NCBI GenBank assembly: GCA_001797275.1
Contig: MGOY01000012.1
Location: forward strand, 1-35,459
Reading direction: 5' to 3'
DNA length: 35,459 bases
Origin: Clostridiales bacterium GWF2_38_85
Lineage (GTDB): Bacteria > Bacillota > Clostridia > Oscillospirales > CAG-382
Of the stretch, positions 1-35,459 are shown piece by piece. The first letter of the stretch is position 1; every line of letters begins with the position of its first letter. The notes below the pieces were generated by a model. The model had not been told where the DNA came from. It was given only the letters and a program-made list of their open reading frames with translations, and did not search any database. A program made the position numbers and the translations under genes.

Positions 1-44
1 GAATGGAGAGCAGGTATTTAAAATTAATTAATCTTTAATAATCG

Positions 45-73
45 TTGACTATATTATGGGATTGTGATATTAT
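45..73 (+). promoter_or_regulatory. Candidate sigma-A promoter for the small-gene array
   Basis: TTGACT at 45-50 and TATTAT at 68-73 are separated by 17 bases. It lies about 70 bases upstream of the first gene of the array and is the only strong promoter-like pair I saw at the left end, so it could serve the whole array. Bases 1-44 show nothing recognisable. Inferred from sequence only. Confidence 0.5.
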
Positions 74-144
74 TTTAAATATATTGAGGAAAAATCAATT
101 TAGCATTATTTATAATAGTGGACAGAAAAAGGAGAGATACAACC

Positions 145-657
145 ATGGAAAAGAAAACAGAATTTACTATCGAAGAATTCAAATTAGAGCAACCAATTTA
201 TGTGGTAGGTCGTACAGTTAGAGTAACACATGGTACACCTGAATGTTTTCCCGCAATAAGTGCGTTAAAGGCTAATTTTCTTGCTAATGATGTCCCGTCG
301 ATAATAACCAACATACAAAAACCGGTTATTAGATTTGGTATTTGCAAAGATCATCACGTTCCAAGTGAAGGTCTTATAGAATTCACTTATATGATAGGCG
401 TTCAGACCACAGGACAGACGTTTGAGAATTTAATTGATGATATGGAACTACATATTATACCGGAAGGTGATTATGTCCGTATTAAAGTATCAGCTCCCGA
501 TGCTGATACAGCTATCGGAACTGCATATGTAAATTTAAGTAATTGGTTCAATGAATCAACTGAATGGGCAGGCGCTGGCGAATTTGAAGTTTATCCAAAT
601 GAATCTACAGACGCTGAAATGGAATTTTGGAATGGACTTAAAAGAAAGAATTTTTGA
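145..657 (+). CDS. GyrI-like / effector-binding-domain protein
   Basis: 170-aa protein resembling the GyrI-like small-molecule-binding (AraC effector-binding, COG3708-type) family: a stand-alone ligand-binding domain without a DNA-binding domain. Recognition rests on the overall pattern, including the stretches VRVTHGTPECFPAISALK, LIEFTYMIGV and the C-terminal FEVYPNES. The ATG at 145 is preceded by AGGAGAG at 130-136, so I prefer it to the in-frame upstream GTG at 118. It is the first gene of a same-strand run of small, unrelated genes, and a repeat element follows its stop. Such proteins bind drugs or metabolites; the ligand cannot be told from the sequence. Confidence 0.75.
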   Translation: MEKKTEFTIEEFKLEQPIYVVGRTVRVTHGTPECFPAISALKANFLANDVPSIITNIQKPVIRFGICKDHHVPSEGLIEFTYMIGVQTTGQTFENLIDDMELHIIPEGDYVRIKVSAPDADTAIGTAYVNLSNWFNESTEWAGAGEFEVYPNESTDAEMEFWNGLKRKNF

Positions 658-658
658 T

Positions 659-708
659 GCTCAATATAAGCATAATCCGAAGTCAAGCGTTTTTATTATG
701 TAATATTA
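659..708 (+). repeat. Array repeat element, copy A
   Basis: Begins one base after the stop of the GyrI-like gene. It contains ATAAGCATAATCCGAAG (666-682) followed by TCAAGCGTTTTTATTATGTAA. GCTC at 659-662 partly pairs with the AGC of AAGCG. The 3' half matches copy G (AGCGTTTT, ATTATGTAA). See the findings for the cassette hypothesis. Confidence 0.8.
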
Positions 709-766
709 AATAAAACAATATTGCAAATTAAATCGACTCACTATTTATAATTGGAGGTAGAACATA

Positions 767-1156
767 ATGTCAAAGTACCCGCAATTCACTATGTCATTCA
801 GCATAGGACCTACGAACAAAGATCGAATTGATGCTTTTGAAATATATCATAAAGCTTTCAAAGCAAAGAAACTTTCAGAAAGCACACCATCCAACAGTGA
901 TGATATCCATATTATGATGAACATATACGGACTTGATATTTTAATTGGTCCGGGTAAAGTAACAGGGACTGGTTTTGAAGGTGCTTTATCCTGTGAAATT
1001 CGTTTTGACGAAGAGGACGATTTTCATCAAGCTTATGATGGAATAAGCAAAGATGCTCAAAGTCATTCTATTGAAGGTCCATATCCATGGGCAACGCTGC
1101 TAGGTCTTGTGGTTGATAAGTTCGGTATTGGATGGGCTCTTTATTATAACGAATAA
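767..1156 (+). CDS. VOC-superfamily (PhnB/glyoxalase-like) protein
   Basis: 129-aa protein of the vicinal-oxygen-chelate fold, PhnB/DNA-binding-uncharacterised subtype. The typical middle (DIHIMMNIYGLDILIGPG) and the C-terminal signature (WATLLGLVVDKFGIGWALYY) are present; the ending around F-G-W-x-L is characteristic of PhnB-like proteins. The start is supported by GGAGG at 752-756. Members of this family act as dimers in resistance or metal-dependent isomerisation, but many, including this subtype, have no assigned substrate. It is the second unit of the array and shares neither operon logic nor pathway with its neighbours. Confidence 0.85.
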   Translation: MSKYPQFTMSFSIGPTNKDRIDAFEIYHKAFKAKKLSESTPSNSDDIHIMMNIYGLDILIGPGKVTGTGFEGALSCEIRFDEEDDFHQAYDGISKDAQSHSIEGPYPWATLLGLVVDKFGIGWALYYNE

Positions 1157-1163
1157 TTATATC

Positions 1164-1229
1164 CTCGAAAATAAGCATAATCCGAAGCCGAGAGTTTTTT
1201 AGAATAGAAAGTTCAATCATCATTTAATT
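1164..1229 (+). repeat. Array repeat element, copy B (longest form)
   Basis: Follows the VOC gene by 7 bases. CTCG (1164-1167) and CGAG (1188-1191 region) flank the ATAAGCATAATCCGAAG core (1171-1187) and are followed by a T6 run. The 3' part AGAATAGAAAGTTCAATC is shared with copy E. With the T-run it could also work as an intrinsic terminator. Confidence 0.85.
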
Positions 1230-1279
1230 TGTATAGCACACAATATATCATGATGTATCATGAAAGTGGGCAAGAGAAA

Positions 1280-1837
1280 ATGAGCGAAATTAAATTGATT
1301 AAGCCATCTGCTGAGTATGCAGCGAAAATTGCTGAGTACCGGGACGAATTTATTACTTATAATGATTATTTTACTGTTTGCGACGTTAATAGAATACCGG
1401 GTGCAGAACGCATTTTAGAGTTTGATCGTGCGATTGATTGGATTGAAAATTGTCGGTTGTGCGAACATGCCGAAACAAATCCATATGAGGATTGCCCTAT
1501 TGCGACGCAATATATAGCGGTTCGTAAGAGTGATGACAGGATTGTTGGAATGATACATTTGCGGCATGAGCTTAGTAATGAAGAATTACGCAATTTTGAC
1601 GGTAATATAGGTTATTCAGTCCGTCCGAGCGAGCGCCTGAAAGGTTACGCAAAGGAACTGTTGAGGTTATGTCTTGAAAAAGCAAGAGAATACCGCCTTG
1701 AAAAGGTGTTGCTTTGCTGCGTTGACACAAACTTAGGTAGCCGCAAGGCTATTCTTGCAAATGGTGGCGAATATGAATGCACAAATTACGGCGAGGAATC
1801 TCGCTTGCACGTGGAATTGTATTGGATTTTAATTTGA
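1280..1837 (+). CDS. GNAT-family N-acetyltransferase
   Basis: 185-aa GCN5-related N-acetyltransferase. The acetyl-CoA-binding motif A is seen as GYSVRPSERLKGYAKELL (R-x-x-G-x-A type), followed by a helix with LCLEKAREY and the motif-B region VDTNLGSRKAILANGGEYE, typical of the RimJ/YjcK-like group. The start at 1280 (MSEIKL) is preferred because homologous GNATs begin near here; an in-frame ATG at 1250 is an alternative and neither has a strong RBS. Third unit of the array. The acceptor substrate is unknown. The 160 bases after it lack the array repeat. Confidence 0.9.
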   Translation: MSEIKLIKPSAEYAAKIAEYRDEFITYNDYFTVCDVNRIPGAERILEFDRAIDWIENCRLCEHAETNPYEDCPIATQYIAVRKSDDRIVGMIHLRHELSNEELRNFDGNIGYSVRPSERLKGYAKELLRLCLEKAREYRLEKVLLCCVDTNLGSRKAILANGGEYECTNYGEESRLHVELYWILI

Positions 1838-1981
1838 AACCTCAAGCTGCAAGCATGTATGACTTTTCTATAAGTGATTTTTCTAAGGAAGAGTATCGAA
1901 TTTAGAACGTTAGGCGTTATTAACATACGAGTATAATCAAGAGAAAAAAAGAAAGCCAACAAAATTATAGGAAGTGTTTCT

Positions 1982-2267
1982 ATGAACATACTTAGAATTG
2001 GAAAACAATTTTACCCCAGGTATCCGTTTTTATTTTCTTTATGATAATCTTATAAATCACCCAAAAGGTTGCTTTGACGGTTATCATTCAATAAAGATTA
2101 AAGATGAATTGATCCTGTCAAATTTTTTGTATGCTTGTGTAATTACAAAAAAATATAAATGCGAGCTTGAATTTCTTATTCCAACCGATGTTAGTAAAAA
2201 AGTAGTTTATCTTTCAACGGAAAATTTGATTATGATGGATTGGGCTGATAAGCATATAATTATTTAA
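1982..2267 (+). CDS. Small hypothetical protein, start disrupted or TTG-initiated
   Basis: I do not recognise the family. The body is an 89-aa frame starting at a TTG at 1998 (ENNFTPGIRFYFLYDN...). An AGGAAG RBS at 1970-1975 precedes an ATG at 1982 in another frame, which runs into a stop after about 20 codons. Either the gene has lost a base near codons 4-6 or it uses the TTG without a good RBS. I lean to a recent frameshift. The C-terminal codons contain GATAAGCATATAAT, close to the array repeat core, and a full repeat follows the stop. Confidence 0.5.
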
Positions 2268-2311
2268 ACGCATTATAAGCATAATTTGATATTTAATCAT
2301 CAAAACATTTA
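2268..2311 (+). repeat. Array repeat element, copy D (short form)
   Basis: Starts at the stop codon: AACGC, then ATAAGCATAAT at 2275-2285, then an abbreviated 3' half (TTTAATCATCAAAACATTTA) equivalent to the GTTCAATCATCAT end of copy B with the middle missing. Confidence 0.75.
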
Positions 2312-2326
2312 TTAAGTGAGGTAACG

Positions 2327-2641
2327 ATGTTAGATAAAAGCATTCCATACATGAATATTATTATGAAATTACAGAGCAAACTAATTTCGTCACTTTCTGG
2401 CCCAGTTTTACCAAATGGGTATACATTCAGACTTTATAATGATGGTGACGAAATTCATTGGGCGAGAATTGAAACATCAGTTTTAGAATTTGAATCTGAA
2501 AATGATGCTTGCGATTATTTTACAAAAAAATTCATTCCTCATATTGATGAATTAAAGTCACGTTGTGTTTTTGTAATTAATCAAGAAGGATTACCTATTG
2601 CCAACAGTCGACTTCTTTCATTTTCCACAAAAAGATGGTGA
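2327..2641 (+). pseudogene. Truncated GNAT-like gene (5' portion)
   Basis: 104-aa frame with a good RBS (GTGAGGT at 2315-2321). Residues 1 to about 92 look like the N-terminal half of a GNAT acetyltransferase (LPNGYTFRLYNDGDEIHWARIE... FVINQEGLPIAN). The frame then changes character (SRLLSFSTKRW) and ends before any acetyl-CoA motif. The DNA after about 2605 in a second frame reads DFFHFPQKDGDGISIIYMKEGHL, which looks like the tail of something else. The simplest reading is a deletion that removed the 3' half of this gene and its repeat element. Unlikely to be active. Confidence 0.65.
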
Positions 2642-2678
2642 CGGAATTTCGATTATTTATATGAAAGAAGGTCATTTA

Positions 2679-3128
2679 ATGAGTATAATATTACTGAAAA
2701 AAGCTGAAGATTTAATCAATAAATGCACCGCACATACACGAGAATCGGGGCTTTCATTTGATTGGGTTATGACGTTGACAGATGAGTTGGGTTATCCGTC
2801 TGCTTCAATGATTACAGCTTCAAGAGCAGATGGAACAAATTGGATTGCTTTCTGTACGGGAATTGGCGCAAATAAACCAAACCGTATAAGAAAAGACCCG
2901 CGCGCTTGCATATATTTATTTGAAAACAAAAGCTTTTCGGGTATATCTTTAATAGGAAAAATCGAAATAATTACCGATTTAGAGGTTAAACGGCAAATGT
3001 GGTACGATGAATTGGCAGAACATTTTAATGGCTCGGAGGACGATGGGTTATGCGTTTTAATGTTTAAGCCAGAACGCTATAATATCTTTATAGATTATCA
3101 AACAATTCAAGGTGAATTTGTTAAGTGA
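2679..3128 (+). CDS. Pyridoxamine 5'-phosphate oxidase-like flavoprotein
   Basis: 149-aa split-barrel FMN-binding protein of the general-stress-protein-26 / PNPOx-like type. Visible features are GYPSASMITASRADG (strand pair), WIAFCTGIGANKPNRIRKDPRACIYLFE (the usual K-x-x-x-I-x-x-x-P region) and the closing FKPERYNIFIDY. The start at 2679 has AAGAAGG at 2664-2670; the longer upstream frame is discarded because it runs through the relic before it. Sixth unit of the array. Family members bind FMN or F420 and reduce or oxidise small substrates; which is unknown here. Confidence 0.85.
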   Translation: MSIILLKKAEDLINKCTAHTRESGLSFDWVMTLTDELGYPSASMITASRADGTNWIAFCTGIGANKPNRIRKDPRACIYLFENKSFSGISLIGKIEIITDLEVKRQMWYDELAEHFNGSEDDGLCVLMFKPERYNIFIDYQTIQGEFVK

Positions 3129-3164
3129 ACTATAAAAGAATTGATTATTTAGGTGGTGTTGAAG

Positions 3165-3674
3165 ATGAAAGACAAATATCTTTATTTGCTTGCTCAATTT
3201 GATAAAGAAACTCAGGAAATACTCACTGGATATTACGATATTCTCCAGCAAAATGGCTTTGTAGGAAATCAAACAAAAAACATACCTTACCATTTTACTT
3301 TGGGTAAAAAAGATATTGATTGTGAAAAACAACTGATAGACGACCTCGATAAAATATGCGCAAACACAGCTTGTATTGACATCCATCTTAGTCATATCGG
3401 ATTGTTTGGTTTAGGTGTATTATTTATTGCTCCAGACATGAATTTTGAATTACTTAAATTTCAGCAAAAATTCTTTCCCCATTGTGGAAATGGAGCCTAC
3501 AATTGGACTGCACACGCTACTTTGCTGTTAGATGAGCCAGAAAAAATTTTGAAAGCGCTTCCGATTATAGCTAAAAACTTTAAACCTTTTAAAACACGCA
3601 TCGAGAGTATCGGATTATATGAATTTTTTCCTATGCGTTTTATTAAAGAATGTATACTCAACAAAACAGTATAA
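3165..3674 (+). CDS. 2H phosphoesterase (LigT / 2'-5' RNA ligase-like)
   Basis: 169-aa protein with both catalytic HxT motifs of the 2H phosphoesterase superfamily: H43-F-T45 in YHFTLGK and H117-A-T119 in WTAHATLLL. Spacing and length fit the LigT/YjcG-like single-domain group, which cleaves or forms 2',5' or cyclic phosphodiester bonds in RNA or nucleotides. The ATG at 3165 follows AGGTGGTG (3151-3158), so the short upstream in-frame GTG/TTG codons are not used. The stop codon is part of repeat copy E. No RNA-processing partner lies next to it. Confidence 0.88.
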   Translation: MKDKYLYLLAQFDKETQEILTGYYDILQQNGFVGNQTKNIPYHFTLGKKDIDCEKQLIDDLDKICANTACIDIHLSHIGLFGLGVLFIAPDMNFELLKFQQKFFPHCGNGAYNWTAHATLLLDEPEKILKALPIIAKNFKPFKTRIESIGLYEFFPMRFIKECILNKTV

Positions 3675-3730
3675 GCATAATCCGAAATCGAGTGTTTTTT
3701 AAAATAGAAAGTTCAAGCGTCATATTAATT
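3669..3730 (+). repeat. Array repeat element, copy E (stop codon inside)
   Basis: GTATAAGCATAATCCGAA includes the TAA stop of the phosphoesterase. AAAACA (3663-3668) pairs with TGTTTT (3693-3698) around the core. The 3' half AAAATAGAAAGTTCAAGCG matches copy B. Confidence 0.85.
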
Positions 3731-3755
3731 ATATTTTTAGAGGAAGGTATTTATT

Positions 3756-4244
3756 ATGGCAAAAGTGATATTGATATGTGGGAAAATTTGTAGCGGCAAA
3801 ACCCGATATGCCAAATCTTTGTCAAAAATGAACTCTGCTGTTATACTTTCATCAGATGAAATTACCCTTGTTTTGTTTGGTTCAAATGGTGGACAAGAAC
3901 ATGGCTGTGTGGTTGATAAGTTGCAAAATTATCTTTATCAAAAATCATTAGAAATTGTTGATGTTGGAATCAATGTTATTCTGGATTGGGGCTTTTGGAC
4001 ACAAAAAGAAAGGCAGAAAGCAATTACATTTTTTGCAAAACATAATATTAATTTTGAGTGGCATTATATTGATTCGTCAGATGAGGTGTTGCGCGTAAAT
4101 CTCAATGAACGAAATCGTGAAATTGAAGAAGGTCGAACTCTATCCTATTATTTTCCTGACGAACTTATTAGTCGGTTTTGGGATATGTTTGAAGTTCCTT
4201 CAAAGGATGAAATGGACATTTGGGTTGATAATCGAATAGTATAA
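3756..4244 (+). CDS. P-loop kinase / ATP-binding protein (AAA_33-like)
   Basis: 162-aa nucleotide kinase-like ATPase. The Walker A is G9-K-I-C-S-G-K-T16. A SSDEITLVLFG stretch follows, then a hydrophobic strand ending in aspartate (INVILDWGFW) and the lid region RVNLNERNREIEEGR with its arginines. This pattern belongs to the small AAA_33/zeta-like kinase group that phosphorylates small molecules or sugars. RBS GAGGAAGG at 3741-3748. No antitoxin-like partner gene is adjacent, so a toxin role is not favoured. The stop lies inside repeat copy F. Confidence 0.85.
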   Translation: MAKVILICGKICSGKTRYAKSLSKMNSAVILSSDEITLVLFGSNGGQEHGCVVDKLQNYLYQKSLEIVDVGINVILDWGFWTQKERQKAITFFAKHNINFEWHYIDSSDEVLRVNLNERNREIEEGRTLSYYFPDELISRFWDMFEVPSKDEMDIWVDNRIV

Positions 4245-4275
4245 GCATAATTGGAAATTCAATCGTCACATTTAT
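4238..4275 (+). repeat. Array repeat element, copy F (internally deleted form)
   Basis: AGTATAAGCATAAT includes the stop of the kinase gene. It is then joined directly to GAAATTCAATCGTCACATTTA. Compared with copies B and E the middle ~23 bases are missing. Confidence 0.78.
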
Positions 4276-4317
4276 TATATTAATGCTCAGTAAAATCATT
4301 TTGAAAAGAGATTTATT

Positions 4318-5151
4318 ATGGCAGAATTTTTAGAAGCAGTCATTACTGAACTGACTCAAAATCACTCTGAATCTACTTTACATCAGTTATTATTCAAGAC
4401 AAGCGAAAAACTAATCAGAGGAGATGAGTTTTCAACTGAAGAAAAGAAATATATAACAGATAGATTCTTGAACAATATAAGCGATAAAAACGATATAGAA
4501 CGTTTCCATAAAATAATAGAAATTCCAAAAGACAGAGTAAATATGTATCCATTATTTTTTGTTCCGTCGGACAGCACCTATAAACGTATTACAGTTACAG
4601 GAGCTATGCCCAAAACACATATTTTTTCTGCAAATTCATATGAGTTGGAGATTCTCCGCATATTGACAATGTGGCGATCAGATGATGAGAGAGTACAAGA
4701 TATGATCATCAAGACTATCGACAGGCTGAAAACGATGTGTTTAGATAAGAAAAGCGATAAGGATGAAATATATGAAGTTTCAATTGCAGTCATACGTTTT
4801 ATAGCATTAGTTTTTCCTGATGAAAAACAATGGATTGGCAAATTATTTACTGGAGTACGCCAAGGAGGAAAAAGAACTGGTGCTGTTATGTATTATTATT
4901 TCTTAATGTTATCCCAACTCCATTTGCCAATGTCGGATGAAGAAATTCGGAACAATCAATGGCATTTTGAAAAAATGACAAAAATCGGAACTCACAGGTC
5001 TTACAAATTGAAATACGATAACATATTCGAGCCGATACGTACACATATTGCCCGTAATTGTTTATTACACTTTCCTGAATTTGAATATTTAAGAAAAATG
5101 AAATCATATATTGGAGCGGATGGAAATAAACATTTTGATGATGCCTACTAG
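4318..5151 (+). CDS. Hypothetical protein, 277 aa
   Basis: I do not recognise the family. The protein is soluble (no signal peptide or membrane segment), charged and mostly helical in character. An N-terminal helical part (EFLEAVITELTQNHSESTLHQLL) is followed by a central segment with EILRILTMWRSDDERVQDMIIKTIDRLK and a C-terminal part with HFPEFEYLRKMK. GAAAAGAGA at 4301-4309 precedes the ATG. At 277 aa it is the longest gene in the array. The stop is the first codon of repeat copy G. It could be a phage- or defence-related helical protein, but nothing in the sequence proves that. Confidence 0.7.
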   Translation: MAEFLEAVITELTQNHSESTLHQLLFKTSEKLIRGDEFSTEEKKYITDRFLNNISDKNDIERFHKIIEIPKDRVNMYPLFFVPSDSTYKRITVTGAMPKTHIFSANSYELEILRILTMWRSDDERVQDMIIKTIDRLKTMCLDKKSDKDEIYEVSIAVIRFIALVFPDEKQWIGKLFTGVRQGGKRTGAVMYYYFLMLSQLHLPMSDEEIRNNQWHFEKMTKIGTHRSYKLKYDNIFEPIRTHIARNCLLHFPEFEYLRKMKSYIGADGNKHFDDAY

Positions 5152-5188
5152 TATAAATCGTAAAGAGCGTTTTCATTATGTAACACTA
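5150..5188 (+). repeat. Array repeat element, copy G (3' half conserved)
   Basis: AGTATAA overlaps the stop of the 277-aa gene. The core is degraded (ATCGTAAAG), but GAGCGTTTTCATTATGTAACA matches the 3' half of copy A. This copy carries the clearest GAGCGTT arm. Confidence 0.65.
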
Positions 5189-5220
5189 GATTATTTAAAT
5201 AATATGGGGAGATGAAATAA

Positions 5221-5673
5221 ATGGCTGATAACAGATTTTTATCAGTGAGTGGGATTGTCGTAAAAGATAATAAAGTTTTGCTTGTAAGACAAGCGTATGG
5301 TGCAGCTAAAGGTTTACTAATAATTCCTGGTGGGTATTTAACAGAAGGCGAAATGCCGAATGTTGCACTTGAACGAGAAATATTAGAAGAAACTGGAATC
5401 ATAGCATCTACTGATAACCTAATAGCTATTCGTTTTTCAAAAAAGGATTGGTGGGCGATTTTTACCGTTAATTATGTTACCGGAGAGCCAATATCTGATG
5501 GTAACGAAAATAGCGAAGCGTTATTTCTTAATATAGATGACGCATTATTAAGAAATGATTTAACTTATACCACAAAAGAAATATTGAAAAATTACATATC
5601 AAAAAATAAGTTTACTCTGTCGGATTTTTGCCCATTCGGAATTGAACCGACACATTATCAACTGTATATATAA
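5221..5673 (+). CDS. NUDIX hydrolase
   Basis: 150-aa NUDIX pyrophosphohydrolase with a complete Nudix box at residues 38-60: G38, E44, R52-E53, E56-E57, G59 fit the GX5EX7REUXEEXGU rule. The N-terminal part FLSVSGIVVKDNKVLLVRQ is the usual first strand pair. GGGGAG at 5206-5211 supports the start. It hydrolyses a nucleoside diphosphate linked to an unknown group; it resembles general housecleaning members more than ADP-ribose-specific ones. Last unit of the array. Confidence 0.93.
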   Translation: MADNRFLSVSGIVVKDNKVLLVRQAYGAAKGLLIIPGGYLTEGEMPNVALEREILEETGIIASTDNLIAIRFSKKDWWAIFTVNYVTGEPISDGNENSEALFLNIDDALLRNDLTYTTKEILKNYISKNKFTLSDFCPFGIEPTHYQLYI

Positions 5674-5727
5674 CGCTCACTGATAAGCGTAATACGAAGC
5701 TAAGAGTGCTTAAGCAACGCTCTTTTT
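5672..5727 (+). repeat. Array repeat element, copy H, with terminator-like end
   Basis: Begins with the stop codon: AACGCTC, then GATAAGCGTAATACGAAG (core with two changes), then AAGAGTG, which pairs with CGCTCT (G-U allowed) before a T5 run at 5721-5726. This is the terminal copy of the array and looks like a transcription terminator. Confidence 0.7.
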
Positions 5728-5749
5728 CAAACATAAAAAAATATAATCA

Positions 5750-5930
5750 CATTGAGTCGTTGAGTCGTGCGAATTGCCAAAATGAGAGGTGATTTGTAAG
5801 GCAGCCGGTTCTTTTGTTATTGATACAGAATTAGGTAGTAGTGGACTGGAATTTGGTTTTTCCTGACTTGGCTCTACTACAGCAAAAGTAAATTATGCAG
5901 TAATGATTTTTATTGTATATAATAGACATT
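5750..5930 (+). pseudogene. Phage tape-measure gene relic, copy 1
   Basis: Reads AGSFVIDTELGSSGLEFGFS, stop, LGSTTAK from 5804, matching the N-terminus of phage tail tape-measure proteins (VIDTEL...SGLESGLSGLGS). The native RBS GAGAGGTGAT is retained at 5784-5793, but the start ATG has become AAG. It ends in unrelated sequence after about 5890. The 5751-5888 segment is a degenerate direct repeat of 9293-9430, so the two copies bracket the ABC transporter genes. Confidence 0.7.
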
Positions 5931-6006
5931 ATTAAAAATCAACCTTTGCATATTTATATAATGATAATATAGCAAGTGTGATTTATAAATGATATAATAT
6001 CTTTAT

Positions 6007-6041
6007 ACTTCGCGTAAGTGATCAGGTTTATAATGCGAAGC
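6007..6041 (+). promoter_or_regulatory. Leader inverted repeat and possible -10 upstream of ABC genes
   Basis: A TATAAT lies at 5993-5998 without a convincing -35. CTTCGC and GCGAAG (about 6008-6013 and 6036-6041) form an inverted repeat in the ~100-base leader of the transporter genes. A regulator-binding site or leader hairpin is possible. No two-component genes are adjacent. Confidence 0.3.
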
Positions 6042-6107
6042 ACTCATATGCGTGAAAGTATTTATAGATTTTTGCTCTAAAATATTATTTTGGTAGGAGA
6101 TACAAAT

Positions 6108-6866
6108 ATGGGGAATGCAATTTTAAAAACAGATCAACTGTGTAAAAGCTTTAAAAGCGGTACACAGGAGCAACAGGTATTAAAAAACATGGATATAGAA
6201 ATTTATGAAAGTGACTTTACCGTCATAATGGGTTCGTCCGGTGCGGGTAAATCCACTTTGCTATACGCTCTGTCCGGAATGGACAGACCTTCAAGCGGTT
6301 CTATTAAGTTTTTCGATGCGGAAATTGCAGGTCTGAATAATGACAAGCTGGCGATCTTTCGAAGACAGAATTGCGGTTTCGTGTTTCAACAAATGTTTTT
6401 GTTAGATAACATGAGTATTTTAGACAATATATTAGCAAGCGGATTGCTCACCGGAAGTGATAAAAAGCAAATAATTGCGAATGCGAAAGACTTGTTTACA
6501 AAGGTTGGATTAACAGAAACCATCTGGAGAAAATTTCCGACACAGCTTTCGGGCGGTGAAAATCAGCGCGCAGCAATCGTTCGGGCGTTAATTAACAAAC
6601 CGAAGGTTGTTTTTGCGGATGAACCGACCGGCGCATTAAATTCAGCGTCCGGAAAAGCGGTGCTGGATGTTTTAACCGATGTCAATGATAACGGTCAAAG
6701 CATTATCATGGTAACGCATGATCTGCATTCCGCAAGAAGAGGAAATCGGATTTTATACATAAAAGACGGTGTAATCAGCGGTGAATGCAATTTAGGTAAA
6801 TATGTTAGCGGTGATACTACACGCCACGAAAAACTTCGTACTTTCCTTTCCGAAATGGGGTGGTAG
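6108..6866 (+). CDS. ABC transporter ATP-binding protein (MacB/LolD/BceA type)
   Basis: 252-aa ATPase: Walker A G42-SSGAGKS, Q-loop FVFQQMFLLDNM, signature LSGGENQRA, Walker B VVFADEPTGALNS and switch MVTHD. The EPTGAL ending is typical of the MacB/LolD/FtsE subfamily that works with FtsX-like permeases. The ATG at 6108 sits 9 bases after TAGGAGA (6094-6100); an upstream in-frame TTG overlaps the RBS and is discarded. The permease gene starts one base after its stop, so the two are translationally coupled. Likely role: peptide-antibiotic resistance or export of a peptide or lipid, inferred from family. Confidence 0.93.
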   Translation: MGNAILKTDQLCKSFKSGTQEQQVLKNMDIEIYESDFTVIMGSSGAGKSTLLYALSGMDRPSSGSIKFFDAEIAGLNNDKLAIFRRQNCGFVFQQMFLLDNMSILDNILASGLLTGSDKKQIIANAKDLFTKVGLTETIWRKFPTQLSGGENQRAAIVRALINKPKVVFADEPTGALNSASGKAVLDVLTDVNDNGQSIIMVTHDLHSARRGNRILYIKDGVISGECNLGKYVSGDTTRHEKLRTFLSEMGW

Positions 6867-6867
6867 C

Positions 6868-9252
6868 GTGAACAAATTGTGGTTGCATGCGCGAGCAAAT
6901 ATTCGCAAAACCAAATCAGTATCTGCAACACTTGTCTGTATGTTTATTATTGCGGCATTTCTGCTCAACGCCGGACTTTTAGTTGTCGTTAATTACGGTA
7001 ACTTTTTCAACACTCTGAAAGAAGAACTTTTACCGGCGGATGTCTATTATATGATACCGAATGCGCTTTACACAGATGAAGTGAAAGCATATTTTAATGA
7101 AAATGAGCATATTGAGAAAATCCAGAAGAACGACATGATACTGCTCGACTCAAAAATAACCTCTAAGGGAAAAGAACAGTCGTTTAATGTATTATTCAAC
7201 AATATGGATGAACAGCGAGAAATATCTAAATGGGAATTTGTCGGAGAACATTTAGAAGCTGAGGATATGTCGGTTTATGTTCCAGACGTTTTTAAAGCGG
7301 TAAGCGGGTATCAGCTAAATGATAAAATCGAGCTGAAATTTACCGATGAAAAAACAAACACGGGAAAAACATTATTATTTACGGTAAAAGGTTATACAGA
7401 GGATATCTATTTCAGTTCTGTCGACACTGGGTTTATGAGCTTTTATTTGACATCAGATACCTATCAAAAGGTAGCGGATATCATAAATAATCCCGATAAT
7501 AATATGCACGTAGTGTTTACGAACATGGATAATACGGATAGTATTAAGACAGTTGAAAGCGGAATTCGTGATATTCTGGACTTGAATTCCTCTTCTCTGA
7601 TATCAGGGGATGTATCGTCTCTTTTTGTGGTAATCGATCTTGAAATAGTCGAAATGGCAAGATGTATGATGGCCAGCATGGTTTCAGTTATGATGGTTGT
7701 TTTTTCCATGATCATTGTAATTGTCTGTTTATTGGTAGTACATTTCAGGATTGTAAACAGCATAGAAGAAGATGTTATGAAAATCGGCTCCTTAAAAGCA
7801 GTCGGTTATACAAGCCGGCAGATTATACTTTCTGCTATTTTACAGTTTGGGTTAATCGCAGGTGTCGGCAGCCTCATCGGAATTGCACTTTCTTATCCGG
7901 CATTACCTTCAGTATCTGCTGTTTTCGAACAGCAATCCGGATTAAGATGGGAGCAGGGTTTTGATGGTGTTATCAGTTCAATTGCCCTCCTTATTTTATT
8001 GTCGATTGTTGTTTTGGTTGCATTAACCGCCGCTCGTCGCCTGAGTAAGCTTAACCCCATTAATGCTCTTCGCGGCGAAACCACAGCGCATAAATATAAG
8101 AAAAACCACTTGCCGCTGGAAAAGGCAAAAGGTCAGCTTTTGGTTGTATTAGCTTTTAAGTCGGTTCTGCAAAGCATGAAACAAAACATCATGATCATAA
8201 TCATCCTTACCGCAGTTACATTTTCCGGAGTTTTCGGTGTGATTATGTTTTATAATACAACCATCGATACAAAAGCTTTTGCAGAAGTTCCTGGTATGGA
8301 GATTTGCAATGCAATCGCTGTATTGAATCCCGAAAAAGATCAAACGGAAGCAGTAGAAACCATTAAAAACATGGATAACGTTCGTAAAGTACAATATCTG
8401 GATCAGGTAAAAATCAAGATAGATGGCAGTGAAGCTTCTACATTTATAATGGATGATTATTCAACCAAAGAATCCATGTTGGTGTATGAAGGTCGTTACC
8501 CCGAAAATAAAAATGAAATAACTATTGCCGGAATTTCGGCGGAGAGGCTGCATAAAACAATCAATGATACGGTTTCAGTAAGTTTTGGCGACCATGAAGA
8601 AGTATTCAAAATCGTTGGATTGTCCAATGGTTCTTCGATGGGAGGAATCAATTCTTCAATATTAACTGAAGACTTCAAACGGCTTAATCCGGATTTTAAA
8701 CAGCAGTCTTTGAATATTTATCTTGAAAAAGGAACAGATGCTGCTGCGTTCATTGAAAAATTAAAGGATCAGTTCGATAAGGAATTATTGCTCGGTGCAG
8801 TAAATTTTGATGAGGAAATGGCTGAAGGTATGGCGTCCTATCAAAATATAGTTGCAGCAATGGGACTTGTAATGCTGATAATTACACTGCTTGTGGTTAC
8901 CCTGGTTTTATATTTTGTCATCAGTTCATCTGTTCTTCGTAAAAGACGAGAATTGGGAATTCAAAAGGCAATTGGATTTACTACATTACAGCTGATGAAC
9001 CAACATGCAATCAGTTTTACAGTACCTATTATTCTTGGCGCAGTTATTGGCAGCCTTTTAGGGTCGTTTTATACCAACTCGTTGATGTCTGTCACTATGA
9101 AGAGTATGGGGGTAATGAAAGCCGGTTTTATCGTAGATCCATTCTGGATGATTGCGTTTTGTATAATCACTATATTATTTTCTTACCTATTATCTCTTTT
9201 AATTACCTGGCGTATTAGAAAAATATCTGCATATACGCTTGTTACGGAATAA
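6868..9252 (+). CDS. ABC transporter permease, FtsX-domain
   Basis: 794-aa permease starting at GTG 6868, one base after the ATPase stop, with GGGGTGG as RBS inside the ATPase end. Architecture: an N-terminal membrane segment (about residues 15-38), a large extracellular domain, three membrane segments with an FtsX-type motif (EEDVMKIGSLKAVGYTSRQI), a further segment, a second extracellular domain and a last FtsX trio with RRELGIQKAIGFTTLQLM. This duplicated-FtsX layout is typical of Firmicute antimicrobial-peptide transporters and MacB-like exporters. The frame is intact throughout, in contrast with the decayed phage pieces on both sides. Confidence 0.93.
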   Translation: MNKLWLHARANIRKTKSVSATLVCMFIIAAFLLNAGLLVVVNYGNFFNTLKEELLPADVYYMIPNALYTDEVKAYFNENEHIEKIQKNDMILLDSKITSKGKEQSFNVLFNNMDEQREISKWEFVGEHLEAEDMSVYVPDVFKAVSGYQLNDKIELKFTDEKTNTGKTLLFTVKGYTEDIYFSSVDTGFMSFYLTSDTYQKVADIINNPDNNMHVVFTNMDNTDSIKTVESGIRDILDLNSSSLISGDVSSLFVVIDLEIVEMARCMMASMVSVMMVVFSMIIVIVCLLVVHFRIVNSIEEDVMKIGSLKAVGYTSRQIILSAILQFGLIAGVGSLIGIALSYPALPSVSAVFEQQSGLRWEQGFDGVISSIALLILLSIVVLVALTAARRLSKLNPINALRGETTAHKYKKNHLPLEKAKGQLLVVLAFKSVLQSMKQNIMIIIILTAVTFSGVFGVIMFYNTTIDTKAFAEVPGMEICNAIAVLNPEKDQTEAVETIKNMDNVRKVQYLDQVKIKIDGSEASTFIMDDYSTKESMLVYEGRYPENKNEITIAGISAERLHKTINDTVSVSFGDHEEVFKIVGLSNGSSMGGINSSILTEDFKRLNPDFKQQSLNIYLEKGTDAAAFIEKLKDQFDKELLLGAVNFDEEMAEGMASYQNIVAAMGLVMLIITLLVVTLVLYFVISSSVLRKRRELGIQKAIGFTTLQLMNQHAISFTVPIILGAVIGSLLGSFYTNSLMSVTMKSMGVMKAGFIVDPFWMIAFCIITILFSYLLSLLITWRIRKISAYTLVTE

Positions 9253-9292
9253 TCGTTAAGTTAAAGCATTATACTGTCTTAAAACTAATAAA

Positions 9293-9753
9293 ATGAGCCG
9301 TTGAGCCGTGTTAGTCACCAAAAATGAGAGGTGATTTGTATGGAAGACGGCTCAGTTGTTATTTAAACCGAATTAGTTAGTAGTGGACTGGAATCGGGTT
9401 TATCAGGTCTTGGTTCTACTGCAGCAAAAGGAATAACAGCTTCTTTAGTCATCGTAACATCCGCATTATCATTTGCTACTGTTGCGATAATGAAATATGA
9501 CATTGGATTTGAAACTGCGATGGCAAAGGTATCAACACTTGCGGATACCAATCAAAAATCAATTTCCGAATTATCATCCGAAGCTCTTACTCTGTCAATT
9601 ACTACAGGCACATCCGCATCAGAACTCGGTGAATCCTTGTATGAGGTTCTTTCGGCAGGTATTTCTACTGTAGATTTAACTGCTTTTCTTATTGAAGCGA
9701 ATAAACTGGCAGTCGTTGGTTTTACAGATGTAGTAAGCTCAGTCTATGTATAG
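9293..9753 (+). pseudogene. Phage tape-measure gene relic, copy 2
   Basis: From ATG 9340 (RBS GAGAGGTGAT at 9326-9335) the frame reads MEDGSVVI, a stop (TAA 9364-9366), then continues in the same frame as SGLESGLSGLGSTAAKGI... ALSFATVAIMKYDIGFETAMAKVSTLADTN and on to 9753. The part SEALTLSITTGTSASELGESLYEVLSAGI is characteristic of tail tape-measure proteins. Only about 140 of the usual 600-1000+ residues remain. The first ~140 bp repeat copy 1 at 5751-5888. Confidence 0.82.
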
Positions 9754-9944
9754 CGTGTTCACCCAACAAACGGGAACAAAGCTACCGGGTGCATTTTGTA
9801 TCAAACTCGTGTTCTTCGCCAAAAGGGTTGTATAAAAAAGATACAGCCACAAAAAACCAAGTTCCAATTTCATAGATGCAAATGCCACTTTTTAGCTTTG
9901 CGGATAGATTTGAACTCGCGCACAATAAAATTCCGGCAAAATCA

Positions 9945-9980
9945 AGCTCATAGACTAAAAATCTATGGGCTTTTTCTTTT
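9945..9980 (+). terminator. Intrinsic terminator
   Basis: AGCTCATAGA (9945-9954) pairs with TCTATGGGCT (9962-9971, one G-U) and is followed by TTTTCTTTT. Bases 9754-9944 hold nothing recognisable and look like eroded phage DNA. Confidence 0.75.
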
Positions 9981-10008
9981 GCTCAAAATTAGGAGGAAAT
10001 AATCAATA

Positions 10009-10050
10009 TGAACAGATTTCAGAAAGAGCTTGCAAGGCAGCTTAAATGAT
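10009..10050 (+). pseudogene. Tiny gene-start fragment
   Basis: A strong RBS (AGGAGG at 9992-9997) precedes an ATG at 10009 and a 13-codon frame reading MNRFQKELARQLK before a stop. It looks like the 5' end of a lost, probably phage, gene. A 10-bp perfect hairpin (ATTAGGCGAA / TTCGCCTAAT) follows at 10081-10105 without a T-run. Confidence 0.35.
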
Positions 10051-10144
10051 TCGCAGACCATTGTCCATGAGATGAACCGCATTAGGCGAAAAACCTTCGC
10101 CTAATGTAGATGTATATTCAAAATCGAGTATCATATTTAAGCAC

Positions 10145-10174
10145 CAAAAAAGCAGAGATTCTACTCTGCTTTTA
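10145..10174 (-). terminator. Terminator of the methyltransferase gene
   Basis: AGCAGAG and CTCTGCT form a stem with A6/T4 on the two sides. Read on the - strand the stem ends in TTTTTT, so it fits termination of the gene that stops at 10222. It could work in both directions. Confidence 0.8.
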
Positions 10175-10221
10175 CATCATATTATAAAATATTATTAACT
10201 GTTTTTGACTACCTTTATAGC

Positions 10222-10815
10222 TTATTTTTTCCTTGCTACAAGATTGATAATATTCCAATGCTTATCGTTACCAGCGGCGGTTTTACCGTCATATTCCTTC
10301 TCTTCGATAAATTCAACTTCAAAATCAGAAAATATGTTTCTGACATCTTCTATACTGCAAAAAGACATTTGATCGGATTTGGACCAGCCATCATTTTTCC
10401 CAAAAAAATTTCCGGCAAAACGTCCGTTCACAGATATTGAGTTTTTTATTACATCCAAAAATTTATTGAAGTAAGCTGGCTGACAAAAAGGTATGCTAAA
10501 ACTTGAATTAATTAAATCACATTTTGGTAAAACATCTAATTCTTCAAAAGTTATCTGCTTAGACGAGAATTTTATTTTCTGTTCGTTTGATAAATTATTT
10601 TTGATGTTATCAAAACCGTTTGAACTTTTATCAACAGCCAGAACATTCCAATTATAATTTATTAAGTAAATACTGTCGTTTCCAGCACCTGAGCCTATAT
10701 CAATAGCATTTCCTACAAAATCTCCAAACAATTCAACAGCTTTAACAACCATCTGACGTGGCGGTGAATTTTTTGTTAACTCATTGTATTTTTTCCATTT
10801 TTCATTATCGTACAT
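10222..10815 (-). CDS. Class I SAM-dependent methyltransferase, TehB-like
   Basis: 197-aa methyltransferase with motif I at residues 38-46 (IDIGSGAGN), the acidic residue after strand 2 (VLAVDKS) and motif post-I. The stretch DLINSSFSIPFCQPAYFNKFLDVI plus GRFAGNFFGKNDGW and the ending HWNIINLVARKK resemble TehB/tellurite-resistance methyltransferases. RBS AAGGAG about 13 bases before the ATG. Substrate unknown. It lies alone on the - strand between phage relics with its own promoter and terminator, so it behaves as a single-gene cargo unit. Confidence 0.85.
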   Translation of the reverse strand: MYDNEKWKKYNELTKNSPPRQMVVKAVELFGDFVGNAIDIGSGAGNDSIYLINYNWNVLAVDKSSNGFDNIKNNLSNEQKIKFSSKQITFEELDVLPKCDLINSSFSIPFCQPAYFNKFLDVIKNSISVNGRFAGNFFGKNDGWSKSDQMSFCSIEDVRNIFSDFEVEFIEEKEYDGKTAAGNDKHWNIINLVARKK

Positions 10816-10882
10816 TGCGTTTATAGTCTCCTTTATAACTAAAATTTTATTGTTTTCTGATATATTAAAATTATTTACTTAC

Positions 10883-10911
10883 ATTTTATATTGATATTAT
10901 TTTTTTGTCAA
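10883..10911 (-). promoter_or_regulatory. Sigma-A promoter of the methyltransferase
   Basis: On the - strand TTGACA (10911-10906) and TAAAAT (10888-10883) are separated by 17 bases, about 68 bases before the start codon. It is a near-consensus promoter. Confidence 0.75.
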
Positions 10912-10919
10912 GTATAGTT

Positions 10920-11345
10920 TTAACCCCTCGAAAATTGAACCGAGAAACCAAAATCCAATACCCAGTTGGTGTTTTTCAGCGGTCGGTCTATCTTGCAGTC
11001 CATTGTTATCGCAGCACCTGATGCGGGTGGTGCTGTAAATGTCAATCCGGGAGTAACATAACCAAGCAGTATATTAGGACAACGGCCGCAGCCTAATTGA
11101 TTTATGGAACTTGAAGTGAGTCTCCAATAACGTGCGTTTACCGGTGTCTCCAGTCGTAGATCAGCACTCACACTGGAGATATCAGCAGTTGCAGTTGTAT
11201 GCAGGTTAGTCCAATTCACACCATCATCAGAGTAATCAAAACCAATCGCTGTGGTTGGACTTCCTGAACCTCCAAATGTTATTGTACCGGCCGGCATATA
11301 TAATCGGTTCACCGTGATTGCATTTCCAAAGCCAAATATCCATCA
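10920..11345 (-). pseudogene. Phage structural-protein C-terminal relic
   Basis: Open frame without a proper start, entering after a TGA near 11345 (WIFGFGNAITVNRLYMPAG...). It contains a discoidin-like (F5/8 type C-like) segment (IGFDYSDDGVNWTNLHT... RYWRLTSSS) and ends in MDCKIDRPLKNTNWVLDFGFSVQFSR, typical of the C-termini of phage tail/adhesion proteins. The only ATG in frame is inside the domain (11312). I read it as the 3' end of a longer phage gene whose 5' part was lost. Confidence 0.6.
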
Positions 11346-11375
11346 GAAGTTTGCTACATTGATCAGAATACTGTT

Positions 11376-11478
11376 TAGTATGGTAGCATAAACCTTTTGA
11401 GCTACGGCTCCGCCGAAGAAAGCATCATGCGTTTTGAAAATATGGAGATTACAGGAGAGCTATTGATTACGACGAATA
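11376..11478 (+). pseudogene. C-terminal gene fragment, unrecognised
   Basis: A frame without a start reads SYGSAEESIMRFENMEITGELLI and stops just before the RBS of the next gene. It looks like the tail of a lost upstream gene. I do not recognise the family. Confidence 0.3.
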
Positions 11479-11499
11479 TTTGACGAGGAGAAAAACAAT

Positions 11500-12465
11500 A
11501 TGGCTGTTATAAGAAACCTGTATGCGGGACGACTGTCCGACGAGGATGCGGAGTTGTTCTATAAGTTGTGGATGGGACTGTTGGATTTTGTTAACGCGAA
11601 ATGCGATATAGATTCCAGTCTCGGGAGATTGACTTCCCCAAAGGGGCAGGATATTCAAAAGCTGTTGCCGTTGCGGACTAAGATATGGGAAGATGTCGGG
11701 ATTATTGATGCTTACATTTCGGCAGAAAAATCGCTGAACAAGGATGAAATCTCCATTCTCGCCGGATGGAAAAAGGCAATCAACCTTGATTTTATCGTTG
11801 TGAAGCACTTGAAAAACCACTCGGTGCTGATGACGAACGAAAAAATGCCGCTTCTTTATGGGACAATCGGGATTTACAGCACATGTGATGAAATGATTCC
11901 AAAGGAAAGGCTTCCGGTTGCAGTTAACTGTATGTTGCTGCCCTTTAAAGGGAAAATAATCAATGACAGCTTCCTTCTCGGAGGAAATATCACCTTTGAC
12001 TCCGGTTACAGAAAAGGCTTGAATGATGCCTACCAGAATTCGAAGGAACGTTACGGAATCATTAATTCGTTGGATGACAATGATGAGCTTATCGCGAAGC
12101 ACGCCGCTGACAGCGCCAGAATGAAATGCATTGAAAATGAAATCCTTGTGGATACATATAACGAAGATGAAGAGATGTCCGCTTGGCATTGTTATTTAAC
12201 GGATACACTCACGTTCCCGTTCGGTGCAGATGCGAGCAAGCAAATGCTCCGCTCGCCGCTATTGTCGGGAGAAAAAGTAACAGTTACAGGACTTGCCGGA
12301 ATGGATGATTGCTATGACGGGCTTGTTGTAATGATTCAGTGGCAGGGGCGGATATTTGCTGTTTTGCTTGAACAGTTATCGCTTGACGGTGACACATCTG
12401 AAAAAACACGGGAAGCCGTGGAGGATTGGCAATATTGGATCTCTTCGCATGGACTTTTATATTAA
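11500..12465 (+). CDS. Two-part protein with CcbP-like C-terminal domain
   Basis: 321-aa soluble protein with a good RBS (GAGGAG at 11485-11490). Residues ~225-321 resemble the calcium-binding CcbP family: WHCYLTDTLTFPFGA, a basic middle, LLSGEKVTVTGLAGMDDC, VVMIQWQGRIFAVLLEQL and EAVEDWQYW. Residues 1-210 form a separate domain (KMPLLYGTIGIYSTCDEMIP, MLLPFKGKIINDSFLLGG) that I have seen only as an uncharacterised region. The stretch between, near residues 205-225, is strongly acidic. The first domain might control or use the second; this is inference. It stands alone, with a terminator downstream. Confidence 0.72.
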   Translation: MAVIRNLYAGRLSDEDAELFYKLWMGLLDFVNAKCDIDSSLGRLTSPKGQDIQKLLPLRTKIWEDVGIIDAYISAEKSLNKDEISILAGWKKAINLDFIVVKHLKNHSVLMTNEKMPLLYGTIGIYSTCDEMIPKERLPVAVNCMLLPFKGKIINDSFLLGGNITFDSGYRKGLNDAYQNSKERYGIINSLDDNDELIAKHAADSARMKCIENEILVDTYNEDEEMSAWHCYLTDTLTFPFGADASKQMLRSPLLSGEKVTVTGLAGMDDCYDGLVVMIQWQGRIFAVLLEQLSLDGDTSEKTREAVEDWQYWISSHGLLY

Positions 12466-12607
12466 CTTTCGTTTTCGGGTGTAACCGTTGGAGAAAACTA
12501 ATTTATGTTGATTAATGCGGCTGAGAACCGGCTTTTTGAAACCGCCGACTCAATCCAATCGATAGATTAGTTTTAGTTTATCCGCGTCAAGATTGGAAGC
12601 CATAAAA

Positions 12608-12656
12608 GACCATCATAAATGATACAATCGAGTATCGCTTATGATGGTCTTTTTTT
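12608..12656 (+). terminator. Intrinsic terminator
   Basis: GACCATCATAA (12608-12618) pairs perfectly with TTATGATGGTC (12639-12649) and is followed by a T7 run. It ends the CcbP-like gene transcript. Confidence 0.9.
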
Positions 12657-12844
12657 CTGTGTAAATATAGACTTTTCAAGTCTTTTTCGATATCAGCAAG
12701 GCTCGCATTTGGTCATCACGATGTATTTTATATTTCCTCTTTTGACCCCGGTGATCATAACCTTAGCAGTATAGCAATATTTCAAGTCATCGAAAGAAAT
12801 AACTGAAAAGATAAAAGAAAAGCGCAGAAGCATTGAATACAAGT

Positions 12845-13036
12845 GAACTTGTCAAGTAAAAGTAGACACGCAAAAAGTTATAAAAAGCCCTGTTCGGGTT
12901 TATACTGAACGGGGCTTTTGTAACCCGAAGCATAAGTCGGCTTGTCATTGTTGAAATAATAGACATAGCTATCCAGCATGTCGGCAATATTATTGGCATC
13001 TTTTAGCCCGAAATCGAAAACCAGTTTGTCTTTCAT
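12845..13036 (-). mobile_element. IS3-family element, 3' remnant
   Basis: The - strand frame 13036-12878 encodes 52 aa ending SYVYYFNNDKPTYASGYKSPVQYK..., the classical C-terminus of IS3/IS150-type transposases (integrase core end, YxNxxRPH...GYxSPxQY). After the stop the DNA reads TGTCTACTTTTACTTGACA, the usual IS3-group terminus. The rest of the transposase and the other end are absent, so this is a dead fragment. Bases 12657-12844 and 13041-13140 show nothing recognisable. Confidence 0.82.
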
Positions 13037-13148
13037 TCATCCTTAAGTAAAAATGAGGTTGTTTTTCATATACAAAATTTAAAGTTTTTAGAACTGCTAA
13101 GTTTCGAACTTCCGCTATTAAAATAAATATATATCATCTTCACCAGTC

Positions 13149-13177
13149 TTGACAGTTTACTGAAGAAGTGTTAAAAT
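13149..13177 (+). promoter_or_regulatory. Sigma-A promoter upstream of the lipoprotein gene
   Basis: TTGACA (13149-13154) and TAAAAT (13172-13177) have a 17-base spacer. It lies about 180 bases upstream of the DUF4349 gene and would give it a long untranslated leader. Confidence 0.6.
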
Positions 13178-13359
13178 GCAATTGGGCAGAACTGGATATT
13201 TATGTGCGAGGTGCATATCAACTCATTTTCAAAGTAGAATATATCGATTACATACGAAGACTATCATTTCCCAGCTCTGGAATTATAAGAGGAGTAGGAT
13301 TATTATACTGTAAACAAAATAAGTATTGAAATCTGGTTCATATAAAAAAGGAGAAAATA

Positions 13360-14289
13360 ATGAAAACACGAATTCTTGTTACAATATTAGTTGTATTATT
13401 ACTATTATCAACAGGATGCAGTAAATCTAACGAACAAACCGATGTAAACAAAGGGGATGGATATGTAAATACAGAAGAAGACAATGATGCAGGCGATAAT
13501 GTTTTTGAATCCACACTACGTAAAATCGTTAAGAACGGTAATTTGCAGCTGGAAACAACTAATGTTGTCAAAACATACTCCGATATACTCGCATTTGCCA
13601 AGGAAAATGGTGGTTATGAATTCGAACATTCCAAGACTGTCAGAGATAATTATACCAGTATAACAGCGGAAATTAAAATTAAACCTGAAAAGTTGGATTT
13701 ACTTATGGAATATGCCGGGGATGCGGCAGTTATAATCAACAGCTCAACATCCAGTGATGATATTACCGAAGAATATTATGATGCTCAGACCCGCCTTGAA
13801 ACAAAGAAAAAGATACTTTTGAAATATTATGAATTTCTTGAAGATGCCGCTACACTAGATGACACTTTAAAGATCCAGAATGATATGAACAAATTGACCG
13901 AAGAAATTGAAGCAGTGGAAGGCAAGATCAAAATATGGGATGTGCTGGTAAGCGAATCAAGCCTGAATGTTACTATCAGCCAAGTTGATGATCCGTTAAA
14001 GCCGAAGAAGGACATCAAGTGGAATGCTTTAAGCTGGAATGATATGGGAACATTAATTAAAAATGGTTTTATATCAGTTTCGAATATAGTGATAGCTGTA
14101 GTTCAATGGTTAATAATCAGTGTAATAACAATTTCTCCGTTGTTGATTATTGCTGGTATCATACTGTTGATTACCAAGAAAAAGCGAAAAGAACATAAAG
14201 CAAAAATACAGGAAATAAAAGCATTATACACACAGACACACAATAGTAATGTAAAGAATAATAATCCGAATAACTCAGAACAAAAATAA
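13360..14289 (+). CDS. DUF4349-containing lipoprotein
   Basis: 309-aa secreted lipoprotein anchored at both ends. The signal peptide has lipobox LSTGC with C20 as the lipidated cysteine. Residues ~50-225 match DUF4349: KNGNLQLETTNV near the start, a EEYYDAQTRLETKKKILLKYYEFL region, a coiled-coil helix (NDMNKLTEEIEAVEGKIKIWD) and VSESSLNVTISQ. A C-terminal hydrophobic segment (~238-272) is followed by a Lys-rich cytoplasmic tail. RBS AAAGGAG at 13347-13353. The function of the family is unknown; an envelope-stress or anti-sigma-associated role is often suggested from context. Single-gene unit with promoter and terminator. Confidence 0.9.
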   Translation: MKTRILVTILVVLLLLSTGCSKSNEQTDVNKGDGYVNTEEDNDAGDNVFESTLRKIVKNGNLQLETTNVVKTYSDILAFAKENGGYEFEHSKTVRDNYTSITAEIKIKPEKLDLLMEYAGDAAVIINSSTSSDDITEEYYDAQTRLETKKKILLKYYEFLEDAATLDDTLKIQNDMNKLTEEIEAVEGKIKIWDVLVSESSLNVTISQVDDPLKPKKDIKWNALSWNDMGTLIKNGFISVSNIVIAVVQWLIISVITISPLLIIAGIILLITKKKRKEHKAKIQEIKALYTQTHNSNVKNNNPNNSEQK

Positions 14290-14311
14290 ACTCACATTTT
14301 AATAATTGTAA

Positions 14312-14362
14312 AAGCAGGGCAGTTCTATCCATTTGGATTTAACTGTTCTGTTGAGTTTTTTA
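14312..14362 (+). terminator. Intrinsic terminator of the DUF4349 gene
   Basis: CAGGGCAGTT and AACTGTTCTG pair (two G-U), with an inner ATCC/GGAT stem, followed by TTGAGTTTTTTA. Confidence 0.7.
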
Positions 14363-14429
14363 TTAAAATATTATTTCTAAATCTAATTGATATAAGGTAT
14401 ACCGATAATAGAAGCTTATTTTGTTTTAT

Positions 14430-14599
14430 ATGATATAATTAAAGGAACGCTGCAAGAAATCAGTATTAATATAATAAATTGTTAGCTTGTTTAAGTCAAA
14501 ATTATCAGGTATAGGTAAATAGATTTTTACAAGACCGGTGGGTTGTATTTCAACATTGTTCGATAATAGGCTAATATCATAAGCAACAATTCCGTTATT
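14430..14599 (-). pseudogene. Relic of a surface/secreted protein domain
   Basis: Read on the - strand from 14599, a frame without a start gives GIVAYDISLLSNNVEIQPTG, continuing VKIYLPIPDNFDLNKLTIYY and stopping near 14430. This matches a short beta domain common in clostridial surface proteins (V-x-Y-D-I-x-L...V-Q-P-x-G-x-V-x-V-x-I-P). It is joined, out of frame, to the end of the LRR segment that follows the kinase. Confidence 0.55.
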
Positions 14600-14601
14600 T
14601 T

Positions 14602-15532
14602 AACACGGTTATATCGGAAATTTGTTGGAATGCCAGATATAATATTTTTAAATTAGGCATTTTACGAAGATCCGATAGTACAGAGATATTTCCTTTTTTT
14701 ATAGAAGAGTTAAGAGCTGATACTGATTTATATCTATCTTTCAGAGAAAATTCTGTACATTTTTTATTATAATTGAAAAGTGTTTATTTCTGATTGTTCT
14801 TGTGTTTTTCAAATCGATGTTGCCAGTACATAAATATAATAATACCATGCCTACAGCATAAATGTTTGCACGGCGGTCAGTTTGTGCATAACCGTATTGT
14901 TCAGGTGGAGCAAAGCCTTTTGTTCCGAGATACAGAGTATCTTCTATTAATTTATCATCAAAAAATCCGCATGATCCAAAATCTATTAATGTTATCTTAC
15001 CATCGTTTATAATTATATTTGATGGTTTAATATCTCTGTGGATTATAGGTAGTTTTTGACTGTGGATGTAGATCAAAATATCACAAAGCTGTTCAATAAT
15101 AGATATCGTTTCTTTTTCGGAAGGTAACCTTTCGTTGACATACTGACTCAGCGTGATACCTTCAACATAGTCTTGTAAGACAAAGAAATTAGTAACATTT
15201 CCATATGATTCATAGAACTTTGCCAGGCCTTTGTGATTTAGGCTCCTGAGAAAGCCAAGAGTTAGATTTTGAATGTTGCAATTTTCTTTCAGGTAGCATT
15301 TAACTACAACTTTCTTATTTGCAGCTTTTAGCAGTTGCTGTGTTTCGTCGAGGTTGAGAGCAAAACCAAAAGCAAGCTGAATAACCTTATCCCTCGACGG
15401 ATTTTTTATTCCTCTGAATATTTGCAATCCATAAGTACGTTCAATATTCGCAACCCCCACAACCTCAGAAGGAGACAATAATTTTTCTTTACATAATCTT
15501 TTTAAATATAAATTTAATGGTTCAATTTCCAA
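14602..15532 (-). pseudogene. Broken HTH / Ser-Thr protein kinase / LRR gene
   Basis: The frame from TTG 15532 gives an N-terminal XRE-like HTH domain (about residues 1-68: RTYGLQIFRGIKNPSRDKVI...DETQQLLKAANK). It runs straight into a Hanks-type kinase at strand beta-3 (KVVVKCY), so the glycine-rich loop is missing. Catalytic HRDIKPSN and DFGSCG are present and APPEQYG follows. At 14760-14765 a run of six T (A6 on the coding strand) shifts frame; the other frame continues CTEFSLKDRYKSVSALNSSI, the normal end of the kinase domain, and a leucine-rich repeat start (MPNLKILYLAFQQISDITVL) before a stop. Two lesions, a deletion and a frameshift, make it unlikely to be active. Confidence 0.75.
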
Positions 15533-15534
15533 TT

Positions 15535-15622
15535 GCTCATCAAAATGAGCTATAAAACGCTTAATGCGTTTTCACAACGAAATATTTCCGTTGTGGAATG
15601 CGGATCATTCTGTCCTATCCGC
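15535..15622. repeat. Four consecutive hairpins
   Basis: Four separate perfect inverted repeats stand in a row: GCTCAT/ATGAGC (15535-15550), AAAACGC/GCGTTTT (15554-15572), CACAACG/CGTTGTG (15573-15595) and GCGGAT/ATCCGC (15600-15622). They directly precede the broken kinase gene on its own strand, so they would be its 5' leader. The unusual density suggests a structured RNA or a recombination hot spot. The following 15635-15890 shows no gene. Confidence 0.7.
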
Positions 15623-15903
15623 AAGCGGTTTTTCTCAAAGTTGAAAATTTCTTTCAACCTAACTCCATATTTATTGAATAGGAATATATTAACTATACCA
15701 TTATTTAAAATATAATTCAACGATTATTTATAAAAAGAGAATATGTTTTACCGATATCATAATTTTGCCTTGCTTTCAATCGCTTCCTGTAAATCTGCAA
15801 GCTCTTATGCGACTACACCTAATCGTCAAATTTTTTGAACCTTGTTATGTATAAAACATCGCAACTTTAGTAAACTATATATATCTTATTTGGGAGGTAG
15901 TAT

Positions 15904-16038
15904 ATGCCGAAAGACAGTCAGCAGGATAAAAAGGAAGTTAAAATCAAGAAAACCAACGGTCAGGCACCAATCTCTAAAGACCATAAAACTCAAAGCAATA
16001 ATAAAAAAAGACAGTCTAACAAATCAAATGATGTATGA
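15904..16038 (+). CDS. Small Lys/Gln/Asn-rich protein, 44 aa
   Basis: A strong RBS (GGGAGGTA at 15892-15899) precedes ATG 15904. The 44 residues are hydrophilic and unstructured in character (starts MPKDSQQDKKEVKIKK, ends QSNKSNDV); no cysteine, tryptophan or membrane segment. It is followed 9 bases later by a second protein of similar composition. Composition recalls small spore-core proteins, but I cannot match it to any named family. Real translation is suggested by RBS quality and tandem layout. Confidence 0.6.
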   Translation: MPKDSQQDKKEVKIKKTNGQAPISKDHKTQSNNKKRQSNKSNDV

Positions 16039-16047
16039 GGAGTAGAT

Positions 16048-16200
16048 ATGAGTAAAAAGAATAGCAAGTCTAATAAAGCAGCGAGCAATTCGGATAAGAA
16101 GCAGAATGTAGTTATTAATACTGCAGCAACAGACAATCAGAACATCAATCAAAACCACAATATCGAAAAAGAATCAATGGGACCGAACACGCGAAGATAA
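16048..16200 (+). CDS. Small Lys/Asn-rich protein, 50 aa
   Basis: ATG 16048 follows GAGGAG (16037-16042), which overlaps the stop region of the previous small gene, so the pair is likely cotranslated. It starts MSKKNSKSNKAASNSDKK, has a central VVINTAATDNQNINQNHN and ends ESMGPNTRR. It is disordered in character and shares Ser/Asn/Lys richness with its partner without being a clear copy. Function unknown; spore-associated or nucleic-acid-binding roles are guesses. A strong terminator follows. Confidence 0.6.
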   Translation: MSKKNSKSNKAASNSDKKQNVVINTAATDNQNINQNHNIEKESMGPNTRR

Positions 16201-16212
16201 ATCTACAATCAA

Positions 16213-16256
16213 ACATACCCTTCTGTCATATGGGTTATGACGGGAGGGTATGTTTG
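16213..16256 (+). terminator. Hairpin terminating the small-protein pair
   Basis: ACATACCCT ... AGGGTATGT with inner CTGTCATA/TATGACGG forms a long stem of about 17 bp. The T-run is short (TTTGAC), so it may act more as an RNA-stabilising end. Nothing recognisable lies in 16257-16520. Confidence 0.65.
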
Positions 16257-16523
16257 ACATAATAAATCATTATATCTTTTTAATCTATCTTTTGTTATAA
16301 TAAATATATCAATCGTATGACTAAGCAATTGAGATATTAAACTAAAAAATGAATTGTTATTTTATTTATTTGAAAAAAGTCAAAGAGTAAAGGCATTTTT
16401 CAAATTGCTAAGGTAATTCATTTATTAGTTTTATATAGGCAAACAAACTTGGTGGCGGAGGTTATATGCTATTGATTTGCTTTGATGCCAATAAGTAGAT
16501 TTTCTTCTTGACTGAATATTTTA

Positions 16524-16551
16524 ACCTGTTAAACGATTATACTGACCTGTT
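16524..16551 (+). promoter_or_regulatory. LytTR-type direct repeat (autoregulatory site candidate)
   Basis: Two identical ACCTGTT boxes at 16524-16530 and 16545-16551 are exactly 21 bases apart, i.e. two helical turns, the arrangement used by LytTR-domain regulators. They lie upstream of the TATAAT at 16587-16592 and about 65 bases before the LytTR gene. Confidence 0.6.
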
Positions 16552-16614
16552 GCGGAAAGACTATTTCATTTTTGAAAAGCCGGTAGTATAATAATAACAG
16601 TGGGAGGTGAAACG

Positions 16615-17085
16615 GTGAAAATACATATTGAGATAGTTGATAATATTGAAGAAAATGAGGTCATCATCCGCTGCGGCTGCGTGGATGAAAAGATCAACAA
16701 GCTTCATCAATTATTGATTGATCAAAATTTGTCGGACAGCAAAATAACCTTTTTCAAAAAGAATCAAGAATACTACTTCCCGCTTGATGATGTTCTTTTC
16801 TTTGAGACTGAGGATGAGTTTGTTTATGCACACACAGCGAATGATGCATATCGGATCAAATACCGACTCTACGAGTTGGAAGAGATATTGCCAAAGAAGT
16901 TTATACGCGCAGCAAAATCGACAATCGTAAATACCGGACAAATTTACTCAATAGCCCGAAACATCACTGCTTCAAGCCTTGTTAACTTCATCGGCAGCCA
17001 TAAGACCATATATATTTCTCGACTGTATTACCGGGATTTACAGCAGCGTTTAAACGAACGAAATCCGAAAGACAACCGTAGATGA
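16615..17085 (+). CDS. LytTR-domain transcriptional regulator
   Basis: 156-aa protein with a C-terminal LytTR DNA-binding domain (about residues 55-150): FFKKNQEYYFPLDDVLFFETEDEFVYAHT, YELEEILPKKFIRAAKSTIVN and the closing RLYYRDLQQRL. There is no receiver domain; the N-terminal ~50 residues form a short basic/acidic strand-helix segment typical of stand-alone LytTR proteins. GTG start with GGGAGGTG at 16602-16609. A TATAAT at 16587-16592 implies a very short leader. The next gene, encoding a LiaF-like membrane protein, lies 55 bases downstream, a common Firmicute pairing in envelope-stress control. Confidence 0.92.
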   Translation: MKIHIEIVDNIEENEVIIRCGCVDEKINKLHQLLIDQNLSDSKITFFKKNQEYYFPLDDVLFFETEDEFVYAHTANDAYRIKYRLYELEEILPKKFIRAAKSTIVNTGQIYSIARNITASSLVNFIGSHKTIYISRLYYRDLQQRLNERNPKDNRR

Positions 17086-17140
17086 CAGGGTTTTATACAA
17101 TACTTATTAACAATTTTACCGGTTAATTACCGGGGAAGGA

Positions 17141-17845
17141 ATGAGATTGAAATTGAAAAATAAAAACTGGTTCTGGGGATTATTTTTATTATTCTTGGCA
17201 GTATTCATAATTGCAATTCAAATTGGTTCGTTCAGTGAAATAGGAACAATGACAATTATTGCGACAGCTCTGATATTTGCAATGATTATAACCAGCCTGA
17301 TTAAGCTACAGTTTTTCGGAGTGTTTGTACCATTGGCATTTCTTTACATGATATTTGAAAAACCGTTAAACTTACCCGATATATCCGGATGGCTTTTAAT
17401 TCTTGTTGCGTTAATGCTTACTGCAGGTATTGATATGCTTTTTCCACATCACAGAAGAAGGCACGGTGTATTTTGCCGCAACTCAAGCAAGGGGGAAGAA
17501 CTGAATGGCAATAAGGTTTACGCCAAAACTTCTTTTAGTGAAGCAAGCAAGTATCTTCACAGCGAAAGCTTGAAAAATGGTGAATTCAATGTATCCTTCG
17601 GAGAACTGAACGTTTATTTCGATCAGGCACAGCTTGACCCAAACGGAGCAGAGGTTTATCTTGACTGCAACTTCGGATCGATGAATGTCTTTATACCGAG
17701 AGATTGGAAGGTAATCGACAAACTGCAAGCCAATCTTGGCAGTGTCGAGCATCAACACAATTCTACTGTACTCGCAGGAGATGCGCCTTGTTTGACACTC
17801 AGCGGTAATGTCCGCTTCGGAAGTATAGAAATTAAATATGTTTAA
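17141..17845 (+). CDS. LiaF-like membrane protein
   Basis: 234-aa protein with four hydrophobic segments in the first ~110 residues (WGLFLLFLAVFIIAIQI, MTIIATALIFAMIITSLI, FGVFVPLAFLYMIF and GWLLILVALMLTAGIDMLF), then a soluble C-terminal beta domain (FNVSFGELNVYFDQAQL, VYLDCNFGSMNVFIPRDW, GNVRFGSIEIKYV) of the LiaF/DUF2154 type with its repeating G-x-x-x-V/I-x-F/Y pattern. It probably lies in the membrane and works with the LytTR regulator just upstream, sensing or buffering envelope stress; that partnership is inference from gene order. RBS GGGGAAGGA at 17131-17139 directly before the ATG is very close, so initiation may instead use TTG 17147. Confidence 0.85.
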   Translation: MRLKLKNKNWFWGLFLLFLAVFIIAIQIGSFSEIGTMTIIATALIFAMIITSLIKLQFFGVFVPLAFLYMIFEKPLNLPDISGWLLILVALMLTAGIDMLFPHHRRRHGVFCRNSSKGEELNGNKVYAKTSFSEASKYLHSESLKNGEFNVSFGELNVYFDQAQLDPNGAEVYLDCNFGSMNVFIPRDWKVIDKLQANLGSVEHQHNSTVLAGDAPCLTLSGNVRFGSIEIKYV

Positions 17846-17859
17846 AAAATGCTAATAAA

Positions 17860-17898
17860 AAATCCCCGCATAAAGAAATAATGCAGGGATTTTTTTAT
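17860..17898. terminator. Bidirectional terminator
   Basis: AATCCCCGCAT pairs with ATGCAGGGATT (one bulge or mismatch) around AAAGAAATA, with A-rich and T7 flanks. It separates the convergent LiaF-like and antiporter genes and can serve both. Confidence 0.85.
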
Positions 17899-17911
17899 TC
17901 AAATATCATTT

Positions 17912-19234
17912 TCAGCTTTTAGATTTATTCTCTGAATCTACATTTTCAATAGCTTCAGAGGCAATTGAAACCTGATGTTCTTTGCCATCGACCTTGATTT
18001 GGGGCAACTGTTTCTTGAATACCATTTTTAAAAGAATCGGGCATAACATTGAAGTTGCGATTATAAGAAAAATAGTTGCGACAAGAGGATCGATGCCTTT
18101 TAAAATACCATCTTTATAATATATCAAAGTCTGACCGGTTGCATAAACTGCAAGTGCGACCTCACCGCGGGCAATCATACCGCAACCTATTGATAATGAT
18201 TCTCTGTTGTTATAATGAAAAAGCTTTGCGATTCCGCCGCAGCCGATAATTTTCCCTATAATACCTATAACAACGAATACTACTGCAAACAACAGACCTG
18301 ACACCTGGAAATGACTGAAATCTGCACTGATTCCGATGTAAGCGAAAAAGATAGGTGTGAATATCATATATCCACTGACAACGATTTTACGGTCGACAAA
18401 TGATGTATCATCAAGACCACTGAGCATAAGTCCCGCCATATATGCACCGGTTATTGCGGCGATACCGAAAAATTCTTCGGCAAAATAGGCATAGAAGAAG
18501 CACATAGCTAATGCAAAAATACTTGTACGGCGTTTGTGGGGATATTTTTTAACCAGCATCTTGAAACTATATCGAAGAATAATTCCAAGACCGATTGTAA
18601 ACACGAAGAAGCCTGCAGCCTTGAGTAATGTAGTACCGATATTTCCGCCACCCTTTAATCCGGTTATTAAGCTGAGAGCAATAATACCGAGTACATCATC
18701 TATAATAGCTGCGCTGAGAATTGTTGTACCGACCTTTGTATTGAGCTTACCAAGTTCACGAAGAGTTTCAACAGTAATTCCGACGCTTGTAGCTGCGAGA
18801 ATACATCCGATGAAGAGTGCATTCATAAGTTTGTCGAGATTGTTTATTTCGCCGATACCGCCCATGAAAAACATAGCTCCGAAAGTGCCGAGAGCAACGG
18901 GTATGATAACTCCCATAACAGCAACCGATGTGGCTGCAACACCGCTGGTCTTCATTTCCTTGAAATCTGTTTCAAGCCCGCTTGAAAACAGAATGAAAAT
19001 AACACCGATTTGTGAGAAGCTATTAAGCACATCCATCTCAGCTTCCGACGGGTTCAATATACCGTTAAAATTTATACCCAGATGACTGACAATAGCCGGT
19101 CCGATAACCAGACCTGCAATAATCATACCGACAACCTGCGGTAAACCAATCCTGCGGGTAAGCATGCCGAGTAACTTTGTTGCTAGCAATATTACGGCGC
19201 AGTAATAAAAAATGTTCATAACATTAAATTCCAT
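17912..19234 (-). CDS. CPA2-family cation/proton antiporter
   Basis: 440-aa integral membrane protein of the monovalent cation:proton antiporter-2 family (Kef/NapA-like). About 12-13 membrane segments start at residue 7. Family features include RRIGLPQVVGMIIAGLVIGP near the N-terminus, the SSGLETDF loop, SVGITVETL and IIDDVLGIIALSL with the paired aspartates that carry ions. It has no C-terminal RCK/TrkA-N domain, only a short charged tail, so regulation by nucleotides is not expected. The RBS AGAGGGAA lies before the ATG. It likely exchanges Na+ or K+ for H+; which cation cannot be told. Confidence 0.92.
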   Translation of the reverse strand: MEFNVMNIFYYCAVILLATKLLGMLTRRIGLPQVVGMIIAGLVIGPAIVSHLGINFNGILNPSEAEMDVLNSFSQIGVIFILFSSGLETDFKEMKTSGVAATSVAVMGVIIPVALGTFGAMFFMGGIGEINNLDKLMNALFIGCILAATSVGITVETLRELGKLNTKVGTTILSAAIIDDVLGIIALSLITGLKGGGNIGTTLLKAAGFFVFTIGLGIILRYSFKMLVKKYPHKRRTSIFALAMCFFYAYFAEEFFGIAAITGAYMAGLMLSGLDDTSFVDRKIVVSGYMIFTPIFFAYIGISADFSHFQVSGLLFAVVFVVIGIIGKIIGCGGIAKLFHYNNRESLSIGCGMIARGEVALAVYATGQTLIYYKDGILKGIDPLVATIFLIIATSMLCPILLKMVFKKQLPQIKVDGKEHQVSIASEAIENVDSENKSKS

Positions 19235-19271
19235 TAAATATTCCCTCTATCTATTTTGCAATATCTTTTTT

Positions 19272-19300
19272 ATTATATACCTGTTTATTTTATCAAGCAA
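19272..19300 (-). promoter_or_regulatory. Sigma-A promoter of the antiporter
   Basis: On the - strand TTGCTT (19300-19295) and TATAAT (19277-19272) with a 17-base spacer, about 38 bases before the start codon. Confidence 0.65.
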
Positions 19301-19350
19301 TAGCTTCTTTGTATAAATAATCAAAATATCATACTTATTATTATGAAATA

Positions 19351-19401
19351 TGCACAAAAACAGCCCGCTTTTAAAAGCGAACCACTCCGGATTTTTGTGC
19401 A
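19351..19401. repeat. Nested palindrome
   Basis: TGCACAAAAA (19351-19360) and TTTTTGTGCA (19392-19401) enclose a perfect 14-base palindrome CGCTTTTAAAAGCG (19366-19379). It lies in the divergent space between the antiporter and the DUF2971 relic and can form a two-level cruciform or RNA structure. Confidence 0.7.
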
Positions 19402-19469
19402 ATTAGACCGATGTAATAAAATGTATGCTGAATGATGGTTGATTGCATACGAACTTATAAGCATTTTTA

Positions 19470-19498
19470 TTGACATTGTTAGCAGAATTTAGTACAAT
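19470..19498 (+). promoter_or_regulatory. Sigma-A promoter of the DUF2971 relic
   Basis: TTGACA (19470-19475) and TACAAT (19493-19498), 17-base spacer: nearly consensus. It drives a gene that is now broken, and may still supply transcription to the ATPase gene at 20022. Confidence 0.75.
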
Positions 19499-19534
19499 GA
19501 ATATATAATATTAAAACAGAGGGAGCGTGAGGAT

Positions 19535-20016
19535 ATGGATTTAGACAAACTATATTCATTAATTTGTGATATAGCAGATGATAATGAAAATGTTGACAAT
19601 GTTCTAATTCAAATAAGTGAAAAAAGTAAATCACATTCTCACTTATCACATTATTGTAGTTTTAATACTTTTCAATGCATAATCACTAATAAAACATTAA
19701 GGTATACTTGCTTGTGTAACGCTAGAATAAATGATCTTTTAGAAGGGAAGAGAAAAAGCATCGAATGTTTCGCAAACAATGTATTTATTTCTTGTCTCAC
19801 ACATTAAATTATCCAATAGAAAAAACAGTTTTCGATTTTATAGACATAAGAATAAAAGATGATATATTTAGAGATTTAGAAATTATTATAAATCCATGGG
19901 CAAGTATGTCATCTCAAAAGAAAATACAGAAGACGATAAAAAATAGTTTATTGAATGAATCAATAAAAAATTCAATATCTATTAAGCATAGTGAGTTATA
20001 TGGATTGGTAAAATAA
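19535..20016 (+). pseudogene. Frameshifted, shortened DUF2971 gene
   Basis: The first frame (19535-19807) reads HYCSFNTFQCIITNKTLRYT...NDLLEGKRKSIECFANNVFIS, the conserved start of DUF2971 proteins (HYxSxxxxxxIxxxxxLR... NDxxEG). It stops after about 90 codons, while the frame that follows (overlapping from ~19765) gives the expected C-terminus (FRDLEIIINPWASMSSQKKIQKTIK...). The total of ~160 aa is well under the usual 250-300, so an internal deletion and a frameshift are both present. Good RBS (GAGGGAGCG) and promoter show it was once a normal gene. It lies 5 bases before the ATPase gene. Confidence 0.7.
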
Positions 20017-20021
20017 AAATC

Positions 20022-20774
20022 ATGATTAACAATTTATACGTCAGCGGACTGCGGATTGATGAAGAAATCCCGAAAGATAATTATATTTCAAAGCTGCCTG
20101 TTGTTGCTAACCTTTTGAAGATGGGTGAACTTAGATTCGATAAAAGAGTTACATTTTTTGTCGGTGAGAACGGAACGGGCAAATCAACTCTGCTCGAAGC
20201 GCTTGCTGTCTGCAGTGGTTTCAATGCGGAGGGTGGCACACGGAACTTCGATTTCTCAACAGCAGAAACTCATTCAAAGCTCTGCGACTACCTGACAGTA
20301 ATCAAAGGTATAAAGCATCCAAGGGATGGTTATTTTCTCAGAGCTGAGAGCTTCTATAATGTCGCAAGCAATATCGATGAGCTTGACAAAATACCGGCTG
20401 CGGCACCAAAAATATCTGCAAGCTACGGCGGGAAATCACTTCACAATCAATCGCACGGGGAAAGCTTTCTGACACTTGTTGAGCATAGATTCGGCGGCAA
20501 TGGACTGTATATCCTTGACGAGCCTGAAGCGGCACTTTCACCCAAAAGCCAGATGAAGCTGCTTGCCGAGATAGACAGACTTGTCGGCAAAAACTCACAG
20601 TTTATCATCGCAACACATTCACCTGTGCTGCTTGCGTTCCCAAATGCGGAAATATTCGTGCTGTCGGGCGATGCTATAACGCTGACGCCGTATAAGGAAA
20701 CCGTGCATTATACTATGACAAAGAACTTTCTCGACAACCCAGATCGAATGATAAAATATCTGCTTGAGAAATAG
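20022..20774 (+). CDS. AAA/ABC-type ATPase (COG3910-like)
   Basis: 250-aa soluble ATPase. The Walker A is GENGTGKST in TFFVGENGTGKSTLLEAL, a shortened middle carries the ABC-like loop (QSHGESFLTL), the Walker B is GLYILDEPEAALSP with the catalytic Glu, and the switch His is in FIIATHSPVLLAFP. This matches stand-alone predicted ATPases related to RecF/SMC/OLD-like enzymes without a transmembrane partner. It has no good RBS and starts 5 bases after the DUF2971 stop, so translational coupling to the decayed gene is likely. Cellular role unknown; some relatives sit in defence loci. Confidence 0.88.
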   Translation: MINNLYVSGLRIDEEIPKDNYISKLPVVANLLKMGELRFDKRVTFFVGENGTGKSTLLEALAVCSGFNAEGGTRNFDFSTAETHSKLCDYLTVIKGIKHPRDGYFLRAESFYNVASNIDELDKIPAAAPKISASYGGKSLHNQSHGESFLTLVEHRFGGNGLYILDEPEAALSPKSQMKLLAEIDRLVGKNSQFIIATHSPVLLAFPNAEIFVLSGDAITLTPYKETVHYTMTKNFLDNPDRMIKYLLEK

Positions 20775-20784
20775 GGAGTAGCAT

Positions 20785-20964
20785 ATGAAACAAAACCAAA
20801 TCAGAAATGCTGCAAGAGCATTAATTATTGAAGAAGGTCATATTCTTTTATGTAAATACATAGATGAGAAAGGTCCTTTGATAAAAGCGGGAAATACACA
20901 GTAGAATTCAATGCTGAAAAGCGCAAGGGAAGTTTTGAAATATATTGGAAGAAAGAGGAATAGG
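20785..20964 (+). pseudogene. NUDIX gene start fragment joined to another gene's tail
   Basis: The ATG at 20785 with RBS GGGAG reads KQNQIRNAARALIIEEGHIL, the typical start of a NUDIX hydrolase, and continues LCKYIDEKGPL. It loses the reading before the Nudix box and stops at 20902-20904. A second frame from about 20892 reads KYTVEFNAEKRKGSFEIYWK and stops at 20962-20964, looking like the end of a different gene. The breakpoint is near 20885. Confidence 0.6.
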
Positions 20965-20967
20965 CTA

Positions 20968-21909
20968 ATGATTATGAGTAAATCAGCTCTCATACTTGGT
21001 GGAAGTTATTTTGTTGGCAAAAAGATAGTATCAAGTTTAGTCGGACGTGGATATAAGGTAACTATATTGAACAGAGGAACAAAAGCATGTGAAATAGATG
21101 CTGTGGAACAGATTAAATGTGATCGCAGCGATATAAATCAGATGAAAACTGTACTTGCTGGCAGAGAATTTGATTTTGTTGTCGATGTAAGTAGGTACGA
21201 TATGAGTTGGGTTGAAATCCTTTGCGATTCTTTAAATTTTGATTCGGTAAAAACATTTATATTCATTAGCTCAAGTGCTGTTTATGATATTAACAATTTA
21301 GAGATTCCTTATAAAGAAAATGATAGTTTAGCTGAAAATAAATATTGGACAAGTTATGGTTTGAATAAAATAAAAGCTGAGAGATATTATACAGAGTTTT
21401 TAAGTAGTAAAAAAAGCAATCTTGTAATTCTAAGGCCTCCTTACATATATGGTGAGGATAATTATGTTCAACGCGAAAGCTTTATTTTCAAGCATATTTG
21501 TAATGATGAGCCTGTTTTTGTACCTTCCAATAATCCAAAATTACAATTTATTTATGTATATGACCTAGCGGAAATCGTTTGTGAATTTTTTGAGCGAACA
21601 AATGAGAAAACAACAATTTGCAATGTTGGGAACAAGGAATATATGTCTTCTTATAAATGGGTTGAAGCGTGTGCCAAAGCAGCAAAAAAGAAAGCAAGGA
21701 TAATAAAATTTGATTATGAGAACATAAACATTAATATACGACAATTCTTTCCGTTTTTTGATTATGATAACGTTCTTGATGTAAATAAAATTAAAAAAAT
21801 AGTACCAAACGAAACAACATTTGAATTAGGACTTAAATCTTCATTTGAATGGTATGAAAATAATAAACAAAATATTATTTTCAAGCCTGCTGTTGAACGT
21901 AAAACCTGA
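20968..21909 (+). CDS. NAD-dependent epimerase/dehydratase (extended SDR)
   Basis: 313-aa extended short-chain dehydrogenase. The Rossmann motif is LILGGSYFVGKKI (GGxxFxG), with the catalytic Ser in FISSSAVY and the Tyr-Lys pair in YGLNKIKAE (YxxxK). The 180-230 region (VILRPPYIYGEDNYVQRESFI) is typical of sugar-nucleotide-type epimerase folds; substrate unknown. The start at 20968 has GAGG at 20955-20958; the longer upstream frame runs through the NUDIX relic. The last ~8 residues (KPAVERKT) come from the joint with the HAD fragment, so the natural C-terminus may be lost, though the fold is complete. Confidence 0.85.
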   Translation: MIMSKSALILGGSYFVGKKIVSSLVGRGYKVTILNRGTKACEIDAVEQIKCDRSDINQMKTVLAGREFDFVVDVSRYDMSWVEILCDSLNFDSVKTFIFISSSAVYDINNLEIPYKENDSLAENKYWTSYGLNKIKAERYYTEFLSSKKSNLVILRPPYIYGEDNYVQRESFIFKHICNDEPVFVPSNNPKLQFIYVYDLAEIVCEFFERTNEKTTICNVGNKEYMSSYKWVEACAKAAKKKARIIKFDYENININIRQFFPFFDYDNVLDVNKIKKIVPNETTFELGLKSSFEWYENNKQNIIFKPAVERKT

Positions 21910-22081
21910 GGATTGTCTATTTGTCGGTGATGGCGGAAGTAATGAGCTGCCCGGTGCTGTAAATGCCGGAATGAAAGCAGTTCAGGCAAAATGGTTTTCG
22001 CTCGATAAGAACAAAAACAATGCGGGATCTCATTTCAAGCAAATATATGAACCATTGGAAATTATAAATATTTTAAAATAA
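21885..22081 (+). pseudogene. HAD-family hydrolase C-terminal fragment
   Basis: A frame without a start reads VKPEDCLFVGDGGSNELPGA, continuing VNAGMKAVQAKWFS and ending in NILK. The V-G-D-G-x-x-x-E-L-x-G-A pattern is motif IV of HAD phosphatases. The first two-thirds of the gene are missing. It shares its left end with the epimerase C-terminus, out of frame. Confidence 0.75.
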
Positions 22082-22142
22082 AATATGCCTATTGACATAA
22101 AATTTTTATTGTGTTAGCCTTAGTTTGAAAGGTGGTTTTCGT

Positions 22143-23153
22143 GTGTATCATTCGAGATTTAAAGGCACACATTACGAAGCAGGTTTGAGATATGGCGATA
22201 TACTATATAAACACGGCGCGGATTTGTCGCATGCCTTCAGCAAGGACAGCAAAAAGATTGAATTTGTCAAAGAAAGCATAAAAATATACGAGAGGGAATA
22301 CCCTGAGGTTCTGGACGAAATCAGAGGTGTTGCAGAGGGAATGAGGATTCCGTTCGAGGACTTGTCAACTTTCCTGCTTGGAATGTACTGTTTCATCTTC
22401 AACAACAGATGTACTAATACTGCTGTTTTCGACGGCGATAACATCATTTTCGGAAGAAACAGCGACTTTCTTGTCAGCCTTGAAAAGCAGTATGAAAGCA
22501 CATATTACAAACTTGATAACAGCAACAGCTTCATCGGCAATACAACAACAATGATTCAAATGGAGGACGGTGTCAATGAGCATGGGTTGGCAGTCGGGCT
22601 GACATTTATATATCCGCTTAAGATAAAACCCGGACTTAATGCCGGAATGATGGTCAGATATATCCTCGAAAAATGTAAAAATGTCGCGGAAGCGTTGGAA
22701 AAACTGCAGAACTTCACAATCGGCTCAGCGCAGACCATAACTATGATTGACCGTGCCGGAGATATGGCTGTTGTTGAGTGTAACTGCGAAACGCTGTATG
22801 TTATCAGACCTGAGCCGGAGCAGATTTTCGTCCATGCAACTAACAACCTGAAAAGTCCGGAAATGCTGCAATATCAGTATGACGGGGTTGACGATATCCA
22901 TTCGGGTGAAAGATATGAAACAGTGTATAATGCTCTCAAGGACAGGAAAAATTGCTCAGTAGAATATATGAAAGAAATCCTGACAGGTAAACAAGGTTTT
23001 ATGTGTCAATATGACAGAGCACAAGTATTTGATGCTGTGTGGTCATCAATATACGACTTGAAAAACATGAAAATATATAGAGCAGAGGGAAACCCGTCAA
23101 GGGTAAAGTATAAAGAAGACACAAGGTTGAAGTTTATAAAATCGGGAGATTAA
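22143..23153 (+). CDS. C45 autoproteolytic acyltransferase/hydrolase
   Basis: 337-aa Ntn-hydrolase of peptidase family C45 (isopenicillin-N acyltransferase-like). The start is GTG 22143 with AAAGGTGG at 22128-22135. Family landmarks are FKGTHYEAGLRYGDILYKHG at the N-terminus, the putative autoprocessing cysteine in NNRCTNTAVF, IIFGRNSDFL and NEHGLAVGLTFIYP. Such enzymes self-cleave before the Cys and then hydrolyse or transfer acyl groups on amides. A TTGACA at 22092-22097 with a weak -10 suggests its own promoter. It begins an operon with a ProC-like reductase 1 base downstream. Substrate not deducible. Confidence 0.87.
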   Translation: MYHSRFKGTHYEAGLRYGDILYKHGADLSHAFSKDSKKIEFVKESIKIYEREYPEVLDEIRGVAEGMRIPFEDLSTFLLGMYCFIFNNRCTNTAVFDGDNIIFGRNSDFLVSLEKQYESTYYKLDNSNSFIGNTTTMIQMEDGVNEHGLAVGLTFIYPLKIKPGLNAGMMVRYILEKCKNVAEALEKLQNFTIGSAQTITMIDRAGDMAVVECNCETLYVIRPEPEQIFVHATNNLKSPEMLQYQYDGVDDIHSGERYETVYNALKDRKNCSVEYMKEILTGKQGFMCQYDRAQVFDAVWSSIYDLKNMKIYRAEGNPSRVKYKEDTRLKFIKSGD

Positions 23154-23154
23154 A

Positions 23155-23910
23155 ATGAAAATCGGAGTAATTGGGTTCGGACATCTGGGTAAAGCATTGG
23201 TTAAGGGTATCTTTAACCGCGATATAGAAACGGCAGACAATATATATGTTTGTGCAAGAAGTGAATCAACATTGAAAATTGCTTCGGAAGAATTCGGTGT
23301 TAATACTACTAATGATATAAACAAAATTTTCGAAATAGCGGATTTAGTTTTTCTTGTTCTAAAATCGGACGTTTTTTTAAAAACTGAATTCGACAAAGCG
23401 GTATCAGACGATAAAACTGTCGTCAGCTTTATTGCCGGCGTTACCATAGCACAAATAAAAGAAAAGTTGGGTTATGATGCGGAAATAATCAGAGCAATGC
23501 CAACATTATCGATGGAAAATGGAAACGGTATTATTGGCTATACAAAAACAACAAATAAAACAATTGCTAATATTTTTGAGAAGCTTGGATATGCGTTTGC
23601 TGTCGATGAAGATAAAATAGACGTTGTAACCGCATTTTCAGCCTGTGGTCTTGGCTTTGCGGCATATATTATTGAGGCATTCAAGCAAGTCGGAACACAA
23701 ATGGGATTTGACGAAGATACAAGTCGCAAGATCGTAGAAGACAATTTTCTAAGTGCAATCAATAGTAAGGACTATAACAAAACGATACAGGAGGTCGCTA
23801 CCAAAGGCGGTGCAACCGAACAGGGGATTTTATATTTTGAAGAAAATAAACTTAAAGATATTATAAGTGGTGCTATAATGGAAGCAGAAATTAAATGTAA
23901 AAATAAATAA
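23155..23910 (+). CDS. proC: Pyrroline-5-carboxylate reductase family protein
   Basis: 251-aa NAD(P)-dependent reductase of the ProC family: the Rossmann motif GFGHLGKALVKG starts at residue 7, VFLVLKSDVF and IRAMPTLSMENGNGIIGYT follow, and the C-terminal dimer domain carries FSACGLGFAAYIIEAF and EVATKGGATEQGI (PGG[TA]T-like). It starts one base after the C45 gene stop, so the two are coupled. A biosynthetic proline role is possible, but the length is shorter than typical ProC (~270) and pairing with an acyltransferase and a flavoprotein suggests a specialised paralogue. The symbol is by family only. Confidence 0.85.
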   Translation: MKIGVIGFGHLGKALVKGIFNRDIETADNIYVCARSESTLKIASEEFGVNTTNDINKIFEIADLVFLVLKSDVFLKTEFDKAVSDDKTVVSFIAGVTIAQIKEKLGYDAEIIRAMPTLSMENGNGIIGYTKTTNKTIANIFEKLGYAFAVDEDKIDVVTAFSACGLGFAAYIIEAFKQVGTQMGFDEDTSRKIVEDNFLSAINSKDYNKTIQEVATKGGATEQGILYFEENKLKDIISGAIMEAEIKCKNK

Positions 23911-24476
23911 TGGGAGGCGATATTATCAAAACTCTGATTTTTAACGGTTCACCGAGAGCGAATGGTGATACAACGTTTCTTATAAGTGAGTTGGTTTCAA
24001 AGCTCAAGGGTGAAGTTAGGATTGTAAATACCTACAAGTCAAAAATTGAGCCTTGTTCGGATTGCAGATATTGCTGGGAAAAAGCTGGTTGCTGTATTGA
24101 TGATGAAATGCAAAGCGTTTATAAGGATATAATCAAGTGCGATAATATTGTCATTGCTTCGCCGGTATATTTTTCTGAGCTTACCGGTTCTTTGCTTAAC
24201 GTGCTTAGCAGACTTCAGTGTTTTTATGCAAACCGTCGTTTCCTTGGGATTCAACAAATTATAAAAGAGAAAACCGGAGCGTTGATACTGTGCGGCGGTG
24301 GCGACGGTGAACCTGATAAAGCAGAAGAAACAGGGATAACACTGCTTAAAATGATAAGAGCAAGGCATATTAAAACAATCTTTTCGTTGAAAACTGATAC
24401 ATTGTCTGCAAAAAATGATGTGAAAGCAATAAATGATATTGCCGGACTGGCAGATATTTTAAATAGATATTTATGA
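23910..24476 (+). CDS. Flavodoxin-fold / iron-sulfur flavoprotein (FMN reductase family)
   Basis: About 188-aa NAD(P)H-dependent FMN reductase-fold protein: FNGSPRANGDTTFLISELV binds the FMN phosphate, IVIASPVYFSELTGSL is the second loop, and CSDCRYCWEKAGC (C-x2-C-x2-C-x5-C) is the compact cysteine motif of iron-sulfur flavoproteins (Isf-like). The start is uncertain: ATG 23910 overlaps the ProC stop but has no RBS, while GGGAGG at 23913-23918 better serves a rare ATT at 23922-23925. Third gene of the operon; it could supply electrons to the ProC-like reductase or act in redox defence. Confidence 0.85.
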   Translation: MGGDIIKTLIFNGSPRANGDTTFLISELVSKLKGEVRIVNTYKSKIEPCSDCRYCWEKAGCCIDDEMQSVYKDIIKCDNIVIASPVYFSELTGSLLNVLSRLQCFYANRRFLGIQQIIKEKTGALILCGGGDGEPDKAEETGITLLKMIRARHIKTIFSLKTDTLSAKNDVKAINDIAGLADILNRYL

Positions 24477-24491
24477 TAAAGGAGTGTTTGC

Positions 24492-24525
24492 ATGAACGAC
24501 GTTATAAGAGAATTTTATAAGATGA
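24492..24525 (+). pseudogene. 5' end of a gene interrupted by IS30
   Basis: RBS AAGGAG (24479-24484) and ATG 24492 begin MNDVIREFYKM, then the IS30 end begins. The rest of the reading frame is most likely at 25568-25927. It would have been the fourth gene of the C45-ProC-flavoprotein operon. Confidence 0.55.
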
Positions 24526-25578
24526 ATTGTCAAGTCAAGTGCGACAATTCGTGTAAAAAAAGTTGAATAGGGGTTTTCCAGCCCAAGCATTTTCTTGGTC
24601 TTTCGTTAATAAGCCGAAGATTGCGAGCCAATTCTTGAGAATCTACTAATGCAAGGTTTGTTTTCTTGGGATAGAATTCACGCAGCAAACCATTTGAATT
24701 CTCGTTGCTACCCCTTTGCCATGACGAATAAGGCTCAGCAAAGAAAACAGAGATGCCGAGATGCTTTTCCACAGTATCATAACATGCAAATTCTTTGCCT
24801 CTGTCGGTGGTTGCGGTCTTAAATGCGCCTCTTGGTAAGGCTGAATGAAGCTTTTTGATTGCACGTTCCATAGAAGCAGCTGTGCGATCAATTATTTTTA
24901 TAGCAGTGTATAATCGTGTTTTGCGTTCAACGAAAGTTGCAAAACAACCCTTGCTTTTTCCTCGACTTGACACACCCGTATCCAGTTCCCAATGACCAAA
25001 TGTTTCTCTGCTTTTAACCTCGCTCGGTCGCTGCGAAATAGAAGTCCCATGAACAAAAGTGCCTTGTTTTGAAGGCTTTCTGCGTTCTCCTTTTTGTCGA
25101 AGTACTTTTAGATCACCTTTTGATAATTTTTCTTTGTACAGCCACAAATAGATTGTTTTAAAGCTGACTTTCCCCGCGGTTATAGTGTGAGATATTTCCT
25201 CAGGCGACCATGTTGATTCTGACTTTTCTTCTATTTGTTTGACAATCTGAGGTGTGCATTTCCCCCTGGACTTAGATAATAATCGACGGTGCAAATAATT
25301 TTTTGCGCTCTTTCGCAACAATAACTATTTTCTTGTTTGTTACGACGTAGTTCTCTTGCTATAGCCGAATGATGACGTCCAATTTTTTCTCCAATTTCTC
25401 GTGTGTTGTAACCGATTTTGTGCAATGTGTCTATATATCCGCGTTCAAATGTGTTAATATGGTGGTAGCTCATAAGGTTGCCTCCGTTCGAAGGTTGTCT
25501 CGTAACTCCATTCTACACGAAAGTTTCCTTTTGGGTTATATTTTTGTTCAATTTATTTGTCGCACTTCATTATACAAT
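24526..25578 (-). mobile_element. IS30-family insertion sequence
   Basis: The ends share AAGTGCGACAA (24537-24547 and inverted at 25557-25567), with a weaker match running outward to ATTGT (24526-24530 / 25574-25578). The longer boundary places the transposase stop (24530-24532) inside the element, which I favour; length ~1.05 kb. No clear target duplication is visible. The element is full-length but its transposase is split in two frames. Confidence 0.8.
24530..25473 (-). pseudogene. IS30 transposase split by a frameshift at A6
   Basis: The first frame (25473-25231) holds the N-terminal HTH (MSYHHINTFERGYIDTLHKI, GEKIGRHHSAIARELRRN). The second frame (to 24530) carries the rest with the catalytic DDE: D in HWELDTG, D in TATTDRGKEF, E in QRGSNENSNG. 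The change of frame falls at GCGCAAAAAATTATT (A6 near 25297-25302): frame 1 CAA-AAA-ATT becomes frame 2 AAA-AAT-TAT. It may be an inactivating indel or A-run slippage. Most IS30 transposases are a single frame, so I lean towards mutation. Confidence 0.75.
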
Positions 25579-25927
25579 CTATCATTCGAAATTGAAAAAA
25601 GCAAAAGAAGCGATTCAGCGTTATTCTATTCTACCTGGATTCATTGATTATAAAGACGGTTTTATTATAGAGATAAAACGCGTATATGTTTCAAATGAAG
25701 AAGCTATAAAAACCATTTATTCTGTTGAACATGAATATACAATTGAAGACAATATTGATATTGTAACGCGCTTAAGTTATCACAGTGATGAAGCTCAAGC
25801 GGCTGATGCTGTTAAAGCTTATAAATGTCAAGCTGAATTTAAAGAGTATCCGGATTGTTTCATCATTTATCATGATGATCTCGATAAGGACAGCGAATTT
25901 TGGGTTGAAGGCTTCACTATAGATTGA
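25568..25927 (+). pseudogene. 3' part of the IS30-interrupted gene
   Basis: The frame reads HYTIYHSKLKKAKEAIQRYS, continuing ILPGFIDYKDGFIIEIKRVYVS... and ending WVEGFTID: a small soluble acidic protein of ~120 aa that I do not recognise. An upstream in-frame ATG (25478) is inside the IS and is probably irrelevant. With minimal IS ends (24537-25567) the 5' and 3' pieces join in frame without loss, which supports their being one gene. Confidence 0.55.
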
Positions 25928-26057
25928 AATTATAGATTGAGTCTATAAAGATAGCCTCCTTCTATAACATCGAAAGGCTAAGAAGGGGGTATAAGCTATT
26001 CTCAAGGCAGCATGTATTATCAAGACAATATATAAATTAAAGTAAAATCAGCGAAGA

Positions 26058-26104
26058 CTGAGCTTGTCTGACCTAAAATAATCAGATAGCTCAGCCTTAT
26101 TTGC
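26058..26104 (+). terminator. Terminator-like hairpin
   Basis: CTGAGCT..TCTGA pairs with TCAGA.AGCTCAG (small internal loop), followed by a weak CCTTATTT. A further nine-pair stem (CCTCCTTCT 25955-25963 / AGAAGGGGG 25981-25989) lies upstream. Confidence 0.5.
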
Positions 26105-26112
26105 GTCAATTT

Positions 26113-26308
26113 CTATGTATGCTTTCAGATTTATTTAACTCAGCAAAATTAAGTGAAGATGACAAATTATGTGGTTATGATCTTGGTGCTGATGATTATA
26201 TAACTAAATCCTTTTCTTGCCTGTATTATACGCAAAGACAATGTCATTGATCAATCGTTATAAAGGAGCGAAAAACAATATTTATGAGTTCGATTCAATT
26301 GTTTAGAA
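26113..26308 (+). pseudogene. Response-regulator receiver-domain relic
   Basis: One frame reads NSAKLSEDDKLCGYDLGADD then YITKSFS, the alpha4-beta5-alpha5 region of an OmpR-type receiver (normally K-P-F). After a frame change it continues AKTMSLINRYKGAKNNIYEF before a stop. No start, no DNA-binding domain. The partner kinase is not present. Confidence 0.75.
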
Positions 26309-26474
26309 AACTTTATTGAATTTAAATAATTTTTAAATTTATGAAAGATTGAACTAAATTGTAATGAAGATAATAGTGAAGCGATTCATAAAGCAAGTTA
26401 ATTATGCACATCCATACCTGTGAATAACAACTCATCCTGTTTTATATACCTCTCATTAAGTACAAAAAAGTTAA

Positions 26475-26510
26475 TTAAGGTATTAGAAAAACTTCTAATA
26501 CCTTAATGTT
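26475..26510. terminator. Perfect 14-bp hairpin
   Basis: TTAAGGTATTAGAA and TTCTAATACCTTAA (26475-26488 / 26493-26506) with a 4-base loop, then TGTTTT. It could end the - strand SBP operon or the + strand relic. Bases 26309-26474 and 26511-26689 hold no gene I can support; a 33-codon frame from ATG 26529 is unrecognised. Confidence 0.65.
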
Positions 26511-26689
26511 TTAGTAAAACATCTAACTTATGAACCGAAGAGAACGAAGAAAGTTGGGTTTTGACTGCCTCAGATACATGCACGCTGACAGCCACGATAG
26601 TTTGTTCTATGCTGATATCAAAAGTCTATAACCATTTTGATATTGAGGTAATAAACTCATATGAACATTCTTCGTGTATTATCAGACAT

Positions 26690-28144
26690 TTAATTCAAGA
26701 GTTCGAATGTCTGGATGGTGTCGTTCATTGCAGTAAGTGCTGAACCTTCAAGTGAATCGTATGTAGAAACAAACTCCTTGTTTGTTCCATACATGCCTTC
26801 AAGCATGGAACCGATACCGCCCCAGTTAAAAACGTATCCGACATCGTATGCACGGCTTGCAAAAATTATGTCCAGCATTTCTTCTGAATCGTTGTCCTGC
26901 AGAGTTCTCTTTTTGAGAATTTTCTCATAATAAGCAGGAGTTACGGTTTCTGCCGATTCACGCGCAAGAGCATCAACAATGATGGTTGTTTCGTCAAGGT
27001 GAGTATTTGTAGTAGGTATGCAAACAACCGGAACAAGCGATGTGCTGACAAGGCAGGTATATTCGTCCTGGTTGGAATCATCAAGCGGATATGGCAGGAT
27101 ACCGAAATTAAAGTTTTCTGCATCTTTAAACTGCAACATATCAACAAGAGCAAAGGTTGTAAACATTACTCTACCCTCGACAAACATTTCGCAGATAGCT
27201 TCGAAAGAGTTGCAGCCTGATGTGTTGTTGGTAAGTACTTCACTATCATTGGTAATTTCGAAAATGTGTTGAATCAATGCAATATTCTTCCCGCTTTTCA
27301 TTGCCAGCTCAAATCCGCCGTCAGTGGTTGAGTTTGTAATTCTTCCACCGCAGGAGAAGAAGAAGGAATGCGGAGCGTTAAATGCAACATGAAGACCGTA
27401 TCTATCTTCCTGATCAAATTTGCTGTCACCGTTGTCAAGAGTAAAACCTTTTGAAATTTCGTACACTTTGTCAAGTGTCCACTCTTTATTTTGAACAAGA
27501 GTATAGGGATCTTCAAGATTGTAATCTGTAATCAAATCCTTGTTGAAGAACATAACCATTGTACATTCGTTGTCAAGCATACTGATATCGCCGGTTGAGA
27601 AGTACAATTTTTCGTTGATTGTAAGATATTCATTGAATTTCTGATCCCAATAAGGTTGATCGAGGTTCAGATTATCCAGATCATAAAGGTTATAAAAATA
27701 ACCCTGTGATGCAAGAGATACAGCATTGTGCAGGTAAGGCATATAGATGTCGAAATCGTCTGTTCCCGCACGCATATACTGCTCAGCTGTTGTTGCAACA
27801 TTTGCAACCTTCTCTTCAGTTATAACACAGTTATATTTTTCCTGGATCCGATGGTTGCGATTGTAAATCTCATCGTTCAGAAGCTCGTTGTTCAACTCCT
27901 CGGAATAAATATCAAAGGACTCATAATACATGTTTTCCGAACCGGCAACAAGGAATCTGATCTCAAGCTCGTCCATGTCCATTTCGGGGATTGAAACATT
28001 GTATCCTGATTCTTCTTCCGAGACCGCTGAACTGGTTGCTTCAGAGGATGTTGCAGAGCTTTCATCTCCTGTTGTTGCTTTACACGATGCCAGAAGAACA
28101 GAAAAGATGAGAAGTAAGGAGAATACTAAAATTGCTTTTTTCAT
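26690..28144 (-). CDS. Extracellular solute-binding lipoprotein
   Basis: 484-aa lipoprotein: signal peptide with lipobox VLLASC (C21), then a Ser/Thr/Glu linker (~22-50) and a family-1-like solute-binding fold (ELEIRFLVAGSENMYYESFD, DLITDYNLEDPYTLVQNKEWTLDKVYEIS, FFFSCGGRITN, MFTTFALVDMLQF). The size and the EWTLDKVYEISKGF pattern fit carbohydrate or peptide-binding proteins of clostridia. RBS AAAGGAG before the ATG. Unusually, no importer permease is next to it; it is the last gene of an operon with two exporters, separated from exporter 2 by a hairpin. Ligand unknown. Confidence 0.88.
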   Translation of the reverse strand: MKKAILVFSLLLIFSVLLASCKATTGDESSATSSEATSSAVSEEESGYNVSIPEMDMDELEIRFLVAGSENMYYESFDIYSEELNNELLNDEIYNRNHRIQEKYNCVITEEKVANVATTAEQYMRAGTDDFDIYMPYLHNAVSLASQGYFYNLYDLDNLNLDQPYWDQKFNEYLTINEKLYFSTGDISMLDNECTMVMFFNKDLITDYNLEDPYTLVQNKEWTLDKVYEISKGFTLDNGDSKFDQEDRYGLHVAFNAPHSFFFSCGGRITNSTTDGGFELAMKSGKNIALIQHIFEITNDSEVLTNNTSGCNSFEAICEMFVEGRVMFTTFALVDMLQFKDAENFNFGILPYPLDDSNQDEYTCLVSTSLVPVVCIPTTNTHLDETTIIVDALARESAETVTPAYYEKILKKRTLQDNDSEEMLDIIFASRAYDVGYVFNWGGIGSMLEGMYGTNKEFVSTYDSLEGSALTAMNDTIQTFELLN

Positions 28145-28210
28145 TTATTGGCTGCTCCTTTCAAGATCTTTATATATATATGAACAAAAAAAGACGAAAG
28201 AAAACAATCT

Positions 28211-28248
28211 CAGGCAAGAGGTTCACCGAAGAGTGCCCCTCTTGCCTG
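28211..28248 (-). terminator. Hairpin between exporter 2 and the binding protein
   Basis: CAGGCAAGAGG and CCTCTTGCCTG form a perfect 11-bp stem. On the - strand it is followed by GAGATTGTTTTCTTTCG and later T7, so termination may be partial, lowering or separating expression of the binding protein. Confidence 0.65.
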
Positions 28249-28252
28249 CTTG

Positions 28253-30463
28253 CTATTTTTTATTTGTCAGCTTAGACATCTGTCTTTGTGCAAGCACCAG
28301 CTTGCTGTATCTGCCATTTTTACGCATCAGTTCATCGTGAGTACCTTCTTCTTCAATCTTATTCTTTTCAAGAACAATAAGTCGGGTAGCATTGCGAAGA
28401 GTTGAAAGTCTGTGCGCAATTGCAATGGTTGTACGGTTCTTTGTGAGAGCAGCGATCGAGTCTTGAATAAGCTTTTCGGTCTCAGTGTCAAGTGAAGCGG
28501 TTGCTTCATCAAGAATTAAGATTGACGGATTGCGAAGCACTGCACGTGCGATTGCAATTCGCTGCCTTTCACCGCCCGAAAGCGTCTGGCCTCTTTCGCC
28601 AACAAGTGTATTATATCCATCGGGTAATTTCATAATAAACTGGTGAGCATTTGCCAACTTTGCAGCTCTGATTACTTCATCATAAGTTGCTTTAGGGTTA
28701 GCATATGCTATGTTATTATAAATTGTACCTCTGAACAAGAAGGTCTCCTGAAGAACAACACCAATCTGTGAACGGAGTGAATGCTGAGAAATTTTACGCA
28801 CATCAATATTATCAAAGACTAAGTTGCCCTCATTAAGGTCATAAAGCCTCATAATAAGATTGATAAGCGTACTTTTACCTACACCACTTCTGCCAACTAT
28901 ACCTATCATATCACCTTTTTTAATTTTCAGTGATACATCCTTGAGTACATATTCGTAGCCATCATAGCTGAAATATGCGTTCTCAAAATCAATATCACCT
29001 TTAAGAGTAACATCAAGCGGTTTCTCCGCATCCTTTATTTCCGGCTCTTCATCGATGATTTCGAACACCTTTGCAATCGAGGTAAGCTGTCTTGACAGTC
29101 GTCTCGGAAGGAAGGTTATCCAACGCAATGGTCCGTACAGCATTCCGGCATAAGCTAAGAATGCCTGCATTTCACCGAGTGTCATATCGCCGCTTATAAT
29201 ACGGACTCCTGCATATGCAAGGATAAAGTATTCACCGATACCCATCAAAAAGTTCATGGGCGGCATAATTTTTTGCCAAACAACCTCGTTGTGTGCGGAG
29301 ATTTCCGATTCAGTTTTTATTGCCTTGTCAAAGCGTTTCAGCTCGTATTTTTCCATACCGAACACTTTTACAACACGGATTCCTTGGAAGATATCATGCA
29401 ATATAGTGTTGGAGTTCGAGCTTGCATGCCATTGTTTATGATACATTCTGCGAGTGTAATCTCTGAGAAAGTAGAACATCATGAATATAATCGGCATCGG
29501 AGAAACTATCAGAAGCGCAAGCTTCCAGTTCATAATGAAAACGATTATACCAATACCAACCAAGTTAAGAAGCTGTTGCATAAGCACCGGAACAGTATCT
29601 GTCAGGAATTCCTGAACCATCGAAGAGTCGTTGGTTATTCGATTTATAATCTCGCCGGAGCTTCTTTTGGTTATCCCGGCAAGGGAAAGCTGCTGTACTT
29701 TCTGGTAAAGTGAGTTCTTAATATTTACAGAAATTTTATTACCGACTTTGGCAATTGTAATGCTGCGAACTATTCCCATCAGTGTAACCGCCAGTTCAAC
29801 ACCTGCAAGAAGCAGGATAACTGAGATAAAAGCACCGAGGACAACATTTCCGGATGACTGAATATAATTATCAATCAACATTCTGTTTATCTGCGGAATC
29901 AACAATGACACACCGCTGATTGCAAAGAACAGTAGAAATGCAATTATCAAAGGGAATATAAACGGTTTTAAGAAGGGTAAAACTCTCTTTATTAATTGCT
30001 TTTTATCAACACAGTTTAAGCAGATGGTCGAGCCTTCACGATATGGTTCGCCACAGACAGGACAGGATTTTTCAATCCTGTCCTCCTCAACATTAGGAGT
30101 TCTGCCTTCTTTTATTATTGTTATTTTTTTAGCTGTTGCCTGCATTCCGAGCATACAGCTCATATCGCCGCGACAAAGCTCAACATCACCCTTGTCAGTT
30201 ACAATTTCGAGTGCTATACAGCCGTAATTCTGTCGGCAGCGGATTTCACTGAAGCTGTCAATATCAACTAAACGCAGATCGATTGATCTTTCATCCAGAA
30301 ACAAGAGCTTTTTATCGTAGTATGCAGCATAACCAACAAGCGGCTGGTTGTCTGCGGTCAGTGTATATCTGAATTCATGCTCGCTATCGGGACAAAGCCC
30401 CTTGAATCGGAGCTTCAGAGCATCAAGCGTAACCGAATAAGGAGATTTTTTTGTTTTTTTCAT
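28253..30463 (-). CDS. ABC exporter 2 (fused TMD-NBD) with N-terminal zinc ribbon
   Basis: 736-aa protein. Residues 1-115 form a beta-rich domain without membrane segments, then a zinc ribbon CPVC (134-137)...CLNC (148-151), six membrane segments (~165-455) and an NBD: Walker A GRSGVGKST (from 524), signature LSGGERQR (~629-636), Walker B ILILDEATASLD with catalytic Glu, and AHRLST. Both catalytic sites look complete. It resembles the ABC transporters NCBI names cyanophycin metabolism-associated, found beside DUF1854 proteins. It starts 24 bases after the DUF1854 stop with RBS AAAGGGA. Likely a heterodimer partner of the exporter at 31177-33456. Confidence 0.9.
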   Translation of the reverse strand: MKKTKKSPYSVTLDALKLRFKGLCPDSEHEFRYTLTADNQPLVGYAAYYDKKLLFLDERSIDLRLVDIDSFSEIRCRQNYGCIALEIVTDKGDVELCRGDMSCMLGMQATAKKITIIKEGRTPNVEEDRIEKSCPVCGEPYREGSTICLNCVDKKQLIKRVLPFLKPFIFPLIIAFLLFFAISGVSLLIPQINRMLIDNYIQSSGNVVLGAFISVILLLAGVELAVTLMGIVRSITIAKVGNKISVNIKNSLYQKVQQLSLAGITKRSSGEIINRITNDSSMVQEFLTDTVPVLMQQLLNLVGIGIIVFIMNWKLALLIVSPMPIIFMMFYFLRDYTRRMYHKQWHASSNSNTILHDIFQGIRVVKVFGMEKYELKRFDKAIKTESEISAHNEVVWQKIMPPMNFLMGIGEYFILAYAGVRIISGDMTLGEMQAFLAYAGMLYGPLRWITFLPRRLSRQLTSIAKVFEIIDEEPEIKDAEKPLDVTLKGDIDFENAYFSYDGYEYVLKDVSLKIKKGDMIGIVGRSGVGKSTLINLIMRLYDLNEGNLVFDNIDVRKISQHSLRSQIGVVLQETFLFRGTIYNNIAYANPKATYDEVIRAAKLANAHQFIMKLPDGYNTLVGERGQTLSGGERQRIAIARAVLRNPSILILDEATASLDTETEKLIQDSIAALTKNRTTIAIAHRLSTLRNATRLIVLEKNKIEEEGTHDELMRKNGRYSKLVLAQRQMSKLTNKK

Positions 30464-30487
30464 AAATCCCTTTCTTACGTAAGACGG

Positions 30488-31108
30488 TTAAATATACAAT
30501 TCTATTTTTCGATAACTCGATGAATCGAGGCTATCAGTATTGAGAATGTTATATCTGTTGCCGTCTATGTCGGAAATAACAAGACGGGAATCGCTTATTC
30601 TTGCAATACTTCTGAAGGTATCCTGAAGCGTGAAGTTCATCCTGCCTTTATCCGTTTCGACTACCCAGTATGAATAGCCAAAACGTTCTTTAACCGAAAT
30701 AATTTTTGTGATGTTGGGAGTAAAGTATTTTCTATCAAGCGCTATGAGTGCATTCTTTCTGCTTTCATCGTCCAGGTCTGCAACATCCTTGATAATACCG
30801 TATTCCTTGCTGTCACGATCCTGTACCGAGATAAATTTATCGGGCAGATCAAAAGGAAACGCGCGATGAAAGTAAACTCTGCCGAGATCCTGCCATACAG
30901 GCTCAGTAGTTTTATTTTCACCGAGATCATCCTTCTGAACAGGGGACATAAATGCATTAAGCCCAACAAATCCTGTTTCGGTTATGTAAAACTTTGAGTT
31001 GTCTTTATAAAAATATTGTATCTCTACCAGGTCGGTGAAGCTTTTATTATCCGTATTATTTTCAGCTTTGGCTTCAGCCGGCTTTTCGAGTGTCTCATTA
31101 TTACTCAT
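30488..31108 (-). CDS. DUF1854 domain protein
   Basis: 206-aa soluble protein matching DUF1854: after a disordered Asn/Glu-rich start (~1-25) it has YFYKDNSKFYITETGFVGLN, RVYFHRAFPFDLPDKFISVQD, YGIIKDVADLDDESRKNAL, RKYFTPNITKIISVKERFGY and MNFTLQDTFRSIARISDSRLVI. The HRAFPF-x(n)-ISV pattern is the family core. RBS AAGGAGG within a CCTTAATTAAGG palindrome (31122-31133). It is known from cyanophycin-associated loci in proteobacteria beside ABC transporters. Here it sits between two exporters with no cyanophycin enzyme in the window. Role unknown; an accessory or regulator of the exporters is inferred. Confidence 0.9.
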   Translation of the reverse strand: MSNNETLEKPAEAKAENNTDNKSFTDLVEIQYFYKDNSKFYITETGFVGLNAFMSPVQKDDLGENKTTEPVWQDLGRVYFHRAFPFDLPDKFISVQDRDSKEYGIIKDVADLDDESRKNALIALDRKYFTPNITKIISVKERFGYSYWVVETDKGRMNFTLQDTFRSIARISDSRLVISDIDGNRYNILNTDSLDSSSYRKIELYI

Positions 31109-31176
31109 TAATAGATTTCCTCCTTAATTAAGGATTGTATAAAAACTATAAAACTTTACGTAAATCTGTTTACATT

Positions 31177-33456
31177 TTATTCTTCGATTCCGATGGTTTT
31201 TAAGGCTTCTGCCTGCAGCTTATACAGCTTGTAGTATTCGCCCTTCTTAATCAACAGTTCTCTGGGAGTGCCGCTTTCTGGCATCTTGCCGTTTTCGATA
31301 ACAATCAGATTGTCGGCATCCTTCAGGGTTGAAAGACGGTGAGCAATTATAATCGTTGTCCGATTGCGGGTCAAAGCGTTTAGCGCAGCTTGAATCTGTC
31401 TTTCGGTTTGGGTATCCATAGCGGCGGTCGCTTCGTCGAGAATCAATATGCTCGGATTTTTCAGAACCGCTCTTGCAATCGATACTCTCTGTCTTTCACC
31501 GCCGGAGAGTTCTTTATAACCCCAACCGATCATTGTGTTATAGCCATCGGGATATTTTATTATGTAATCATGTGCGGATGCAATTTTCGCTGCATTGATA
31601 ACCTCTTCATAGGTTGCTTCGGGACATGCATAACGGATGTTGTCCATAATTGAGCCTCTGAACAGGTAGGTTTCCTGCGAAACTATCGCTATATGATTGC
31701 GCAGTGTTGAAAAAGATAAGTCTTTGATGTCAACACCATCAATTACTATGCTGCCTTTCGTTGGATCATACAATCTGGTCAGCAGGTTTGCAAGCGTACT
31801 TTTGCCGGCACCGGTATGTCCGACAATTCCGAGCGTTGTGCCTGCGGGAACCGAGAAGCTTATATCATCGATAACAAGGCGGTTTTCTTCGTAAGAGAAG
31901 GAAACATTCTTGAATTCGATTTCGCCCTTGACTTTTTCAAGCTCTGTCGGGTTTTCGTTCTCTATGACTTCCGGAGTTGCATCGCTAATCTCAAACAGTC
32001 TGTGCAGTGCATTAAGACAGGCTGCCCACCAGTTTGAAACATCGGCAAGAAAGTCGATAGGTCCGTAAACCATTGCCATATACGCAACGAACTGCATCAG
32101 TTTACCGTAGGTCATATCACCCTGCCCCTGTATAACCTGCCAGCCGCCTATGCCCCAGACCAGGTACGAACCTACTCTGAGCAGAAGTCCTATCAGCGGG
32201 AAGGTTTTGTTGGCGGTAACGTGGATTTTAAGGTTTGCATCAGCAGCAGCTGTGTTCCTTTTTTCAAAACGTTCAACCTCATCACCTTCACGTGAGAAGG
32301 ACTTAACAACACGGACACCGGTAAGAACATCGCTGATCAGCGAGTTAAACGAGCGGTTTCTTGAATACGATCTTGACCAGAGCTTGCCGAACAGTCTGAA
32401 AACCAGCCTGTAAAGGATTATAAATGCAGGTATGGTTACAAAGGTATACAGTGTGAGCAACGGATTCACAAACAGCATCAACACCAGCACAGCCGTAAGC
32501 TGCAGGATGTTTGTTACCAAATATGGGAATCCGTCACAGAAGAACCAGTATATAGTGGTTGCATCGTTGTTGACCTGAGTCATCAAACCGCCGGTCTGAC
32601 GGTTGGTAAAAAACCCAAGTGACAGACGCTGAATAGCAGTAAAGATGGTTTTCTTGAGGTCGTAAACAACTCTTGCTGAGATTTTCGATGATAGGATACC
32701 ATTGACCATGCTGACTCCCATGTTGAGAAGTCTGACACCGATAATCAGAGCAATAATCATACCGATCATTCCATAATACTTGCCGCCTTCAGCCAGAACC
32801 TCATCGTAAAACATGCGGTTGCTGACATAAGGTACAAGTACGCTTACGCCCGAAACAAATGCAAAGGTTATGAGCATTATAATAATATAAAGCTTGTATT
32901 TCAGAAAGAATCCGCCAAGCCTTTTAATCAGGCTTGCTTTATCCATACATTTAGGGCAGATTTTGCGATTGGGATCGGGATACCTCATATGACATTTGGG
33001 GCATTCCTTCTCTTCGCTTTTTTCTTTTTTTATCTTTTCTTCATCGATTTTCTTATCTTTTTTATATTCCTCGAATAGACTGCAGAAAACATTCGCATCG
33101 TGTCTGTAGGTGTTTGAAAAGTGAAAAAGCGGAGTTTCCTCTCCGTCGTACTTTGCAACAATAACACCAGAGGAAATAAAAAGCTCGGCGCGTGGCTCTT
33201 CAAGCTTTTCAAGGAGATATTCATCAAATGTCGATTCCTTGAATGTACCGCCTGTTTTGTCGGTAACAACCTGAGAACCTTCAAGGATATAGAGCTTATC
33301 CTCGGTTAGAGTGATAAATACATCCTTGTAAACCGCATCACGCCCGAAATCGGTTTTCAATGTAAAAACTGCTTTCCCTAAGTCGACGCCTTTTTCTTCT
33401 AAATGCAGGCGGACAACCTCGGGGAGCTTCTGGATTTCAAGCATACTAACCAACAT
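31177..33456 (-). CDS. ABC exporter 1 (fused TMD-NBD) with N-terminal zinc ribbon
   Basis: 759-aa protein with the same plan as exporter 2. A ~140-residue soluble N-terminal domain ends in a Lys/Glu-rich linker, then a zinc ribbon CPKC (152-155)...CPKC (167-170), six membrane segments (~185-465), Walker A GHTGAGKST (from 546), signature LSGGERQR (~650), Walker B ILILDEATAAMD and AHRLST. Start: ATG 33456 or 33444 (MLEIQK); neither has a good RBS, in contrast to the leader ORF 47 bases upstream, which has one. The first gene of the operon. The matching N-terminal domains of the two exporters suggest a shared sensory or partner-docking site, perhaps DUF1854. Confidence 0.9.
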   Translation of the reverse strand: MLVSMLEIQKLPEVVRLHLEEKGVDLGKAVFTLKTDFGRDAVYKDVFITLTEDKLYILEGSQVVTDKTGGTFKESTFDEYLLEKLEEPRAELFISSGVIVAKYDGEETPLFHFSNTYRHDANVFCSLFEEYKKDKKIDEEKIKKEKSEEKECPKCHMRYPDPNRKICPKCMDKASLIKRLGGFFLKYKLYIIIMLITFAFVSGVSVLVPYVSNRMFYDEVLAEGGKYYGMIGMIIALIIGVRLLNMGVSMVNGILSSKISARVVYDLKKTIFTAIQRLSLGFFTNRQTGGLMTQVNNDATTIYWFFCDGFPYLVTNILQLTAVLVLMLFVNPLLTLYTFVTIPAFIILYRLVFRLFGKLWSRSYSRNRSFNSLISDVLTGVRVVKSFSREGDEVERFEKRNTAAADANLKIHVTANKTFPLIGLLLRVGSYLVWGIGGWQVIQGQGDMTYGKLMQFVAYMAMVYGPIDFLADVSNWWAACLNALHRLFEISDATPEVIENENPTELEKVKGEIEFKNVSFSYEENRLVIDDISFSVPAGTTLGIVGHTGAGKSTLANLLTRLYDPTKGSIVIDGVDIKDLSFSTLRNHIAIVSQETYLFRGSIMDNIRYACPEATYEEVINAAKIASAHDYIIKYPDGYNTMIGWGYKELSGGERQRVSIARAVLKNPSILILDEATAAMDTQTERQIQAALNALTRNRTTIIIAHRLSTLKDADNLIVIENGKMPESGTPRELLIKKGEYYKLYKLQAEALKTIGIEE

Positions 33457-33481
33457 GAAATTGCACTAAAATTACGAATAA

Positions 33482-33505
33482 TTATGTAACTGCAAAGCAA
33501 TTCAT
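33482..33505 (-). CDS. Putative leader peptide MNCFAVT
   Basis: A strong RBS (AAGGGAG, five bases before ATG 33505) precedes a 7-codon frame that stops at 33482. It lies 25 bases before the exporter 1 start, which itself lacks a good RBS. That layout suggests translational coupling or attenuation control, but I see no classic runs of one codon. It may instead mark a start site that was lost through a frameshift. Confidence 0.4.
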   Translation of the reverse strand: MNCFAVT

Positions 33506-33907
33506 GTGTTCTCCCTTCTTATTTAGTTGATTTTTTCGAAGTCCGGTATATGATTCATCGCTTTTATGACAGCCGTTGCGTTGCGGGTATAACACACATA
33601 GCCCGAAACACATTCATATAAGTAATCAATCCAAACCGTAAAGACATGTTTGTCAGCCGTTCAAACAAACCTTAATAACTTCAAAAATATTAAACCGACA
33701 AATGATTAGATGGATTTTCCCGACTATACACACCAAAACTAATGGAATTTATCAAGAAAACCAAAACCTCACCTGCCGTTTAAATTGTGTAGCAAAGAAC
33801 CAATGTTTGCTACTCGTTATATAATACTACAACAGTCTAATATTTTCAAGTATAAATTTAAAAAATTTTAAATAAGCAACTATTTATTGCGAAACAGACA
33901 AGAAGCA

Positions 33908-33962
33908 AGACAGCGATAGCCTTAGCTCTGAAGATGTACAGAGTAAAAACTATTCGCTGTCT
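33908..33962. repeat. Two-level hairpin in the gap
   Basis: AGACAGCGATAG (33908-33919) pairs with CTATTCGCTGTCT (33950-33962, one bulge), enclosing CTCTG/CAGAG (33926-33930 / 33939-33943). It lies between the exporter operon and the membrane protein. No gene or known riboswitch is visible in 33506-34026 otherwise. Confidence 0.6.
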
Positions 33963-34026
33963 GAGATAAAAAAGTCACTGGGGTTAGTAAAAGTACGATT
34001 TATAGGTATAAGTAAAATTAAAACTT

Positions 34027-34620
34027 TTAAGACATTATATTATTATTTTCCATATATAACACTTTTCTTTGCTTTTTTAAACTTAAATGTAATATAAAAA
34101 TGAGAAAAACAATATAAATAGCAGATATAATATAAAGCAGGTAATTTATATTATATGCTTGAATACCATAAATATCTCCAAAGTTTTTTAACCTAAAGTA
34201 ATAGTCTATACCATTTTCTTTAGCAAAATAGAATAAAACCATACCATAAAATAATACAATTCCAGAAGAAATTCCAGAACCAATACTTAATATTACTTTA
34301 TGAGATAAATGCATATCGATAAAAATTAAAAACACTAATGATACATATATCATTGTAAATCCAACACAAACCCATAGATCACTAACGATAAACCTACTTG
34401 AACCGATGTGATTGTTAATACCCCATTTTAAATAGTTCATAAAATTATTAATATTTAAAGATATAATTAGATATGAACCAGTAAAAAATAAATATTTCAA
34501 AATCCATTTTTTGAACGCTGATTTGTTTAATATTATAATAAATATCATTATAATAGGTACAATAAATATAACAAAATATTGAATAAAAGTATATTCAATA
34601 TCTTTAAGAATATCAACCAT
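34027..34620 (-). CDS. Multi-pass membrane protein, unknown
   Basis: 197 aa with about six hydrophobic segments (near residues 14-34, 42-58, 77-102, 110-132, 155-180 in outline), short charged loops and a Lys-rich C-terminal tail. I do not recognise a family; it has no enzyme motif. Composition is very Ile/Phe/Asn-rich and more AT-biased than the exporter genes, in line with the lipase fragment next to it. RBS AAGGAGA before ATG 34620. It starts 14 bases after the lipase stop, so the two were probably one operon. Confidence 0.65.
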   Translation of the reverse strand: MVDILKDIEYTFIQYFVIFIVPIIMIFIIILNKSAFKKWILKYLFFTGSYLIISLNINNFMNYLKWGINNHIGSSRFIVSDLWVCVGFTMIYVSLVFLIFIDMHLSHKVILSIGSGISSGIVLFYGMVLFYFAKENGIDYYFRLKNFGDIYGIQAYNINYLLYIISAIYIVFLIFILHLSLKKQRKVLYMENNNIMS

Positions 34621-34634
34621 TTGTCTCTCCTTAA

Positions 34635-35378
34635 TTATTGTCTATTTTTATATATACCAAAAATAGCCTGTAGTTCATATGATGTATAACTAAATGAGTT
34701 CCCATTTATAATTTCAGAAATAAAATAAAGAGTTTTCTTATCATCACTTCCCTCTATCAATTTGGTGTGGTTTGCTTCCATTGTTGAGGTGGAATACTTA
34801 TAATAGATTCGATCGGTATTTATATTCCCATTTATAGTTGCGCTTCGCACTGGAACTGTATCATCTCCATCATTACTTGAAAGACGTAAACACTCACTAA
34901 ACACAGAATCTGGAGTAAGGTCTGAATAGAATTCTAAAGAATGCACTGTAGATATTCCATCACCAACAATATAATATGAATTAACATAATTAGTTATGTG
35001 ATTATTATTTGGGAATAATAATTGTTGGTGAGAATTAACACTTTCCATTAGTCCAGCATTCCAATTTGTTAAGTTTTGATTGTATTTATTTATGGTTGAA
35101 TTATAATCAGTACAAACGCCATCCAAATCATAAATATAACCCGAACCAATGTAAGTTCTATGCCCATATGACATATACGATTGCCAATCATATTCCATAG
35201 GCATTAATGCATATATTGAAGGAATGTTACCTATTATTTGTGTAATAGGATCGGCAACTGCAACATTTTGTGGAAACGGAATAATTTTTCCTGTCAAAAA
35301 AATATCAGGAGCATTTGCTGAACCTAAATATGGTGTTCCAACAGATATATGTTTATTAACTTTATTTCTTTGTGCTGG
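34635..35378 (-). pseudogene. Lipase / LCAT-like alpha-beta hydrolase, 5' end missing
   Basis: A frame from about 35378 reads QRNKVNKHISVGTPYLGSAN and goes on to 34635. The catalytic Asp (NDGDDTVPVRSATI, the LCAT-like GDGTVP region) and His (TMEANHTKLIEG) are present, but the half with the nucleophile GxSxG is absent, so the gene is truncated at the right, where an IS-like sequence begins. The first ATG (35297) is internal to the fold. The enzyme would be a secreted or membrane-associated esterase/lipase. Confidence 0.72.
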
Positions 35379-35459
35379 TCAAGCGAAATTGTAACAATCT
35401 GACCTAATATTTTTCGAATTGAAGCGAGCTTCGAACGGAGTCAGTCCGTTATTATAGGA
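35379..35459 (-). mobile_element. IS3-like transposase C-terminus at the window edge (partial)
   Basis: The - strand frame entering from the edge reads SYNNGLTPFEARFNSKNI and stops at 35379-35381. NGLTPFE(A/I)R is the usual end of IS3/IS150-type transposases. It ends exactly where the lipase frame begins, so an IS insertion is the likely cause of the truncation. Confidence 0.55.

Follow-up and report, generated by a model that had tools for sequence, protein, structure and literature searches.

The window, a stretch of 35,459 nucleotides from Clostridiales bacterium GWF2_38_85, opens with a one-way array of ten small open reading frames (ORFs) carrying seven sites of a repeated tag, so that an array of genes with a site behind each is mostly present, and a few array genes are without a recognized tag (Table 1). 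The tag is an intergenic element of about 40-70 nt (longer in A) in which the left core is conserved, the middle varies in length and the right half is common to a subset of copies. Sites are labeled A, B and D to H in the window, S1 to S4 and C46 in the rest of the genome, and G001 in a sister species. The promoter-like sequence ahead of the first cargo gene is weak, because the region holds fewer such matches than expected by chance (24 vs 31.5 in shuffles). The hairpin following site H was missed by the terminator scan, whose loop limit is 8. The ORF end at the contig start resembles the ends PGGI* and PSGI* of the frames directly before the cargo at two loci described below (L120 and L356), which is suggestive only.

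Table 1. Features of the tagged array and the adjoining tape-measure remnant.
Feature	Position	Strand	Remark
End of ORF cut by contig start	1..21	+	Hand reading EWRAGI*
Promoter-like TTGACT-17-TATTAT with TG	45..73	+	Ahead of first cargo gene
Cargo ORF, Cass2 effector-binding family	145..657	+	PF14526
Site A, core 666-681	658..755	+	Long middle
Cargo ORF, 129 aa	767..1156	+	No Pfam match
Site B, core 1171-1186	1157..1240	+	Long form
Cargo ORF, GNAT acetyltransferase family	1280..1837	+	Pfam; no recognized tag behind
Cargo ORF, 89 aa	1998..2267	+	No Pfam match
Site D, core 2275-2290	2265..2312	+	Short form
Cargo ORF, 104 aa	2327..2641	+	No Pfam match; PNPOx unit starts inside its end
PNPOx unit, ORF 2679-3128	2602..3126	+	92% copy at C13:47462-47987 (L119)
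Cargo ORF, 2'-5' RNA ligase-like	3153..3674	+	Just above cut-off
Site E, core 3671-3686	3668..3740	+	Long form; supplies the TAA stop of the preceding ORF
Cargo ORF, AAA_33 kinase-like	3756..4244	+	
Site F, core 4241-4256	4238..4285	+	Short form; supplies the TAA stop of the preceding ORF
Cargo ORF, 277 aa	4318..5151	+	No Pfam match; DNA relative in G108
Site G, decayed	5152..5191	+	Right half common with A; core missed by model
Cargo ORF, NUDIX hydrolase family	5221..5673	+	
Site H, core 5683-5698	5671..5700	+	
Terminator-like hairpin, 7 bp, 9-nt loop, then T residues	5702..5729	+	Fold
Fragment repeated at 9321-9433 (83%)	5779..5891	+	Repeat there leads into tape-measure-like frame
Tape-measure protein remnant	9321..9753	+	phrog_14441, E 3.3e-16 for 9370-9750

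The core, ATAAGCATAATnnGAA, is present in near-exact form six times between 666 and 5698, on the + strand only. Allowing at most one mismatch, the pattern ATAAGCATAATNNGAA matched six times in the window, compared with a mean of 0.07 and a maximum of 1 in 100 dinucleotide shuffles. With up to three mismatches, the 16 window matches were not above chance (shuffle mean 11.5), so that the weight rests on the near-exact copies; G is a seventh site in a decayed state. In an ungapped comparison of 12 copies, pair identity was 0.80 in the core versus 0.30-0.39 in the flanks and 0.30 in the background, a contrast that arises partly by construction because the core itself was used to collect the copies. 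Among the window sites, identity is 84% over 64 nt between B and E, 85% over 26 nt between A and G, and 86% over 29 nt between D and F, both without the middle; the longest run of perfect identity between any two sites, found by eye, measures 17 nt (A and B). The 3' motif TT[CT]AATC[AG]TCA, at one mismatch or less, occurs in B, D, E and F, which are all of its + strand occurrences in the window, and at two further places on the - strand; in A, S1, S2, S3, C46 and G001, it was no better than in shuffles. The sequence-conserved core and the common halves described in the initial annotation are thereby confirmed. Its proposal of recombination within the site is likewise supported, since the occurrence of the same halves next to unrelated genes implies recombination inside the tag or adjoining it; a breakpoint at a fixed base was not seen among the copies, which are too few to exclude one. 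The view that D and F lost their middle holds only in that both are without it, but loss is not required because short forms also occur at L119 (S2), L120 (S4) and in the sister species (L356). The long form may be the derived state.

Window cores start from 16 nt past to 4 nt before the stop-codon end of unrelated small ORFs. All 12 collected copies fall between -16 and +4 nt of a stop codon, a range that takes in 1.8-3.7% of random positions, and S1, S2, S4 and C46, with E values of 0.03 to 0.57 alone, had been retained partly for their position. Two further clusters of the same genome also have the tag behind cargo genes, and it recurs within an IS1595-type insert and in the sister species. 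When the genome was searched with a profile, 28 matches were obtained and 11 were used as copies; seven of those left out were read, none lying directly behind a stop codon, and ten had E values of 1.5 to 9. Among 394 genomes, eight had matches (its own, G001 and six others), which were convincing only in its own and the sister genome. In the other genomes, no ORF ends near the matches at L349, L351 and L355, and those at L350 and L352 lie about 55 nt past a 254-codon frame and 22 nt past an 85-codon frame, respectively; the sixth, L354, was left out of this placement. The G015 match was judged on reading to be chance, and those of G025 and G036 stand outside the copy set. Eight more weak matches in G001 include one at the end of an 80-codon frame (L363) and seven that end none.

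In searches of viral sequences, positions 1-6000 had no DNA relatives in the phage collection, and the 277-aa ORF had no relatives in IMG/VR. The pattern TATAAGCATAATYNGAA matched 102 IMG/VR loci once each; at 10 of them, a frame with 60 codons or more ends between 60 nt before and 8 nt after the pattern start, and these were taken as chance because none of the ten lies in a tagged array. Pattern R1 had 0 matches on 80 related IMG/VR tape-measure loci. For relatives of the kinase, 80 named loci were kept from 344, and no tag was seen by eye around the 26 whose surroundings were judged.

The array adjoins a tape-measure remnant, the sole structural gene seen in the window and a setting outside the view of the initial annotation. 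Positions 9490-9753 scored 30.1 bits against PF10145, below the cut-off of 33.2, and the remnant matches neither the tape-measure gene of L120 nor that of G001 and has no relatives in IMG/VR. In L120 and L356, two prophages of this genus, a phrog_2115 tail gene stands on one side of the tagged cargo and the tape-measure gene on the other; for the window, an upstream tail gene could be guessed from only seven codons. L119 is without a clear phage structural gene, and its best tail match is a 321-aa ORF that is serine hydrolase-like. Terminator-like hairpins were found at L120, at L356 by eye (unflagged by the scan) and in the window by folding. Among the 46 IMG/VR tape-measure loci listed, many of which are close mutual relatives, the tail ORF ends some 200 nt ahead of where the tape-measure gene starts without an extra ORF of that kind in 38, so that similar phages do without such a block, and eight depart from this plain layout with extra ORFs at the junction.

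The PNPOx unit occurs twice in the genome at 92% identity, and the neighborhoods of the two copies differ. A short-form site lies behind the copy at L119, and none was recognized behind that of the window. The copied unit begins inside another ORF and not at a tag.

Tags directly behind the stop codons of unrelated small genes that resemble prophage cargo suggest that the genes were shuffled as units, but no enzyme or moving event was caught. 'Morons' are phage cargo genes at insertion hot spots in the tail region. Our preferred reading, to which we give nearly an even chance, is that the window carries the moron array of a decayed prophage just before its tape-measure gene, a position resembling that of the cargo in the prophages L120 and L356, and that the tag multiplied with the cargo and possibly served as homology for exchange. 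The tag would have been copied together with cargo units, and since the units end in nearly identical sequence, tags carried by incoming phages or by prophages in the same cell would then offer short homology tracts. A crossover within the tag would join a gene and its left half to another right half and the next gene, and such crossovers would leave sites of hybrid make-up and arrays in which unrelated genes run one way. We infer homologous or annealing-type recombination as the engine, along with the direction of change. According to PMC3945230, phage annealing recombinases accept short diverged homology, and a length of 23-27 bp is quoted for Red-beta, of which the longest perfect identity between window sites falls short. 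RecT, the sole annealing family searched, was not found in this genome or the sister genome. In addition, plain homologous exchange would not need an edge as sharp as that at the stop codon.

The position after stop codons could also reflect selection for a 3' regulatory or transcription-ending element behind each cargo gene, one without a role in movement. T runs past the core in A, B and E and the conservation of sequence but not of structure are consistent with such an element, while the short forms without a T run and the few array genes without a tag are not. RNA folding of ten copies stayed at shuffle level (z -1.25 to +1.66), and the left and right halves of six copies paired no better than shuffled ones, with swapped partners pairing equally. 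For the arms AACGCTC and GAGCGTT in the copies having both (A, B, E and H), the mean longest stretch was 5.25 compared with 5.0 after swapping, and 189 of 1000 shuffles were as good, so that the complementary, covarying arms of the initial annotation were not upheld. No terminator-like stem was detected at tag sites by the scan. A known RNA was rejected for the tag, as the four Rfam matches were weak, all far under their gathering scores, and none lay at a core. Considering these results, a purely 3' element is unlikely.

A strict cassette system, in which the tag would be the site of a putative dedicated recombinase moving single gene-plus-tag units, integron-like without being an integron, appears rather unlikely. 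It would account for unrelated small genes running one way with a single tag behind the stop, which lies inside the tag in four of the 12 copies (E, F, S3 and C46), for cassette-typical content such as Cass2, present in three clusters, and for the PNPOx unit being found in two places, although the start of that unit inside an ORF argues against it. In the genome, which is 96% complete, nine matches to the integron integrase model TIGR02249 reached at best 95.5 bits, none above the cut-off of 265, and matches below the cut-off were also present in 14 of 14 control genomes. All 12 matches of the phage-integrase family lie on contigs other than C12, C13 and C46. No RYYYAAC...GTTRRRY pair 40-150 nt apart was found on either strand of window positions 1-5760, where the shuffle mean was 0.7. 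Without an integrase above the cut-off, a core-motif pair or a conserved fold, membership among attC sites and integrons was rejected, and the tag, failing every attC feature tested, is indeed unlike attC, as had been noted at the outset. We consider it quite improbable that Gram-positive gut phages and their hosts have a non-integron cassette system in which a putative recombinase moves units of one gene and a sequence-conserved, non-folding tag one at a time, with the tail/tape-measure junction of prophages as its collecting site.

The tag at C46 lies behind a hydrolase gene in an IS1595-type insert with a transposase, similar inverted ends and the 10-nt direct repeat TTAATAAATA. This would fit tags that derive from insertion sequences, or from small non-autonomous elements, as the decayed ends of units once carrying passenger genes. 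C46 folds best of the copies, its right arm being the inverted repeat of the insert, but the other copies fold unlike it and its fold as DNA was equalled by 12 of 200 shuffles. An attC-like hairpin considered at C46 proved to be the tag facing this inverted repeat. Since its transposase has one copy in the genome, not at the window, and no inverted ends or target duplications were recognized at window sites, this origin is very improbable.

A tag that serves as a recombination site would represent a cassette system outside integrons, and one that is only a homology tract would provide a clean natural case of prophages trading cargo genes. On either reading, such cargo can be searched for in this bacterial group by means of the tag, and the tail/tape-measure junction becomes a defined place to look for it.

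Among known systems, pdif modules and Xer-type sites differ from the tag in that TTATGTAA, which we take to resemble a XerD half-site, is present in two copies only (A and G). IS1595-family elements with passenger genes are similar in that the C46 tag lies inside such an insert, whereas the window array has no recognized transposase or matching ends. Phage genomes carry integron cassette arrays and CALINs, as described in PMC9892861, and these resemble the window in their one-way small genes, each with a repeated site, without an integrase; in contrast to them, the tag has no attC core motif or conserved hairpin and its left half is conserved in sequence. Phage morons are alike in that the tagged genes are unrelated to virion assembly, lie at the tail/tape-measure junction and share the gene direction, with a terminator-like hairpin after the extra genes in L120, L356 and L269, but here up to ten genes stand in tandem with a common tag behind many of them.

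At the start of the window, which covers bases 1 to 35,459 of contig C12 in a 2.83-Mb genome of 47 contigs, lies an array of small ORFs with repeat copies (sites A to H) situated between them. Pfam names among these ORFs are Cass2 effector-binding, GNAT, PNPOx-type, 2'-5' RNA ligase-like, AAA_33 kinase-like and NUDIX hydrolase, and four ORFs have no Pfam match. The nearest named relative of the kinase ORF is in Ruminococcus sp. UBA946 (75% identity). When ATAAGCATAATNNGAA was searched with at most one mismatch, six matches were found in the window, all on the + strand and within the array, against 0.07 in shuffles. Compared in pairs, the copies are identical at 0.80 over the 16-nt core and at 0.30-0.39 beyond it (background 0.30), a difference that is partly built in since the copies were picked by their core. 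The repeat with a conserved core described in the initial annotation is thus borne out. Sites B and E have 64 nt in common (84% identity), while in D and F hardly anything separates the left core from the right motif TT[CT]AATC[AG]TCA, which is clear in B, D, E and F only. The collection of core-bearing copies numbers 12: six in the window (A, B, D, E, F and H), two in L119 (S1 and S2) and two in L120 (S3 and S4), both of these being regions of contig C13 of the same genome, one on a further contig, C46, and one in the sister-species genome G001. S1, S2, S4 and the C46 copy are weak alone (E 0.03 to 0.57) and were kept partly for their location behind a gene.

All 12 copies start between -16 and +4 nt of a stop-codon end, that is, from 16 nt after to 4 nt before it, behind open frames of at least 93 codons, whereas 1.8-3.7% of random positions obey this rule (frames of 90 codons or more). 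Location played no part in finding the six window copies and S3, which were first picked out by sequence, and 7/7 obey it. Four copies (E, F, S3 and C46) contain the stop codon themselves, as the TAA of ATAAGC. The preceding genes differ among copies, which means either that the tag became attached to many genes or that genes were swapped around it.

The initial annotation also proposed pairing arms around the core. The arms of A, B, E and H, however, paired no better than swapped arms, and 189 of 1000 shuffles matched them. Likewise, the covariance check lent no support to a conserved hairpin, the copies being few enough that its absence is not proved. Ten copies folded singly gave z-scores of -1.25 to +1.66, and in six copies the left half paired no better with its own right half than with shuffled ones, exchanged partners pairing equally well. 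The best fold, that of C46 (-32 kcal/mol as RNA), was equalled by 12 of 200 shuffles as DNA, and the arm that pairs with the tag in it is part of an insertion sequence. The observation stands; the hairpin does not.

Positions and composition of features in the window and in other regions
Region	Position	Feature
Window	about 118-5673	ten small ORFs, all + strand
Window; L120; L119	145-657; 10027-11046; 6374-7216	Cass2-domain gene, one per cluster
Window	688-703 (A); 5168-5183 (G)	ATTATGTAA
Window	2602-3126	PNPOx unit; identity begins within ORF 2327-2641
Window	5152-5191	site G, decayed copy; right half like A
Window	5702-5729	hairpin behind last window site
Window	5779-5891; 9321-9433	113-nt tape-measure start fragment (83%)
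Window	6090-9252	two-gene ABC-transporter-like unit (named by eye, motifs)
Window; L119	9755-9821; 4296-4362	67 nt, 88% identity; just behind tape-measure remnant; near cargo-cluster end
Window; L121; L024	16334-16441; 2804-2910; 9972-10073	dispersed repeat, ~105 nt, 90% identity, three contigs
L120 (C13, 81 kb)		prophage: major tail protein phrog_88, tail protein phrog_2115, cargo, terminator-like hairpin, tape-measure protein phrog_58
L120		cargo of four ORFs (MerR with Cass2, 386 aa, GNAT, 179 aa), two sites
L120	about 8780-8830, minus strand	perfect 14-bp palindrome, A+T-rich DNA behind S4
L356 (G001)		prophage: phrog_2115, one APH-family cargo gene, tag, terminator-type hairpin, tape-measure gene
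L356 (G001)	7051-8052	APH-family cargo gene; in-frame stop codon
L023 (C2)	11601-12338	tyrosine recombinase-like ORF; C-terminal active-site region twice, two PF00589 matches

The PNPOx unit recurs in L119 (at 47 kb of C13) at 92% DNA identity in a different neighbourhood, with a short-form site behind its stop codon that the window copy lacks. On C46, 163-aa and 436-aa ORFs that adjoin in the sister species are separated by 2.3 kb in which the tag accompanies a hydrolase gene and a transposase of the IS1595 family; this stretch is bordered by inverted ends that resemble each other and by the direct repeat TTAATAAATA.

Since the tag lies between phrog_2115 and the tape-measure gene in both L120 and G001, it occupies the same place in two species. 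By eye, the tape-measure N-terminus of G001 is very like that of L120, and the G001 hairpin was recognised although the terminator scan did not flag it. When 394 genomes drawn from the order were searched under strict filters, hits at E <=0.01 came from eight of them and were convincing only in the source genome and G001. In the window, which probably holds a prophage remnant, the fragment behind the hairpin is repeated, and its second copy runs into a frame of tape-measure type (phrog_14441, E 3.3e-16; PF10145 below cut-off). At the sensitivity used, this frame did not resemble its counterparts in L120 or G001. The two fragments flank the ABC-transporter-like unit, as might result from the fusion of two cargo-plus-tape-measure junctions. 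Window bases 1-21, read by hand as EWRAGI*, look like PGGI* and PSGI*, with which the frames before the cargo of L120 and L356 end, a likeness that is only suggestive.

Gut phages assigned to Oscillospirales, one of them classed in the candidate order Heliusvirales, are among the relatives of the L120 tape-measure protein. In 38 of the 46 IMG/VR loci with upstream ORFs listed, the tail ORF ends ~200 nt before the tape-measure start; the other eight depart from this plain layout, several with extra ORFs at the junction. Such ORFs differ by phage (loci L269, L272, L279, L280, L294, L312 and L346), and the hairpin that closes the L269 block strongly resembles the ones in L120 and L356. The tag was present in 0 of 80 such IMG/VR tape-measure loci. 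Taken together, the repeat is real, narrowly distributed and in a telling place.

The best-supported explanation is that tagged cargo units would move between phages and prophages, with the tag serving as a short stretch of homology. The hybrid halves of A/G and B/E fit crossovers within the tag. A cassette-type reaction, an unlikely rival, would better fit the edge at the stop codon, although integrase, core motif and fold are all absent; a regulatory role of the tag also seems unlikely. Cass2 is a family named for integron cassettes. The ATTATGTAA stretch of A and G has what we take to be a resemblance to a XerD half-site. RecT was not found in the source genome or G001. According to PMC3945230, phage annealing recombinases act on diverged sequences, and the minimal pairing length quoted there for Red-beta is 23-27 bp; by eye, the longest perfect identity among window sites is the 17 nt shared by A and B, which is short by that measure. 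Within the titles and opening abstracts searched, such a tag is not described; the searches did turn up phage CALINs (PMC9892861).
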